In this document: in pieces, positions 1 to 64,000 of the stretch
Numbering within the stretch: position 1 is the stretch's first letter
Layout of the letters: every line of letters begins with the position of its first letter
NCBI RefSeq assembly: GCF_021654855.1
Contig: NZ_AP024202.1
Span: forward strand, 620,001 to 684,000
Direction: 5' to 3'
Length of the DNA: 64,000 nucleotides
Source: Thiomicrorhabdus immobilis
GTDB lineage: Bacteria > Pseudomonadota > Gammaproteobacteria > Thiomicrospirales > Thiomicrospiraceae
Translations under genes and position numbers: made by a program
The notes under the pieces: model-generated
Database searches by the model: none
What the model saw: only the letters and a program-made list of their open reading frames with translations
What the model was told of the DNA's origin: nothing

Positions 1-67
1 GTCCAGTTCTGTATATAAAAAGGAATTCATTAATCATTTTATTGGTAGTAAACCCTGAAGGAAAATA

Positions 68-1036
68 ATGCTAAATAAAATTTATCTTCATATTGGAATG
101 AATAAAACAGGAAGTACTTCTATTCAGAATTATTTAGCTTCTAATTTCGAATATTTGAAAAATAAAGGTTTTTTATACCCGCGGACAGGAAGAGCGAAGC
201 ATGCGCATTTTGGTTTGAGTACTGCACTTGGTTTTCACAATCAAAAAGAACAGCCGGATGAAAATCAATTACAAGCTTTAAAAGAAAAATTATTATCTGA
301 AGTTCATGATTTTGAAGGTTCATTGATTTTCAGTTCTGAAAATTTCATAAAAAACAAAACGCTAAACTATGTAGAACAGTTTTTTAGAGATTATGATGTT
401 TACATAATTATATACCTTCGGAGACATGATTTATGGTGGGAATCATCATATAGTCAAGCCTTAAAAATGGTGAATAATCCGCCGTGGGATGAAGGAATAG
501 AGAATTACATTAACTTCAGTAAGAATAGGGGTATTGGAAACTATCGTTCTATTGTTGATAGGTGGGCTAAAGTCTTTGGTAGTGAAAAAATAATAGTGAA
601 ACCTTTTGAACAATCTAACTTTCCTAATGGATTAGTAAATGACTTTGTTAAAAGTATAGGGTTTGTTCCTGATAAAACCGTGTCTGAACCAGTTTTATTA
701 AATTCATCATTGTCATATAGGGCGCTCCAATTTTTAGAAATCCTCCAAAGGCTTGATGTCAGCGCTAAAGAAAAAAATAATCTTGTTAATTTTGTTAGTA
801 AAAATAAAGCAATGAGTTCAAAGGACTCTTTGCTCAGTATTGAACAAAGAACTGAAATTTACAAAGATAATATTGAAGATTATGAATATATTGCGAAAAA
901 GTACCTAAATAGAAAGAGTGGTGTTCTTTTTAATGATTTAAATTTTGAAAAGTACGAGTGTAATCATGATCATCAAAAAGTTATTACTAGAAGTGAAATT
1001 TGTGAAATCTTTTTAGATTATATTAAGAATTGCTAA
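68..1036 (+). CDS. Sulfotransferase-family protein
   Basis: This 322-residue protein is a likely cytoplasmic PAPS-dependent sulfotransferase that would move sulfate onto a carbohydrate. The N-terminus carries a 5'-phosphosulfate-binding loop of the form HIGMNKTGSTSIQ at about residues 8-20, as in carbohydrate sulfotransferases. A second patch around residues 110-125 (YIIIYLRRHDLWWES) resembles the 3'-phosphate-binding region with conserved Arg. A GAAGG ribosome-binding site sits 7-8 bases before the ATG. The gene is very AT-rich. It opens a run with an aminotransferase, an acyltransferase and a second sulfotransferase, which suggests a sulfated and acylated surface glycan. The acceptor cannot be told from the sequence. 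Confidence 0.75.
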   Translation: MLNKIYLHIGMNKTGSTSIQNYLASNFEYLKNKGFLYPRTGRAKHAHFGLSTALGFHNQKEQPDENQLQALKEKLLSEVHDFEGSLIFSSENFIKNKTLNYVEQFFRDYDVYIIIYLRRHDLWWESSYSQALKMVNNPPWDEGIENYINFSKNRGIGNYRSIVDRWAKVFGSEKIIVKPFEQSNFPNGLVNDFVKSIGFVPDKTVSEPVLLNSSLSYRALQFLEILQRLDVSAKEKNNLVNFVSKNKAMSSKDSLLSIEQRTEIYKDNIEDYEYIAKKYLNRKSGVLFNDLNFEKYECNHDHQKVITRSEICEIFLDYIKNC

Positions 1037-1079
1037 TTTCAGAAAAGTTTTGTGTGTAAAAAACTCGGAAACATCATTT

Positions 1080-2159
1080 ATGATTAATGTAACAAAAACT
1101 TATTTACCTAAACAAGACAGGTATATGGCATACGTATCGCAGATTTACCAAAACGGGTGGGTTACTAATAATGGTCCTTTAGTTCAGGAGTTAGAGAAAC
1201 GTTTGGCTGAATTTTTAGGTGTCAAGAATATCATTTTGGTTTCAAATGGCACGGTTGCTTTAGAAATTGCCTATCGAACATTAGATTTAAAAGGATTTGT
1301 AATTACTTCTCCATTTAGTTTTGTTGCCACTACTAGCTCTTTAGTAACCAATAATTTATTACCTATTTTTTGCGATATAGATAAAAAAACTTTCAACTTA
1401 AATCCAGCTAACATTGAAAAAAATATAACACCGAACACGTCTGCTATTGCGCCAGTTCACGTTTTTGGAAACCCATGCAAGGTAGAGGAAATAGACAAAA
1501 TTGCAAAAAAACATAACTTAAAAGTGGTTTATGATGCTGCACATGCTTTTGATGTTAGTTTTAAAGGAACTAATGTTTTAAATTATGGTGATATTTCAAC
1601 CTTGAGTTTTCATGCAACCAAACTCTTTCATACCATTGAGGGAGGAGCAATCATAATTAATGATGATTCTTTGGTTGAAAAAGCAAGGTACTTAATTAAT
1701 TTTGGAATTAAGGATGCCGAGAATATTCCGCATTTGGGTACCAATGCCAAAATGAATGAATTTGAGGCTGCAATGGGACTGTGTTTGCTTGATGATTTGG
1801 AGTTTATCAAAGAAAAAAGAGAGAAAATTACAGAATATTACTTAGCAGAGCTTAAGGGAATTGTTGAATTTCAACAACGCAATCCTAGCGCAACTGATAA
1901 CCATTCCTATTTTCCAATCTTATTGAAAACTGAAAAGCAATTGTTAAAGGTTCAACAGGCTTTAAATTCGGAATCTATTTTTCCAAGACGCTATTTCTAC
2001 CCTTCTTTAGATACACTTGAATATATTGAACCAAAGCAATGTATGCCGGTTTCAAGAGATATATCAACTCGAATCTTATGTTTACCTATTTACCCCGATT
2101 TAGAGGAAGATTCCTTAAAGCGTATTGTTGAAATTATTAAGAGTTGTCTAAATGAATAA
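1080..2159 (+). CDS. DegT/DnrJ/EryC1/StrS-family PLP-dependent sugar aminotransferase
   Basis: This protein of about 359 residues has the fold type I aminotransferase pattern used to make amino-sugars from keto-sugar nucleotides. The motif SFHATKLFHTIEGG contains the expected PLP-binding lysine, and YDAAHAFD supplies the PLP-contacting Asp. The N-terminal VTKTYLP and GWVTNNGP segments are typical of the family. The frame extends upstream to a TTG at 1050, but the ATG at 1080 fits family N-termini better, so I chose it. It overlaps the downstream acyltransferase by 8 bases, so the pair is probably co-translated, as in FdtB/FdtC-type amino-sugar acylation. The exact sugar substrate is unknown. 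Confidence 0.85.
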   Translation: MINVTKTYLPKQDRYMAYVSQIYQNGWVTNNGPLVQELEKRLAEFLGVKNIILVSNGTVALEIAYRTLDLKGFVITSPFSFVATTSSLVTNNLLPIFCDIDKKTFNLNPANIEKNITPNTSAIAPVHVFGNPCKVEEIDKIAKKHNLKVVYDAAHAFDVSFKGTNVLNYGDISTLSFHATKLFHTIEGGAIIINDDSLVEKARYLINFGIKDAENIPHLGTNAKMNEFEAAMGLCLLDDLEFIKEKREKITEYYLAELKGIVEFQQRNPSATDNHSYFPILLKTEKQLLKVQQALNSESIFPRRYFYPSLDTLEYIEPKQCMPVSRDISTRILCLPIYPDLEEDSLKRIVEIIKSCLNE

Positions 2160-2706
2160 TTATAGATTAGAAGGTGTTAAAACTTTTGAATACACCAAGA
2201 TTATTGGGATTGAGAATATTGATTTTGGAAAAAATATTATTATTGATGACTTTGTTTTGATTTACGCTAAAGAGCCTATAAAAATTGGAAATTTTGTTCA
2301 TATTGCTAGCTTCTCTTCGATTACAGGTGGAAATAGATTAACAATTGGTGATTATGCGGCTATTTCTCAAGGGTGTAGAATTTTAACGGCAACAGATGAT
2401 TTTAAAGATTGGGGTTTTGGGAACTCAACAGTTGGTAACGATTTTAGGAATATAACTAGTGCCCCTGTAACGATTGGAAATTTTTCTATTGTTGGGGCTA
2501 ATAGTGTTGTGCTACCTGGTGTGAATATCGGAGAAGGGGTAACAGTTGGCGCCAATTCAGTAGTAACGAAAGATTTAGAGCCTTGGGGTGTTTATATTGG
2601 TAATAAAAGAATAGCCGAGCGTGATAGCAATTCAGTCTTAGAGAATTTTAAAAAATTCCAGGAGTGCGATGATCAAAAAAAAGTGGGCACCCTTTTTAAG
2701 GATTAA
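2152..2706 (+). CDS. Left-handed beta-helix (hexapeptide repeat) acyltransferase
   Basis: This 184-residue protein is built of [LIV]GxxxX hexapeptide repeats, for example IKIGNFVHIASFSSI, LTIGDYAAIS and GVNIGEGVTVGANSVV. It belongs to the xenobiotic/sugar O- or N-acetyltransferase group. The tail VVTKDLEPWGVYIGNK is typical of sugar acyltransferases. Because the gene overlaps the aminotransferase stop by 8 bases, a reasonable inference is that it acylates the amino group installed by that enzyme. The acyl donor, presumably acetyl-CoA, is inferred from the family. Confidence 0.82.
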   Translation: MNNYRLEGVKTFEYTKIIGIENIDFGKNIIIDDFVLIYAKEPIKIGNFVHIASFSSITGGNRLTIGDYAAISQGCRILTATDDFKDWGFGNSTVGNDFRNITSAPVTIGNFSIVGANSVVLPGVNIGEGVTVGANSVVTKDLEPWGVYIGNKRIAERDSNSVLENFKKFQECDDQKKVGTLFKD

Positions 2707-2775
2707 AAAGTAAAAAAGGACACCCATAATTTAGACAACTATCTTTAAATTTAATTTTCATAACGCTAAGAACAC

Positions 2776-3792
2776 ATGAGAAAACTTTTCCTTCATATAG
2801 GGATGCATAAGACTGGTTCTTCATCTATACAGCAAACATTAGCCGCATTGCCACAAAATGGCAATGTGATCTATGCGTCTTTTGCAAATTTTGATAATCA
2901 TTCACTTCCTTTTATTGGAATGTTTGCTGAAACTCCAGAAAAACATCATATTTTTAGAAGGCAAGGGAACTCTCGTAGTGAAATTAAAGCGGAAGCCATT
3001 GAACATAAGGCTAGTTTAATTGAACAGTTCAACAGATATAAAACCGAGAATTTCATTATTTCAGGTGAAGGGATTATTTATTTAAGCGAATCTGAGCTTT
3101 TAGATGTTTATGCGTTTTTAAAATCTTATTTTGATGAAATTATAGTCTGTGCTTATATCCGCGCACCAATAAGCTTTATGGAAAGCGCTTTTCAACAAAG
3201 GTTAAAAAATGGAAAGGCATCTTTTAATATTATAGGGCCTGATTATAAGAATAAATTTGCAAAGTTTGAGAAGGTGTTTGGGGCTGAATCCGTGCAATAT
3301 TGGGCTTTTAATCAACGTGAATTGAAGAATGGTTGTGTTGTAGAGGATTTTTGTTCGAAAATTAATTTCAAGTTTTCTCCACAATTCATAAAACAGAAGA
3401 ATATAGGCTTATCCTTAGATGCAATTAAAATACTTTACTATCTTAAAAAGAATGACATTGAAATTAGCAGAATTAGTAGAGGAATTCTAAAGGATAAACA
3501 ACTTGTTCGTTTGCTTTCAAGTATTAAAGGATCAAAGTTAAGGTTTGGAAATGAATTGTCAGAAAAGCTTATAAGAGAAAATAGCCAAGATATTGCATGG
3601 ATGCAAAAGAGGTTGGAAAGTTCCCTTAATGAAGATAACGAGTCCAATGGAGGGGGTATTAATTATGAGAAGGATTTGCTCAATGTTAATTTTAAATCTT
3701 CTTATAAATTTAGCCTTGCCGTTGTTCAATTTTTGGTTAAATCCTTGGGAACCAGTTTGGTTTTATTTGTAAAAAAGATACGATTGTATTGA
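2776..3792 (+). CDS. Sulfotransferase-family protein
   Basis: This is a second 338-residue sulfotransferase-like protein. Its N-terminus HIGMHKTGSSSIQQTL at about residues 7-22 is the PAPS 5'-phosphosulfate loop. A region around residues 120-140 (VCAYIRAPISFMESAFQQRL) matches the 3'-phosphate-binding stretch with Arg and Ser. The last 40 residues are basic and hydrophobic and may associate with membrane. It lies 69 bases after the acyltransferase and is distinct from the first sulfotransferase, so the two probably modify different positions or sugars. It is AT-rich like its neighbours. Confidence 0.72.
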   Translation: MRKLFLHIGMHKTGSSSIQQTLAALPQNGNVIYASFANFDNHSLPFIGMFAETPEKHHIFRRQGNSRSEIKAEAIEHKASLIEQFNRYKTENFIISGEGIIYLSESELLDVYAFLKSYFDEIIVCAYIRAPISFMESAFQQRLKNGKASFNIIGPDYKNKFAKFEKVFGAESVQYWAFNQRELKNGCVVEDFCSKINFKFSPQFIKQKNIGLSLDAIKILYYLKKNDIEISRISRGILKDKQLVRLLSSIKGSKLRFGNELSEKLIRENSQDIAWMQKRLESSLNEDNESNGGGINYEKDLLNVNFKSSYKFSLAVVQFLVKSLGTSLVLFVKKIRLY

Positions 3793-4094
3793 GTTTTTTG
3801 TTTAGTAAGGTTTAGCAAAAAGTCATCAATAATTTAAATAAGCAATCTTATGTTTTACTGTATTGAATAGACTCGAGACAAATCAAATGACCAAAGCAGG
3901 TGTAGAAGGTTAAGAGAGGAACAAGCGGGATTGAGTGATCGCCTAGGTTATAGTTGTAAATCGTTGTGTGCGTCGTGTGTTTTTATGTGGTGTTGATTCG
4001 ATTCAGGTCAAGATTACGAGCATTGTAGAGAATGGATTGACAGAAAGTAGACCCCCATGATTTTGACAAGCGTTTCATATATTCAAGGAATTCT
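3793..4094. other. Intergenic spacer with a possible decayed HTH fragment
   Basis: No intact gene was found in this 300-base gap. Bases 3900-3955 can be read as RRLREEQAGLSDRLGYS, which resembles the first helices of an XRE-type regulator. The frame is broken on both sides (stop codons, no start), so this is at best a relic. I see no clear promoter or terminator here. Confidence 0.25.
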
Positions 4095-5189
4095 ATGAAA
4101 GTTAAATTAGTTGCAATAGCTAAAGATGAAGCGGCATATATCGCTCAATGGGTGTTTCACCACCTGCACTTTGGTTTTGATGCAATTGAAATTCATGTAA
4201 ATCGAACTGAAGACAATTCTACTGTAGTACTAGAAAAGATTGTTTCTCAGTATCCAGATAAGGTGAGTTATCGTAATGCGGATTGGGTGGATATTGCTCC
4301 GGATTGTGTAAGTCGAGTGATGCAATATGCTGTTTATGCCGAAGCCTATCAGAGAACTAAATCTGAAGGAGAATTTACTCATATCTGCTTTTTGGATATT
4401 GATGAGTTCTGGACGCCTCGTGATTTTTGTAGTTCGGTTAAGAGCTGTCTTGAAAGTTTAGATAAAAATGTAAGCTCTGTCTCATTTAATTGGCTTAATG
4501 TTTTGGATGAGAAAATCGCATTCTCTTCTTTGACTAACCCTTTAAAGGTACAACCTGCATCGACAGTCAAATCAATTATTAATCTCAAATCTGATGTTTC
4601 TCGTGTTCAGCTTCATTTGTCTGAATTTTTAGACAATGATCATTTTTATGGGCATATTATGAATGATGGTCGAAGATTTAAGCATTCTGCAAAAGAGAGA
4701 CAGCGTTTGGCGGAGTCGGAAAAGGATGTCGAGTATCCCTTTTTTATCCTTCATAGAATGTTTCGGACTCAAATAGAATATGTATCTCTGCTTTACCGTG
4801 GTAATCCCCGTGGAAATACGCCTTTTAAAATGAATAGGCCTGGCTATATCGTTACAGCTCTAAATCAAAAAGAAGTTATGTTTAATGGTGAGTTATATGC
4901 TGCGTATTTGGCGAAATATAAGTTATTTGAAGAGTCTCTAGGATTAATAGAAGATCTAAAGTCAGCGCAGAAAAATATAGAAGCTCGATTTGAAGACGCT
5001 ATTAATCGACTTGAAGAAATTGACACGGCTGATTCAGTACATTTTGATGGTATTAAAAGGATTTTCTCTGGGGTTGAAGATAGTCGAGTTAAATCAGCGA
5101 TACAAAAATTATCCCCTACGGTTGGGGTAAAAACTCAAGAAAGATTTTTGGTGAGTCGCTTTAAAAAAAATTTGAAACGTATTTTTTGA
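4095..5189 (+). CDS. Glycosyltransferase family 2-like protein (Glyco_tranf_2_4/DUF23 type)
   Basis: This 364-residue cytoplasmic protein begins MKVKLVAIAKDEAAYIAQWV, the usual opening of GT-A enzymes that read an instruction-like acceptor (VAIxKDE...WxxH). The metal-binding DxD motif is FLDIDEFW at about residues 98-105. The C-terminal third is helical and charged, with a basic end (RFKKNLKRIF) that could touch the membrane. It stands alone after a 300-base spacer and is followed by an IS remnant, so its operon is unclear. The donor and acceptor sugars are unknown, but the context suggests surface polysaccharide assembly. Confidence 0.72.
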   Translation: MKVKLVAIAKDEAAYIAQWVFHHLHFGFDAIEIHVNRTEDNSTVVLEKIVSQYPDKVSYRNADWVDIAPDCVSRVMQYAVYAEAYQRTKSEGEFTHICFLDIDEFWTPRDFCSSVKSCLESLDKNVSSVSFNWLNVLDEKIAFSSLTNPLKVQPASTVKSIINLKSDVSRVQLHLSEFLDNDHFYGHIMNDGRRFKHSAKERQRLAESEKDVEYPFFILHRMFRTQIEYVSLLYRGNPRGNTPFKMNRPGYIVTALNQKEVMFNGELYAAYLAKYKLFEESLGLIEDLKSAQKNIEARFEDAINRLEEIDTADSVHFDGIKRIFSGVEDSRVKSAIQKLSPTVGVKTQERFLVSRFKKNLKRIF

Positions 5190-5194
5190 GTGTG

Positions 5195-5414
5195 TTCAAA
5201 ATTCTGTGTCAGCATCGCCACTAATTCAGTAGACTCCTTTTAGCCCTGCGTCCGATTTTCTGAGAATGGCTATGATTTGGGGTTCGGTTAATCGAGATTT
5301 TTTCATCATAGTCTCCTGCGTTAATAATCGCAGAAAACTCCACTTATTGCTGTCTCATTTTAGGGGGAGCGGACAATGTGTAATTATCTTAAATTAATGA
5401 CACAGAGTTCTGAA
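5195..5414. mobile_element. Insertion-sequence remnant bounded by imperfect inverted repeats
   Basis: Two 17-base sequences, 5195-5211 (TTCAAAATTCTGTGTCA) and 5398-5414, are inverted copies matching at 15 of 17 positions. Between them lies the start of an IS3-type transposase gene on the minus strand and, upstream of it, a G-rich stretch near 5360-5375 that resembles an IS3-family terminal sequence. The structure looks like nested IS decay: an IS3 end left inside the ends of another element. No intact transposase remains. Confidence 0.5.
5226..5309 (-). pseudogene. Truncated IS3-family transposase OrfA (N-terminus only)
   Basis: The minus strand encodes 27 residues starting MMKKSRLTEPQIIAILRKSD, the characteristic opening of IS3-group OrfA helix-turn-helix proteins (KxxRxTExQIIxxL). 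It stops after residue 27, whereas intact OrfA is roughly 90-100 residues, and no OrfB follows. A purine-rich AGGAG site precedes the start. This is a dead fragment marking a past insertion between two glycan genes. Confidence 0.6.
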
Positions 5415-5427
5415 TACTATCTATTTT

Positions 5428-6786
5428 CTAGCCGTTAAGTTCGCTTTTAATCTTTTCTGATAAATTTACAATAGTAGGTCCATTTGGACGAATCTCGCGT
5501 GCTTTTTCAATTAAGATTTGTGCATTCTCAAGATCGCCTCGATAATAACATTGGTAGGCAATATCTCTTAAAAAATCTACCGTTTGAGCATTAGGCATTT
5601 TTTTTAACTGATTTGGATTGAACCATATCTCTTTATTGGGAAGTTGATTAATATCATAATTAAGCATTTCAGCAAGTTTTAAGACTTCGTAGTCATTTAA
5701 ACGTGTTATTTTTTTACTGATTTCTTTACAAATGTAGTTATAAATTTGGGGTTTTTGGCGTTCTAATTTTTCAAGAATGGCAGAAATTTCAAGAAACAAT
5801 TCTTTTTGGTTTATGGTTTTTCGGTTTTCTGTATTTGTTGTTTTAAGAAAATTAGGGTTAATAGTCGTTAAATATTCATTTTGTATTTTCTGGTTCGACA
5901 TAATGAATTTTTCAGTTAATCGAAGATAGGTTTGTTCGGAAATTCGCTCTGCCAATTTGTATTTTGGTTTAGTACTTTTGTCTGAAATACCTTGTAAAAA
6001 CCAGTCAATTTCATTGTTTAGACGTTTTTGATTCTGGTCTAAAATGAAGTTTAACATTCGTTTTAGCTCTAGTGCGGCTAGGCAGTAACTATTGTTTACA
6101 GATGTGTTATTAATTTTAAAATATTTTTTTTGCGTGTCTTCATCAATACCAAGGGTGGATAAAAATAGATTTTGAATGGGTATATCTTTAAACACCTCTA
6201 AATCATATCCAAGAACGGTAAGGTGATTTTTACCAAATATGGAGACCCATTTCTCTAGAGTTTCGCCGGTATAAAAGTCAGCTGGTTTGTCTATTAGGTT
6301 CTGGCAAAAGGTTTCTAGTCGTGCTGTCGCAAAGTGGCGTTTAATCCCCTGATTGTAGTTTGAATAAATGGATTCGATGGGGTCACGAAAAAAAGAAATT
6401 ATCTTGCAGCGATGATCACCAGCCATCTCTTTAAGTTGTGGTGCTCTATTAAATAAAGACTCAGCTGAAATTAACAAAGTGCACTGTTTTTGTTTAGCTT
6501 CTTTTAAGTAAGTCTCTAAGATAGCTTTTGCGGTATCAAATTCATTGTCTATTAACTTTTTACCTAAGATGGATTGGCCGCCTGAAATGCCATTTTCATC
6601 CACACCATGTTCGGGATAATAAAACCCAAAATTTTCTAGAATTGTTCGGTTTTCTAAAAGGTACTTTTGAATGGCTGATGACCCAGTTTTAGGCGCACCT
6701 ATGTGAACTATTATGTCGTAATTTTTATTGAGTTGCTCTAACTGAGGTAATTTTATTTTTTTGCTTTTTTTTAGAAAATTGAACAT
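5428..6786 (-). CDS. Sulfotransferase-family protein with C-terminal TPR-like extension
   Basis: This 452-residue protein carries a PAPS-binding loop HIGAPKTGSSAIQKYL at about residues 30-45 and a second conserved patch (CKIISFFRDPIESIYSNY) near residues 126-143, including the RDP motif of the 3'-phosphate site. The C-terminal 50 residues (DIAYQCYYRGDLENAQILIEKAREIRP) look like a tetratricopeptide repeat, unusual for a minimal sulfotransferase and possibly a protein-docking arm. It is the third sulfotransferase of the locus, reads opposite to the first group, and follows the tandem glycosyltransferase by 25 bases, implying a shared transcript. Confidence 0.75.
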   Translation of the reverse strand: MFNFLKKSKKIKLPQLEQLNKNYDIIVHIGAPKTGSSAIQKYLLENRTILENFGFYYPEHGVDENGISGGQSILGKKLIDNEFDTAKAILETYLKEAKQKQCTLLISAESLFNRAPQLKEMAGDHRCKIISFFRDPIESIYSNYNQGIKRHFATARLETFCQNLIDKPADFYTGETLEKWVSIFGKNHLTVLGYDLEVFKDIPIQNLFLSTLGIDEDTQKKYFKINNTSVNNSYCLAALELKRMLNFILDQNQKRLNNEIDWFLQGISDKSTKPKYKLAERISEQTYLRLTEKFIMSNQKIQNEYLTTINPNFLKTTNTENRKTINQKELFLEISAILEKLERQKPQIYNYICKEISKKITRLNDYEVLKLAEMLNYDINQLPNKEIWFNPNQLKKMPNAQTVDFLRDIAYQCYYRGDLENAQILIEKAREIRPNGPTIVNLSEKIKSELNG

Positions 6787-6811
6787 AACGAATGCCTGAA
6801 TATTTTTATTA

Positions 6812-9094
6812 TTATTTTAATGCAAAGTTCTCATGAACTTGGGTGAGATTTCGATTGTAAGCTGCATCATGTTGTAAGCTTTTAACCCATTTACGCTTCA
6901 TGTAGCTTACTTCTTCAGCTGCACGTTTTTGCTTTTTAGGCGTGTCTTCGTTACCACGTGAAATGGATTCATGATGATAAAGTTCTGCCCATGGCGTAAA
7001 TAGGTTTTTATAACCTATTTTTTGCACGTTTAGACAAAAGTCCACATCATTGAAGGCAACGGTTAGGTGTTTTTCATTAAGGCCATTAACCTGTTTATAA
7101 ACTGATTTTTTGACTAACAAACAGGCCGCCGTTACAGCAGAGTAGTTTTGGGTAAGGTGTAGTCTTGAAAAATAGCCAGGATTTTCTTTGGTAAAGTATT
7201 TATGAGAGTGACCAGCTACTCCTCCTATACCTAAGATAACACCGGCATGTTGGATGGTGTCGTCTGGGTAGTACAGTTTGGCGCCTACACAGCCAATATT
7301 TGGTCTTATGGCATGACTCACCATTTCTGTTAACCAGTCTTCTGAAATCACTTCAATATCATTGTTAATTAGGCCAATAATTTCACCATAGGCGTTTTCT
7401 ACCCCAAAGTTGTTGATGGCGGAATAGTTAAACTTGTGGTTCCAATCTAACACTCTAATATTGGAGTGGCTTTTATCAAGCTCCTGCAAATAACTTAGGG
7501 TTTTTTTACAGGTTGATTGGTTGTTTAACACGACTATTTCATAGTTTTTGTAGGTGGTTTTTTCGCGTATGGATTGAATACAGTTTTTGAGTATTTCATA
7601 ACCGTCACGAGTTGGAATCAGAAGTGATACTAGCGGGTTTACTTTGGGCAGTGGCCATTTACAGCGGTAGGTGTTGGCAAATGTTCCTTGGCTAACCATT
7701 ACACCAGGATTGTTTTTGTCAAAATAGTTTTGTAGAGCCTTGATGCCGCTTGCTGTTGTGTAATCTTTAGCATCGGTATTTTGGGAAGTTGAGTTTTCGG
7801 TAGCACGCCAGTGATATAGAATCCACGGTAAATGCACAATCTCTTGGTCGGTTAGATTGTGGGTAAAACGTAGTAGCAGGTCGTGATCTTGACTGCCTTC
7901 TACTCCTAATGTGAAGCCATTTATTTCTCGTAGTCGGCTTATTTCGTAAACAGCGGGATGACCGATATAGTTTTGGCTATAGAGTAAGTCTGGATTCCAG
8001 TCTGGCTTAAAGTGCGGCATAAACCTAAAGCCGGCTTCGTCAATTTTGTCTTCATCTGCATAGTAAAGCTTGGCGCTAGGGTGTTTGTTAATTGCATCAA
8101 CAAACAGCATCAAGGTATGTGGCGAGAGTTCATCGTCATGGTCGAGTAGTAAAGCGTATTGTCCGGTAGCTAACGCAATGGCATCGTTACTTGCTTGTGA
8201 TATATGGCCATTTTGCTTGCGCTGCTCAAATTTGATTCTTGCATCTCTTTTAACGAAATTGTTAATGGCTTCAATGTGAGCCGTTTTGGGTGAAGCATCG
8301 TCTACAATGCACAATTCCCAATTGTCGTAAGACTGGCCTAATACCGATTTTATACAAGATTTTAAGTGATCTTTATCTGTGTTATAAGTGGGTAAAATAA
8401 TTGAGATTAATGGTTGGTGCTTATCGTTTGATTGCTTTTGAGAAAGGAATTTATGTATTTTTACTTTTTCGTTTTTTTCTAACCAGGCCTGGTAGCTTTT
8501 GCTGCTTTCAGCTTTGGTGAATGTATTGGCATATAACTCGTTTAATTGATCAGTAAACGATATTTGATTCTCTTCGGCTTGTTTTTGAATAAGCCTTTTT
8601 ACCGCTGTATGAGATTGTTGATTCAATTCACTGGTTAAATACTCTACTCTAATTAGCTGACGATATTGTGCATAAAATTTGGGTACTTTTACAAGGCGAA
8701 ATGTTTTTACGGTAAATTCGCCTTGGTTTTCCAAAGGGTCAAATCTTAAGTAATCGATTCCCTCCTTTAGATAAAAGTAGCGGGTGATTTTTTTATGAGG
8801 CTTAAGAGGTAAATCAATGGCGTCTTGGTCTGCGGTGTGTTGGTTTTTATAAATAGGATAGAGTTTAGCGTTTTCAAACTGGCGAACACCTAAGTCGATA
8901 TACAATAAATACCAACCTTTTTTTAATGATGTAGTCTTGACCAAGAAATGCGGATCTTCACTAAGCGACAACCAGGTTTGTTGCGAAATCTTTTCCAAGT
9001 CCTTAATGGGTTTTAATTGGATGTTTTTTGCAAGCTTTATTCCAATAAAATTTAATACCTTGGAATACCACGCCTGTAATCTGTATTTATTCAT
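6812..9094 (-). CDS. Tandem-domain family 2 glycosyltransferase
   Basis: This 760-residue protein contains an N-terminal region without a recognised domain (about 1-225) followed by two GT-A modules. The first begins PLISIILPTYNTDKDHL with metal site LLLDHDDELSP. The second begins PLVSLLIPTRDGYE with GLINNDIEVIS and ends with the HHESISRG motif seen in rhamnan/O-antigen glycosyltransferases. Two modules suggest either alternating linkages or chain extension. It is transcribed divergently from cysD across an 81-base gap and probably forms an operon with the downstream sulfotransferase. The exact 12-bp palindrome ACCAGGCCTGGT lies in its coding sequence at 8482-8493. Confidence 0.85.
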   Translation of the reverse strand: MNKYRLQAWYSKVLNFIGIKLAKNIQLKPIKDLEKISQQTWLSLSEDPHFLVKTTSLKKGWYLLYIDLGVRQFENAKLYPIYKNQHTADQDAIDLPLKPHKKITRYFYLKEGIDYLRFDPLENQGEFTVKTFRLVKVPKFYAQYRQLIRVEYLTSELNQQSHTAVKRLIQKQAEENQISFTDQLNELYANTFTKAESSKSYQAWLEKNEKVKIHKFLSQKQSNDKHQPLISIILPTYNTDKDHLKSCIKSVLGQSYDNWELCIVDDASPKTAHIEAINNFVKRDARIKFEQRKQNGHISQASNDAIALATGQYALLLDHDDELSPHTLMLFVDAINKHPSAKLYYADEDKIDEAGFRFMPHFKPDWNPDLLYSQNYIGHPAVYEISRLREINGFTLGVEGSQDHDLLLRFTHNLTDQEIVHLPWILYHWRATENSTSQNTDAKDYTTASGIKALQNYFDKNNPGVMVSQGTFANTYRCKWPLPKVNPLVSLLIPTRDGYEILKNCIQSIREKTTYKNYEIVVLNNQSTCKKTLSYLQELDKSHSNIRVLDWNHKFNYSAINNFGVENAYGEIIGLINNDIEVISEDWLTEMVSHAIRPNIGCVGAKLYYPDDTIQHAGVILGIGGVAGHSHKYFTKENPGYFSRLHLTQNYSAVTAACLLVKKSVYKQVNGLNEKHLTVAFNDVDFCLNVQKIGYKNLFTPWAELYHHESISRGNEDTPKKQKRAAEEVSYMKRKWVKSLQHDAAYNRNLTQVHENFALK
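8482..8493. repeat. Palindrome ACCAGGCCTGGT, copy 1
   Basis: This exact 12-bp palindrome sits inside the tandem glycosyltransferase gene, where it encodes part of a QAW tripeptide. It is one of eight exact copies in the window. Confidence 0.8.
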
Positions 9095-9175
9095 TAAAGA
9101 AGACTGTAATAATTTGAGGTTTGATTAAAGGGTACGCTATTATACTCTCTAATGTTGATTAAATAGAAAACTCTT

Positions 9176-10090
9176 ATGGAACTTTCAGAACAAAGAATTA
9201 CCCACCTAAAAAAATTAGAAGCCGAATCGATTCACATTATGCGAGAAGTGATTGCTGAGTTTGAAAATCCTGCAATGCTTTATAGTGTGGGAAAAGACTC
9301 TTCTGTTATGCTACATTTGGCTCAAAAAGCCTTTTATCCTGCTCCTCCACCCTTTCCATTAGTGCATGTTGATACGACTTGGAAGTTCAAAGAGATGATT
9401 GAATTTCGAGATCAGCGTGCAAAAGAGGTTGGTATGGAATTGATTGTTCATATCAACCCTAAGGGTAAAGAGTTGGATATCTCGCCTTTTGTGCATGGTT
9501 CTGGAATGCATACGGATATTATGAAGACGGAAGGCCTCCGTCAGATGTTGGATATTTATCAATACGATGCTGTATTTGGTGGTGCTCGAAGAGATGAAGA
9601 AAAATCTCGTGCTAAAGAGCGTATTTACTCGTTCCGCGATAAAAATCACCGTTGGGACCCTAAAAACCAACGTCCTGAACTATGGGATATTTACAATGGT
9701 CGCCACCAAAAAGGTGAATCAATTCGTGTGTTTCCTTTATCCAACTGGACTGAATTAGATATTTGGCAATATATCTATCTAGAAAGTGTGCCGATTCCTG
9801 ATTTGTATTTTGCAAAAGAGCGTCCGGTTGTTGAGTATGGCGGAACTAAAATTATGGTCGATGATGACCGTATGCCAGAAGAGTTGCGCAATACCGCCAA
9901 AATGGAAAAGGTTCGTTTCAGAACATTGGGTTGTTATCCGTTAACTGGAGCAGTACCTTCGGAAGCGGCGACATTACCTGAAATTATTCAAGAAATGCTG
10001 TTAACTAAAGTGTCAGAAAGACAAGGACGTTTGATAGATCACGATGAAGCGGGCTCAATGGAGAAGAAGAAGATTGAGGGTTATTTCTAA
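9176..10090 (+). CDS. cysD: Sulfate adenylyltransferase subunit 2
   Basis: The 304-residue small subunit of ATP sulfurylase makes adenosine 5'-phosphosulfate (APS) from sulfate and ATP in the cytoplasm. It has the PP-loop signature [14 protein letters not shown] near residues 41-54 and the family landmarks [16 protein letters not shown] and [13 protein letters not shown]. The length matches typical CysD. It normally pairs with CysN, which here is separated from it by an inserted four-helix-bundle gene and repeat arms. It opens the sulfate-activation cluster, divergent from the glycosyltransferase. The AT-rich gap before it (9095-9175) probably holds both promoters. Confidence 0.96.
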
Positions 10091-10105
10091 GCAGAACTTA
10101 GAAAT

Positions 10106-10137
10106 AAGTGAGTTAGTGGGCGGTAGGTAGTAAGCGG
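10106..10137 (+). repeat. GTAGTG-type low-complexity repeat, left arm
   Basis: This G/T/A-rich run reads AAGTGAGTTAGTGGGCGG and continues GTAGGTAGTAAGCGG. Its approximate reverse complement occurs at 10554-10583, so the two form inverted arms around the four-helix-bundle gene. Similar arms recur at 13791, 14473 and 15344. Confidence 0.65.
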
Positions 10138-10165
10138 CATTAGTTTTTAAACTAAGGTTATTTTA

Positions 10166-10519
10166 ATGAAATGTGAAACATTGGATGTTTGGAAGCGAAG
10201 TTGCCGTTTATCCGTTGAGGTTTACAAGTATTTTGCGGACTGCCGAGATTTTGGATTCAAAGATCAAATTAATCGTTTTTCTTTATCTGTTCCTAGTAAT
10301 CTTGCTGAAGGTCTTGAGAAAGAGTCTGTAAAAGAGAATATTCGATATATTGAGATAGCAAGAGGTTCTGGTGCTGAGCTTCTTACACAAATTTATATTG
10401 CCATTGAGGTAGGTTATTTAGAAAAAACGCTAGGTCTTCAATGGAAATCTGAGATTAACCAAATTTCTAAAATGCTGAATGCATTAAAACAAAACTTAAT
10501 AGGGAGGATGGGAGAGTAG
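10166..10519 (+). CDS. Four-helix-bundle protein (S23 / 23S rRNA intervening-sequence protein family)
   Basis: This 117-residue all-helical protein matches the four-helix-bundle family encoded in 23S rRNA intervening sequences and related to DGR accessory protein Avd. Diagnostic features are the N-terminal LDVWKRSCRLSVEVYKYF, the central FGFKDQINRFSLSVPSNLAEGLEKES and the RYIEIARGSGAELLTQI helix. The biochemical function of stand-alone members is not established; nucleic-acid binding is suspected. It interrupts the usual cysD-cysN adjacency and is bracketed by inverted GTAGTG-type arms, which makes it look like an inserted cassette rather than an operon partner. Its reading direction would let the cys transcript pass through it. 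Confidence 0.85.
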   Translation: MKCETLDVWKRSCRLSVEVYKYFADCRDFGFKDQINRFSLSVPSNLAEGLEKESVKENIRYIEIARGSGAELLTQIYIAIEVGYLEKTLGLQWKSEINQISKMLNALKQNLIGRMGE

Positions 10520-10553
10520 TTAAGGTTATGCAATGTGCTAGGAAAGTCAGCAC

Positions 10554-10583
10554 GGCTAACTACCCACTACATACTGCCCACTT
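10554..10583 (-). repeat. GTAGTG-type low-complexity repeat, right arm
   Basis: On the minus strand this reads AAGTGGGCAGTATGTAGTGG and continues GTAGTTAGCC, an inverted partner of 10106-10137. It ends 6 bases before the cysN start. Confidence 0.65.
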
Positions 10584-10589
10584 AAAAAA

Positions 10590-12029
10590 ATGGCCGTAGA
10601 AAAAACTAATTTATTAGAAACGGATATCGAGGGGTATCTTAAGCAGCATGAAAATAAAGAGCTTTTGCGTTTCATCACTTGTGGAAGTGTTGATGATGGT
10701 AAAAGTACTCTTATTGGTCGTTTATTGCATGACAGCAAAATGATTTTTGAAGATCAGTTGGCGGCAATTAATAAAGACTCTAAAAAACACGGCACCACCG
10801 GCGAAGAGGTTGATTTAGCTTTATTGGTTGATGGTCTGCAATCGGAGCGTGAACAAGGTATTACCATTGATGTTGCTTATCGTTATTTTGCAACGGATAA
10901 ACGTAAGTTCATTATTGCCGATACTCCTGGTCATGAGCAGTATACGCGTAATATGGCGACAGGTGCTTCTACCGCCGATTTAGCGATTATCTTGATTGAT
11001 GCGCGTTATGGGGTGCAAACCCAAACACGTCGTCACAGTTACATTACCAGTTTATTGGGCACCAAAAACATTGTGGTTGCGGTAAATAAAATGGATTTGG
11101 TTGACTTTAGCGAGCAACGTTTTAATGAAATTAAAGCCGAATATACCGTGTTTGCAAAAGAGTTGGGTATTGAAAATCCAATCTTTAGCCCTGTTTCGGC
11201 TTTAACGGGCGATAACGTGGTAAACCCTAGTGAAAATATGCCTTGGTTTACGGGTAAACCGTTAATGCAGTTGTTAGACACCATTGAAATTGGTGATGAT
11301 ACTGATTTAGAGCATTTCCGTTTTCCTGTTCAGTATGTGAATCGTCCTCATTTAGATTTTCGTGGCTTCTGTGGCACCATTGCCGCAGGCAACATTGCAG
11401 TTGGTGATGCGATAACGGTATTGCCTTCGATGAAAACATCAACCGTAAAACAGGTGATTCAACCTGCTACCAATACCGATGATATGGAAGTGAAAAGTGC
11501 TTTTGCACCCATGGCCATTACTTTAACCTTGAATGATGAAGTGGATATTAGCCGTGGCGATATGATTGTTAAAAGTTCAGATGTCCCTCAAATCGCGGAT
11601 AATTTAGAAGTGATGTTGGTGTGGATGAACGAAGCAGCCATGCGTCCAGGTAATGATTACTTAATTAAGCGTGCAACCAACGTGACTACAGGACGTTTTA
11701 GTGCGATTGATTATAAAGTGGATGTCAATACTCTAGAGAAAACACCTGCTGAAAGCTTAGAGTTAAATGAAATTGCTCAATGTCAGCTAAGTTTGAATCA
11801 AATGATCTCATTTGATCCTTATGCTCAAATTAAAGGTACAGGCTCATTTATTGTGATTGATAAATATACCAATGCGACTTTGGCAGCGGGTATGATTGTG
11901 AATAAGCTTGATGCTGCTTCACAAAAAACTTTTACAAAAGAATATAGTGCGTTTGAACAAGATTTAAATGCTTTGATTAGACAACATTTTCCTGAATGGG
12001 AATGTAAATCTATTGCTGATGTTCTCTAA
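10590..12029 (+). CDS. cysN: Sulfate adenylyltransferase subunit 1 (GTPase)
   Basis: The 479-residue large subunit couples GTP hydrolysis to APS synthesis by CysD. GTPase motifs are clear: G1 [12 protein letters not shown] near residues 32-43, G3 [12 protein letters not shown], and G4 NKMDLVD, followed by EF-Tu-like beta-barrel domains. At 479 residues it ends after the EF-Tu-like domains and lacks a fused APS kinase, consistent with the separate cysC downstream. The start codon follows a short A-rich spacer and the right repeat arm, so its ribosome-binding site is poor. The arm may have replaced the original leader. Confidence 0.96.
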
Positions 12030-12053
12030 TTATTTAGTTAGTGTAGGCAAGTG

Positions 12054-13775
12054 ATGACAACGCTGATTCTTCTATCAGTAGTTCTATTATTGGGTTTATT
12101 GGCCTGGGGTAAAATCCAAGCCTATAAACTTTTTATGGGAATCTTACTGCTGTATTATGCATTCGATTTAATTCCACTCGAATCAATGCTGCAGAACTTT
12201 GTTAACCCTGCTTTAGTGACCTTAGCGTTGTTATTAATGGTGAGTCAGGTTTTAGAAAAAACCAATTTTTTTCAACTGATTTCCAGTTACCTTATTAGAC
12301 CAAATGTACAAACATCTATTTTGAGAATGGGCGGGCTAGTCGGCTTTGGCTCTGCTTTTTTAAATAATACCGCTGTAGTGGCAACCTTAATGTCTTCAGT
12401 GGGTAAGTCTAAACAACATCCCCCTTCTAAACTTTTGATTCCTTTGTCATATATTGCCATTTTGGGCGGGACCATGACGCTGATTGGAACCTCAACACAT
12501 TTGATTGTGAATAGCTTTGTGGTTCAAGCTGGTTTGCCAGCTTTAGAGGTTTTTGACTTTTTTTATGTGGGGGTGGTTTTACTTGTTGTAGGCTCCCTGA
12601 CCATAGCGGTTTTAGCGCCGATTATTTTGCCTAAAATCAATATGGAACAAGTTCAAAGTAAGGACTACTTCATTGAAGCAAAAGTGTTGCCTGGTTCTGA
12701 AATCATCGGTAAAAGCGTTGAATCTGCTGGTTTAAGAAATTTAGAGGATTTGTATCTTGCCCAAGTGTTGAATGAGCAAGGTAGCGTAAAAGCCGTATCG
12801 CCAGAGTATATCATTCAAAACGGTGACCGTTTGATGTTTGCCGGTGATCCTAAAGCGGCATCTAAATTATTGTTAATTGACGGTGTGGTTTTGCCTGGTG
12901 CAGATGACTCTAAACGAATTGAACAACTTGTTGAAGTAGTAGTCTCTCATCAATCCACGTTAATTGGGCAAACCTTAAAATCGGTGAACTTCCGAAATAA
13001 ATTTGATGCGGCTGTGGTGGCGATTCGTCGAGGAGACGAGCAGTTGGATAATCGATTATCTGAGGTTGAGTTGCAAGCTGGCGATGCGCTTATTTTGACT
13101 ACGGGGCCAGACTTTAAAAAACGTGAAAACTTGGATAAAAACTTCTATTTTTATACCGAAGTGAACGCGCAACGTCATTTAAATACTAAAGAAAGCCTTA
13201 TTGCTAGTATTGGTTTTATTGTGGTGATTTTATTGGCCGCAATGAATGTATTACCTCTAATAAAAGGCCTGATATTTTTGCTGGGTGGATTTTTACTGTT
13301 TAAATTGACCAATTTCAATGAGGTGAGAAGGCGATTGCCTTTTGAAATCATTTTGATTGTTGGTGCGGCTCTTGGAGTGGCACAAGTGATGATGGATTAT
13401 GGGGTGGCTCAGCAACTTGCAGATTGGGTAATGTATGTGTTTAGCCCTTGGGGGTTGCTAGGTAGCCTTATCGGCGTGTATTTATTAACCATGTTGTTAA
13501 CCGAAATGGTTACTAATAATGCAGCTGCCGCATTGGGAATTCCCATTGCATTGGCAACCGCGCATGCCCTAGACGCAAGTGCAATGCCTTACATCATGAC
13601 AGTAGCTTACGCTGCAAGCGCGAGCTTTTTGACGCCTTATGGTTATCAAACCAATCTTATGGTTTACACCCCGGGTGGGTATCGGTTTTTAGATTATATA
13701 AAAATGGGGCTGCCAGTCAGTCTTGTTTATGGGATTACGGTAATCAGTCTCGTTCCCTTGGTTTTTCCGTTTTAG
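12054..13775 (+). CDS. SLC13/DASS-type membrane transporter with TrkA-C domains, probable sulfate permease
   Basis: This integral membrane protein of about 573 residues has an SLC13-like fold: helices at the N-terminus (about 1-190), two soluble TrkA-C/RCK-C domains (roughly 210-360), then further helices. Conserved patches are FLNNTAVVATLMS, GGTMTLIGTSTHLIVN and, in the second repeat, MVTNNAAAALGIP. Close relatives in cys clusters import sulfate, and its position between cysN and cysC supports that. An upstream in-frame GTG at 12051 exists, but the AGG at 12045-12047 spaces better to the ATG at 12054. Substrate is inferred from context. Confidence 0.82.
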   Translation: MTTLILLSVVLLLGLLAWGKIQAYKLFMGILLLYYAFDLIPLESMLQNFVNPALVTLALLLMVSQVLEKTNFFQLISSYLIRPNVQTSILRMGGLVGFGSAFLNNTAVVATLMSSVGKSKQHPPSKLLIPLSYIAILGGTMTLIGTSTHLIVNSFVVQAGLPALEVFDFFYVGVVLLVVGSLTIAVLAPIILPKINMEQVQSKDYFIEAKVLPGSEIIGKSVESAGLRNLEDLYLAQVLNEQGSVKAVSPEYIIQNGDRLMFAGDPKAASKLLLIDGVVLPGADDSKRIEQLVEVVVSHQSTLIGQTLKSVNFRNKFDAAVVAIRRGDEQLDNRLSEVELQAGDALILTTGPDFKKRENLDKNFYFYTEVNAQRHLNTKESLIASIGFIVVILLAAMNVLPLIKGLIFLLGGFLLFKLTNFNEVRRRLPFEIILIVGAALGVAQVMMDYGVAQQLADWVMYVFSPWGLLGSLIGVYLLTMLLTEMVTNNAAAALGIPIALATAHALDASAMPYIMTVAYAASASFLTPYGYQTNLMVYTPGGYRFLDYIKMGLPVSLVYGITVISLVPLVFPF

Positions 13776-13790
13776 ACAAAAACAGTGTGT

Positions 13791-13846
13791 AGTGAGTAGT
13801 AGGTAGTGAGTAGTAACGGCCCACTGCTAACTACTCACTGCTCACT
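13791..13846. repeat. GTAGTG-type repeat forming a hairpin, no gene inside
   Basis: The left arm 13791-13816 (AGTGAGTAGTAGGTAGTGAG, continuing TAGTAA) and the right arm 13820-13846 are largely inverted copies separated by only a few bases. It fills the spacer between the transporter and cysC. It looks like the two arms at 10106/10554 joined without the four-helix-bundle gene, much as a MITE relates to its parent element. Confidence 0.65.
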
Positions 13847-13868
13847 ATAAAATCAAAAAGAGTTTTTT

Positions 13869-14468
13869 ATGCAAGATAATGAAAATATCGTTTGGCATGA
13901 CCATCATGTTTCGCGAGCAGAACGCTCTGAAATGAAAAATCAAACACCATGCATATTGTGGTTTACAGGATTAAGTGGCAGCGGTAAATCTACGGTGGCA
14001 AATGCCGTTGAAAATTTATTGTTTCAAATGGCTAAACACACCTATTTGTTGGATGGCGATAATGTCCGCCATGGTTTGAATAAGGGGCTGTCGTTTTCAG
14101 AAGTAGATCGTGTTGAGAATATTCGTCGTGTGGGTGAAGTGGCCAAGTTGTTCAGTGATGCAGGGCTGATTGTGTTAACGGCATTTATCTCGCCTTTTGC
14201 CGCAGACCGAAATATGGTCAGAGAAATGACCAGGCCTGGTGAGTTTATCGAAGTGTTTATTGATACGCCTCTAGCAACTTGCGAACAACGAGATCCAAAA
14301 GGATTGTATAAAAAAGCAAGAGCTGGCGAAATCAAAGATTTTACTGGTATTGATTCACCTTACGAAGCTCCATCAAATCCAGAGATTCGCATTGTCAATG
14401 ACGGCATCTCTATAGACAATGCTGCACAACAAGTGATTGATTACTTAAAAGAGAATAAATACATTTAA
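13869..14468 (+). CDS. cysC: Adenylylsulfate (APS) kinase
   Basis: This 199-residue kinase phosphorylates APS at the 3' position to give PAPS, the sulfate donor for the sulfotransferases in this locus. It has Walker [15 protein letters not shown] near residues 35-48, the APS-binding [15 protein letters not shown], and [13 protein letters not shown]. The length matches stand-alone CysC. GTAGTG-type repeats lie directly upstream and downstream. The 12-bp palindrome ACCAGGCCTGGT falls in the gene at 14229-14240. No PAPS reductase gene is nearby, so this PAPS is probably meant for sulfation. Confidence 0.96.
14229..14240. repeat. Palindrome ACCAGGCCTGGT, copy 2
   Basis: This exact copy lies inside cysC, read in phase as Thr-Arg-Pro-Gly, a different phase from copy 1. 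Confidence 0.8.
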
Positions 14469-14472
14469 AGGA

Positions 14473-14536
14473 GTAAGTAGTGAGCAGTGGGTGGAATGCA
14501 TTTAATCGCAAACCACTTACTACTTACTGCCCACTA
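14473..14536. repeat. GTAGTG-type repeat forming a hairpin
   Basis: The left arm 14473-14494 (GTAAGTAGTGAGCAGTGGGT then GG) and the right arm 14513-14536 are inverted copies around an 18-base AT-rich loop. It fills the cysC-cysQ spacer almost completely. Confidence 0.65.
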
Positions 14537-14540
14537 GGTT

Positions 14541-15332
14541 ATGTTAGAAAAAATTAATGTACAAGATATTGTTGGGCTAGCTAAAAAAGCTGGCGAGGCC
14601 ATTATGGAAATTTATCAAAAAGATTTTGAGGTTGAGTTTAAGGCTGACGAATCTCCGTTGACTGAAGCAGATAAAAAGGCCAATGAAATGATTGTGACAG
14701 GCCTGGAAGCTTTAGGGTTGGGTATTCCCGTATTATCTGAAGAAGGTAAAAACATTCCTTATGATGAGCGTAAAGACTGGGAATATTTTTGGTTGGTTGA
14801 TCCTGTTGATGGCACGAAAGAGTTCGTGAAAAAGAATGGTGAATTCACAGTTAATATTGCTTTAATACATAAAGAAGTTCCTGTTTTAGGTGTAGTGTAT
14901 GCTCCGGCCTTAAATGAAACGTATTGGGCCAAAAAGGGTGAAGGTGCGTTTAAAGAACAAATGATTGCCGATAAAATGCAAACCTTTGCCTTGCCAAAAC
15001 AACAAAACAGAAAAGAAGGTGAACTTGTTGTTGTGGCCAGTAAATCTCATATGTCACCTGAAACAAAAACGTTTATTGATGAATATGCGGTTGACTATCC
15101 ATTGCTGACCACCCACTCAATAGGTAGCTCTCTAAAGATTTGTTTGGTAGCCGAAGGCGAGGCTGATATTTACCCAAGACTTGGGCCAACAATGGAATGG
15201 GATACTGGGGCGGCACATGCTGTAGTAATAGAGGCCGGAAAGACTTTTCAAGGTTATTCGATTGAAGATGGCTACTTTCCACATTTGTATAATAAAGAAA
15301 ACCTGTTAAATGCATGGTTTGTTGTTCAATAA
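14541..15332 (+). CDS. cysQ: 3'(2'),5'-bisphosphate nucleotidase (PAP phosphatase)
   Basis: This 263-residue member of the inositol monophosphatase family removes the 3'-phosphate from PAP, the product left after sulfotransfer, and so relieves product inhibition. Visible metal-site motifs are DESPLTEADKKAN near residues 35-47, LSEEGK, and the diagnostic WLVDPVDGTKEFVKKNGEFTVNIAL near 83-107, plus the C-terminal WDTGAAHAVVIEAG. The start follows a repeat hairpin. Its place directly after cysC fits a PAPS-production and PAP-disposal unit serving the sulfotransferases. Confidence 0.95.
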   Translation: MLEKINVQDIVGLAKKAGEAIMEIYQKDFEVEFKADESPLTEADKKANEMIVTGLEALGLGIPVLSEEGKNIPYDERKDWEYFWLVDPVDGTKEFVKKNGEFTVNIALIHKEVPVLGVVYAPALNETYWAKKGEGAFKEQMIADKMQTFALPKQQNRKEGELVVVASKSHMSPETKTFIDEYAVDYPLLTTHSIGSSLKICLVAEGEADIYPRLGPTMEWDTGAAHAVVIEAGKTFQGYSIEDGYFPHLYNKENLLNAWFVVQ

Positions 15333-15343
15333 TATGGTCTATT

Positions 15344-15453
15344 TAGTGAGTAGTGAGCAGTGAGTAGTGAGCAGTGAGCTAGTGGGCGTCTTTTAATCAA
15401 ATACTGTCGACTAACGCCAACAACCAATGACCAACGACTAATTAAGTGAGTAG
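15344..15453 (+). repeat. GTAGTG-type tandem repeat
   Basis: Bases 15344-15380 hold near-perfect tandem units of about 7-14 bases (TAGTGAGTAGTGAGCAGTGA and so on). The right part (15405-15440) is a diverged, CAA-rich inverted arm, and one more unit (AAGTGAGTAG) ends beside the next start codon. Confidence 0.6.
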
Positions 15454-15458
15454 TTATA

Positions 15459-16418
15459 TTGAGTACTGAACATAAAACTCGGGTTTATATTGTTGAGGAG
15501 CGAGAAAACCCTTCTACGGATTTTTTTGTTTTGCCACAGTTTGAATCAAGTGATTTTATAGTGACTCGTTATGCCTTTGATGAGTTGGTTTCAGCGGCCG
15601 AGTTAGAATATGCGATTGTTGTCTTTGTTCGGTATTTGCCTAATGCTTGGCGTAAATTGATTTCTGAAAATAGAGCGGTTTTACAATCGCTCTATTTTTT
15701 TATGGATGATGATGTTTTGGATTTGTCAGCCTCTAAAGGCATGCCGTTACGTTATCGTTGGAAATTGTTTAAACTGGCTGGCTTGCATAAGAACTGGTTG
15801 TTAAATCAACATGCATCGCTTTGGGTTTCTACACCGTATTTAAAAAATAAATACCAGGCCTGGTCACCTCTGGTAATTAAGCCTAAGCCACTGAAACCAA
15901 TGTCTAATTCAATTAAAGTTTTTTACCATGGTTCAGCTTCACATAATGCGGAAATAGAGTGGCTATATCCGGTTATTAAAGAAGTATTGGAGCAAAACTC
16001 CAATCTTTGTTTTGAGATTATTGGCGGACAAGATGTTTATAAAAAATTTAAAACTTTACCAAGGGTGCAGGTGATTCATCCTATGGGGTGGGAGGCCTAT
16101 CAGCATTTTATTCAACAGCCTGGTAGGCACATCGGTTTGGCTCCATTGTTAGATAATGACTTTAATCAGGCTCGTTCGCATACTAAAGTTTTTGATATTA
16201 CCCGGGCGGGGGCGGTAGGTGTTTATTCTGCAGGGAGTGATTCAGCCCACTATATCAAGACCAAAGAAGAGAATAGTAATTCAGCAAATAAAGCTGGAAT
16301 CATTTTGCCTTTAGAGCAAAAAAAGTGGGTAGAAGCCATTACTTGGTTGGCAAAGAACGAGCAAATAAGAACTCAGATGGTTAACTTTGCTAAGAGCGGA
16401 TTAGAAGATATTTTTTAA
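15459..16418 (+). CDS. Putative glycosyltransferase (GT-B-like)
   Basis: This 319-residue protein starts at a TTG. Its C-terminal half resembles family 1-type glycosyltransferases: KVFYHGSASHNAEIEWLYPVI near residues 152-172, then NLCFEIIGGQDVYKKF, and HIGLAPLLDNDFNQARSHTKVFDITRAGAVGVYS, where nucleotide-sugar contacts usually lie. There is no signal peptide. A strong intrinsic-terminator-like hairpin lies inside the gene at 15668-15701, after which ATG codons are available at 15702 and nearby, so an internal start is possible. It ends 59 bases before the GSCFA gene and belongs with the glycan locus. Confidence 0.65.
   Translation: MSTEHKTRVYIVEERENPSTDFFVLPQFESSDFIVTRYAFDELVSAAELEYAIVVFVRYLPNAWRKLISENRAVLQSLYFFMDDDVLDLSASKGMPLRYRWKLFKLAGLHKNWLLNQHASLWVSTPYLKNKYQAWSPLVIKPKPLKPMSNSIKVFYHGSASHNAEIEWLYPVIKEVLEQNSNLCFEIIGGQDVYKKFKTLPRVQVIHPMGWEAYQHFIQQPGRHIGLAPLLDNDFNQARSHTKVFDITRAGAVGVYSAGSDSAHYIKTKEENSNSANKAGIILPLEQKKWVEAITWLAKNEQIRTQMVNFAKSGLEDIF
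15668..15701 (+). terminator. Terminator-like hairpin inside a coding region
   Basis: The arms AAATAGAGCG (15668-15677) and CGCTCTATTT (15688-15697) pair perfectly over 10 bases around a 10-base loop and run into seven consecutive T residues. This meets the usual pattern of a Rho-independent terminator although it is within the glycosyltransferase reading frame. Whether it acts in vivo is unknown. Confidence 0.5.
15853..15864. repeat. Palindrome ACCAGGCCTGGT, copy 3
   Basis: This exact copy lies in the glycosyltransferase gene, encoding Gln-Ala-Trp in the same phase as copies 1 and 7. A near copy (GCAGGCCTGGC) follows at 16504-16514 in the next gene. Confidence 0.8.
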
Positions 16419-16477
16419 GGTTTTTGTATGGATTTAGCGGTTAAATCGAATCAGCATGTAATAAGAAGATAGTAACG

Positions 16478-18019
16478 ATGCCTTTAGAAATAATAAAAGG
16501 GGAGCAGGCCTGGCAAAATGTTCGCCATAATAAAGAAGCTAGATGGCCTGGGCTGAGTGGTAAAGAGCGGCTATATCCGGTTACTTCGGTAGGTTTGAAA
16601 CCATCCTTTAAGTTAAAGAAAAGTGACTCTTTTTTTTGTATAGGTTCTTGTTTTGCCCGAGAAATTGAAAAAACGTTATTCAGTCTTGGGTTTGATGTTT
16701 TATCGGAAGTTGAACAGGTAGAAAATTCATCGCTTTCTAATAAATACAATTTGCCCACAATTCTTAATGAGTTGCAATGGGCTTTAGAGCCTGACCAGTC
16801 TTTTTCTGCTGATCTTCTTTTTAAACTACCAAATGAAATTACCGAAGATTGCCATTTGGCAGGTAGTGCGGTGACTGGTGATGTGGATTATATTGCAGAA
16901 CTACACCGCTCTATTCAGTCATCATTTAAGCAGATAAAAAACGCAGATGTTGTGGTGTTAACATTGGGTTTAAGCGAGGTTTGGTTTGATAGGCAGTTAG
17001 GTATTTATCTTAATAAAGCACCAAGTCGAAGTTTAATTAAACTTAACGCTGACCGATTTGAACTACATACCCTTAACTTTAAAGAGAGTTATGAGTATTT
17101 AATTAATATTTATGAATTGTTAAAAAAGCATCTTAAACCCGATTTTAAAATTTTGGTTACGGTTTCTCCAGTGCCTTTGCAGTTAACATTTCGTGAGCTT
17201 GATGTGATTCCGGCAAACACTTATTCAAAATCAGTTTTAAGAACGGTGGTGGAAGAGTTTGTGGTTGCACAGTCGAATGTCGATTATTTTCCTAGTTATG
17301 AACTGGTGACTTTAAGTTACCCTCAAGTGGTTTGGGGGCAAAAAGATTATCGTCATGTAGATAGTTTGTTTGTTGATTACATCATGAGTGTGGTCATAGA
17401 GAATTATTTTGATGATGTTTCTACAAAGTCCATTGGTAAAACTTCAGAAATAGCAAAAAGCTACCTTTGTTTTAAAAACGGTTTTTCTAGCGAAGCTCAA
17501 AGCATGATTACAAACAGCAAACAGTCGGTTGCCAGAAAAAAACTGATGAGTTTGTATTTTAAGTTCTTAACGATTTTAAAAATGGATTCTCAAAAGATTC
17601 ATAAACTGTTCATGATTAAACAGCATGTGAAAAAGGTCGGATTTAAACAAGGTTTGAGTTATCTATTGCCCTCTTTTTTTAAAAAGAATAAAGCGGCTTA
17701 CTCTGTTGTTGGTTATGTGGATGAATGGAATGGCGAAAGTATTCACGGTTGGGCAGTCAGTAAAAGCAGGAGGGCAAGTTCAACTCGGATTAAAGTGATG
17801 GTAAATGGCGTTTGGATTGGGGAGTATGATGCCAATCTACCTAGACAGGACGTAGTGACTAAAATGGGTAATAACAAACTAAATTGTGGTTTTTCTATAG
17901 CGCTTAAACTTAATCGCGACACAGACATCTCGACTATCAGAGTGTTTGAAAAACAATCGGGTGATGAATTAAAAGGCAGCCCGTTTATCATTTCTAAAGA
18001 TGAATATAAACAGAGATAA
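16478..18019 (+). CDS. GSCFA-domain protein
   Basis: This 513-residue protein contains the defining GSCFA motif (FCIGSCFAREIEKTLFSLGFDV) near residues 50-71. Further SGNH-hydrolase-like segments follow: VVLTLGLSEVWFD near residue 160, and ILVTVSPVPLQLT with HVDSLFVDYI around 290-305 (likely catalytic Asp/His region). GSCFA proteins are found in capsule and exopolysaccharide loci and are thought to act as esterases or acyltransferases on glycans; the substrate is not defined. The C-terminal 100 residues form a separate beta-rich module (VVGYVDEWNGESIHGWAV). It is the last glycan gene before the tRNA-integrated element. Confidence 0.8.
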   Translation: MPLEIIKGEQAWQNVRHNKEARWPGLSGKERLYPVTSVGLKPSFKLKKSDSFFCIGSCFAREIEKTLFSLGFDVLSEVEQVENSSLSNKYNLPTILNELQWALEPDQSFSADLLFKLPNEITEDCHLAGSAVTGDVDYIAELHRSIQSSFKQIKNADVVVLTLGLSEVWFDRQLGIYLNKAPSRSLIKLNADRFELHTLNFKESYEYLINIYELLKKHLKPDFKILVTVSPVPLQLTFRELDVIPANTYSKSVLRTVVEEFVVAQSNVDYFPSYELVTLSYPQVVWGQKDYRHVDSLFVDYIMSVVIENYFDDVSTKSIGKTSEIAKSYLCFKNGFSSEAQSMITNSKQSVARKKLMSLYFKFLTILKMDSQKIHKLFMIKQHVKKVGFKQGLSYLLPSFFKKNKAAYSVVGYVDEWNGESIHGWAVSKSRRASSTRIKVMVNGVWIGEYDANLPRQDVVTKMGNNKLNCGFSIALKLNRDTDISTIRVFEKQSGDELKGSPFIISKDEYKQR

Positions 18020-18116
18020 TAAGAGATAATAATCGTTAAATGGTAATCTACTAGGAATAAAAAAGAGTAACTAGGAGTGTTTTTACCGTTATTTCCTGGG
18101 TATTGGAATGAACGGG

Positions 18117-18168
18117 AATTGGTACGACCGAGTGGATTCGAACCACCGACCCCCACCATGTCAAGGTG
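18117..18168. repeat. attL: partial tRNA-Val copy
   Basis: These 52 bases are identical to 39404-39455 and cover the tRNA-Val 3' end including CCA, the T arm and the anticodon stem-loop. After 18168 the sequence diverges, so this is a tRNA fragment left by integration and not a functional tRNA. Confidence 0.9.
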
Positions 18169-18298
18169 AGATGGTAGTATGTTTCTAGATGCAATCAAAA
18201 GCGCCTGTAAGCAAAATAGTGTATAAATATCAATAGTTTGATTCTAATGGTTTTGTTTTCTCCTGTTTTTCAAAATCTCTAAAAACCTTTTTCATCTG

Positions 18299-18316
18299 TT
18301 GACTATTTGTTGACTA
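18299..18316 (+). repeat. Putative integrase arm-type site, left
   Basis: GTTGACTATTTGTTGACT is found here and again, exactly, at 39323-39340. It holds two direct TTGACT units spaced 11 bases apart and lies 131 bases inside attL, as expected for arm-type integrase binding sites. Confidence 0.6.
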
Positions 18317-18321
18317 TAATA
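18316..18321 (+). promoter_or_regulatory. Candidate -10 box of the integrase promoter
   Basis: TATAAT overlaps the last base of the left arm repeat and lies 33 bases before the integrase ATG. The matching -35 is weak. Overlap with the arm site suggests that integrase bound there would repress its own gene. Confidence 0.4.
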
Positions 18322-18353
18322 AGTTAACTAAAATTTTCAACAGGATTTCATAT

Positions 18354-19622
18354 ATGAAAAAATCCGATATTACAGGCTGGATTAACAATAACTACCCAAG
18401 CAACCGATTAAGTGACGATGCTGTACAGGGTTTGCACCTCAAAAAGAACCCGAACTCAATTTCATGGCGATTACTTTACAGAGATGCGCTTGGCAAGCAA
18501 CGAAACATTGTGTTGGGCCGCTATCCATCTATGACTCTTGATGAGGCTCGGAAACGAGGGAAAGAGCTTTATGCAGAGATTATTCGTGGTAATGATCCTC
18601 TAAAACAGCGCAATGAAGAAAAAGCGAAAGTAACAAATACCGTTAAAGGGTATCTGGATGCTGTTTATACAGGTATTTTAGAAACGAAAAAAAGTGGGAA
18701 AGAGACTCGACAAATCTTTGACCGGCATTTTAGTCATTTATTTAATAAAGTTATGTCGGAGCTAAATGCAAAAGATATTACTATTTGGCAAGCTAGGATG
18801 ATTGAAAATAGTAAAGCATATGCTACTCAAAAGCGGGCATATGGCGCTCTCAAAACATTACTCAATGATGCGGTCAAAAGAGGTGTGCTTACAGATAATC
18901 CTCTGGCAAAAGTTACTTTAGACAAAATTCACGAATCAGAAGAGGTGCATTTAGAGCGCAAATCTAAACGCAGTTATTTGACTAAAGAACAAATTCATCA
19001 GTTATTTGCTGGCTTAGATAAGTATCAAGAGCAAAAGCGTCAAGGTCGCCGAAATAGCCGAGCACATGGAAAAGCCTATTTACCCTGTCTTGATAATCTA
19101 GAGCTTGTTGATTATGTAAAGCCGTTTATTTTGACTATGTTTTATACAGGATTCAGAAATGGTGATGTTTATGGTCTTCGCTGGGAACATATTCATTTTT
19201 ATGAAGATTCAGCCACCATTCACAAAACCATTGAAAAAACAGCTCATAAAAAACCAGAAGCCAAGACCTTTCCAATCGCCGATGACTTGACTGCTATTCT
19301 GAAAAGCTGGCGTGTTCAAAATGGCAATCCAAAATCAGGTTATGTATTTTCCAATCCTGAAGGAGGCAGACTTGGAGGTACGGCACTCAAAAAACCTTGG
19401 AAGAAAATTAAAGAGCTTTCCGGATTGCCTGAATCTCTTGATCTATACACACTTCGTCATAATTTTGCGTCGTGGCTGGTTATGAATGGCAGTGATCTTT
19501 TAACTGTAGCCAAGCTAATGGGGCATAGTGATATCAGAATGATCATTGATCATTATGGCCATCTTCAACCTGCAACTCTTGAAAAAGCAGTATCTGAAAG
19601 CTTTGCAAAAATGTTTGCTTAA
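18354..19622 (+). CDS. Tyrosine recombinase / integrase (P4-like, tRNA-targeting)
   Basis: This 422-residue site-specific recombinase would integrate and excise the element at tRNA-Val. The N-terminal part (1-90) is an arm-binding DUF4102-like domain (GLHLKKNPNSISWRLLYRDALGKQRNIVLGRYPS). The core-binding domain follows at about 95-180, and the catalytic domain holds Arg268 (TGFRNGDVYGLRW), Arg368 (YTLRHNF), His391 (MGHSD) and nucleophile Tyr401 (DHYGHL). The box II histidine is replaced by Tyr (YTLRH), a variant seen in many functional integrases. It lies 185 bases from attL and reads inward. It appears intact. Confidence 0.93.
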   Translation: MKKSDITGWINNNYPSNRLSDDAVQGLHLKKNPNSISWRLLYRDALGKQRNIVLGRYPSMTLDEARKRGKELYAEIIRGNDPLKQRNEEKAKVTNTVKGYLDAVYTGILETKKSGKETRQIFDRHFSHLFNKVMSELNAKDITIWQARMIENSKAYATQKRAYGALKTLLNDAVKRGVLTDNPLAKVTLDKIHESEEVHLERKSKRSYLTKEQIHQLFAGLDKYQEQKRQGRRNSRAHGKAYLPCLDNLELVDYVKPFILTMFYTGFRNGDVYGLRWEHIHFYEDSATIHKTIEKTAHKKPEAKTFPIADDLTAILKSWRVQNGNPKSGYVFSNPEGGRLGGTALKKPWKKIKELSGLPESLDLYTLRHNFASWLVMNGSDLLTVAKLMGHSDIRMIIDHYGHLQPATLEKAVSESFAKMFA

Positions 19623-19742
19623 GCCAACTTTCCCACCCTTGATAAGCGAATTATGTGACTACAGATAAATCTCAAGTCCCGTAATCAGCTTATATTTGCC
19701 TGATGAATGGTTCCCAACCATCAAAATAATGCCCGCCCGATG

Positions 19743-19850
19743 TTGGCAAGTCACATTGCCAAAACTTATTGTTGGCAATATCAATCCCTTATGAATAAAG
19801 GGGTGAAGAGTAGTTGTAAGTATTGCCAATAACTTCTTGCCATATTGCCA
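19743..19850. repeat. Cluster of TTGGCAA / TTGCCA motifs
   Basis: The 318-base gap between the integrase and the next gene holds three TTGGCAA/TTGCCAA heptamers in the first cluster (19743, 19756, 19772), another at 19823, and TTGCCA at 19837 and 19845. They occur in both orientations. A further TTGCCAA with TGCCAA lies at 32728-32742 upstream of the mobilization operon. They may be binding sites for the AlpA-like protein or an excision/origin complex. Confidence 0.5.
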
Positions 19851-19940
19851 TGAATGACAGTTCTAGCTAAATCTGTAAATCTTTCGCTCAAGAGCAAACT
19901 CCTTGTTTGCCTATGCATCCATAAACAAAGGAATGAAAAA

Positions 19941-20183
19941 ATGAGTGAACAAACTAACAACAAAACCTTCGACAGCAAGCAAGCCGCAAAGTATTTATGT
20001 GTATCCGAAATCTCAATTCGAAATAGTCGAATTACGGGTTTGCTTGGAGGTATAAAAGCCCCTAGCTTTCGAAAAATTGGCCGTAAGGTTATTTACCTTA
20101 AGTCAGACCTTGACTGTTGGTTGGATAAGCTACCGGTTTTTGAAAATACGACCCAAATGAAATTTGAACACCAAAATAGCTAA
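19941..20183 (+). CDS. Small HTH DNA-binding protein, AlpA/excisionase-like
   Basis: This 80-residue protein has a winged-helix MerR-like pattern (FDSKQAAKYLCVSEISIRNSRI ... FRKIGRKVIYLKSDLDCWLD), typical of AlpA-type regulators and excisionases next to P4-like integrases. The open frame extends upstream to 19854, but ATG 19941 has an AAAGGA site ten bases before it and starts exactly at the conserved region, so I used it. It probably controls excision or the integrase promoter, perhaps through the TTGGCAA sites just upstream. Confidence 0.75.
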   Translation: MSEQTNNKTFDSKQAAKYLCVSEISIRNSRITGLLGGIKAPSFRKIGRKVIYLKSDLDCWLDKLPVFENTTQMKFEHQNS

Positions 20184-20200
20184 CGCTCTGGTCTAAAATT

Positions 20201-20596
20201 ATGACGAGGAGAAGCTATTCAAAATCTAAAGTGCGTAGGGAAAGAGGATCATTTTTAGCTCTCCCTCATGCTCTTCTTGAAACTAAAAAATTTGATGGCT
20301 TAAGCACAAAAGCAAACAAACTTCTTTTACAAATTGCTAGACAGTATAGAGGAGGGAATAATGGAGACTTAAATGCAACCTTTACTGATTTTAGGGCTAA
20401 GGGGTGGAACTCTAAGGATACCCTTAATAGAGCATTAAAAGAGCTGATCGAACAAGGTTTTATCTTCAAAACTAGACAAGGTGGCTATCAAAATAAATGC
20501 TCACTTTATGCACTGACGTGGTTTCCACTAGATCAATCGGATAAATATGATGCGGGTGCTGCTTCAGGGTTTACAAGAGGTAGCTGGAAAGATTAA
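20201..20596 (+). CDS. Winged-helix protein, possible replication or regulatory factor
   Basis: This 131-residue basic protein has a winged-helix layout: FLALPHALLETKKFDGLSTKANKLLLQIARQYRGGNNGDL, then FTDFRAKGWNSKDTLNRALKELIEQGFIFKTRQGG. Similar proteins occur in mobile elements and are annotated as replication-associated or hypothetical. The start is 18 bases after the previous stop, so the two are probably co-transcribed. Iteron-like repeats lie directly downstream (20604-20729), which is the main reason to suspect a replication role. Function is otherwise unknown. Confidence 0.6.
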   Translation: MTRRSYSKSKVRRERGSFLALPHALLETKKFDGLSTKANKLLLQIARQYRGGNNGDLNATFTDFRAKGWNSKDTLNRALKELIEQGFIFKTRQGGYQNKCSLYALTWFPLDQSDKYDAGAASGFTRGSWKD

Positions 20597-20603
20597 TTTC
20601 CCT

Positions 20604-20729
20604 AGACCGATTATCGAACACAATAAGACTGATAATCGTGCTGATTCATGAAGCATAAAGAGTTATCCTGTTCGATAATAGGTCTTATATGCGCTGGATT
20701 AGAGATTCGTCAAGACCGATAATCAGACA
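20604..20729. repeat. Iteron-like AGACCGATWATCGAACA repeats
   Basis: Four related 15-17-base units lie in the 343-base gap: 20604-20620 (+), 20626-20640 (+, shorter), 20669-20685 (-, one mismatch to the first) and 20713-20729 (+). The consensus is AGAC(C/T)(G/T)AT(A/T)ATC. The rest of the gap to 20939 shows no gene. Such repeats suit a plasmid-type origin or a multi-site operator. Confidence 0.55.
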
Positions 20730-20939
20730 TCTTTTTAAAATTCTAGCCATAGCCAGTCGCAAAAGTCATATCGGAGGAGAGGCCTGAATGGCCTGTCCAG
20801 ACAGGGATGGTTTAAAAGGCTAAGTAACGAATTTGAACTTTTCCCTCAGCTCTTCACTATGCAGAGATTAAGGCTAGGCAGATAATGAAACCGAAGCCAA
20901 TCAATAGCTTCATTTAACAAATTATCTAGGAGAAAAATC

Positions 20940-21062
20940 ATGTCTAAAGCCAATCAATCTGGTCGTCCATCTTCTCATTCTGGTAATGGAGGTAATTGGC
21001 CTAGCACCACTGGAAACTCGTCTGGTGGCGGTCGAGGCAATGCTCCATCACGTGGAAAATAA
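20940..21062 (+). CDS. Small Gly/Ser-rich hypothetical protein
   Basis: A 40-residue ORF beginning MSKANQSGRPSSHSGNGG and ending GRGNAPSRGK is preceded by a good AGGAGA site 6 bases upstream. It is rich in Gly, Ser, Asn and basic residues and has no hydrophobic core, so it is probably disordered. It converges on the following minus-strand gene with a 3-base gap. I do not recognise the family. The strong ribosome-binding site is the best sign that it is translated. Confidence 0.5.
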   Translation: MSKANQSGRPSSHSGNGGNWPSTTGNSSGGGRGNAPSRGK

Positions 21063-21065
21063 AAC

Positions 21066-22163
21066 TTAACCAGAAAAGCGATTGAAGTTATCTTTATAGT
21101 GAACCCTATAAATATCGAAAGCTTTCACTAACCATTCCTGCTCAGACTTCCGTTTGAGCAGGAAATTAAAAAATCGTTGAATTAATAACACTGTCTGAAA
21201 CCGAACGAATTCTTGGTGAACTGATTTGGAATCAGGGCAAAAAGTCTCCAACCACTCAAAAATAGAATCCTCAGAATACATTTGTGGCTGATTTTTGCCA
21301 CTGCGCCAAGCATCCAGCTTTCGGTCCTTAGAATCGCTTTCTAATCCCGAAATAATTGGCAAATATTCACCCAATGTGTTCACAGACACATCAAATTTAA
21401 CTGACCAGTAATCTGTTATCTTTTTAATAGGCCATTCGATCTTTTCATCAACCAAAGTTGGCAAAAGTTCTAAAACTAGCGACTGTCGATTAATTGAAAC
21501 ACCATGTTTCTGCTTCATTCCAATTTCATAGGAAGCAATTAAATACAAATTAAGTGACATAGCGCCAAGGTTGCACTGAGCTGTATGTCTATCAAGACCA
21601 GGTGTATCTTTTAACCCCCAGGGTTCAAGTAATTGCTTGGCAAGTTCAGTTCCCCAGAAAAGCTGATGGCTTTCGAGAGAGTCTTTGTTTTGCATGCATT
21701 GCTGGAAAATTTTATTATCGGCATCCAGTATTCGCTCGATCTGATCAAGAAAAAAGCTTTTTTTATTTTTGCTCGAATGCCTAATGCCTGCCAAAAAACT
21801 TTTCCAATGCCCATGTTGAAGAATGTTCGTTTTACCTGGCATAACCGAATCACCCAGAATCTCAGACATTTTAAGGCCATAACTAGTCTCAACGAACTCT
21901 TTGACTCTATTACAAGTTTTTAAAGAGACCTTTCCTTTATTTTCTTTTTGGCCAGCGCCTTCTTCTGCTATTTCGCATTTGAGCATTTTTCTTAAAGTCT
22001 TTTTATCTACAGGCAATTCCTCAGCTAAAGTTAAAAAGTTGGGCATTCCTATGATTTCATTAAAAAATATACTGGGGTCAACGAAAAATGAATACATAAA
22101 ATCATGCTCATTAAAAATTAATTCTGATTTTATCAGTAAACTTCCGTAAGCATGCGGATACAT
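21066..22163 (-). CDS. Unrecognised protein divergent from the restriction operon
   Basis: This 365-residue soluble protein has no domain I recognise. Residues around 42-62 (FLTLAEELPVDKKTLRKMLKCE) look like a helix-turn-helix. The rest is helical with conserved-looking Trp and Cys positions. It is transcribed away from hsdR with an 85-base shared upstream gap, the usual arrangement for a controller, so a regulatory or immunity-linked role is possible but unproven. The start is uncertain: the ATG at 22163 has no clear ribosome-binding site, and the internal Met at MPNFLTLAEE has a closer AGG. Confidence 0.6.
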   Translation of the reverse strand: MYPHAYGSLLIKSELIFNEHDFMYSFFVDPSIFFNEIIGMPNFLTLAEELPVDKKTLRKMLKCEIAEEGAGQKENKGKVSLKTCNRVKEFVETSYGLKMSEILGDSVMPGKTNILQHGHWKSFLAGIRHSSKNKKSFFLDQIERILDADNKIFQQCMQNKDSLESHQLFWGTELAKQLLEPWGLKDTPGLDRHTAQCNLGAMSLNLYLIASYEIGMKQKHGVSINRQSLVLELLPTLVDEKIEWPIKKITDYWSVKFDVSVNTLGEYLPIISGLESDSKDRKLDAWRSGKNQPQMYSEDSIFEWLETFCPDSKSVHQEFVRFQTVLLIQRFFNFLLKRKSEQEWLVKAFDIYRVHYKDNFNRFSG

Positions 22164-22179
22164 ATGGATAAAAAATCGC

Positions 22180-22185
22180 TATAAT
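22180..22185 (+). promoter_or_regulatory. Candidate -10 box of the restriction operon
   Basis: A perfect TATAAT lies 63 bases before the hsdR start in the divergent gap. No good -35 accompanies it, which would fit activator dependence. Confidence 0.35.
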
Positions 22186-22248
22186 CCGAGTAGGTTTAAA
22201 TCCGTGTTGGAAATAAATTTTCCACATTATTTAAAAAAGTGACGGTAT

Positions 22249-25200
22249 ATGGCGGCAGCAAAGAATAAGCATAACGAAGACACTCGCGTAAAAATTCCAT
22301 CCATTTTGCATCTGACCAGACTCGGGTATACCTATCTTTCATTGAAAGATCAGTCTTGGCACACTGAAACTAATATATTTCCAGCGCTATTTAAAGCCGC
22401 GGTTACAAAAATAAACCCGGAATTGAAAGACGAAGATGCTGATCGTTTATTAAAAGAAATCTCTTTACTCCTGGACAACGAAGACTTAGGCAAGGCATTT
22501 TTCGAGAAACTGACTGAACGCTCAAACACAAAGCTAATTGATTTCGAAAACTTCAATAACAACAGCTTTCATGTTGTGACAGAGTTGCCTTGTATTAACG
22601 GTGATGAAGAGTTCCGCCCAGACATTACCTTGCTCATCAACGGTCTACCATTGGTGTTTATTGAGGTTAAAAAGCCCAATAACAGAGATGGTATTATTGC
22701 CGAGCGAGAACGTATCAATCGTCGTTTTCAAAACCCCAAATTCAAACATTTTGCCAACATCACCCAGTTCATGATTTTCTCCAACAATATGGAGTATGAC
22801 GATACAGATCCTGAGCCAGTTCAAGGTGCTTTTTATGCCAGCAGTTCATACAACGAACCCGTGTTTAACTACTTCCGTGAAGAGGAAGTGCTCAATTTAA
22901 CGGCATTGCTCAAGCCTTTGTCAGATGAAACCGAATTATCTGTCCTCAAAGACACCAACTACCAAGTCATTCGCAGCAGTCCAGAATTTCAAACCAATAA
23001 AGACCCTAACCGACCAACCAATCGCATCTGCACATCTTTGTTGAGTCGATACCGTCTGGCGTTTTTACTTCGCTACGCGCTGGTGTATGTGAATGAGCAT
23101 AATGGTCTGCAAAAGCACATCATGCGTTACCCGCAGCTGTTTGCAACCAAAGCCATTGAAAATAAGCTGAATGAAGGCGTTAAAAAAGGCATTATTTGGC
23201 ACACGCAGGGAAGCGGAAAAACCGCGTTGACGTTCTACAACGTACGCTTTTTAACCGACTACTTTCAAAAGCAGAAGGTGATCCCAAAGTTTTACTTTAT
23301 TGTTGACCGTTTAGACCTTTTACAACAGGCACAGCAAGAGTTCACTGCTCGTGGGTTGATTGTGCACACGATCAACTCACGCGAGGACTTCACCAAAGAG
23401 ATTAAAGCGACAAAGGTTATTCATAATGACTCTGGTAAGCCTGAAATTACCGTTGTGAATATTCAAAAATTTAAAGACGATCCGGATGTTGTTTCCACCA
23501 AGGACTACGATGTTGCGATTCAGCGTGTTTACTTTATGGATGAAGTGCACCGAAGCTATAACCCTAAAGGTAGCTTTCTAGCCAACCTGAGTCAATCGGA
23601 TGCAAATGCTATAAAAATTGGTTTAACCGGTACACCATTATTGGGTGATGACTATAACTCACGGGTGTTATTTGGGGATTACATCCACAAATACTATTAC
23701 AACGCTTCCATTGCCGACGGCTATACCTTGCGCTTAATTCGTGAGGAAATTTCCACGCAATACAAAATAGATTTACAAAAAGCCCTGGAAGAGGCAGAAG
23801 TGCAGGTAGGTGGTCTCGATAAACGAAAAGCCTACTCTCACCCTAACTTTGTTGAACCTATGTTGGATTATATTGTTTCCGACTTTGAAAGTAGTCGAAC
23901 TACTCTTGATGATTCAACAATTGGCGGCATGGTTATTTGCGACAGTTCTGAACAAGCCAAGCAGATGTTTGAGATATTTCAAAGTAAATATGCAGACAAT
24001 CCACAATTAACTGACCCTGCAATACTTCATACAGCAACATTAATGGCAGCCGAACCTGCTCCTGTTAGTTATGTAGCTAACCAAAAAATGAGAAATAAAG
24101 TTAAGAATGCCGCCCTAATATTGCATGACATTGGCTCCAAGCAAGAACGCAAAGATTGGGTGGATGATTTTAAAGCCGGCAAAATAGACTTCCTATTTGT
24201 CTATAACATGCTGCTTACTGGCTTTGATGCTAAACGTCTCAAAAAACTTTATCTTGGTCGAATTATTCGCAAGCACAACTTACTGCAAGCTCTTACACGG
24301 GTGAATCGCACTTATAAAAGTTTCCGTTATGGTTATGTGGTTGATTTTGCGGATATTAGCAAAGAATTTGATGCTACCAATAAAGCCTATTTTGAAGAAC
24401 TTCAAGCCGAATTAGGTGACGAGATGGGGCATTATTCTCACCTGTTTAAGTCCCAAGAGGAAATTCATCAAGATATTGAGCAAATCAAAGATGCGCTTTT
24501 CCGTTTTGACATTGAAAACGCAGAAATTTTTGCTGACCAAGTCAGCCAGATTCAAGATCGAGAAACCGTTTTACAACTAAAAAAAGTGCTTGGAAGTGCC
24601 AAAGAACTTTATAACCTAATTCGTTTACAAGGTGAATACGATTTCCTTGATCATCTAGATTTTAATCAACTGAACAAGCTCTATCGAGAAACTGAAAATC
24701 ACTTGCACCTCCTTAATCTCAAACATGATTTAGAGAGCGGCGTGGACAACACAGGCCTGCTCAATCGTGCACTGGAGGATGTTATCTTCAAGTTCGTCAA
24801 AATTGGTGAAGAGGAGCTTGTACTTGCTGATCAGCTGAAAAACACATTACGCAAAACACGAGAGGCGTTAGCGGGTAACTTTGACCAACAAGACCCTACG
24901 TTTGTCACGCTTAAAGAAGAGCTTCAGCGGCTGTTTAAGAAAAAGAACCTTAGCGAAGTCTCGCAGGAAGAAATGATTGCAAATATCGACGCACTCAATA
25001 AAATCCATGCGCGGGTTAATGATCTTAATCGTCAAAACGACCAGTTGCGCCAAAAGTATCAAGGGGATGCCAAATATTCCCGTATCCACAAGCGTTTACA
25101 AGAGCGTCAACAAACCAATAAAGACATTAGTGATTCAGAGCGTAAGATCTTTGATGCACTGGTCAGCGTAAAAGAAGATGCCGATGAACAAGTACTCAAT

Positions 25201-25377
25201 AATAGCCAAATTCTCGACAATGAAAGTTACTTTAAGCGGCAGATGATGCCATTAGTACTCAATCGTTTTTACAAAGAACAACAGATTAAATTAAACGCGG
25301 ATACCTCAAAGTACATTAACCAGTTAGTCGTCGCAGAATACTTAAAAGAATATAACACCGGAGCCAATGCGTGGTAG
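22249..25377 (+). CDS. hsdR: Type I restriction enzyme, R subunit
   Basis: The 1042-residue motor and nuclease subunit translocates and cuts DNA lacking the host methylation. The PD-(D/E)xK nuclease motif is RPDITLLINGLPLVFIEVKK near residues 124-143. Superfamily 2 helicase motifs follow: Walker A HTQGSGKTAL near 323-332, the DEVH box (FMDEVHRSY) and GLTGTPLLG. The length matches the EcoR124 (type IC-like) group. It opens a tight R-M-S operon; the last codons overlap the hsdM GTG. All key residues are present, so it should be active. Confidence 0.95.
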   Translation: MAAAKNKHNEDTRVKIPSILHLTRLGYTYLSLKDQSWHTETNIFPALFKAAVTKINPELKDEDADRLLKEISLLLDNEDLGKAFFEKLTERSNTKLIDFENFNNNSFHVVTELPCINGDEEFRPDITLLINGLPLVFIEVKKPNNRDGIIAERERINRRFQNPKFKHFANITQFMIFSNNMEYDDTDPEPVQGAFYASSSYNEPVFNYFREEEVLNLTALLKPLSDETELSVLKDTNYQVIRSSPEFQTNKDPNRPTNRICTSLLSRYRLAFLLRYALVYVNEHNGLQKHIMRYPQLFATKAIENKLNEGVKKGIIWHTQGSGKTALTFYNVRFLTDYFQKQKVIPKFYFIVDRLDLLQQAQQEFTARGLIVHTINSREDFTKEIKATKVIHNDSGKPEITVVNIQKFKDDPDVVSTKDYDVAIQRVYFMDEVHRSYNPKGSFLANLSQSDANAIKIGLTGTPLLGDDYNSRVLFGDYIHKYYYNASIADGYTLRLIREEISTQYKIDLQKALEEAEVQVGGLDKRKAYSHPNFVEPMLDYIVSDFESSRTTLDDSTIGGMVICDSSEQAKQMFEIFQSKYADNPQLTDPAILHTATLMAAEPAPVSYVANQKMRNKVKNAALILHDIGSKQERKDWVDDFKAGKIDFLFVYNMLLTGFDAKRLKKLYLGRIIRKHNLLQALTRVNRTYKSFRYGYVVDFADISKEFDATNKAYFEELQAELGDEMGHYSHLFKSQEEIHQDIEQIKDALFRFDIENAEIFADQVSQIQDRETVLQLKKVLGSAKELYNLIRLQGEYDFLDHLDFNQLNKLYRETENHLHLLNLKHDLESGVDNTGLLNRALEDVIFKFVKIGEEELVLADQLKNTLRKTREALAGNFDQQDPTFVTLKEELQRLFKKKNLSEVSQEEMIANIDALNKIHARVNDLNRQNDQLRQKYQGDAKYSRIHKRLQERQQTNKDISDSERKIFDALVSVKEDADEQVLNNSQILDNESYFKRQMMPLVLNRFYKEQQIKLNADTSKYINQLVVAEYLKEYNTGANAW
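24752..24759. other. Isolated CAGGCCTG core inside the element
   Basis: This is the only 8-bp core of the genomic palindrome that I noticed within the integrated element, and it lacks the flanking ACC/GGT extensions that define the backbone copies. Confidence 0.5.
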
Positions 25378-27005
25378 AACTCGAATTTCAAGAAAAAACC
25401 AAACAACTGATTGATAGCTTAAAAAGCATTTGTGCCACCAATGGATTGGGTAATAGCACGGGTGAATTCGAAATAATTACTCAGGTTTTCCTATATAAAT
25501 TTTTGAACGATAAATTCGCCTTTGAAGCGAAAAAAATAGATGCCAACCTCGCAAAAGCCGAAAAATGGGAAGAGACTGTGGAGAGCATGTCAGAAGACGA
25601 TTTAGAAATGCTGCAACTGCAAATGGGCGGCGATACCGCCCGTTTAAAACCACATCACTTTATTAGCTATCTGTTTAGCCAACAAAACGAACCGGACTTT
25701 GCCAAGTTGTTTGACGACACCTTAATGGATATTGCCGCAACCAATAACGATGTCTTCTCAGTTATGACGGACTCGGGTGAAAAGGTAAGACTCTTTTCCA
25801 GAATCAACGAAAACGTCACCGTGTCAAAGCGTGACGCTTTCTGTCGAGCGATTATTAATAAGCTGATCGAATTCAGCTTTGAGCGCATCTTCACGCAAAA
25901 ATTTGATTTTTACGCCACTATCTTTGAATACATTATCAAAGACTACAACAGCAATTCCGGCGGTAAATACGCTGAATACTATACACCGCATGCAGTGGCT
26001 CGCATTATGGCCGCCATCCTTGTGCCAGAAGCGCAGCGCGGACAAATTAAAAACGTCAGTTGTTATGATCCATCAGCGGGGTCAGGAACGCTTCTTATGA
26101 ATGTTGCTCATGCCATTGGAGAAAACCGTTGTAGTATTTACACGCAAGACATTTCCAAAAAATCCTCGAATCTACTGCGATTGAACCTGATTTTAAATAA
26201 CCTGGTTCACTCAATACCCAATGTCATTGAAGGTGATACTTTAAGACATCCGCATCATAAAGACGGTGCACAGCTTAAAAAATTCGACTACATCGTCTCT
26301 AATCCACCGTTTAAACTCGATTTTAGCGATATTCGGGAGGAGCTAGATAGCAAAGAAAACAAAGAACGCTTTTTCGCGGGTATACCAACAGTACCTAAGA
26401 AAGAGAAAGATAAGATGAAAATTTATACACTCTTTCTACAGCACATCATCACCTCTTTGAAATCAGAAGGAAAAGCCGCAGTAGTTGTGCCAACAGGCTT
26501 TATTACAGCTAAGACTGGAATTGATAATAAGATTCTAAAACACTTAGTCGACAACAAAATGCTCGCTGGCGTAGTATCCATGCCCTCCAATATTTTTGCC
26601 ACCACCGGAACCAATGTTTCCATTCTGTTTATTGACGACAGCAATAAAGGCGATGTCGTGCTCATTGACGCTTCAAACTTGGGAGAAAAGGTCAAAGACG
26701 GCAAAAACCAAAAAACCGTGTTAAGCCCAGCAGAAGAGCAAAAAATCATTGATGTCTTTAACGATAAACAAGCGGTTGAAGACCTTTCGGTAGCCGTAAG
26801 CTATGAAGAGATTGCCGCCAAAAACTACAGCCTCAGCGCCGGTCAGTATTTTGATGTCAAAATCGAATATGTCGATATTACGCCCGATGAGTTCAAAGCC
26901 AAAATGCAAAGCTTTACCGACAACCTAGACAGCCTGTTTAGCCAGTCACATGAGTTAGAGGCGGAAATCAAAAAACAATTGGCAGGGTTAAATTATGGTT
27001 CATAG
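25371..27005 (+). CDS. hsdM: Type I DNA methyltransferase, M subunit
   Basis: The 544-residue N6-adenine methyltransferase subunit protects host DNA and, with HsdS, forms the modification enzyme. SAM-binding motif I is DPSAGSGTLLMNVAH near residues 234-248 and the catalytic motif IV is NPPF (FDYIVSNPPFKLDF). An N-terminal helical domain (about 1-150) matches HsdM_N. The GTG start overlaps hsdR by 7 bases and the end overlaps hsdS by 11, showing translational coupling of the operon. Confidence 0.95.
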   Translation: MVELEFQEKTKQLIDSLKSICATNGLGNSTGEFEIITQVFLYKFLNDKFAFEAKKIDANLAKAEKWEETVESMSEDDLEMLQLQMGGDTARLKPHHFISYLFSQQNEPDFAKLFDDTLMDIAATNNDVFSVMTDSGEKVRLFSRINENVTVSKRDAFCRAIINKLIEFSFERIFTQKFDFYATIFEYIIKDYNSNSGGKYAEYYTPHAVARIMAAILVPEAQRGQIKNVSCYDPSAGSGTLLMNVAHAIGENRCSIYTQDISKKSSNLLRLNLILNNLVHSIPNVIEGDTLRHPHHKDGAQLKKFDYIVSNPPFKLDFSDIREELDSKENKERFFAGIPTVPKKEKDKMKIYTLFLQHIITSLKSEGKAAVVVPTGFITAKTGIDNKILKHLVDNKMLAGVVSMPSNIFATTGTNVSILFIDDSNKGDVVLIDASNLGEKVKDGKNQKTVLSPAEEQKIIDVFNDKQAVEDLSVAVSYEEIAAKNYSLSAGQYFDVKIEYVDITPDEFKAKMQSFTDNLDSLFSQSHELEAEIKKQLAGLNYGS

Positions 27006-28254
27006 TTATACAACTACGATTGGAGATATAGCCCAATTGTTTGATGGGCCACATGCGACACCAAAAAAAATTCAATCAGGACCTTATTTTTTAAGTATTT
27101 CAAGCCTAGAAAAAGGCCGTTTAAACCTGGAGAAATCTGCTTTTTTAAGTGAGAGTGATTTTCAAAAATGGACAAAACGAGTAACACCTGAAGAGGGTGA
27201 TTTGCTGTTTTCGTACGAAACTCGCTTAGGTGAAGCCGCTCTAATGCCTTCAGGTATTAGAGCATGTTTAGGTCGCAGAATGGGCTTACTAAGACCTAAT
27301 CGAAAAAAGGTTTTACCTGAATACTTTCTGTATGCTTATTTATCACCAGCTTTCCAGCAAATAATTAATGCGAATACTATTAAAGGGGCAACTGTTAATC
27401 GCATTGCTCTAAATGAATTACCAAATTTCGACATACGAATTCCTCCCATTGAAGAACAAAGATTAGTTTCAGAATTACTAGCAAATATTGATAAAAAAAT
27501 CGAACTCAATAACCGCATTAATGCCGAATTGGAAGCTATGGCGAAAACTCTCTATGACTATTGGTTTGTACAATTCGATTTCCCCGACGCCAACGGCCAA
27601 CCCTATAAAATCGCCGGCGGCAAAATGGTCTACAACCCCACTCTAAAACGCGAAATCCCAGAGGGGTGGGAAGACACAACTATTGAAAAAACAGAGTCAA
27701 ATATCGTTACCGGTAAAACTCCATCGAAGCAAAAACCTGAATATTTTGATGGTGATATCCCATTTATCACGATTGGAGATATTCGAGGTAATACATTTAT
27801 CGTATCAACTGAAGAAACTCTTTCAAAACAAGGTGCAGACACACAGTCTGGAAAGTATTTACCTGAAGATTCAATCTGCGTTACATGCATCGCCAGCCCA
27901 GGATTAGTGGGATTTGTAACTCAAAGAGCACAGACGAACCAGCAAATTAACTCTGTTATTTGTAAAAACGAAATTAACAAATACTTTCTTTATTTTGCCA
28001 TGAAAGGATATTTTGAAGGGGCTAAAGCCAAAACTGGAAACACATTTGCCAATATGAACAAAGGAGATTTCAGCGATATTAAGGTACTTAGTCCGTCTAC
28101 TCAAGAACTACAAAGCTTTCACGAGATTGTCCAGCCTATATTTCAAAAAATAAAAAAATGTTCACTTGAGAATTTTGAACTTCAACAACTTCGTGACTGG
28201 CTCTTGCCAATGCTTATGAACGGTCAAGTCACAATTAAACAAAAGGCTAGCTAG
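26995..28254 (+). CDS. hsdS: Type I restriction specificity subunit
   Basis: The 419-residue subunit sets the target sequence for both methylation and cleavage. Two target-recognition domains are visible, each followed by a helical conserved region. The first helix pair contains PIEEQRLVSELLANIDKKIELNNRINAELEAMAKTLYDYWFVQFDF near residues 152-196. The second region ends LQQLRDWLLPMLMNGQV. The break FDFPDANGQPYKIAGGKMVYN between the halves is typical of the EcoR124/EcoDXXI-like group. The target sequence cannot be read from the protein. The next gene starts on the base after its stop. Confidence 0.93.
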   Translation: MVHSYTTTIGDIAQLFDGPHATPKKIQSGPYFLSISSLEKGRLNLEKSAFLSESDFQKWTKRVTPEEGDLLFSYETRLGEAALMPSGIRACLGRRMGLLRPNRKKVLPEYFLYAYLSPAFQQIINANTIKGATVNRIALNELPNFDIRIPPIEEQRLVSELLANIDKKIELNNRINAELEAMAKTLYDYWFVQFDFPDANGQPYKIAGGKMVYNPTLKREIPEGWEDTTIEKTESNIVTGKTPSKQKPEYFDGDIPFITIGDIRGNTFIVSTEETLSKQGADTQSGKYLPEDSICVTCIASPGLVGFVTQRAQTNQQINSVICKNEINKYFLYFAMKGYFEGAKAKTGNTFANMNKGDFSDIKVLSPSTQELQSFHEIVQPIFQKIKKCSLENFELQQLRDWLLPMLMNGQVTIKQKAS

Positions 28255-30870
28255 ATGATTCATGATGAATACTTTAGGTTTCTAAAGAACTTGGAAGGCT
28301 CTGAAGAAGATATCATAAAAGTTGCCAACTTAGTCAGTGACAATCTAGATGAACTTGCTGGCTTAAGCACTAGAAATGGTCAACGAGCAAAACGATTTGT
28401 TGAACTTGCTCAAAATAGCTGGGATGCACTTTCTACAGAGTTGATCGTTGAAGGTGAGGATGAAACAGATGCTGAGTCAGCTATTGAAATGCTTTCTGAG
28501 TTAACGGTTGGGCCTTTTAGAGGTTTCGCAAAACCTGAAAAATTCGATTTATCCAGTAAGATTGTTTTGATTTATGGCCCGAATGGAACAGGGAAATCTA
28601 GCTTCTGTGAAGCCCTTGAATTCGGGCTTTTGGGAAGCGTATCTGAAGCAGAGAATAATAGGTTCCGAAACCCGGAAGATTATCTTAAAAACGCTCATGA
28701 GAATCAGTTTACTCCTCCAATTTTAAAAGCAAAAAATAGTGAAGGTACTGAAATTGCCATATCACCAAGCACTAACTTCAGGTTTTGCTTTGTTGAAAAA
28801 AATCGAATAGATAGCTTTTCTCGAATAGCAGCGCAGGCTCCAGCAAAGCAAACTGAATTGATTTCAACACTGTTTGGCCTTGAAGCATTTACCGAGTTTG
28901 TTCGAAACTTTACTACAGAACTTGATGACCGCTACATTGATCTTGTAGGTATAAAATCAACACAGTTACAACAAAAACGCCAAAAGTTAGCTGGATCAGT
29001 GCAACAAATCCAACAAGGAAAACAAGATTTAATTCAGATTGAAAAAGAGTCTCAAGCACTTGTTACTCAATACCGACAAGGACTCAATTTTGACCAAATG
29101 GTTGCAGAGATTTATGGCAATGACGATTCTGGTGGAAAAATCAAAACACTGGAAGCGGAACTTCAACAATCAATACCAGGCAAAAACAATCTGACTAAGA
29201 TCTCATTAGAGACTTTGGGTTCTGAAATTGCTGGGACAGTTTCTAAGCTTGAACAAAAACAACAAGAATTGGTAAATTCAAGCCAGCAAGTTTCATTTCA
29301 GCAGCTTTACGAAGCTGTAACACAGCTCAAGAGCACAAATCATAATGAATGTCCTGCATGTAAGACGCCAGTTGAACAAGTCCGCGTTAATCCATTTAAT
29401 CATGCAACAGAGGAATTGGTAAAACTCCAACAATTAGCAGCAACTCAGCAGGCAATTCAAGGGTTCAGTTCAATACTTCAGGGGCAGCTATCTCAACTCT
29501 ATCAAATTGTTAATATCTGCTTAAGACAGTATCCAGAATCAAACCCTCTTAAAACAATTGAATTAGCTCCAGATCAACAACCAGCACAAGAATGGTGGGA
29601 TAGGGTAATTACAACTCTTGCTGATGGTTTTACTCCCTGGCACCATTTAGTAAGTCAATTACAACAACTTGAAGTTAAAGACCAAGAAATTGATGCTCTA
29701 TCGCAAGCACGGACCTCAAAACAAAGCGAACTGGATTCACTTCGTAAATTTGAAAGACAAATAATTTCATTAAAAACCAGAAAAGAAACTTTTGAGAATT
29801 CAATCAAAGCAGCGAGCAGAGTAGTTGAAAGCTTTGAAGAAGAAAATTCCGAGCTTATCGCTGCAGTCGAGGCAGAAAAAACTACCATTGCACAAAATAT
29901 AGAAATCACCAAAGCCTACGGTGAATTCGTAGGTATGTTAAATAATTACAACGACAGCTTACCATTGCTACTTGTCGCAAACCTTAGTGATAGTATTGTT
30001 GAGCTATATAACGCCTTTAATCGCAACGATACAGTATCTGAGTTGTTGGCTGAAGTGAAATTACCCTTAGCCCAAAATCAAAGATTAGAAATCGCTTTCC
30101 AGAATGAACCCGGGAAATATCATGATGCTTTGCATGTGCTGAGTGAAGGACATCTTCGCTGCATTGGCTTATCTGTTCTTCTTGCTAAAAACCTAAAAGA
30201 AGATGCCCCGTTATTGATATTTGATGATCCTGTTAATGCGATTGATGACGATCACCGTGAAAACATTAGACTGACATTATTTGAAGATGACTACTTTAAA
30301 GACAAGCAAATTATCTTAACAAGCCACGGAGAAGAATTTTACAAAGACATTCAGAACCTCTTGCCTAGAGAAGTAGCGAATTCGTCAAAAAAATTCGACT
30401 TCCTACCTAGATTAGATGAGGTACATATTCGAGTAAACATGAATTCTTCGCCGAGACATTACATTCTCGCTGCACGAACACACATTAATGCAATGGAGCG
30501 CCGTGAAGCACTGGCTAAAGCAAGACAAGCCCTAGAAGTTCTCACCAAAGACAAAATTTGGAAGTATGTGCATAAACATGGTGATGGAAGCCTAAGTATT
30601 AAGCTTAGAGGTGCAAAAGCCCCCTTAGAACTTCGCAATTTGACAGAGCAACTGAAAAGCAAAATCAATAAAGGTGATTTTGGTGATCCAAATAAAGACA
30701 ACATTTTAATACCTTTAACATTTCTTCTTGGTTTAAACGGAGATTCTCGTGAATGGCGTTACCTCAATAAAGGGACTCATGAAGAAAGTGATAGAGCAGA
30801 GTTTGATCGAAATACCGTTGATCAAATCATCACATATTTAGAACAAATTGAAGCAGCGCTAAATTGGTAA
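28255..30870 (+). CDS. Rad50/RloC-like zinc-hook ATPase, possible HEPN anticodon-nuclease-type effector
   Basis: This 871-residue protein has SMC/Rad50 layout: Walker A GPNGTGKSS at residues 108-116, long coiled coils, a zinc hook CPAC at Cys366/Cys369, an ABC signature-like LSEGHLRCIGLSVLLA, and Walker B LLIFDDPVNAIDDDHR. After the ATPase comes a 130-residue C-terminal domain ending with R-x6-H (RYLNKGTH, Arg835 and His842), compatible with HEPN ribonuclease motifs. RloC and PrrC anticodon nucleases share this ATPase-plus-nuclease plan and are linked to type I systems. Its start abuts the hsdS stop with no gap, so it is in the same operon. The nuclease assignment is inference. Confidence 0.65.
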   Translation: MIHDEYFRFLKNLEGSEEDIIKVANLVSDNLDELAGLSTRNGQRAKRFVELAQNSWDALSTELIVEGEDETDAESAIEMLSELTVGPFRGFAKPEKFDLSSKIVLIYGPNGTGKSSFCEALEFGLLGSVSEAENNRFRNPEDYLKNAHENQFTPPILKAKNSEGTEIAISPSTNFRFCFVEKNRIDSFSRIAAQAPAKQTELISTLFGLEAFTEFVRNFTTELDDRYIDLVGIKSTQLQQKRQKLAGSVQQIQQGKQDLIQIEKESQALVTQYRQGLNFDQMVAEIYGNDDSGGKIKTLEAELQQSIPGKNNLTKISLETLGSEIAGTVSKLEQKQQELVNSSQQVSFQQLYEAVTQLKSTNHNECPACKTPVEQVRVNPFNHATEELVKLQQLAATQQAIQGFSSILQGQLSQLYQIVNICLRQYPESNPLKTIELAPDQQPAQEWWDRVITTLADGFTPWHHLVSQLQQLEVKDQEIDALSQARTSKQSELDSLRKFERQIISLKTRKETFENSIKAASRVVESFEEENSELIAAVEAEKTTIAQNIEITKAYGEFVGMLNNYNDSLPLLLVANLSDSIVELYNAFNRNDTVSELLAEVKLPLAQNQRLEIAFQNEPGKYHDALHVLSEGHLRCIGLSVLLAKNLKEDAPLLIFDDPVNAIDDDHRENIRLTLFEDDYFKDKQIILTSHGEEFYKDIQNLLPREVANSSKKFDFLPRLDEVHIRVNMNSSPRHYILAARTHINAMERREALAKARQALEVLTKDKIWKYVHKHGDGSLSIKLRGAKAPLELRNLTEQLKSKINKGDFGDPNKDNILIPLTFLLGLNGDSREWRYLNKGTHEESDRAEFDRNTVDQIITYLEQIEAALNW

Positions 30871-30893
30871 AAAATTTTGGATAAGAAAGAATC

Positions 30894-32039
30894 ATGATTA
30901 ATGTATATATTGGGGAAAATGGATGTGGGAAAAGTCGTATTTTAGGTAAGTTTGCTAAAAGCAAAATTAATAGCCATCAACCTATTTTGGCTATCGCGAA
31001 TACCGTAGCTCATAAATTTCCTCTTGAAAAAAAGAGTAATGATAATTATTTTTTCTTTGAGCCAATAAATGAGCTAAACGCTAAGAAAAACTTCTATTAC
31101 TCGAAAAAACGTCCAATAATTAAAGAGGCTTTGTCGAGTTCTGCTTTTACTAACGATGATTATTCTTTTATTCGTACTCTTCAATCCATTCTATCGTACA
31201 TTGGCTATGAACCTTCAGTTGGTATCCAAATAGAGCTTAGACCACTAAGAAAACCTTTTATCTCTAAATCTAGTATTCAGGAAGATGAATTAGTAAAAGA
31301 GTTTGAAAAAGTATCTGAGCGTTTACAAGATCATAACAACAAGGTCGTGTGGCTTGAAAAAGAGGCAATTTTTGGTATCAAATTTTTGGAAGATTTGGAA
31401 CTTTTACTGCAAATTGAAAGAAGTCAAAATCGTACCAGGCCATATAGCTATTGTGACGTTCAACTTTTCTTTAGAAAGAACGGGCGTGAATTTGATTTTA
31501 AATTAGCAAGTTCAGGAGAAGCTACTCTAATCTACACGGCCTTTTTTCTTGGATTTCATTTACAAAAATTTAAAAATAAAAAGGTTTTTATATTAATTGA
31601 TGAGCCTGAGAATAGCCTACACCCTAAATGGCAGCGTCAGTATATTGAAAATCTGAGAAATATTTTTCCTTATTACGATTTTGAATTCCATATAGCAACG
31701 CATTCCCCAATTTTTATCGCTGGTGCTCAAAAAGAGGGTGCATTACTTCACCGTTTCAATGGACAAAGGTTTGAGAAGCTGGATGCTGATACTTTGGGCA
31801 TAGAAGATTCTCTAATAGATCAATTTGGTATAGTTACTCCCCAAAATCATTCTTTATCGGAACGTTGCATAGACTTGATAAATGATGTTGATGATAAAAA
31901 GTTATCTATTAGTGATGCTCTAAAAGTAGTAGATAGTTTCTTAAAATCTTCTTTTGACGAACAACAAAAAGACTTCTTATTAGGGGTTGAAGACCTAATT
32001 AAGCAGATTCCATCCGGGAAGTATGATGGCAAAGATTAG
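30894..32039 (+). CDS. AAA ATPase of a Septu-like defence pair (PtuA-like)
   Basis: This 381-residue OLD/RecF-like ATPase has Walker A GENGCGKSR at residues 7-15, an ABC-type signature LASSGEATLIYTAFFLG, and Walker B KVFILIDEPENSLHP with Asp236/Glu237, then a His-switch HIATHSPIFIAGA. It overlaps an HNH nuclease gene by 17 bases. An ATPase followed by a small HNH protein is the composition of Septu (PtuA-PtuB) anti-phage systems, also found in retron Ec78. No reverse transcriptase or ncRNA is evident here. It follows the RloC-like gene by 23 bases, so it may share the restriction operon transcript. Confidence 0.72.
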   Translation: MINVYIGENGCGKSRILGKFAKSKINSHQPILAIANTVAHKFPLEKKSNDNYFFFEPINELNAKKNFYYSKKRPIIKEALSSSAFTNDDYSFIRTLQSILSYIGYEPSVGIQIELRPLRKPFISKSSIQEDELVKEFEKVSERLQDHNNKVVWLEKEAIFGIKFLEDLELLLQIERSQNRTRPYSYCDVQLFFRKNGREFDFKLASSGEATLIYTAFFLGFHLQKFKNKKVFILIDEPENSLHPKWQRQYIENLRNIFPYYDFEFHIATHSPIFIAGAQKEGALLHRFNGQRFEKLDADTLGIEDSLIDQFGIVTPQNHSLSERCIDLINDVDDKKLSISDALKVVDSFLKSSFDEQQKDFLLGVEDLIKQIPSGKYDGKD

Positions 32040-32628
32040 ATTTACCCCTGCTGAAGTAAACATATTAAGGCAAGCCAGTGCACTTGGGCATAAAGCAGGA
32101 TGGACGCTAAGCGCGCTTACTCCTATCAAACGGGCAATTAAATCGCAAAAACAAAGATGGCAAGCTGATATTTGTTGTTATTGTCAAAGAGATATTCATA
32201 GTGAATTCAATATGGTTTTAGATATTGAGCATATAATTCCGAAGCACTTCAGCTTAAGGCATATGTTCACAATGAAAAATCTAGCTGTTGCCTGTAAAAG
32301 GTGCAACATGCAGATCAAAAATAAAGGTACAAGCTTTTTAACAACTCAAAACTTACCTCGAAGTCCATTTAAAAGCAGTTATTACAAGTTTGTTCATCCT
32401 AATCTTGACAGAATTGAGGCTCATATCCTGAGAGAGGTCTCTCAAAGCGGGCGGGCTAGAATAGTAAAGTATAGAATTCCCCTTCAAAGTGCAAAGGGTA
32501 AATTCACATATAACTACTTTAAGCTAAAAGACTTTGAGTTAGATGCAGCTGATTCAGCACAAGGCCGCAGAAAAAAACGAATCAAAAATAAAAATGTAGA
32601 AGAGGCTTTTGAAAAGTTACAGCAATAG
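32023..32628 (+). CDS. HNH endonuclease of a Septu-like defence pair (PtuB-like)
   Basis: This 201-residue protein has an HNH core with zinc ligands: CCYC at residues 51-54, LDIEHIIPKH (the catalytic His region) and ACKRCNMQIKNK with the second CxxC. It overlaps the ATPase gene by 17 bases. In Septu the HNH protein is the DNA-cutting effector, held and licensed by the ATPase. The C-terminal 100 residues (ARIVKYRIPLQSAKGKFTYNYFKL) may contact the partner. A McrA-like stand-alone HNH is possible, but the coupling favours the pair. Confidence 0.72.
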   Translation: MMAKIRFTPAEVNILRQASALGHKAGWTLSALTPIKRAIKSQKQRWQADICCYCQRDIHSEFNMVLDIEHIIPKHFSLRHMFTMKNLAVACKRCNMQIKNKGTSFLTTQNLPRSPFKSSYYKFVHPNLDRIEAHILREVSQSGRARIVKYRIPLQSAKGKFTYNYFKLKDFELDAADSAQGRRKKRIKNKNVEEAFEKLQQ

Positions 32629-32727
32629 ATAAAAGCCACAATATTATTCTATAATTAATTTATGCCATGTTTAAAACTCAATAAAATCATATATATAGGT
32701 TGGTAAGTCATCATTAGCAATAAGGTG

Positions 32728-32854
32728 TTGCCAATATGCCAACAATGCATTTCTAAACATTTCCAACTTTAATTCCCTTTAAGCAAGACGCTTTGCTACA
32801 CCAATCAGCAAGCTGCTTACTGGTACACATCACGCACAGCCTGCGGCGATGTGT
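32728..32854. promoter_or_regulatory. Candidate oriT/control region of the mobilization operon
   Basis: The 259-base gap before the mobilization genes has no ORF. It holds TTGCCAA/TGCCAA repeats at 32728-32742 like those near the integrase, and a hairpin 32825-32854 with arms ACACATC and GATGTGT plus inner CGC/GCG pairing. Origins of transfer usually lie directly upstream of the relaxosome genes, so this is a candidate; no nic sequence was recognised. Confidence 0.4.
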
Positions 32855-32887
32855 TCTAAATATTCAATTTAGATTAGGGAATTAATT

Positions 32888-33199
32888 ATGAAAAATCTCA
32901 TTCGCACCTATGTCGATCCGATGCTGGAAGATCGACTCAAATTATTCGCCGAATCTTCCGGCGTTTCACTGTCCTCTTTGACCGCTGAATTGATTCAAAA
33001 AGGTCTGGAAGCCAATTCTGAAACATCCACCGATCAATCCTCCTCTGTTTGGCTAGAGGAACAGCTTTACCTTCAGTTTTTAACGCTTCAGCTGGTACTC
33101 AATTACAGTGCAATCGAGAATGACCGGTTTGTCGAACTCAAGGCACAGGCGCGTCAGTGGGCGTTGCAAAAAAGCCAATCCTTCAGTAATCAAGGTTAG
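32888..33199 (+). CDS. Ribbon-helix-helix relaxosome accessory protein
   Basis: This 103-residue protein has a RHH-type N-terminus (LIRTYVDPMLEDRLKLFAESSGVSLSSLTAELIQKGLE) followed by a short helical tail (WLEEQLYLQFLTLQLVL). Small proteins of this type precede TraD/MobF genes on conjugative elements, binding oriT and bridging to the coupling protein. It lies 12 bases before the coupling-protein gene, with an AGGAGG-like site between them, so they form an operon. The DNA target is probably in the preceding 260-base gap. Confidence 0.7.
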   Translation: MKNLIRTYVDPMLEDRLKLFAESSGVSLSSLTAELIQKGLEANSETSTDQSSSVWLEEQLYLQFLTLQLVLNYSAIENDRFVELKAQARQWALQKSQSFSNQG

Positions 33200-33211
33200 G
33201 AGGTCAATACT

Positions 33212-35128
33212 ATGGCATTAACTCGAAACGACACATTAAGCCAGCTCTCTGCTGGATGGTTGCGTGGACGCTATTTTTTGAGGGATTTGATGGGCCAGAT
33301 TTTGATTTTTCTGGCCGTGGCGCTGGTCATGGTTGGCTATGTGTTTTATCAGTGGTATCAGTCAATACCGGCGGACCAATTGAATTATTTGTGGTGGTAT
33401 TGGAAAGCCTATATTTGGGGCATTGTACTGGTGCTACCTGAACATCATGTTGTGCTTCAGGAGGCTGGAGAGGTCATTAGATTGCAAGCCCAGCAGGTAT
33501 TGAGATCTCATCAAATGATCGAATTTGTTGATGCTTACAATGGATTTTTTGAACAAGATCTAAAAGCCGCTTTACCTTGGGGGCTTGGTGCTTGGACTGT
33601 TTTGGCTGGATTGTTTTACTGGGGAGGGAAAAGGCAGCGAGACAATGAATTGCTGGAAGGTGTGCAGCAGATTCCACTGAGTACCTACCACCGTTATTTG
33701 AAGAAGCACAAACTGAAAAGTATGATCAAATTAGGCAATGCATTTTGGACAAAAAATGCTGAAAAACAACACCTGCTAATTGTGGGTGATACCGGAGCAG
33801 GTAAGAGCCAATTACTGATTCAACTGCTTCGCTACATTCGCAAGCTGGGGGATCAGGTGGTTCTATACGATCCCAAAGGCGATATGGTGCGTGACTTCTA
33901 TCAACCGGATTTGGATGTGCTTTATAGCCCCTTTGATACTCGCAGCCCTATATGGAATGTTTGGCAGGACTTAAACACCGAACAGGCACTGGAAACTTTT
34001 GCTGAGGCGGTGATTAAAGAATCCCCTGGCAAAGATAGCTTTTGGGCTAAAACCGCCAGAATGGTGTTGGTTTCAGCCTTAAAACAAGGCCGTAAAGAGG
34101 GATTGAGTTTTGTGCAGAGCATTCATAAGTTGGTAAGTAGTGATTTAGACACTTTGACTGAATGGTTGGATGGATCAGAGGTCGCCAGTGATTTTTCCAA
34201 CTCTAAAACTGCCGCAACGATTTTATCTGAACTTAAAAGTCAGGCGCGGGCGTTGAAGTATCTTGCTGATGACAAGCAGGCTTCACAAGCCAGCTTTGCG
34301 ATTGAATCTTTTTTTACCGAGTGTTTTGAAAAAATGGATTCTGGTGATCGACAGCCGATGCCCTGGTTGTTTTTACCTGTACAGAAAAAGTACAAAGCCT
34401 CTGCTAGACCGATTATGGCTGCACAGATTGAGCTGATTTCTAATTTTATCCTTTCACAGCCGACTAATCGTCACCGACGTATTTGGTTCATCATTGATGA
34501 GTTGCCGAGTCTGGGTAAATTGTCGGCATTGCCGGAGTTGTTGGCCGAAGGCCGTGGTTATGGTGTGGCAACCGTTTTGGCGCTGCAAAACTTTTCGCAA
34601 CTACTCAAACACTATGGCAAAGATGATGCGCACAATTTAGCCGGACAGTGCGCCAGTTTGGTAGCGCTGCGCACGTCTGATCCACAAACCGCCGACTATT
34701 TGTCTAAACGCTTTGGCAAGCAGATTCGCAAAGAAGTCCAGACCAACCAATCTCTTTCAAAAGGCAAGACTGGTTCATTTAGTCAAGGGCATTCCGAGCA
34801 TATTGCCGAACGCGCCGCCGTCAGTGAAACCGATCTTTCATCTCTGCCAGACCTAAAAGCGTTCTTTAAAGCTAATGGTGTGCCCAATCCAGTCAAGATT
34901 GATATTGCCATTACGCAAATGGAGCCATCAAACCCACCGCATTGCCCGATTGAAGAGCTGAGACTGTCTGATGCGGTCGATGCAACGTCTGGCGATGAGG
35001 ACGGAATCAATGAAACTTGCGATCCAATCGCCACGGATGCGGCTTCAACCGACTCCTCCAAGATTGTGTCTTCACAACCTGAAGCACCGCAACCATCTAA
35101 ACCCACCGTGATCACTTGGGATATTTAG
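33212..35128 (+). CDS. VirD4/TraD-like type IV coupling protein
   Basis: This 638-residue membrane ATPase would dock the relaxase-DNA complex to a type IV secretion channel supplied by a helper. Two N-terminal membrane segments lie near residues 27-48 and around 110-125, followed by Walker A VGDTGAGKSQLL at residues 191-202 and a Walker B-like WFIIDELPSLGKL. The fold and LYDPKGDMVRDFY motif match TraG/TraD. The C-terminus is acidic. Neighbouring genes encode only DNA processing, with no pilus or channel genes, so the element is mobilizable rather than conjugative. The gene is GC-richer than the restriction module. Confidence 0.9.
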   Translation: MALTRNDTLSQLSAGWLRGRYFLRDLMGQILIFLAVALVMVGYVFYQWYQSIPADQLNYLWWYWKAYIWGIVLVLPEHHVVLQEAGEVIRLQAQQVLRSHQMIEFVDAYNGFFEQDLKAALPWGLGAWTVLAGLFYWGGKRQRDNELLEGVQQIPLSTYHRYLKKHKLKSMIKLGNAFWTKNAEKQHLLIVGDTGAGKSQLLIQLLRYIRKLGDQVVLYDPKGDMVRDFYQPDLDVLYSPFDTRSPIWNVWQDLNTEQALETFAEAVIKESPGKDSFWAKTARMVLVSALKQGRKEGLSFVQSIHKLVSSDLDTLTEWLDGSEVASDFSNSKTAATILSELKSQARALKYLADDKQASQASFAIESFFTECFEKMDSGDRQPMPWLFLPVQKKYKASARPIMAAQIELISNFILSQPTNRHRRIWFIIDELPSLGKLSALPELLAEGRGYGVATVLALQNFSQLLKHYGKDDAHNLAGQCASLVALRTSDPQTADYLSKRFGKQIRKEVQTNQSLSKGKTGSFSQGHSEHIAERAAVSETDLSSLPDLKAFFKANGVPNPVKIDIAITQMEPSNPPHCPIEELRLSDAVDATSGDEDGINETCDPIATDAASTDSSKIVSSQPEAPQPSKPTVITWDI

Positions 35129-35140
35129 GAGGAAAAATCG

Positions 35141-38131
35141 ATGATGAACGTCACTGCTTTAACCTCCGCCGGTGGCGCGGCGGGGTATTTAACGCAAGAT
35201 AATTATTATCTTGAAAAAGGCGAGGCCGCTGCCCATTTTTATGGGCAGGGGGCTGAAAAGCTTGGATTAACCGAGCAAGCCGTGACTAATGAAAATGTCA
35301 CCGCTTTGCTTAAAGGTGAATTGCCGGATGGGTCACAAGTCGGAAAGTCGGATAATCACCGTCCCGGCTGGGATGCGACTTTTTCTGCCCCCAAGTCGGT
35401 GTCCATTCAGGCTCTGGTAGCAGGGGATGAGCGCATTCAAGCCGCGCATGACCAAGCCGTGAAAACCGCTTTAGACCATTATGAAAACCACATCACCACC
35501 CGTCAACGGGTGGATGGGAAGATTGAGCGTCAGATCACCGGCTCATTGGTCTCCGCTACCTTTCAACATCAAACATCGCGTAATCTTGACCCGCAGCTGC
35601 ACACCCATGCGGTGGTGATGAATGTCACTCAAGGTCAAAATGGAGATTGGCGATCGGTGTCCAGCGAATCACTATACCGGATGCAGCGCGAGCTGGATCA
35701 GGTCTATAAAACCGAACTGGAAGCCCGATTGAACCAGCTGGGTTATCGTACGGAAAAGACCGAGATGGGCTTTGAGCTCAAATCCGTACCGGAATTGGTG
35801 AGAGCGGCTTTTTCCACCCGTGCCACACAGGTGGAGGCCGAACTGGCCAAGCACAACCTGACCCGTCAGGATTCGACTGCCGCGCAACGCCAGACGGCAA
35901 CGCTTAAAACCCGGCAGGCCAAACCTACCGAGCAAAACCGCCAGGCCATGTTTCGTAGTTGGCAGCAGCAGGCCAAAGATATAGGCTGGCAGCCGGAACC
36001 TAGACCGGATAATCAACCCACCCAAAGTCTTGCTCAGCCGCAACAGGCTTTATCTGATCGAGTCTCTCATACCATTGCCGTGCTTACTGAAAAAGATGCC
36101 GTGATCAGCGAAGGGGCCGTCTATCGTCACCTCAATGGTACCGATCAACCAGCGGTGAGCAAGCAGCAATTGGCCGATACTCTAAAACAGCTCAAATCCG
36201 AAGGTAAATTGCACAGCCGTGAGATCGGTTCGTTTGATCGGCATACACGATTGAATATCACCCAACCGGCGATTGTTACCGAGCAAGGCAGACAGTTGGA
36301 AAAACAAATGCTTTCCACCGCCGAGCGCATGAACCAGTCTCAAACACCAGGCTGGCTGGGCAAGGTCAGCCCATCACTTGAGAAATTGGCTTTGAGCAGC
36401 GGGTATTTTAAAGGTGGGGCCATCACTTCTCCCAAGGTGGCCGCGAAACAGGTGGATGTACAAATCGCGCTTGCCGCGCAAAAAGAGCATACCTGGACAG
36501 CTGAACAGCGCCAAGCCGCGATTGGCATTCTCAGTCATCGAGGCAACCTTTCTCAGTTGCAGGGGTATGCGGGTACGGCCAAAACCTCCAGCGTCCTAGC
36601 ATCCATTCGAGATATTGCCAAACGTGAAGGCTATACGGTGGTGGCTATTGCCCCAAGTCATGCCGCAAGCCAACAACTGCAAAAAGACATTAATGCTAAT
36701 CAGGCACTGACCACCAGCGGTTATATCGCCAAAATGCAGTCCGGCCATCTTCAAAAGGAATTGAACTCCAATAAAGTCTTGGTGATTCATGATGAATCTG
36801 GATTGGCGTCCACCCAGCAGATGAAAGAACTACTTGTCCAAGCTGAGAAAAGCGGCCATCGTCTGCTCAATTCCGGTGATCGCTATCAAAAAGCCAGTAT
36901 TGGTGCAGGCAGTGCCTTTGGGCAACTGACGGATTATAAGATACCGACTTATGAACTGACCACCATCTTTCGACAAAAGGATGCGAATTTAAAACAGGCC
37001 GTGGAACACAGCTTGCCCAGTGATCCTAAAACCCAAGAAGCCATGCAAATGCTGAATGAAAAAGGTTTAATACAGCAAATCAAATGCCCACAAGAGCGCA
37101 TTAATACTTTGGCCAGTCAATACACTCAGCTTACGTTGGAACAACGCCAGAAGACCCTATTAATTGATCCGACTCGAAAAGGTATCGATCAATTAAATTC
37201 GACTATTCGCGAACAACTGCAAGCCAAGGGTGAATTACCAATTGATCAACTCACCTTGAATACGTTGCACACGCAGGACATCGCCAAAGCCGATTTAGAA
37301 AAAGGGGCTGTAGGGTCAGTGTTTAAAGTGCGGCAGGTGGTGACCTTGAACAATCAAGCATTGAAGAGCCAAGACAAAGCTTTGATCAAAGGCTCGCAAT
37401 GGCAAATCACCGCACTTAATCGAGGCAGCAACACCCTCACCGTGCAATCCATGCAGCAACCCGCTCTTGAAAAAACGCTTGCCGGTACAGAACTGGCAAG
37501 AACCCATGCCAGTGTTTCTGAACTTAGGGATACGCCACTTTCTATCGGCGATGAAGTGCGTTTTACCGCCAGTGATCAACAAAAAGGTGTTCTAACCAAT
37601 GAAGCGGCAATAGTTAAAGAAATCGATGAGAAAACCGGCGAGTTGAAACTCTCCAAACCCAATGGGCAAACTGTTTCTCTGGATGGCAAACAAGCCCACA
37701 ATATCGATTACAACTATGCTAAAACCACGTTTTCCGCTCAAGGACAAACTGCCGAACGGGTGCTATATCATGCCCCAAGCACCAGCACCAATCTGATGAA
37801 CCAGCGGGATTTTTATGTGGGATTGAGTCGCGCCACCACTGAAGTCACCGTCGTTACCGACTCCAAACGGGATCTGTCGGAACTGATTGAAAAATCGACC
37901 GGTGAAAAATTAACCGCACTTGACAAAATGCATGCACCCAGTCGAACGCATGAAAAAGAAACGGACACTCAGTCTAAATCTGATGTGGATAAAATCTTTA
38001 CACACGCCGAAGCAGGGAGTCTTGACGATAAATCAGTATCCGAATTTGATAGCAAGGTTTTTTCTAGTGGATGTTCAGCTCAAAATTCATCTTTTAAAGA
38101 AGAAAAGTCTGATGATTTAGAACACGATTAA
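35141..38131 (+). CDS. MobF-family relaxase/helicase (TraI/TrwC-like)
   Basis: This 996-residue bifunctional enzyme would nick oriT and unwind the transferred strand. The TrwC relaxase domain has tandem tyrosines Tyr22/Tyr23 (DNYYLEKGE) and a metal site DPQLHTHAVV with His154/His156. The C-terminal half is a RecD-like helicase with Walker A GYAGTAKTS (residues 475-483, an AKT variant of the usual GKT), and ends with YVGLSRATTEVTVVTD. The start is one of two adjacent ATGs behind an AGGAGG-like site. It closes the mobilization operon, 12 bases after the coupling protein. Confidence 0.93.
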   Translation: MMNVTALTSAGGAAGYLTQDNYYLEKGEAAAHFYGQGAEKLGLTEQAVTNENVTALLKGELPDGSQVGKSDNHRPGWDATFSAPKSVSIQALVAGDERIQAAHDQAVKTALDHYENHITTRQRVDGKIERQITGSLVSATFQHQTSRNLDPQLHTHAVVMNVTQGQNGDWRSVSSESLYRMQRELDQVYKTELEARLNQLGYRTEKTEMGFELKSVPELVRAAFSTRATQVEAELAKHNLTRQDSTAAQRQTATLKTRQAKPTEQNRQAMFRSWQQQAKDIGWQPEPRPDNQPTQSLAQPQQALSDRVSHTIAVLTEKDAVISEGAVYRHLNGTDQPAVSKQQLADTLKQLKSEGKLHSREIGSFDRHTRLNITQPAIVTEQGRQLEKQMLSTAERMNQSQTPGWLGKVSPSLEKLALSSGYFKGGAITSPKVAAKQVDVQIALAAQKEHTWTAEQRQAAIGILSHRGNLSQLQGYAGTAKTSSVLASIRDIAKREGYTVVAIAPSHAASQQLQKDINANQALTTSGYIAKMQSGHLQKELNSNKVLVIHDESGLASTQQMKELLVQAEKSGHRLLNSGDRYQKASIGAGSAFGQLTDYKIPTYELTTIFRQKDANLKQAVEHSLPSDPKTQEAMQMLNEKGLIQQIKCPQERINTLASQYTQLTLEQRQKTLLIDPTRKGIDQLNSTIREQLQAKGELPIDQLTLNTLHTQDIAKADLEKGAVGSVFKVRQVVTLNNQALKSQDKALIKGSQWQITALNRGSNTLTVQSMQQPALEKTLAGTELARTHASVSELRDTPLSIGDEVRFTASDQQKGVLTNEAAIVKEIDEKTGELKLSKPNGQTVSLDGKQAHNIDYNYAKTTFSAQGQTAERVLYHAPSTSTNLMNQRDFYVGLSRATTEVTVVTDSKRDLSELIEKSTGEKLTALDKMHAPSRTHEKETDTQSKSDVDKIFTHAEAGSLDDKSVSEFDSKVFSSGCSAQNSSFKEEKSDDLEHD

Positions 38132-38219
38132 ATTTTCAGAGGCTGAAAGTTTTGCAGAAAACATTTTTATGATAATTTAGTAACGAGTTACTTATGATTT
38201 TGCTCAGAAGGAGAAATTA

Positions 38220-39323
38220 GTGGATTTAAGACCTTTAGTAAGATCTTCATATTCGATAGAAGAGGTGATAACAAGATGGCAGACAGTTCATGAAGATTAC
38301 GATATAGACTACCTTCAGGAAAAAATTGCTTCTTGTGAAATTCGAGCGTATTTGAATCTCAAAAATTGTTATTTATTTCCAGTTGATGAAGTTGAAAAAT
38401 CTTATGATTACTTACAAATTTGTGATGTAACAGAAGGATTTGGATCAGAAATCATTTTTTCTTTTTTTGTAAAAAGTGGCATATTTGAATCATTACATAA
38501 CAAAACCATATATAAAAGTGAAATACAGGGTGACTTTCCAACAACATCACAAATTATTGGGAGTTTAATAATTCCTACGGATTTGGGTGTGATCAAAAAT
38601 ATATATCTATATCATATTATTAATAGTTGCGATTTATTAAATTCTAATTTTTCTATTGAGCAGTCAAGAGAGTCACTTGAAGGCCCTATACCTTTAAACT
38701 TGGATCAGCCAATTATTAAAGTTTCTGACTGTGGGCTTTCTGTAACTCCATGGTATCAAGTTGAGCCTCTGAGTGGTGCATATATTCCCAAAAATTCTAT
38801 ACCTGAGTCATTGGAGGTATTGAACTTATCACCCAAAAAATATGATTTTTTTGAAGATTGGCTTAGAAGTTGTCGAGTTGTAGAGCTGAATGGCAATTTT
38901 TATTATGTAGTTAATGAAAAAAATTATGAATTTGATGGGGGGATCTTGACTGGCTACTCTCTATCAGAAGATGTTTTGAATTCATATCAAGGCGAACAAA
39001 ATGTGGTGATCCTTAAAGAGGACCTAGAGGATTTTGAAAACAAAAATTTTTACAATAAGCCAGTATTGTTACCCAATTGTACTGAAAAAAGGGCTTTCGC
39101 CTTAAGCTCTAAAGATAAAACGTTAGAAATTCTGGTAACACTTGTAAATGAATTTGAAAATTCGACCGAACTTAAAAGGCAAGGTGTAAAAACAGAGCAA
39201 GGTTTTATAAAGTCTTGGATAGAATCTCAACCATATAAGTTGAAAGAACATCACGTAAGGATTTTAAAGGAACTTATAAGTGATAGATATGGAATAACAA
39301 CCAATAGAACTGAATCTTTATAG
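38220..39323 (+). CDS. Unrecognised cargo protein at the right end of the element
   Basis: This 367-residue protein starts with GTG behind a good AAGGAG site. I recognise no domain. The N-terminus (YSIEEVITRWQTVHEDYDIDYLQEKI) is helical, the middle is beta-rich, and the C-terminus (EILVTLVNEFENSTELK ... LKELISDRYGI) resembles DNA-binding-like helical tails of phage and element proteins. It is much more AT-rich than the relaxase gene before it. The stop overlaps the right arm repeat by one base, so it occupies the last usable site before attR, a common place for accessory genes. Confidence 0.6.
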   Translation: MDLRPLVRSSYSIEEVITRWQTVHEDYDIDYLQEKIASCEIRAYLNLKNCYLFPVDEVEKSYDYLQICDVTEGFGSEIIFSFFVKSGIFESLHNKTIYKSEIQGDFPTTSQIIGSLIIPTDLGVIKNIYLYHIINSCDLLNSNFSIEQSRESLEGPIPLNLDQPIIKVSDCGLSVTPWYQVEPLSGAYIPKNSIPESLEVLNLSPKKYDFFEDWLRSCRVVELNGNFYYVVNEKNYEFDGGILTGYSLSEDVLNSYQGEQNVVILKEDLEDFENKNFYNKPVLLPNCTEKRAFALSSKDKTLEILVTLVNEFENSTELKRQGVKTEQGFIKSWIESQPYKLKEHHVRILKELISDRYGITTNRTESL

Positions 39324-39340
39324 TTGACTATTTGTTGACT
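39323..39340 (+). repeat. Putative integrase arm-type site, right
   Basis: This is an exact 18-base copy of 18299-18316, here 64 bases inside attR and in the same orientation. Confidence 0.6.
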
Positions 39341-39403
39341 CGTTAAAAATAAAAAGGGTTATTTGAAAATTAAGGTTTTGCAATTTATTGAAATTGCATG
39401 AAA

Positions 39404-39455
39404 AATTGGTACGACCGAGTGGATTCGAACCACCGACCCCCACCATGTCAAGGTG
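39404..39455. repeat. attR within the intact tRNA-Val
   Basis: This 52-base block is identical to 18117-18168. It runs from four bases beyond the tRNA CCA end through the T arm and variable loop to the end of the anticodon stem, the classic site used by P4-like integrases. Confidence 0.9.
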
Positions 39456-39483
39456 GTGCTCTAACCAACTGAGCTACGGTCGT
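39407..39483 (-). tRNA. tRNA-Val (anticodon GAC)
   Basis: The minus strand folds to a full cloverleaf: acceptor ACGACCG pairs with CGGTCGT, the D arm is GCTCAGTTGGTTAGAGC, the anticodon loop TTGACAT has GAC at 39449-39447, and the T loop is GGTTCGAATCC. CCA is encoded. It is the integration target of the element and remains intact. Confidence 0.95.
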
Positions 39484-39508
39484 ACAATAGAAAGGGTTAC
39501 AAGTAATG

Positions 39509-39595
39509 TGGTACCAGTGGGCGGACTCGAACCGCCACGCTATCACTAGCAACGGATTTTGAATCCGTCATGTCTACCAATTTCATCACACTGGC
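39509..39595 (-). tRNA. tRNA-Leu (anticodon CAA)
   Basis: The minus strand forms an 87-base class II tRNA with a long variable arm. Acceptor GCCAGTG pairs with CACTGGT, anticodon loop TTCAAAA gives CAA, and CCA is encoded. It lies 25 bases upstream of tRNA-Val on the same strand, so both are probably cut from one transcript. Confidence 0.95.
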
Positions 39596-39755
39596 ATTAA
39601 CTTGTGGACGCGAATTATATTGATTAAAGTCAGGCCTGTCAACTTTATATAGCAATTAGAAGTCTAAAAATTAATCCTTGTGGGCAGACAGGCTTTATTC
39701 TCATGAATACGTATGTGTATAGAGAAAACTAGGGTGGTGGATAAAAATTCTTGTT

Positions 39756-39784
39756 TTGACCCGGTGATAAGAATGCTTAATACT
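39756..39784 (+). promoter_or_regulatory. Candidate sigma-70 promoter of the GGDEF/EAL gene
   Basis: TTGACC at 39756-39761 and AATACT at 39779-39784 are spaced by 17 bases, 41 bases before the GTG start of the following gene. Confidence 0.45.
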
Positions 39785-39824
39785 TTGTCGCAAATATAAT
39801 TTATGATTATTTATTGGGGGAATA

Positions 39825-41711
39825 GTGGAAAAACGAATGCGACATGTGTTTTCAGCAGAAGGGTATTCAAAGTCTGTTTTGTGGGCATTTATGTTAATTG
39901 TTCCATTCGCTTACGTGCAATATCATTTTATTCAGTCTAGTAGTAAGCTGCTGGATTGGGTCATACCTGTTATTGTCGCCTCTCTACTTGGGGTGTTGTT
40001 TGGTTTTTTATCCAAGCAAATCACCAATCATAAAAAAGAGCGGGCTCTGTTTAAAGCGGTGGTGGATTTTTCATTAGAGTTTACCTATGTAAGAACGGTG
40101 GAAGGTGAATATGAGTACGTTTCACCAGCCGTTTATGATTTAACGGGTTATACACCGGAAGATTTTTATCGAACGCCTAATTTTATGGATGCAATCATTC
40201 ATCCTAACGATAGGGGTGATTGGTCTCATCACGTGCATAATGTCAATGATGACGGTTTGCCTGAAAAGGTCGAGTTCAGGATTTTGACGAAACGTAATGA
40301 GGTGCGTTGGTTAGAGCACTTGTGCGGGCCTATCCATGATGAGCAAGGCAATGTATTGGGTATTCGTTCGATTAATATCGATATCACCGAACGTAAGCTT
40401 GCTGCGGAAAGTGTTGAACGTCTAGGTTTTTATGACCCTTTGACGAACCTTCCTAATAGACGCTATCTAAACAATTATATGAACGACCTGATTGAGAACA
40501 GTGAATTGACTGGGGGCGCTAAAACCTTTTCAGTGTTCTTTTTGGATTTGAATCGTTTCAAATATGTGAATGATGCACACGGTCATTCCATTGGTGATGC
40601 ATTGTTAATCGAGGTGGCTAAACGTTTTAAGAAAAGCTGCCTGGATTCAAAGCAGGCGATGATTGCCCGTTTTGGCGGTGATGAGTTTGTATTTGTGACT
40701 AAACATAGTGTGACCACGGATTCTGTGCAAGAGTGTGTGAGTTACATTAATCAGCTTCTTGAAGTGCCGTTTCGCATTCAAGGTTATAAGTTGAGCATTG
40801 GTGGTACTGCAGGAGTGGCGGTTTATCCACGAGATGGACTTACTCCTGAAGTACTGATCAAAAACGCCGATGCCGCGATGTATAAAGCCAAAAGCCAAGG
40901 GTTGAGCATGGCATTTTTCTCCCATGAAATGACGGCGCATGCTACTGAGATGGTTGATCTTCAAAGTCGTTTGCGTGGAGCCTTGAACAAAGGTTTGATA
41001 AAACCGTACTATCAGCCGTTGATTGATTTAAAAACCGGTGAAATCATGGGGGTTGAGGTTCTGGCTAGGTGGGTTGTCGAAGATGGTTCTATTGCGCCTT
41101 CACCTGCGGTATTTATTCCGGTTTCTGAAGAAACGGGGTTGATTTGGGCTTTGAGTGAAGCGATGATTGCTCAAGCTGGGCGTGATATTGTTGCATGGCA
41201 AAATGACGGCGTGCAGATGAAGTACTCAATCAATGTTTCCGCTCGACAGTTTGCAGACGATAATTTTTGCAGTCAGGCAATCGAGCAGTTTGAACGTTTG
41301 GGGGTTGATCCTAAAACGGTACAGATTGAGCTGACCGAAAGTGTTTTATTGGATAATATCGATAGAAGTTTAGAGAAAATCCAAGAGTTGAAGGCTCGCG
41401 GTTTTATGATTGCCCTGGATGACTTTGGAACGGGTTTTGCCTCGTTACATTATTTGACCTTATTCCCGTTTGATACCTTGAAAGTAGATCGCGCTTTTGT
41501 CACCAATATTATTGAGGATAAACGCCAGTTTTCAATTGCCAAGTCGATTATCAATCTGGCCCATGATTTGGATTTAGTCGTGGTGGCAGAAGGTATTGAA
41601 ACTGAAGAACAACGCAAGGTATTGTTTGATTTGGGTTGCGATATTGGGCAAGGTTATCTTTTTAGCAAGCCGGTTGCACCGAGCTTTTTAACGGATTTAA
41701 TTGCCGCGTAA
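39825..41711 (+). CDS. Membrane-anchored PAS-GGDEF-EAL cyclic-di-GMP enzyme
   Basis: This 628-residue protein has two N-terminal membrane helices (about 15-33 and 42-61), a PAS/PAC sensor (about 72-185, ending RSINIDITERKLA), a GGDEF domain with intact RFGGDEF, and an EAL domain whose signature reads EVL (MGVEVLARW), a variant seen in active phosphodiesterases, with DDFGTGFAS also present. It may therefore both make and break cyclic di-GMP in response to a PAS-bound signal. No RxxD inhibition site is visible before GGDEF. The start is GTG behind GGGGG. It is monocistronic. Confidence 0.92.
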   Translation: MEKRMRHVFSAEGYSKSVLWAFMLIVPFAYVQYHFIQSSSKLLDWVIPVIVASLLGVLFGFLSKQITNHKKERALFKAVVDFSLEFTYVRTVEGEYEYVSPAVYDLTGYTPEDFYRTPNFMDAIIHPNDRGDWSHHVHNVNDDGLPEKVEFRILTKRNEVRWLEHLCGPIHDEQGNVLGIRSINIDITERKLAAESVERLGFYDPLTNLPNRRYLNNYMNDLIENSELTGGAKTFSVFFLDLNRFKYVNDAHGHSIGDALLIEVAKRFKKSCLDSKQAMIARFGGDEFVFVTKHSVTTDSVQECVSYINQLLEVPFRIQGYKLSIGGTAGVAVYPRDGLTPEVLIKNADAAMYKAKSQGLSMAFFSHEMTAHATEMVDLQSRLRGALNKGLIKPYYQPLIDLKTGEIMGVEVLARWVVEDGSIAPSPAVFIPVSEETGLIWALSEAMIAQAGRDIVAWQNDGVQMKYSINVSARQFADDNFCSQAIEQFERLGVDPKTVQIELTESVLLDNIDRSLEKIQELKARGFMIALDDFGTGFASLHYLTLFPFDTLKVDRAFVTNIIEDKRQFSIAKSIINLAHDLDLVVVAEGIETEEQRKVLFDLGCDIGQGYLFSKPVAPSFLTDLIAA

Positions 41712-41785
41712 ATTCAAAGTAGACTTTTAAAAAGTGTTTGCTGTAGATAACAGCTTGAAAATAAAGACACAATCAGCGAAAATAG

Positions 41786-41820
41786 CGCCCCTTTATTTTA
41801 TGGATAAATGGGCGTTTTTT
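41786..41820 (+). terminator. Rho-independent terminator
   Basis: Arms CGCCCCTTTAT (41786-41796) and ATAAATGGGCG (41804-41814) pair with one mismatch and are followed by six T residues. It ends the cyclic-di-GMP gene. The first ATG of the queA frame (41808) lies inside it, which argues against that start. Confidence 0.7.
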
Positions 41821-41861
41821 ATTGGAAAATCTTTCATATAAAACCTCCGTTAACAACTTCA

Positions 41862-42920
41862 GTGAAACGACAAGACTTCTATTTTGACCTTCCAGAAAAC
41901 TTAATAGCGCAACAGCCGGCCGCTCAAAGACGTGATAGCCGATTATTGGTGATGTCTGGCGCTGAGACTGACTATGCCCTTGTGGATGGCAAGTTTCCTG
42001 ATTTACTCACTTATTTAAAGCCGAAAGATTTATTGGTGTTTAACAACACCAAGGTTATTCCTGCACGACTGTTTGGGCAAAAAGCCAGCGGTGGCAAGAT
42101 TGAGTTGTTAATTGAACGAGTTATGGATGATAAGACCATTCTTACCCATATCCGTTCCAGCCGTTCGCCTAAACCGGGCACTGTTTTAACGATTGAAAAT
42201 GCTTTTGATGTTGAAGTCATTGGTCGTCAAGACGCTTTGTTTATCGTTAAGGTCATGTCCGATAAAACTGCTTTGGACTTGGTTGAAGAGCATGGTCATA
42301 TGCCTTTGCCGCCTTATATCGAGCGTGCGCAAGATGTTGAGCAGGATAAAGAACGTTACCAAACGGTTTACTCACAAAAACCGGGTGCGGTAGCCGCACC
42401 CACAGCCGGATTGCATTTTGACAACGCTTTGATGGAAGATATCAAAGCCAAAGGGGTGGATATCGGTTTTGTGACTTTACATGTCGGTGCAGGAACCTTT
42501 AAACCGGTTCAGGTAGATGATATTGCCGAGCATGTGATGCATTCAGAGTATTTAGAGGTTGAACCAGGCCTGGTGGAACAAGTTGAACAAGCTCGCAAAA
42601 ACGGCGGACGAGTCATTGCGGTAGGCACGACTTCGGTACGCTGTTTGGAAAGTGCGGCCAACTTCAGCCCGACCGGGCATATTGCACCTTATCAAGGTGA
42701 AACCAATATTTTCATTACCCCTGGTTACCAATTTAAAGAAGTGGATGTTTTGTTGACCAATTTCCACTTGCCGGAATCGACCTTAATCATGCTGGTTTCT
42801 GCATTAGCCGGTTACGAAAGGACTATGGCGGCCTATCAGCATGCGGTAGATAATCAATATCGTTTTTTCAGTTATGGTGATGCGATGTTGGTGTTTCCAC
42901 AGAACAATAGCAAAAAATAA
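41862..42920 (+). CDS. queA: S-adenosylmethionine:tRNA ribosyltransferase-isomerase
   Basis: QueA converts preQ1 in tRNA to epoxyqueuosine using the ribosyl group of SAM. The protein of about 352 residues has the family landmarks [26 protein letters not shown] at the N-terminus, [25 protein letters not shown] and [10 protein letters not shown] chose the GTG at 41862 because the upstream ATG (41808) falls within a terminator and adds residues not expected in the family. It lies 54 bases before tgt, the usual partner. A palindrome copy occurs at 42563-42574. Confidence 0.93.
42563..42574. repeat. Palindrome ACCAGGCCTGGT, copy 4
   Basis: This exact copy lies in queA, read in the phase that encodes Pro-Gly-Leu. 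Confidence 0.8.
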
Positions 42921-42965
42921 GCACAATATCTTTGTAGCGATTAGACATAAAACAGAATCAAATAG

Positions 42966-44090
<1,125 letters not shown>

Positions 44091-44139
44091 AGAATACCAG
44101 TCAGATCGGAGAGTTTGCATTCCCCAAAAAAACAAATTT

Positions 44140-44167
44140 AAAATTTTACCAGGCCTGGTAAAATTTT
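44140..44167. repeat. 28-bp perfect palindrome centred on ACCAGGCCTGGT (copy 5), likely terminator
   Basis: The 12-bp palindrome at 44148-44159 is extended on both sides by AAAATTTT-type arms to a 28-base perfect inverted repeat, followed by TT and A/T-rich sequence. It lies 50 bases after the tgt stop, so it probably ends tgt transcription and could work in both directions. Confidence 0.65.
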
Positions 44168-44291
44168 TAAAAAACCAGCCAAATTTTAGAATAAGTTTTA
44201 AAAGGCAATTAATCGCCATTTAACTTAGATTTTTTGAGCTAGCTGTGCCAAAATACAGCGATTCAATTTTTTTATATTAGGAGTTACAACT

Positions 44292-44621
44292 ATGAGCTTT
44301 TTTATCAGTGATGCAATGGCGGAAGGAACTGCAGCGGCACAAGGTGGCGGATGGGAAGGGATTATCCCTTTGGTCCTTCTATTTGTCGTTTTTTACTTTT
44401 TATTGATTCGTCCACAACAGAAGAAAGTAAAAGAGCACAAAGCTTTGGTTGAAGCGATTAAGAAGGGCGATGAAGTCGTTACTTACGGCGGTCTTGCTGG
44501 TAAGGTTCGTGATATGAACGAAAACTTCTGCGATGTAGAAATTGCTGAAAATGTAGTGGTAAAAGTAGAGCGTCAAAACATTTCACGTTTACTACCAAAA
44601 GGTACACTTAAAGGCGAATAA
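44292..44621 (+). CDS. yajC: Sec translocon accessory subunit
   Basis: YajC is a small inner-membrane protein that joins SecD and SecF. The 109-residue protein has a single membrane helix at about residues 22-42 (IIPLVLLFVVFYFLLIRPQQKK) with the conserved IRPQQKK just after it, and a cytoplasmic beta-rich tail (GDEVVTYGGLAGKV). A TAGGAGTT ribosome-binding site precedes the ATG. It is the first gene of the yajC-secD-secF group. Confidence 0.95.
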   Translation: MSFFISDAMAEGTAAAQGGGWEGIIPLVLLFVVFYFLLIRPQQKKVKEHKALVEAIKKGDEVVTYGGLAGKVRDMNENFCDVEIAENVVVKVERQNISRLLPKGTLKGE

Positions 44622-44636
44622 TTCGCTTTAAGCTAC

Positions 44637-44681
44637 AAGGGGCAACTAGGGCTTACTATCCAGTGAGTTCTTTTGCCCCTT
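44637..44681 (+). terminator. Hairpin between yajC and secD
   Basis: Arms AAGGGGCAA (44637-44645) and TTGCCCCTT (44673-44681) pair perfectly around a 27-base loop, followed by a T-rich run. The loop is long, so it may act as a partial terminator that lowers secDF relative to yajC. Confidence 0.45.
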
Positions 44682-44742
44682 TTGTGGTTTTAGGAGAATC
44701 CTTTATAAGGGTTTCTTTCGACACAAAATTGGAATCGAACTT

Positions 44743-46626
44743 ATGTTTCAAGCACAACAAAAAATCATAGCCAATCAATATCCAGCCTGGAAATACCTGC
44801 TGTTGATCGTGATTACTGTGATTGGTTTAACCTACGCCATGCCAAACTTATTTGGTGATGATCCTGCTGTTCAGGTATCGCCAGCGAAGTCGGTGGAATT
44901 TAATGCCGACACGCAGTTGCAAGTTGAGAATGTCCTACAACAAGCCGGTTTGAAAGTGAAATCGTCTGTTTTTGAGGGCGGTAAATTTTTAATACGTTTT
45001 AACGATACCGAAGATCAGCTTAAAGCCAAATCGCTTTTGAAAGAGGCGTTAGGTCGTCAAGCCGTTGTGGCCTTGAATTTAGCTCCTGCAACTCCGGGTT
45101 TTTTGCAAGGCATTAGTGCAGAACCTATGTATTTAGGTTTGGATTTACGTGGCGGTGTGCACTTCTTGATGGACGTCGATATGGAGGCCGCAGTTGCTAA
45201 AGCCTATTTACGTTACGTCGATGAAATCAAAGGTTCTTTGCGTGCGGAGAAGGTTCGTTATATTTCGGTCGAAGTGGAAAACGAAGCTTTAGAGATCCAG
45301 TTTAAAGATCTAGAGACATTGCAAGCAGGCCTGGTAAGTTTAAACCAAGAGTATGCCAATCGTTTCACCATCACTTCGGATGAAACCACTTCTGCACCAA
45401 AAGCGATTTTGAAACTGTCGCAAACCACCATTGCCGAAACCCAGAAATATGCGTTACAGCAAAATATCACTACTTTGCGTAACCGTATCAATGAGTTAGG
45501 GGTGGCAGAGCCGGTCATTCAGCAACAAGGTGACAGACGAATTGTGGTGCAGTTACCGGGTGTGCAAGATACCGCTCGTGCTAAAGAGATTCTTGGCGCG
45601 ACAGCCACTTTGGAGTTCCGCTTGGTCGAAGAGAATGGTGATCCATACCGTGCCGAGAAAACCGGTTATGCACCTAACGGTTCGATTATTTACAAGTTCC
45701 GTGATGGGCGTCCGATTTTGTTAAAACGCCGTATCATTGTCAGCGGTGAAAATGTAATCAATGCCCAGTCGGGGATTGATCCACAGCAAGGTTCTGCCAT
45801 GGTCAACGTTACTTTAGATGGTGCGGGCGGGCGTAAGATGCTGGCTACCACTAAAGAGAACGTGGGTAACCGCATGGCAGTGGTTTACATTGAAAACCGC
45901 GTAGAAACCGTTGAAGAAAACGGGGTAAAAGTCAAAAAGCGTATTACCAATAAAGACGTGATCAATGCGGCGGTGATTCGTGGTCAGTTTGCCAACCGTT
46001 TCCAAATCACCGGCTTGGATTCCCCACAAGAAGCCCAAGATTTAGCTTTATTACTACGCGCAGGTGCATTAGCTGCACCAATGGAAATTGTTGAGGAGCG
46101 TACCGTTGGACCAAGTTTGGGACAAGACAACATCAACCAGGGCTTTATGTCGGTTGTGGTTGGTTTCTTGTTGGTTTTGGTCATTATGGCTTGGCGTTAC
46201 AAAGTATTTGGTATGGTCGCGAATGTGGCGTTGTTACTGAACTTGGTCATTATCGTGGCGGTATTGTCTATGCTGCAAGCCACCTTAACCCTGCCTGGTA
46301 TTGCCGGGATAGTGTTAACGGTCGGTATGGCGGTTGATGCCAACGTACTGATCTTTGAACGTATTCGTGAAGAGATGAAAAACAGCTCTATCCAATCTGC
46401 TATTTACGCGGGTTATGAGAAGGCCTTTGTGACCATTGCCGATGCCAATATCACCACCTTATTAGCGGCGGTTGTGTTGTTCAGTTTTGGTACCGGGCCA
46501 ATCAAAGGTTTTGCGATTACCTTATCCATCGGGATTATCACATCGATGTTCACGGCGATTTTGGGAACACGTGCAATTATTAACCTTCTATACGGCAATA
46601 AGCGCGTTGAGAAAATCTCAATTTAG
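44743..46626 (+). CDS. secD: Protein translocase subunit SecD
   Basis: SecD uses the proton-motive force with SecF to complete protein export through SecYEG. The 627-residue protein has a first membrane helix near residues 18-35, a large periplasmic part starting with the conserved LGLDLRGGVHFLMDVD near 128-143, then five membrane helices in the C-terminal third, with the conserved AVDANVLIFERIREE near 526-540. The length is normal. It is followed by secF after 9 bases. Confidence 0.96.
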   Translation: MFQAQQKIIANQYPAWKYLLLIVITVIGLTYAMPNLFGDDPAVQVSPAKSVEFNADTQLQVENVLQQAGLKVKSSVFEGGKFLIRFNDTEDQLKAKSLLKEALGRQAVVALNLAPATPGFLQGISAEPMYLGLDLRGGVHFLMDVDMEAAVAKAYLRYVDEIKGSLRAEKVRYISVEVENEALEIQFKDLETLQAGLVSLNQEYANRFTITSDETTSAPKAILKLSQTTIAETQKYALQQNITTLRNRINELGVAEPVIQQQGDRRIVVQLPGVQDTARAKEILGATATLEFRLVEENGDPYRAEKTGYAPNGSIIYKFRDGRPILLKRRIIVSGENVINAQSGIDPQQGSAMVNVTLDGAGGRKMLATTKENVGNRMAVVYIENRVETVEENGVKVKKRITNKDVINAAVIRGQFANRFQITGLDSPQEAQDLALLLRAGALAAPMEIVEERTVGPSLGQDNINQGFMSVVVGFLLVLVIMAWRYKVFGMVANVALLLNLVIIVAVLSMLQATLTLPGIAGIVLTVGMAVDANVLIFERIREEMKNSSIQSAIYAGYEKAFVTIADANITTLLAAVVLFSFGTGPIKGFAITLSIGIITSMFTAILGTRAIINLLYGNKRVEKISI

Positions 46627-46635
46627 GGTGATGAC

Positions 46636-47664
46636 ATGAGTACACAAACAGAAACTACCAATATTAATTTTATGGGTCAGCGTCATATCGCGATGGCATT
46701 TTCAGTCTTCCTAATCATCGCCTCGTTTGCTGGTTTATGGATGAAAGGCTTGAATTACGGTATCGACTTCACTGGTGGAACCCTGATTGAACTGTCTTAT
46801 TCCAAACCGGTGGATTTGACCAAGCTACGTAGTGATTTAACTCAAGCCAATTATGGTGAAGCGGTTGCCCAGCACTTTGGTTCGGCTGAAGATGTGTTGA
46901 TTCGCATTGCACCGCGTGAAGGAATGAATTCAGCACAGTTAAGCAACCAGGTTATGGAAGCGTTGAACAACGCCAGTGACGAAGAGATTACCTTGCGTCG
47001 TGTGGAATTCGTGGGTCCTCAAGTGGGGGATGAGTTAACCGAAGATGGGGCTTTAGCGGTTTTATATGCGTTATTTGGCATCCTGATTTACGTGGCATTA
47101 CGTTTTGAGTGGCGTTTTTCAGTGGGGTCGGTGGCCGCTTTGGTTCACGATGTCATCATCACTGTGGGGGTATTTGCCTGGACACAGATGCAATTCGACT
47201 TAACGGTTTTGGCTGCAATCCTTGCGGTAATCGGTTACTCGTTGAACGATACCATTGTTGTGTTTGACCGTGTGCGCGAGAACTTCAGAACCATGCGTGA
47301 TGGCACACCGGTTGAAATTACCAACGTAGCGGTCAATCAAATGTTGTCACGTACCATTATGACTTCTTTGACCACCTTGATTGTATTGTTAGCGCTATTC
47401 TTCTTAGGAGGGGAAATCATCCACGGATTTGCCGCGGCGTTGATTGTGGGGATTGTTGTCGGGACATTCTCATCAACCTATGTGGCCAGTGCGATTGCCT
47501 TGCTATTAGGCGTTTCTAAAGAAGACTTAATGAAAGCGCCGACGGCCGAATTGGATCGCGAAGCGCAAGAGCTTGAGTTACAACGTGCATTCTTGGAATC
47601 CGAAGCCAAACGTGAAGCCAAGTTGGCTAAACAAGGTAAAAAATTAGACGAAGAAGAGTTATAA
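46636..47664 (+). CDS. secF: Protein translocase subunit SecF
   Basis: SecF pairs with SecD in the inner membrane. The 342-residue protein shows a first helix near 17-35, the conserved GIDFTGGTLIEL near 44-55, and the transmembrane block with YSLNDTIVVFDRVRENF near 198-214, a SecF signature. The C-terminus is charged and helical (EAQELELQRAFLESEAKREAKLAKQGKK), longer than in many relatives. Two hairpins follow the stop. Confidence 0.96.
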   Translation: MSTQTETTNINFMGQRHIAMAFSVFLIIASFAGLWMKGLNYGIDFTGGTLIELSYSKPVDLTKLRSDLTQANYGEAVAQHFGSAEDVLIRIAPREGMNSAQLSNQVMEALNNASDEEITLRRVEFVGPQVGDELTEDGALAVLYALFGILIYVALRFEWRFSVGSVAALVHDVIITVGVFAWTQMQFDLTVLAAILAVIGYSLNDTIVVFDRVRENFRTMRDGTPVEITNVAVNQMLSRTIMTSLTTLIVLLALFFLGGEIIHGFAAALIVGIVVGTFSSTYVASAIALLLGVSKEDLMKAPTAELDREAQELELQRAFLESEAKREAKLAKQGKKLDEEEL

Positions 47665-47680
47665 AAAACACTCAACTTTA

Positions 47681-47735
47681 GTTACCAGGCCTGGTAACAA
47701 TATAAAAGCCAGCCTTAGTGCTGGCTTTGTATTTT
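47681..47735 (+). terminator. Double hairpin after secF, the first being ACCAGGCCTGGT (copy 6)
   Basis: The first hairpin is an 18-base perfect palindrome (47681-47698) around the genomic 12-mer at 47684-47695. The second, with arms AAAGCCAGC (47705-47713) and GCTGGCTTT (47720-47728), is followed by a T-rich run and is a conventional terminator. Confidence 0.7.
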
Positions 47736-48000
47736 AAGAATAGGGATGATTTAGCCGCAGCAAATAATGACTAGCAATAACAATAGGTGTCATACCCGCA
47801 ACGACTAAATCAAACAGTCACCCTTGGAAATGAAGCTAACCGTTAGGTAATCGGTTGGAATATAACGTTATAGCGAACAAAAGAAATATATTCCAACAAG
47901 CTCAGAATATAGCTTGGGCATATTAAAGTCTAATTGATTAAATTCACTATTTTGATAGCTTTTAACTAATGGATTTTATTTTGGATAGCTTATCTGCTTT
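47736..48000. other. Gene-free spacer between secF and prfC
   Basis: I see no supportable gene, RNA or repeat in this AT-rich stretch beyond the terminators before it and the promoter after it. Confidence 0.5.
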
Positions 48001-48029
48001 TTGCGTTACCAGTACTCAACTTGTATAAT
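48001..48029 (+). promoter_or_regulatory. Candidate promoter of prfC
   Basis: TTGCGT (48001-48006) and a perfect TATAAT (48024-48029) are spaced by 17 bases, 34 bases before ATG 48064. This rules out the longer reading frame starting at 48001. Confidence 0.55.
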
Positions 48030-48063
48030 CGCCACACATTTTATAGATATTATTTGGACAGTT

Positions 48064-49638
48064 ATGTCATTACAACTCGAAAGCTCAAAACGTCGCACTT
48101 TTGCGATTATCTCGCACCCGGATGCGGGTAAAACCACCGTAACCGAAAAGTTACTGTTATATGGTGGTGCAATTCAGATGGCCGGTGCGGTAAAGAGCCG
48201 TAAAACAGATCGCGGTGCAACCTCCGACTGGATGAAGATGGAGCAAGAACGTGGTATCTCCGTGGCTTCGTCGGTCATGCAGTTTCCGTATAAAAATGTC
48301 ATGATCAACCTGTTGGACACTCCGGGGCACGAGGATTTCTCTGAAGATACCTATCGTGTATTAACGGCAGTGGATTCGGCACTAATGGTAATTGACGTGG
48401 CGAAAGGGGTCGAGGACAGAACCATTAAATTAATGGAAGTCTGTCGTTTACGTACTACGCCGATTTTGACCTTTATCAACAAATTGGACCGTGAAGGAAA
48501 AGAACCGATCGACCTGTTGGACGAGGTCGAGGATGTTTTGAAAATCGCTTGTGCGCCAATGACCTGGCCGATTGGGATGGGTAAACGTTTTAAGGGGATT
48601 TATCACCTGTATAACGATACGGTGCGTTTGTTTGCTGCGGCCGATGGTCAGCGAGCTACCGAAGGTGAGTTGATTGAAGGTCTGGATAATCCTCGTTTGG
48701 ATGAGCTGTTAGGCTCGCAAGCGGAAGAGTTGCGTGAAGAGGTCGATTTGGTTCGTGGTGCTAGTCATGAATTTGATTTAGAGCTGTTTTTGGCAGGGGA
48801 ATTAACGCCGGTTTTCTTTGGTTCAGCGGTGAACAATTTTGGTTTACAAGAGTTGTTAGACGGTTTTGAGATGTATGCCCCGGCGCCAAAAGGTCGTGAG
48901 ACCGAGTCCCGTTTTGTAGATGCCAACGAAGAGAAATTGACCGGGTTTGTCTTTAAAATCCAGGCCAATATGGATCCGGCTCACCGTGACCGTGTGGCGT
49001 TCATGCGCATTGTTTCGGGGAAATATGAATCCGGTATGAAGCTCAAGCATGTGCGTATTGGCAAAGACGTTAAGATTGCCAAGGCGATTACCTTTTTGGC
49101 CAATAAACGTGAGCAAGCTGAGGTGGCTTACCCTGGTGATATCATTGGTTTGCACAACCACGGAACAATCAAAATTGGTGATACTTTCACTCAAGGTGAG
49201 GAGTTGAAGTTTACCGGGATTCCAAACTTTGCACCGGAGCTTTTCCGACGTGCACAGTTGAAAGATCCAATGAAAATGAAAGCGCTGCAAAAAGGTTTGA
49301 CCCAATTGTCAGAAGAGGGGGCAACCCAGTTGTTCCGTCCGGTGAATAACAATGATTTGATTTTGGGTGCGGTCGGTATACTTCAATTTGAAGTGGTGGC
49401 GCAACGTCTTAAAGATGAGTACAACGTAACCTGTATGTTTGAACCGGTTAATGTGAATACCGCACGCTGGGTAATCGGCCCTAAAGCTGAGATTGAGAAG
49501 TTCACCGCCAAAGTCCGTGAAAACGTGGCTTATGATGCGGCCGACCAGTTGGTGTATATCGCACCTACCCGTGTCAATTTAAACTTAACGGAAGAGCGTT
49601 GGCCTGAACTTCAGTTTGTTGCGACCCGTGAACACTAG
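48064..49638 (+). CDS. prfC: Peptide chain release factor 3
   Basis: RF3 is a ribosomal GTPase that recycles RF1 and RF2 after termination. The 524-residue protein has G1 [15 protein letters not shown] near residues 18-32, the G2-region [13 protein letters not shown]3 [14 protein letters not shown] and G4 NKLDREG, then the beta-barrel and RF3 C-terminal domains. The start was moved from an upstream TTG to ATG 48064, which agrees with family N-termini ([23 protein letters not shown]-like) and with the promoter upstream. A strong terminator follows. Confidence 0.96.
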
Positions 49639-49685
49639 ATGTTCATTGGAATTGATAAGATAATCACAAACAAACTAAGCCATAC

Positions 49686-49715
49686 AAAAACGCCACTCAA
49701 ATGAGTGGCGTTTTT
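49686..49715 (+). terminator. Rho-independent terminator of prfC
   Basis: AAAAACGCCACTC (49686-49698) pairs with GAGTGGCGTTTTT (49703-49715) around a four-base loop. The A-run on the other side would let it also work for the minus-strand lipoprotein gene. Confidence 0.85.
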
Positions 49716-49767
49716 GTTGATGAAATCAAATAACCAAACCTAAGCAGGCCTGGTAGGATTAATTTAA

Positions 49768-50415
49768 TCAAATTTCGCTGATCAGGAAAGTAACACGACG
49801 GTTCATACGTTTGCCTTCTGCCGTGGCATTGCTCGCAATCGGACGCTCTTCACCGTAACCGTATGTGACGATTCTGTCACGTGAGATACCGTTGTCCATT
49901 AGATGGAAAGCCACGTTTTTAGCTCGGTTTTCTGAAAGTTGCTGGTTGTAAGCGGTTGAACCATCTGAGTCTGTATGGCCTTCTATGTGAACACGTGTAT
50001 TTGGGTGACGTTGCAAGGTATCCAATACCGGTTTTAGACGGGTTAATTCATACGGTTCTAATTGAGCTGAACCGGAACGGAAGTTGACATCTTTGACTTC
50101 TACTTGCACATACTCCTGTCCACCAATGGTGACCGCAGAAACGTCTGTATTCGGATCGGATGCGGTGCCTGCTTGCACGTCCCCATAAACCTGGCGAGCC
50201 GTGTAACCGGCTAAGGCACCAACGGCAACCTTACCTAGGTTGTTATCCACACCGAGGGCGTTTGCAGCTAAAGCACCACCAATCGCGGCCAAACCTGTGA
50301 TGACGTTACGCTCTGTTTCACGCTCTTCAACAGGGCGGTTTGGATCATTCGCACAACCCGCTGTAATTGATATCAATGTGGCAGTCGTTATTGCGGCAAT
50401 AAGTTTTCTTTTCAT
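49768..50415 (-). CDS. OmpA-family outer-membrane lipoprotein
   Basis: This 215-residue lipoprotein links the outer membrane to peptidoglycan. The signal peptide MKRKLIAAITTATLISITAG ends in a lipobox with Cys21. A glycine/alanine-rich segment (about 40-75) resembles a glycine zipper (GLAAIGGALAANALGVDNNLG). The OmpA C-terminal domain covers about 105-215, with VHIEGHTDSDGSTAYNQQLSENRAKNV and the Arg of MNRRVTFLI. I started at 50415 rather than the upstream ATG because it begins the signal peptide and has a GGAG site. It is monocistronic and converges on prfC. Confidence 0.9.
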   Translation of the reverse strand: MKRKLIAAITTATLISITAGCANDPNRPVEERETERNVITGLAAIGGALAANALGVDNNLGKVAVGALAGYTARQVYGDVQAGTASDPNTDVSAVTIGGQEYVQVEVKDVNFRSGSAQLEPYELTRLKPVLDTLQRHPNTRVHIEGHTDSDGSTAYNQQLSENRAKNVAFHLMDNGISRDRIVTYGYGEERPIASNATAEGKRMNRRVTFLISEI

Positions 50416-50649
50416 GATATGTACTCCAAAAGCATCAATCAAAATTTAAATAAAATACGTTTTTATAATTACTTTATAGAGGATAAAAGGTTTGCTTTCA
50501 AGTAATTTAAAAGCTTGTGGATATTATCTCCATGGTTGTTACAGGGTTTATGCAACAGAATGTAGAAATACTTGAAATCAATCAACATGGTTTTTAGTGG
50601 AGATAATGCTGATCCATATCTGTATAGGTAGCGTGGTTTGATGTTTTAT

Positions 50650-52011
50650 TTACAGTAAAACAATCGTGGCCAATCCAAGGAATACGAAAAATCCTAGAGA
50701 ATCGGTCACGGTGGTTAACATGAGGCCAGAAGCCAACGCAGGATCGATTTTCATTCTTTGCAAGAACAGCGGAATCATGGCTCCAGCAAAAGCGGCCGCA
50801 AACAGGTTGATTAGCATGGCGGTTGCAAAAATCATACTCAATGCGGCATCATCAAACCAAAACAGTACCGCCATTCCCGTTAATGCCGCCCAAATAACAC
50901 CGTTGAAGAGGCCAACGGTGGTCTCTTTGATTAATAGCGACCGACTGTTGCTTCGAGCAAGTTTACCGGTCGCCAAAGCACGAATGACAATGGTGGCGGT
51001 TTGCGTTCCGGCAATGCCTCCCATGCTGGCGATAATGGGCATCAATACGGCAAGCGCGACAATTTTCTCGATTGAAGCATCAAATAGCCCGATAACAATG
51101 GAGGCGAAAATGGCGGTTAACAGATTGATTCCCAACCAAAAAGTACGGCGTTTGGCCGCTCTGGCGGCAGGGGCGAAAATATCTTGGTCTTCATCCAGAC
51201 CGGCACTCGCCATTTGGGCGTGTTCAGCTTCTTCACGGATAATATCAACAACGTCATCGATGGTGATACGACCAATGATCTGGTCATTTTCATTCACTAC
51301 CGCAGCAGAAATAAGGTCGTTTTTCTCAAAGAAATGCGCCACTTCTTTTTCTGGTGTAAAAGCCCTGATTGCAGGGATACGGGTATTCAGGACTTCCTTA
51401 ACAAGGGTGTCTTCATCATGGGTCAATAACACGGTAAGTTTCAATGAGCCGACAAATTTACCTTCACGGTCTCTTACAAATAGTTCAGAGGTTGATTCCG
51501 GTAATTCTCCAAGTTTACGAAGATAACGTAAGACTACATCTAAAGTAACGTCGGCACGAATGGAAATTAAGTCGGTACTCATGATACCGCCGGCGGTATC
51601 TTCCGGATAGGTAAGAGCCATTTCAACGGCATTACGATCGACTTCATCCAAAGACGCTAAAAGTGTTTGCTGGTCGGACGAATCCAAAGACTGAACGATA
51701 TCTGCAATATCATCCGTTTCCAAGTCTTCGGTAATGCCTGCAATCTCGTGTGGGGTAAGCGATTCTAGAAGGTTTGCGGTAACTTCGTCATTAGTGTGGG
51801 TGAGGATTTCACCTTGACGGTCACTATCCACCGCTTCCCAAAGGAACTGGCGCTCTTTAAGCGGAGTGGATTCTAAAATTTCAGCAATCTCTTCCTCAAC
51901 CAAATGAGAGAATAGGTCTTTGATTTGCTGAATATTACGAGCTTCAACAGCTGCAAGTAGTTGTTCGGTTAGCTTGGCCTTGTCAATGGCTGTGTGGGTT
52001 TGCGTTGTCAT
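50650..52011 (-). CDS. mgtE: Magnesium transporter MgtE
   Basis: MgtE is a gated Mg2+ channel. The protein of about 453 residues has an N-terminal superhelical domain (about 1-130), paired CBS domains (about 130-260, including MSTDLISIRADVTLDVVLRYLR), a plug helix and five membrane helices with the selectivity-region AVLMPIIASMGGIAGTQTATIVIRALA near 330-356. Of two near ATGs, the one at 52011 is spaced correctly from AAGGAG; the other overlaps the site. It lies downstream of hpf but is separated from it by a terminator. Confidence 0.95.
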   Translation of the reverse strand: MTTQTHTAIDKAKLTEQLLAAVEARNIQQIKDLFSHLVEEEIAEILESTPLKERQFLWEAVDSDRQGEILTHTNDEVTANLLESLTPHEIAGITEDLETDDIADIVQSLDSSDQQTLLASLDEVDRNAVEMALTYPEDTAGGIMSTDLISIRADVTLDVVLRYLRKLGELPESTSELFVRDREGKFVGSLKLTVLLTHDEDTLVKEVLNTRIPAIRAFTPEKEVAHFFEKNDLISAAVVNENDQIIGRITIDDVVDIIREEAEHAQMASAGLDEDQDIFAPAARAAKRRTFWLGINLLTAIFASIVIGLFDASIEKIVALAVLMPIIASMGGIAGTQTATIVIRALATGKLARSNSRSLLIKETTVGLFNGVIWAALTGMAVLFWFDDAALSMIFATAMLINLFAAAFAGAMIPLFLQRMKIDPALASGLMLTTVTDSLGFFVFLGLATIVLL

Positions 52012-52168
52012 GACCATCTCCTTACTGGCTGTTTAACGAACAAATACTAAATGGTTAGTGAGGTTTGAATTCTACAATAGATCGGTTTTTACTAACCTGG
52101 ATGATTGCTGAATTACATTGTAGCAGGAGATTTGCCAATAAATGCTTTAAAGCTTTATGACAGACATA

Positions 52169-52202
52169 AAAAAACGCCCTAAACAATTGTTTGGGCGTTT
52201 TT
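52169..52202 (-). terminator. Rho-independent terminator of hpf
   Basis: An inverted repeat built on AAACGCCC/GGGCGTTT with an AAACAA/TTGTTT inner stem ends in a T-run on the minus strand (A-run on the plus strand at 52168-52174), 24 bases after the hpf stop. Confidence 0.8.
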
Positions 52203-52225
52203 ATCAGAAACCTTAAGCTTGAAAA

Positions 52226-52558
52226 TTAAGCTTCAGCAGCCGGCATACTTTTTACACCACCAGACTTTCTGTTGTGATCACTGATTTTTTCTTTATGTTT
52301 TACAATTTGACGATCTAGCTTGTCTACTAAGCCATCGATTGATGCATACATATCTTCAGTATCATGCTGTGCAAATAAATCTGTACCAGAAACGTGAACA
52401 GTCGCTTCAGCTTTCTGAGACTGTTTTTCAACCGTTAAAATAACGTGTACATTGGTAACATGATCAAAGTGTCTAGATAATTTGCTTAATTTCTCTGTGA
52501 CGTATGCACGAAGAGCATCGGTAACATCGATATGGTGGCCAGTAATATTAATTTGCAT
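52226..52558 (-). CDS. hpf: Ribosome hibernation-promoting factor (short form)
   Basis: This 110-residue protein binds the 30S subunit in stationary phase and favours inactive 100S dimers. It has the YfiA/HPF beta-alpha-beta-beta-beta-alpha pattern: MQINITGHHIDVTDALRAYVTEKLSKLSRH, VHVILTVEKQSQKAEATVHVSG and DMYASIDGLVDKLDRQIVKHKEK. It is the short form without the dimerisation domain. In many relatives hpf follows lptB and rpoN; here rpoN is absent and a 260-base gap separates it from lptB. Confidence 0.94.
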   Translation of the reverse strand: MQINITGHHIDVTDALRAYVTEKLSKLSRHFDHVTNVHVILTVEKQSQKAEATVHVSGTDLFAQHDTEDMYASIDGLVDKLDRQIVKHKEKISDHNRKSGGVKSMPAAEA

Positions 52559-52818
52559 AGTATCGCTCCTTTATTTTGTGTTTTGCGATTCTGCTCAGAG
52601 TTGGCTTGCGTGTCCGCCAATTTAATTTTGAATCCTTCAAAATCACTGAGTTCAAATTTAGTATACCATCAAGATTTTAAAATCACATAGTAGTTTACTT
52701 GAGAAAATATGGAGATGGTTGACAGGAGTTTTGTTCAAAGCGAATAAACTTAAGAGATACAACGATTTGCATAAATTTGCAGTTCAAACCTGTTTTTATA
52801 AATTCATATAAACAAGGT

Positions 52819-53541
52819 TTATTGAAAATTTTCTCCCAAATAAACTCGCTTAACTTCTTCGTGGTTGAGTATCTCTTGTGGCGTACCTGAAGCTAGAATG
52901 GTGCCCGCGTGGAGAATGTATGCATAGTCACAAACACCGAGCGTTTCTCGGACATTGTGATCGGTAATAAGTACACCGATTCCTTTATCTTTAAGGTGAG
53001 TGATAATGTTTTGTATGTCTTTTACCGAGATTGGGTCGACACCGGCAAAAGGTTCGTCTAGCAGAATAAACTTGGGTTCCATCGCCAGTGCGCGAGCAAT
53101 TTCGACACGACGACGTTCACCGCCTGAAAGTGCTTGACCCGGTTGCTCGAGGATGTGGCCAATTTGCAAATCATCAATCAGGTTTTCAAATAAAAGACGA
53201 CGTTGATCGCCTGAGAGTTCAGGACGCATCTCCAAAATAGCCATGATGTTTTCGGTCACGGTGAGTTTTCTGAAAACAGAGGCTTCTTGGGGCAGATAAC
53301 CGATTCCGAGTTTTGCGCGTTGATGAATTGCGAGTTTAGATATTTCTTGGTCGTCTAAAAAAATCTGTCCATCATCATTAGGAACCAGTCCTGTCATCAT
53401 GTAAAAGGTGGTGGTTTTTCCCGCACCATTTGGCCCTAAAAGCCCAACGACTTGACCACTTGATACATCTAAATCTACCGAGGTGACGACATGTCTTTTT
53501 TTATAGCTTTTAGCCAGTCCGCGTGCATAAAAGTGAGCCAT
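52819..53541 (-). CDS. lptB: LPS export ABC transporter ATPase
   Basis: LptB powers extraction of LPS from the inner membrane by LptFG. The 240-residue ATPase has Walker [14 protein letters not shown] near residues 35-47, the signature [16 protein letters not shown], Walker [14 protein letters not shown] and the switch His. The length and sequence are typical. It starts 11 bases after lptA on the minus strand, closing a kdsC-lptC-lptA-lptB operon. Confidence 0.97.
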
Positions 53542-53552
53542 TAAATCGATAC

Positions 53553-54158
53553 CTATTGTGTTTTTGGTTGTGTGTTTTGAGGGGCGGTTTCAGTCTTTGG
53601 TTTTTTGACTGGAGCGGGATTGAAGGTCACTGAAATCCGTTTTTTCTCGGTTGCTGTACTTTGCGCCTGGAGTGTTTGGTTGGCAATGTCATAAAACAAC
53701 TCCGGTCCTTTAATGATGTGTTTACCAGGTTGTTCAACTTGTGCATTACCAATCAATAGCACGGTTTTCTTTGCGGCGTTATACTTGATTTTCTGCGCAT
53801 GTCCTTTTAACCAGGCCTGGTCAACTTGGCTATAACGTTTAAAACTGGCTGGTTTGCCGCTTGCCGTGACTTCTTTTAGTTGGCCATTTGGGTGTGATAC
53901 TTCTATGACATCACCTTTTAACGTCAGACTACCTTGGGTAACGATGACATTGCCGTTGTAGACACTTTTTCCAGACTTCTCGCTAGCTTTTAGGCTATCC
54001 GCCGTAATGTTTATAGGTTGTGATTCATCAGGTTGTGTTCCTTTCGGTGTCTTGTCACCAGCAAAAGCTTGCATGCTGGCGCTACTGCTAAATAGTAGGC
54101 CTAAAAGCAATGCTGCCATAAATCGTGAAGTGGTTGTGAAAGCGAATGGTGTTTGCAT
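53553..54158 (-). CDS. lptA: Periplasmic LPS-transport protein LptA
   Basis: LptA polymerises or bridges across the periplasm to carry LPS from LptC to LptD. The 201-residue protein has a signal peptide (about 1-33, ending ASMQAFAG) and an OstA-like beta-jellyroll: [40 protein letters not shown]. The C-terminus is Pro/Thr/Lys-rich. Copy 7 of the 12-bp palindrome lies in the gene. It begins 10 bases after lptC. Confidence 0.93.
53810..53821. repeat. Palindrome ACCAGGCCTGGT, copy 7
   Basis: This exact copy lies in lptA and encodes Gln-Ala-Trp. Confidence 0.8.
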
Positions 54159-54168
54159 TTGATTAACC

Positions 54169-54783
54169 CTATTGTTGACCCTTAGATTGAATCAGTTGCG
54201 ATGTTTTTTGTGGATAGTATGTGCCTTTAACATCGGATAAAAGTTCAAACTCTGTTTTGCTTAAATCGGCTTTTAGACCTGTGCCTGAAGTCTGGGCATT
54301 GTATTGTTTAATGATAACTTTTTCATCACTATAGACCAGATTACTCTTGGTGTCATAACTTAAGCTAGTGGTTGTTAACATGGTTTTGGAGCGGTCGTTT
54401 AGGCCAGCTCGAATAGCGTTTTGTTTGACGACGACATTACCGTTGAAGGTTAATATTCGGTCATTCAGGCTTTGGCCTGTTTGGCTGCTCAACTGGGTGA
54501 GCGTGTTTTGATTGATGACTTGGATGTCAGGCGAATTGAATTCACTTTTTTTCTGGTCGTCTTGGTAGTGAATGTTTTTGGCGTGAATGATGGTTTGCTT
54601 GTCCGGTATTTGAGGGTCGATTTTCCAGACAGTCGTATCTTGAGCTTGCCAGCTATAAGCCAAGGGTTTGTTACTCAGGGTTGGTTGTTCTGTAGTGCTG
54701 GGTGTTTGTAGGTTGGCAATCCACAAAGCCACACTGGCTAAAAGTAGAGTCAGTAAAAGAACGCGTAATCGAGAGATGGGCAT
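54169..54783 (-). CDS. lptC: LPS export protein LptC
   Basis: LptC is an inner-membrane-anchored protein that receives LPS from LptB2FG. The 204-residue protein has one N-terminal membrane helix (about 6-24, LRVLLLTLLLASVALWIANL) and a periplasmic OstA-like fold (WKIDPQIPDKQTIIHAKNIHYQDDQ ... LTFNGNVVVKQNAI). Sequence identity in this family is low, so placement between kdsC and lptA strengthens the call. Confidence 0.9.
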   Translation of the reverse strand: MPISRLRVLLLTLLLASVALWIANLQTPSTTEQPTLSNKPLAYSWQAQDTTVWKIDPQIPDKQTIIHAKNIHYQDDQKKSEFNSPDIQVINQNTLTQLSSQTGQSLNDRILTFNGNVVVKQNAIRAGLNDRSKTMLTTTSLSYDTKSNLVYSDEKVIIKQYNAQTSGTGLKADLSKTEFELLSDVKGTYYPQKTSQLIQSKGQQ

Positions 54784-54812
54784 CGTCGGTCAGCTCGGTT
54801 AGCAACGAAAAG

Positions 54813-55355
54813 TTAGCTAAGGTCTCTTAGGAAGAAATCCATATGCTGTTGCCAAGTTCCTTGTGATCGCATAATGATTTCACAAACTTCACGAACACAA
54901 CCTTGTCCTCCGTTAAATTTGGAAATGTAATCTACCCGCGTTTTGACTTCATTATCACCATCTAAAGGGGTAACTGAAAGTCCAATACGGAGCAGGATAG
55001 GCAGATCTAAAATATCGTCACCGATATAGGCGATCTCATCAAGGTCGAGTTGTAAATCGTCAACTAATTTTAAGAATGTTGGTAGTTTGTCTGGAACGCC
55101 CTGAAAAACATGTTTCACTTTCAAATCATTCATGCGGTTGGTCACCAGTTGAGATTTGCGCCCAGTGATGATGCCGATATCCACTTGGCTTTTTTGGAGC
55201 AATACCATGCCATGTCCATCTCGGGTGTTGAACGATTTGTATTCAATGCCGTCATCACTATAAAACAAGCGGTTATCGGTCATTACACCGTCTACATCCA
55301 AAATCAGCAGTTTGATTTTTTTTGCTTTTTCAACCAGGTTTTGGGCAATGTTCAT
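54813..55355 (-). CDS. kdsC: 3-deoxy-D-manno-octulosonate 8-phosphate phosphatase
   Basis: KdsC releases phosphate from Kdo-8-phosphate in LPS core synthesis. The 180-residue HAD-family enzyme has LLILDVDGVMTDN near residues 15-27 (nucleophile Asp), SFNTRDGHGM, IITGRKS and AYIGDDILDLPIL. The length fits the tetrameric KdsC type. The usual neighbour kdsD (arabinose 5-phosphate isomerase) is missing from between it and the exchanger gene. Confidence 0.95.
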   Translation of the reverse strand: MNIAQNLVEKAKKIKLLILDVDGVMTDNRLFYSDDGIEYKSFNTRDGHGMVLLQKSQVDIGIITGRKSQLVTNRMNDLKVKHVFQGVPDKLPTFLKLVDDLQLDLDEIAYIGDDILDLPILLRIGLSVTPLDGDNEVKTRVDYISKFNGGQGCVREVCEIIMRSQGTWQQHMDFFLRDLS

Positions 55356-55440
55356 AGGGAAGCCTTTTTAAATGTCTTTAAACCGCGAGTTGAGTTGATT
55401 TTGTTGCGGCTTAAAGAGATGGAATAAATTGGCCTATACT

Positions 55441-56430
55441 TTAAACAGCTGTGGAGCGGAAGTAAAGTAAGATTAGATAAGCAATAAATAGACTGGTTAA
55501 TAAAACCCCTTGTGGTTTTTGAATAACGGCCTTGCCTTTGCGTGGAATGGCCATGATCAGCATCAATAGGGTAAAGCCAAGCATGATTGGCATGTCAACG
55601 AGAAGTACGTCTCTATCCAAGGCGGCTGGAGCAAGCAGCGCGGGAACCGCTAATACGGCTAGGATATTGAAAAGGTTGGAGCCAACGATATTACCAATCA
55701 TTAGGTCAGCTTCATTTTTTCGGGCTGCTGCAATCGCCGCAGCCAGTTCAGGCAGGCTGGTACCAATAGCGATAATCGTCAAACCGATGACTACCTCGGG
55801 TACCTCAAAATAGTAGGCGATTTCTACCGCTCCCGATACCATCATCTTGGCACTGATCATAAGGATGATCAGGCCGCCAACCAAGAATAGTAACGCCTTA
55901 TTTTTGCTCAATTGAGGAAGGCTGTCTAATTCGTGTTGGGTTTCATCGGCTAAAGGGTCGGTGGAATCTAACGCTTTATTGGCTTTTATCATCCAGGTCA
56001 TGACGGCGATTAACACCAATACTAAAATAATCCCGTCAATAAAGCTCAGATGGCCGTCTAACACTAATAGATAAGCTCCAATAGAGACGGCGAGTAGTAG
56101 TGGTAGTTCACGTTTTAGAATTGAAGATTTGATGACGATAGGTGCGATTAGGGCGGTAAAACCGAGTACTAGGGCAATGTTGGCGATATTGGAACCGATT
56201 GCGTTACCGACGGCGAGGCCTGGACTGTTATCTAAAGAGGCTAAGGTGGCCACGACCACTTCAGGCATTGAGGTTCCAAACCCCAGTACGACAACACCAA
56301 TGACCAAAGGTGAGATAGATAGGTGTTTAGCCGTGCTTGCGGCACCTTCAATAAAGATATCAGAACTCCATACAAGGAGTGCTAATCCGATAATGAGAAG
56401 TAAGCTAGGGAGCAACAGCGTTGTTAGCAT
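55441..56430 (-). CDS. Calcium/sodium exchanger (YrbG family)
   Basis: This 329-residue inner-membrane antiporter has about ten helices in two inverted repeats, each with the CaCA alpha-motif: GFGTSMPEVVVATLASLDNSPGLAVGNAIGSNIANIALVLG in the first half and AIGTSLPELAAAIAAARKNEADLMIGNIVGSNLFNILAV in the second. It starts the cluster leading to kdsC and lptCAB, as yrbG does in enteric bacteria. The transported ions are inferred from the family. Confidence 0.92.
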   Translation of the reverse strand: MLTTLLLPSLLLIIGLALLVWSSDIFIEGAASTAKHLSISPLVIGVVVLGFGTSMPEVVVATLASLDNSPGLAVGNAIGSNIANIALVLGFTALIAPIVIKSSILKRELPLLLAVSIGAYLLVLDGHLSFIDGIILVLVLIAVMTWMIKANKALDSTDPLADETQHELDSLPQLSKNKALLFLVGGLIILMISAKMMVSGAVEIAYYFEVPEVVIGLTIIAIGTSLPELAAAIAAARKNEADLMIGNIVGSNLFNILAVLAVPALLAPAALDRDVLLVDMPIMLGFTLLMLIMAIPRKGKAVIQKPQGVLLTSLFIAYLILLYFRSTAV

Positions 56431-56740
56431 CGATCTATCTGCCTTAATTATTCAGTAATTAAAATGAGTTTTGGATTATAACTAAAATCGCATTGGAAAT
56501 AAACTAAGTTTATGACGCTCCATATGTTTATGATTATTCATTGTAAAACCAGTGAAAGAAGAGTCACGATTTATTCTAACGGAATCTTTGGCGCAAATAT
56601 GAAATGCTCTGTTAACGCGTAAAATTACAATCAAAATTTGGGTGTGGCAGTAGTAAAATACGTTCTTGGTATTTTAATAATCGGCAAAATTTAGACGGCT
56701 TGCGGCCGTTCGAGTGATTCTAGTTGTGAGGTTGAATTAA
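56431..56740. other. Gene-free spacer between divergent genes
   Basis: This 310-base AT-rich gap separates the exchanger and the DUF72 gene, which diverge. It must hold both promoters, but I do not see a strong consensus. No RNA or repeat was recognised. Confidence 0.45.
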
Positions 56741-57343
56741 GTGGAAAATTTACAGGTCGGTGCTTATGGTTGGCAGTATGCATCATGGGTTGGAGCGTTT
56801 TATCCTGAAGATATACCAAAAGAGTGGCAATTGGATTTTTACAGTAACGCTTATAGGGTGTTATTGGTGCCTGAGTCGATTTGGTTGCAGTGGTCTGAAG
56901 GTGAGCTGGAAGAGTTGTTGGACTCTGTTGAGGAGGATTTTAGCTTTTTCTTTGAGGTCGACGGTTCCTTCAGTGAGCCTAAAAGGGTTCAGCTGAACCG
57001 TGTTGTCGAGGCTTTTGGAGGGTGTGTCAAAGGTGTGGTAGTGATTTCCGAGCAAGATGAGGTGGCTGTTGAATATTGTGGGTTGCCGGTTACCTTGGTG
57101 TCAGAAAAAAACACTTTGCCTGGTTGGCAGTGGTCGCATGCCGGTTTGACTTGCTCTGGTGCGCCTTGTGGTGTGGTTTTTGAGTTAACCACCCAGCCCA
57201 AAGAGCAAACGGCTTTATTGAAATCTTTTATGCAAAGTTTGCCTGATGGGGTTGAGGGCGCTGCATTTTTTGTGCATAGTCAAGCTCTCGATATGGCTCA
57301 GTTGTATAACTTAAAAACAATCGGCGAGTTTTTGGGTTATTGA
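56741..57343 (+). CDS. DUF72 (YecE-like) family protein
   Basis: This 200-residue protein starts LQVGAYGWQYASWVGAFYPEDIPKEWQLDFYSNAY, the typical opening of DUF72 TIM-barrel-like proteins (G-x-x-G/S-W-x-Y-x-x-W...FYP). It is shorter than the usual 240-290 residues and the C-terminal half is poorly conserved, so it may be a diverged form. The start is GTG. The family's biochemical role is unknown. It stands alone upstream of the mla operon. Confidence 0.75.
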   Translation: MENLQVGAYGWQYASWVGAFYPEDIPKEWQLDFYSNAYRVLLVPESIWLQWSEGELEELLDSVEEDFSFFFEVDGSFSEPKRVQLNRVVEAFGGCVKGVVVISEQDEVAVEYCGLPVTLVSEKNTLPGWQWSHAGLTCSGAPCGVVFELTTQPKEQTALLKSFMQSLPDGVEGAAFFVHSQALDMAQLYNLKTIGEFLGY

Positions 57344-57499
57344 CGAGGCTTCGGTTGAGTTCTTGGAATCATGGCCGGGTTTTAAATTGCCATACTGAAG
57401 TCATTATTGACTCTACATAATATTATTAACGGTTAATAAATACGTTAAAATAACTCAATCTTAAAACGGGTCTTAAATTACGGCTGACAAAGTTAAAAC

Positions 57500-58309
57500 A
57501 TGAGTGATCAAACATTAATTGAAATTAAGAACCTGACCTTTATGCGCGGTGAGCGAACAATCTTTGATGATATTTCGTTGACGATTCCAAAGGGTAAGGT
57601 CACTGCGATCATGGGACCAAGTGGCACTGGAAAAACCACTTTGCTTAAATTAATCGCGGGGCAGTTGATACCGGATTCGGGTGAGATTTATGTTGAAGGC
57701 CTGAATGTCCATAAATTGCCGCGCAAAAAGCTGTACGAATTACGCCGTAAGATGGGTATGCTCTTTCAAAGTGGAGCTTTGTTAACCGATTTATCGGTGT
57801 TTGATAATGTCGCGTTCCCGTTAAGAGAACATACCAAACTGCCTGAATCCGTTATCTATCCGCTTGTCTTAATGAAGCTGCAGGCGGTTGGCCTACGAGG
57901 TGCAAAAGACTTGATGCCTGCGGAATTGTCTGGCGGGATGGCGCGACGAGTGGCATTGGCACGTGGAATTGCCTTGGATCCGGAAATGATTTTTTATGAT
58001 GAGCCTTTCGTTGGTCAAGACCCTATTACGATGGCGGTTTTGGTAGAACTGATTAGAAAACTCAACGATAGTTTGGATTTAACCAGTGTCGTGGTTTCTC
58101 ATGATGTGAATGAAGTGCTTTCTATCGCGGATTATGTTTGTGTCTTATCCGAAGGTAAGATTATCGCTAAAGGCTCTAAAGAGGAACTTTTGCTAGAGCC
58201 TACTGGTTATGTGAATCAATTTGTCAATGGATTGCCTGATGGACCGGTTCCGTTCCATTATTCTACAGACCCTTACAAAATGGATATGGTGTCGAATAAT
58301 GAGAAATAA
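57500..58309 (+). CDS. mlaF: Phospholipid transport ABC ATPase MlaF
   Basis: MlaF is the ATPase of the MlaFEDB complex, which moves phospholipids between the inner membrane and the periplasmic MlaC carrier to keep outer-membrane asymmetry. The 269-residue protein has Walker A MGPSGTGKTTLLKL near residues 38-51, signature LSGGMARRVALARGIA and Walker B MIFYDEPFVGQDP. The C-terminal tail beyond residue 240 is the one that wraps a partner MlaF. It overlaps mlaE by 11 bases. Confidence 0.96.
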   Translation: MSDQTLIEIKNLTFMRGERTIFDDISLTIPKGKVTAIMGPSGTGKTTLLKLIAGQLIPDSGEIYVEGLNVHKLPRKKLYELRRKMGMLFQSGALLTDLSVFDNVAFPLREHTKLPESVIYPLVLMKLQAVGLRGAKDLMPAELSGGMARRVALARGIALDPEMIFYDEPFVGQDPITMAVLVELIRKLNDSLDLTSVVVSHDVNEVLSIADYVCVLSEGKIIAKGSKEELLLEPTGYVNQFVNGLPDGPVPFHYSTDPYKMDMVSNNEK

Positions 58310-59105
58310 AGAGAACCAGTATCCGGCTAGTGTGCAATTTGTCCAAAAAATGGGTAAACAGTTTTTATCCCTTGTAAGTACTTTTGGACGGGGTGCATTT
58401 TTTATGCTTTCGTTGTTACCGACCATTCCCTACTCTTTATGGCGAATCGATTTGTTGACCAAACAAATTTATGTGGCAGGGGTTCTATCGCTACCGATTA
58501 TCCTTACCGCGGGTTTGTTTGTGGGAATGGTTTTGAGTTTACAGGGTTATAACGTGCTGGTGGACTACAACTCTGAAGAGGCGGTGGGTACCATGACTGC
58601 GCTTTCCCTATTACGTGAGTTGGGACCGGTAGTGGCCGCTTTGTTGTTTGCTGGGCGAGCAGGTTCGGCTTTGACTGCCGAGATTGGTTTAATGCGTTCA
58701 ACCGAACAGATTTCCGCATTGGAAATGATGGCGATTGATCCCCTAAAATACATCTACGCACCAAGATTGAGTGCGGCGATTATTGCACTGCCGCTATTGA
58801 CGCTGTTATTTACCGCTCTAGGTATTATCGGTGGCTATTTAGTGGCTGTAGGTTGGTTAGGGGTTGATGAAGGTTCTTTCTGGTCGCAAATGAATAGCCA
58901 TGTCGATTGGCAAGAAGATGTTATGAACGGCATTATCAAGTCGGTGGCTTTTGCAATCTTGATTGCCGTTGTAGCCTTATTTCAGGGGTATGATGCCATA
59001 CCGACTTCGGAAGGGGTGAGTGGTGCAACAACAAGAACGGTTGTGCATAGTTCGTTAGGGGTTTTAGGTTTAGATTTTATCCTAACCACGTTAATGTTTA
59101 ATTAA
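58299..59105 (+). CDS. mlaE: Phospholipid transport permease MlaE
   Basis: MlaE is the membrane permease of the complex. The 268-residue protein has five or six helices and the family patches GLFVGMVLSLQGYN, LLRELGPVVAALLFAGRAGSALTAEIGLMRSTEQISALEMMAIDP. A longer frame begins at 58221, but ATG 58299 overlaps the mlaF stop, as is usual for this operon, so I used it. Confidence 0.95.
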   Translation: MRNKENQYPASVQFVQKMGKQFLSLVSTFGRGAFFMLSLLPTIPYSLWRIDLLTKQIYVAGVLSLPIILTAGLFVGMVLSLQGYNVLVDYNSEEAVGTMTALSLLRELGPVVAALLFAGRAGSALTAEIGLMRSTEQISALEMMAIDPLKYIYAPRLSAAIIALPLLTLLFTALGIIGGYLVAVGWLGVDEGSFWSQMNSHVDWQEDVMNGIIKSVAFAILIAVVALFQGYDAIPTSEGVSGATTRTVVHSSLGVLGLDFILTTLMFN

Positions 59106-59179
59106 GTCACAACGGTATTAAGTACGCGTTATAGTAAAGTTTAAGTGAATTTAAGTCGAAATTTTAAGGAAATCTCCGC

Positions 59180-59650
59180 ATGAAACGACAAGCAAAAATT
59201 GAAATATGGGTAGGGGCTTTTGTGCTGATGAGTTTAGCTGCCTTGGTTATGATTGCTTTTCAAGTGAGTAATTTTAGTAGCTGGAAAGAGCGTCCAAGTT
59301 ACCAGGTCAGTGCTTTGTTTGATGATATCGGCGGTTTGAAAGTGCGTGCGCCCGTTAAAATGAGCGGAGTGGTTATCGGTCGAGTTGTCGCAATCACGGT
59401 TGATCCGACCTCGTTTAAAGCGAAGGTATTGATGAAAATCGATCAAGACTACCATGAACTACCACTTGATAGTTCGGCTTCCATTTTAACTTCAGGTCTG
59501 CTGGGTGATCAGTATGTCGGGATTGAAATCGGTGGAGAGGAAGAGTTCTTGGTCAATGGCAGTCAGATCGAAATGACCCAGTCAGCTTTAGTATTGGAAA
59601 ATTTGATTAGCCAGTTTTTAGTTAAATTTAGTGAAAGTGGAGATAAATAA
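59180..59650 (+). CDS. mlaD: Phospholipid-binding MCE protein MlaD
   Basis: MlaD forms a hexameric ring in the periplasm, anchored by one membrane helix, that passes lipid to MlaC. The 156-residue protein has an N-terminal helix (about 10-28, IEIWVGAFVLMSLAALVMIAF) and an MCE domain (about 40-120, YQVSALFDDIGGLKVRAPVKMSGVVIGRV). The C-terminal helix is short. It is followed directly by mlaC. Confidence 0.95.
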   Translation: MKRQAKIEIWVGAFVLMSLAALVMIAFQVSNFSSWKERPSYQVSALFDDIGGLKVRAPVKMSGVVIGRVVAITVDPTSFKAKVLMKIDQDYHELPLDSSASILTSGLLGDQYVGIEIGGEEEFLVNGSQIEMTQSALVLENLISQFLVKFSESGDK

Positions 59651-59651
59651 G

Positions 59652-60308
59652 ATGTTTTTTAACCATGCCAGCACATACCGAGTTATTTTGCTTGCTGTGC
59701 TTAGCTTCTTTTTTGCTGGTTTTTCCCAGGCGCAAACGGACGGGATTCCACAAGATGATCCGCAAAAATTGGTGCAGTCTTTATCAGATAAGGTTGTTTC
59801 TGAATTAAACCTAAATCGTGAAGCATTGGAAAGCAATCCTCAGGAAGTCAAAATCTTTGCGACCACTTACGTTCTACCCTATATCGATACGGTGAAGATG
59901 GCTCGTTACGTTATGGGTAAACATTGGCGCTCGGCTTCTGAAGTCCAGCAAAAAGGGTTTGTTGATGCCTTTACCAATACTTTGATTCGTTCGTATTCAC
60001 AAAGTCTGCTCAAGTTGAAAATTGAGTCGGTGGAAGTTGAACCTGCGCGTGAAGAAAAGCCGGGGCGTGTTACGGTTGCCTCTAAAGTATTGCAATCAGA
60101 TGGAAATAAATCGGATGTGATTTATCGAGTTTATTTGAATAAGCACACCAATAAATGGATGCTATACGATGTGGCGGTAGAGGGCATCAGCATGCTGTTA
60201 AGTTACCGTAAAGCTTATGACTCCGATATTACCAAAAAAGGCTTGGATGCGGTGATTTCTGAAATGCAGGATAAAAACGCCGACTTCAACGGAAGTTCTC
60301 AGTCGTGA
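59652..60308 (+). CDS. mlaC: Periplasmic phospholipid carrier MlaC
   Basis: MlaC shuttles phospholipid between the outer-membrane MlaA complex and MlaFEDB. The 218-residue protein has a signal peptide (about 1-28, ending FAGFSQAQ) and the Ttg2/MlaC fold (LPYIDTVKMARYVMGKHWRSASEVQQKGFVDAFTNTLIRSYSQSL). The ATG at 59652 follows GGAG by 9 bases and starts the signal peptide, so the in-frame GTG at 59631 within mlaD is rejected. Confidence 0.95.
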   Translation: MFFNHASTYRVILLAVLSFFFAGFSQAQTDGIPQDDPQKLVQSLSDKVVSELNLNREALESNPQEVKIFATTYVLPYIDTVKMARYVMGKHWRSASEVQQKGFVDAFTNTLIRSYSQSLLKLKIESVEVEPAREEKPGRVTVASKVLQSDGNKSDVIYRVYLNKHTNKWMLYDVAVEGISMLLSYRKAYDSDITKKGLDAVISEMQDKNADFNGSSQS

Positions 60309-60607
60309 GTGAAAAGCTTGTCGCAAATGGAACGCTTCAATGGAATGCCGCAGATGAGCTGTTGGTCTTGCCTGAGCAGCTGACAATTGATGTTTTGGCA
60401 GGCCTGTTAAAAACGCAGAATTGGTTGAGTTTGCCTGTTAAACAGGTGGATTTTTCGCAAGTTCTTAAGGCGGATAGTGCGATTCTGGCGGTGCTTTTAA
60501 CTTGGGCGGCCCACTCTGAAGAGCGATTGACCATTATCAAGTTGCCGGATGAATTGCAGACACTGGTCAAGCTTTACGATTTAGATGGCGAGTTTCATTT
60601 TATTTGA
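60305..60607 (+). CDS. mlaB: STAS-domain protein MlaB
   Basis: MlaB is a small cytoplasmic STAS protein that stabilises and activates MlaF. The 100-residue protein has the STAS pattern (LPEQLTIDVLAGLLKTQNW ... VDFSQVLKADSAILAVLLTWA), with the conserved DSA-type loop. It begins with GTG overlapping the mlaC stop by 4 bases, so translation is coupled. A terminator follows. Confidence 0.9.
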   Translation: MSEKLVANGTLQWNAADELLVLPEQLTIDVLAGLLKTQNWLSLPVKQVDFSQVLKADSAILAVLLTWAAHSEERLTIIKLPDELQTLVKLYDLDGEFHFI

Positions 60608-60675
60608 TGGATATGGCAGATTAATTTAGTGATGCTCAATATGGACGGATTGCATTGAGCAAATAATCAATATAC

Positions 60676-60701
60676 AAAATAGGACGTTAAGTCCTATTTT
60701 T
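60676..60701 (+). terminator. Rho-independent terminator of the mla operon
   Basis: Arms AAAATAGGAC (60676-60685) and GTCCTATTTT (60691-60700) pair perfectly around a five-base loop and end in a T-run. Confidence 0.8.
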
Positions 60702-60750
60702 CATTAAGAGTTTTGTAAAACCTCTTATTCAATAAACAAAGGTTTTTTCC

Positions 60751-61668
60751 ATGGCGTTAGCAGTTCAATTCAATCAGGTTGTAAAGAGTTACGGCGAACT
60801 TCAGGCATTGAAAGGTGTGAGTTTTGATGTGGAAGAGGGGGCTTTTTTTGGCTTGTTGGGGCCAAACGGAGCAGGTAAATCAACTTTGATTAATGCCATG
60901 TCCGGCTTGGTTGTGCCTACATCCGGCAATATTAAAGTGCAAGGTTATGATGTCATCCATGATTATAGGGAGACACGTAGATTGCTTGGCTTGGTACCGC
61001 AAGAGTTGATTGCGGATCCTTTCTTTTCTATCAAAGAGTTGCTTGAGTTGCAGTCCGGTTACTTCGGTATGAAAGGGTCACAGCAGAAACGCTGGATAAA
61101 CGAGTTGTTGGAAAGGTTGGCTTTGGCGGATAAGGCAGATGCCAATACCAGTCAGCTTTCTGGTGGTATGAAACGCCGTGTTCTGATTGCCATGGCTTTG
61201 GTGCATAAACCCAAGGTGTTGGTTTTGGATGAACCTACTGCGGGTGTCGATGTCGATTTGCGCCGTACACTTTGGGATTTCACAAAAGAGTTGCATCAAC
61301 AAGGGCATACCATCATTTTAACAACGCACTATTTAGAAGAGGCTGAAGCGCTGTGTGATCGTGTTGCCATCATGCAGAAAGGTCAAATTAAAGCCTTGGA
61401 CAACACTCAACAATTACTCTCTAAACACCCTTATCGTTATTTACGGGTGAGTGTGGCAAACCCGCATGTTCAATTACAGGGCGCATTAGCGGAGCGTTTG
61501 GTTGAAAAGGAGTCGAACGGTTTGGTATTTCAAATTGATAAAGAGTCTTCTATGACCGAAACATTGGGGTTGATGGAAAAGTCGGGCTTGGATGTCACCG
61601 ATGTAAGCAGCCGTGATGCTACCTTGGAAGAGGTGTTTTTAGACTTAACCTCAGAAGGAGCAGAATAA
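60751..61668 (+). CDS. ABC transporter ATPase (YadG/ABC-2 type)
   Basis: This 305-residue ATPase has Walker A GPNGAGKSTLINAM near residues 36-49, signature QLSGGMKRRVLIAMALV and Walker B VLVLDEPTAGVDVDLR. A C-terminal domain of about 80 residues (YLRVSVANPHVQLQGALAERLVEK) is typical of ABC-2 exporters. Its stop overlaps the permease start by one base, so they are translationally coupled. The substrate is unknown. Its position between mla and ibaG-murA is common in gammaproteobacteria. Confidence 0.9.
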   Translation: MALAVQFNQVVKSYGELQALKGVSFDVEEGAFFGLLGPNGAGKSTLINAMSGLVVPTSGNIKVQGYDVIHDYRETRRLLGLVPQELIADPFFSIKELLELQSGYFGMKGSQQKRWINELLERLALADKADANTSQLSGGMKRRVLIAMALVHKPKVLVLDEPTAGVDVDLRRTLWDFTKELHQQGHTIILTTHYLEEAEALCDRVAIMQKGQIKALDNTQQLLSKHPYRYLRVSVANPHVQLQGALAERLVEKESNGLVFQIDKESSMTETLGLMEKSGLDVTDVSSRDATLEEVFLDLTSEGAE

Positions 61669-62447
61669 TGTTGAATTTTATCGGCTTTAATTTCACGGGT
61701 TTTTGGGCGTTGTTTATAAAAGAGATTCGCCGTTTTTATTCGGTGGTTGTGCAGACGGTATTTGCGCCTGTCGTGTCGACTCTATTGTATTTGTTGGTGT
61801 TCGGCCAGGTTATCGCCTCGCAAATCGAAACCTATTCCGGATTATCTTACAGCCAGTTTTTGATACCAGGCCTGGTGATGATGGCGATTTTGCAAAATGC
61901 ATTTTCAAATAGCTCTTCTAGCCTGATTCAGTCAAAAATGCATGGTAATTTAACCTTTGTTTTATTGAGTCCGATTTCGCCTTTTGAGCTTTATCTGGCT
62001 TTTGTTGCCGCCTCGATTGTGCGCGGTGTTGCAGTAGGTTTAGGTATTTTAGTGGTTGGTATTATGTGGTTTGACTTAACCTGGCATCAACCCGTTTGGA
62101 TTATTGTGTTTGCGGTGTTAAGTGCGGCGATGATGGGTGGTTTGGGTATGCTTGCGGGTATCGTTTCTGAAAAATATGATCATTTAGCCGCCTTTCAGAA
62201 CTTTATTATTATGCCGTTGACCTTTCTGAGCGGGGTGTTTTATTCGATTCATGCCTTGCCAGAGGTTTGGCAACAAGCCTCTCACTTCAATCCATTCTTT
62301 TATATGGTGGACGGATTTAGGTACGGTTTTTTCGAGCAGTCTGATGTGTCCGTTTATTTGAGTTTGACCGTGACAAGCTTTTTTGTGGTTTTGGTTTCTG
62401 CGATAAATCTGATTTTATTGAATAAAGGCGTTAAAATACGCCAATAA
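61668..62447 (+). CDS. ABC-2 type permease (YadH-like)
   Basis: This 259-residue inner-membrane protein has six predicted helices and the ABC-2 signature region (FQNFIIMPLTFLSGVFYSIHALPEVWQQASHFNPFFYMVDGFRYG) near residues 181-225. It partners the preceding ATPase. Copy 8 of the palindrome lies in the gene (61865-61876). Confidence 0.9.
   Translation: MLNFIGFNFTGFWALFIKEIRRFYSVVVQTVFAPVVSTLLYLLVFGQVIASQIETYSGLSYSQFLIPGLVMMAILQNAFSNSSSSLIQSKMHGNLTFVLLSPISPFELYLAFVAASIVRGVAVGLGILVVGIMWFDLTWHQPVWIIVFAVLSAAMMGGLGMLAGIVSEKYDHLAAFQNFIIMPLTFLSGVFYSIHALPEVWQQASHFNPFFYMVDGFRYGFFEQSDVSVYLSLTVTSFFVVLVSAINLILLNKGVKIRQ
61865..61876. repeat. Palindrome ACCAGGCCTGGT, copy 8
   Basis: This exact copy lies in the ABC permease gene and encodes Pro-Gly-Leu, the same phase as copy 4. 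Confidence 0.8.
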
Positions 62448-62470
62448 AAATTTTAGAGAACTAGAAAACC

Positions 62471-62689
62471 ATGTCGCCAGATAAAATTAAAGAGATGATT
62501 CTCGCTACTATTCCAGATAGTTCCGTTGAGTTTAGCGGTGCAGATTGCACTTCTACCATTGTCGTAACCAGCCCAGCTTTTGAAGGGGTTAGCCTGCTCA
62601 AGCGTGAGCGTATGGTAACGGATATTTTTAAAGAGCAGTTTGCCAGTGGCGAACTGCATGCTTTGTCGGTAAAGACAAAAACGGCTTAA
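62471..62689 (+). CDS. ibaG: BolA-family protein IbaG
   Basis: This 72-residue BolA-like protein has the class's helix-strand layout (SPDKIKEMILATIPDSSVEFSGADCTSTIVVTSPAFEGVSLLKRERMVTDIF), with a conserved Cys in the loop (Cys at about residue 26) and His in the C-terminal part (ELHALSVKTKT). BolA proteins work with monothiol glutaredoxins in iron-sulfur cluster handling. It lies directly before murA, its usual place. Confidence 0.93.
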   Translation: MSPDKIKEMILATIPDSSVEFSGADCTSTIVVTSPAFEGVSLLKRERMVTDIFKEQFASGELHALSVKTKTA

Positions 62690-62778
62690 TTTCCACTGGT
62701 AGAAATAGATTGCTCTATGATTTACCTTGTGGATTAAGGTTTGCGAAGTAGCGAACAACAGCTAGAAACAGAAACTAA

Positions 62779-64000
<1,222 letters not shown>

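Follow-up and report, generated by a model that had tools for sequence, protein, structure and literature searches.

A four-helix-bundle IVP gene between inverted heptamer arms at the cysD/cysN junction of Thiomicrorhabdus immobilis

The insert between cysD and cysN and neighbouring hairpins

The window, a stretch of 64,000 nucleotides of the Thiomicrorhabdus immobilis genome (NZ_AP024202.1, positions 620,001 to 684,000), carries the host genes cysD (9176-10090) and cysN (10590-12029) on its plus strand, separated by an insert with an IVP (four helix bundle protein) gene on the same strand (10166-10519). The 117 codons of this open reading frame (ORF) encode a protein of 117 amino acids that matches PF05635 (E 5e-30; 104 bits against a cut-off of 33.8), TIGR02436 (96.7 bits against a curated cut-off of 24) and, as its best curated match, NF008912 (E 4e-48; 162 bits against a cut-off of 124). 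Its predicted structure consists of four helices (pLDDT 95), and the nearest folds are XCC0516 (2gsc, TM 0.89) and BT_0352 (2rld). The initial annotation, made from the letters alone, had placed a four-helix-bundle gene between cysD and cysN, and the PF05635/TIGR02436 matches and the confident four-helix model bear this out. The gene is present in a single copy in the 2.54-Mb genome; PHROG and PADLOC gave no match.

The gene is enclosed by inverted arms. The left arm (10113-10138, plus strand) reads as the heptamers GTGGGCG, GTAGGTA and GTAAGCG, and the right arm (10554-10585), in its minus-strand reading, as GTGGGCA, GTATGTA, GTGGGTA and GTTAGCC. Their core (10115-10131 and 10566-10582) spans 17 nt, 15 of them complementary, and the arms run past it as degenerate heptamers over roughly 26-32 nt, in agreement with the approximate inverted arms of about 30 bases first described. 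Taken alone, these arms are suggestive only, because 36 of 4000 shuffles of the two intergenic stretches (~1%) scored at least as high. The window pair outscored all 64 swaps in which the right flank was taken from another locus, its heptamer phase is the one common to the family, and in the minimum-energy fold the two arms pair with each other, giving the terminal stem typical of an intervening sequence (IVS).

Other repeats lie close to the arms. The end of cysD, including its stop codon (TTATTTCTAAG), is followed by an inverted copy (CTTAGAAATAA), and together these form a junction hairpin of 11 bp (10081-10107, plus strand) that is missing from the empty cysD/cysN sites of genus-mates. Junction hairpins of at least 8 bp were found at 20% of loci versus 4% of swaps; they could be marks left by insertion or could shield the upstream mRNA end. 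Inside the arms, a 9-nt direct repeat, TAAGGTTAT, flanks the IVP ORF (10150-10165 and 10520-10530) and is similar to the cysN leader of empty sites (TTAAGGTTATG). Such ORF-flanking repeats are not a general trait of the family, where they are just slightly commoner than in swaps.

Heptamer hairpins without an ORF occur farther along the plus strand, at 13783-13847 between an SLC13-like transporter gene (ending at 13775) and cysC (starting at 13869), and at 14470-14534 between cysC (ending at 14468) and cysQ (starting at 14541). Past cysQ, an array of GTGAGTA/GTGAGCA units gives way to a weaker array of other units (15339-15446 in all, plus strand; the weaker part at 15417-15444). A degenerate pattern of the window heptamers has 14 matches in the genome, all in C1:611021-635380 (reversed control, 0), which comprise the arms, the two ORF-less hairpins, the post-cysQ array and two stretches in rfb genes left of the window. 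At that locus (L335, G000:C1:605001-620000) the heptamer-like stretches lie in frame in rfbB (QLLTTHHSLLTYV) and rfbD, and in another genome rfbB (L003) has a different, longer insert close to that position. Matches in the coding sequence of rfbB, rfbD and, in the genus-mate G042, cysQ may partly be coincidence. G042 also has hairpins of window-type units at its transporter/cysC and cysC/cysQ junctions, and G033 has a cysC/cysQ hairpin built of other units. No IVP homologue was found in either genome; a resident IVP gene is therefore not needed for the hairpins to persist. A third genome, G050, has short spacers. Elsewhere in the window, at 39314-39445, Rfam gave a match to the HPnc0260 antisense RNA that overlaps a tRNA gene of the opposite strand; its score scarcely passes the cut-off, and the match is probably spurious.

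Heptamer arms across the IVP family

The sample of relatives comprised class-level loci, 80 loci from named genomes and 3 from cyanobacterial plasmids, and each was given an arm score by comparing the upstream flank with the reverse-complemented downstream flank. For the class-level loci (n = 65) the median score was 30, whereas swapped flanks, shuffles and segments lying 400 nt outward gave 16; 44 of the 65 exceeded the 99th percentile of shuffles, compared with 1 of 61 outer segments. Matching inverted arms were present in 61% of 146 loci at a threshold passed by 3% of swaps; the other ~39% had no arms over threshold under the settings used. A separately drawn phylum sample repeated the result (19/29 loci versus 1/29 controls). 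Arms are thus a general property of stand-alone members, which supports the initial annotation, and armless homologues are the minority.

The arms share a design and not a sequence. Flank identity peaks at lags 7, 14 and 21 only, and the peaks are absent further out; a phased AG is the top dinucleotide in 120 of 162 arms, giving a unit consensus of about YAAGDDD in which AG stands at a set phase and the remaining letters are free. The purine-rich, AG-type side is the left arm in 78 cases versus 6, so the gene almost always faces the same way relative to its arms. The two arms of one element match, whereas arm sequence varies from element to element, and a shared GTAGTG arm, which the initial annotation had suggested looking for, is not supported: the heptamer architecture alone is common. 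Left and right arrays differ in copy number independently of each other. Arms of near-orthologues in the Halomonadaceae are often interchangeable, and we therefore make no claim of compensatory change there. Judged from sequence comparison, the recurrence of this arm design around most IVP relatives, in rRNA genes as well as in ordinary operons, suggests a family of insertion elements that has gone unnoticed.

Departures from the heptamer plan and additional arrays were also seen. At a second junction of genus g381 (L228-L238) the arms of the IVP genes have period 8 (AGTAGGGC, AGTAGGGG) and not 7. Long additional arrays lie next to IVP genes at L109, L127 and L132; in Psychromonas they consist of AAGGTTC-type heptamers, while the units are longer in Amphritea as well as in a relative.

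Probable gain of the element and reuse of junctions

No IVP homologue was found in 31 genus-mates. cysD was matched in 14 of the 32 genus genomes (window genome counted), and at the readable cysD/cysN junctions of the genus-mates the two genes overlap or lie a few bases apart, the exception being G042 (L008 / L331), where the junction holds a gene that we take, from reading its translation, to be sulfotransferase-like. The closest proteins to the window IVP, about 70% identical, come from Campylobacterota, and the window IVP nests inside that clade in the tree. Its sister is L097 (support 87/84). The cysD genes of L097 and the window are 85% identical, so transfer of the whole cysD-IVP-cysN block is possible. 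The window copy looks recently gained, which partly supports the mobility first ascribed to it.

Repeated use of the same junction is seen on a wider scale. About 22 of 153 loci have an occupied cysD/cysN junction, and constraining 17 elements at this junction to one clade was rejected in the tree test (p-AU 8e-81). The test was preferred to a correlation of host and IVP distances, which for cysD gave r=0.07 with L108 entered in the wrong frame. The cysD/cysN junction has been filled several times, and the order cysD-IVP-cysN, although it recurs over long distances, does not trace one vertical lineage. The rpsI/tRNA-Gln junction likewise recurs as an IVP site; in two members of one genus rpsI is 89% identical while the IVPs at this junction are just 49% identical, and one of these two rpsI loci has arms near-identical to those of a member of another family (L031, L026). 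In genus g381 a single junction occurs in empty, IVP-filled and ORF-less states.

Relation to 23S intervening sequences and alternative readings

A degraded family member, L083, lies within a 23S rRNA gene, at what we take from the flanking sequence to be the helix-45 site, and its arms extend over 45 bp of CAGAAGA-type heptamers (score 50, against a shuffle maximum of 24). In Coxiella burnetii, the 23S IVS at helix 45 carries tandem GACAGAT heptamers, forms a stem of 28 bp and is excised by RNase III (PMC4990558). The window element agrees with it in protein family, in an ORF that lies in the loop closed by a terminal stem and in tandem heptamers by the ORF, and the lengths are similar, 428 nt for the Coxiella IVS (PMC4990558) and ~475-500 nt for the window element. 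Unlike the Coxiella IVS, the window insert lies between protein genes, its stem is shorter and less perfect, and cutting by RNase III is inferred only. The family-wide heptamer arms, the 23S copy and the Coxiella anatomy together imply that stand-alone copies share the anatomy of IVSs, and on this comparison of sequences they look like 23S IVSs set into operon junctions. The window holds no rRNA and the insert lies outside any 23S rRNA gene; the window copy is no IVS by its defining location, yet is IVS-like in build.

Other known systems share parts of this arrangement. RAYTs are HuH (Y1) tyrosine transposases. The RAYT/REPIN system (PMC3116915) is alike in outline, with a small gene between inverted repeats and ORF-less hairpins that carry its repeat, and here too ORF-less hairpins bearing the gene's own repeat occur at neighbouring junctions and, in g381, dispersed. 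The window protein, in contrast, is a four-helix bundle, and the gene within the arms matches PF05635 only and no HuH (Y1) transposase. Intergenic tandem heptamers have been described in Xanthomonas (GGGAATC) and Nostoc (GGGGA(C/T)T) (PMC4692102) and in Beggiatoaceae (TAACTGA; PMC4679880), and inverted pairs are frequent in Xanthomonas, where one genome holds 186 repeat sets with 70 such pairs (PMC4692102). Neither paper contains the terms S23, 23S or four helix. Avd of diversity-generating retroelements (4dwl, 8ub7) has the same fold but is a more distant match (TM-score 0.65-0.77) at Foldseek E-values above 0.05, and a search of the whole window genome with the RVT_1 profile matched no reverse transcriptase.

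We consider it rather likely that the window harbours, in an operon junction, an insertion element of the 23S-IVS type: a hairpin of inverted heptamer arrays with an IVP gene in its loop. Since the element lies after the stop codon of one gene and before the start of the next, its cost to the host would be small. The arms are predicted to pair within the transcript, and RNase III would cut the paired arms, as it does those of the 23S IVS in Coxiella, which would let the insert persist. The IVP protein probably forms a pentamer, as its solved relatives do; it may bind the arms and aid spread to gene junctions, and ORF-less hairpins would be derivatives or sisters of the IVP element. More tentatively, IVP proteins could move, or could have founded, a widespread class of heptamer hairpins, in which case 23S IVSs, stand-alone IVP genes and orphan heptameric repeats would form one mobile family with the IVP copies as its coding members; we regard this extension as possible but doubtful.

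A somewhat unlikely alternative is that heptamer hairpins form an independent repeat class, spreading by themselves or arising by slippage at junctions, and that the IVP gene is a passenger in pre-existing hairpins. This would account for the hairpins of G042 and G033, where no IVP homologue was found, for the many dispersed ORF-less AGTAGGC hairpins of g381, for arrays that vary as tandem repeats do, and for the inverted pairs of Xanthomonas. It fits poorly with arms at most IVP loci in several phyla, with the nearly fixed orientation of the gene between them, and with the one case (L031, L026) in which arms move with the protein lineage. In a second alternative the arms are terminal inverted repeats of a miniature transposon at the DNA level, recognized by a transposase acting in trans, for which the inverted ends, the lack of an enzyme gene of its own, the ORF-less copies and the clean empty sites could all be cited. 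The elements, however, share only a 7-nt pattern and no conserved terminal sequence, they adjoin stop codons, and comparison with empty sites of 82-84% DNA identity in the genus or up to 97% in g381 showed no target-site duplication. We regard this reading as unlikely. The initial annotation had proposed a non-autonomous unit mobilized in trans; its arms and recent gain are supported, while mobilization in trans is not: the genome gave no RVT_1 match, no clear target-site duplication was seen, and no mover emerged.

Still less probably, IVP is a domesticated regulator that, by binding the heptamer hairpins of the cys operon mRNA, adjusts the expression of cysD, cysN, cysC and cysQ. Hairpins of one unit type are confined to 24 kb of the 2.54-Mb genome and occupy successive junctions of the cys operon, as a regulator would lead one to expect, but G042 retains hairpins with no IVP homologue found, and several genus-mates have the cys operon with neither IVP nor hairpins. 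The cysD-IVP-cysN order in several lineages would suit an operon gene of the usual kind, inherited vertically and with inverted repeats due to chance, but this reading is scarcely credible against the empty sites in the genus, the one-clade rejection and the arm statistics across the family.

IVSs are already known, and so are the IVP fold and heptameric repeats; for papers joining IVP genes to heptamer arms outside Coxiella, our search, with subscription literature mostly outside it, returned none. On the reading of an IVS-type element in an operon junction, the inverted heptamer arms, with their phased AG and fixed orientation, tie rRNA IVSs to stand-alone IVP genes and are a candidate binding site for the IVP protein. 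The occurrence of one junction in empty, filled and ORF-less states offers material for experiments, and the unexplained heptameric repeats of other bacteria perhaps fall within the same shared architecture.
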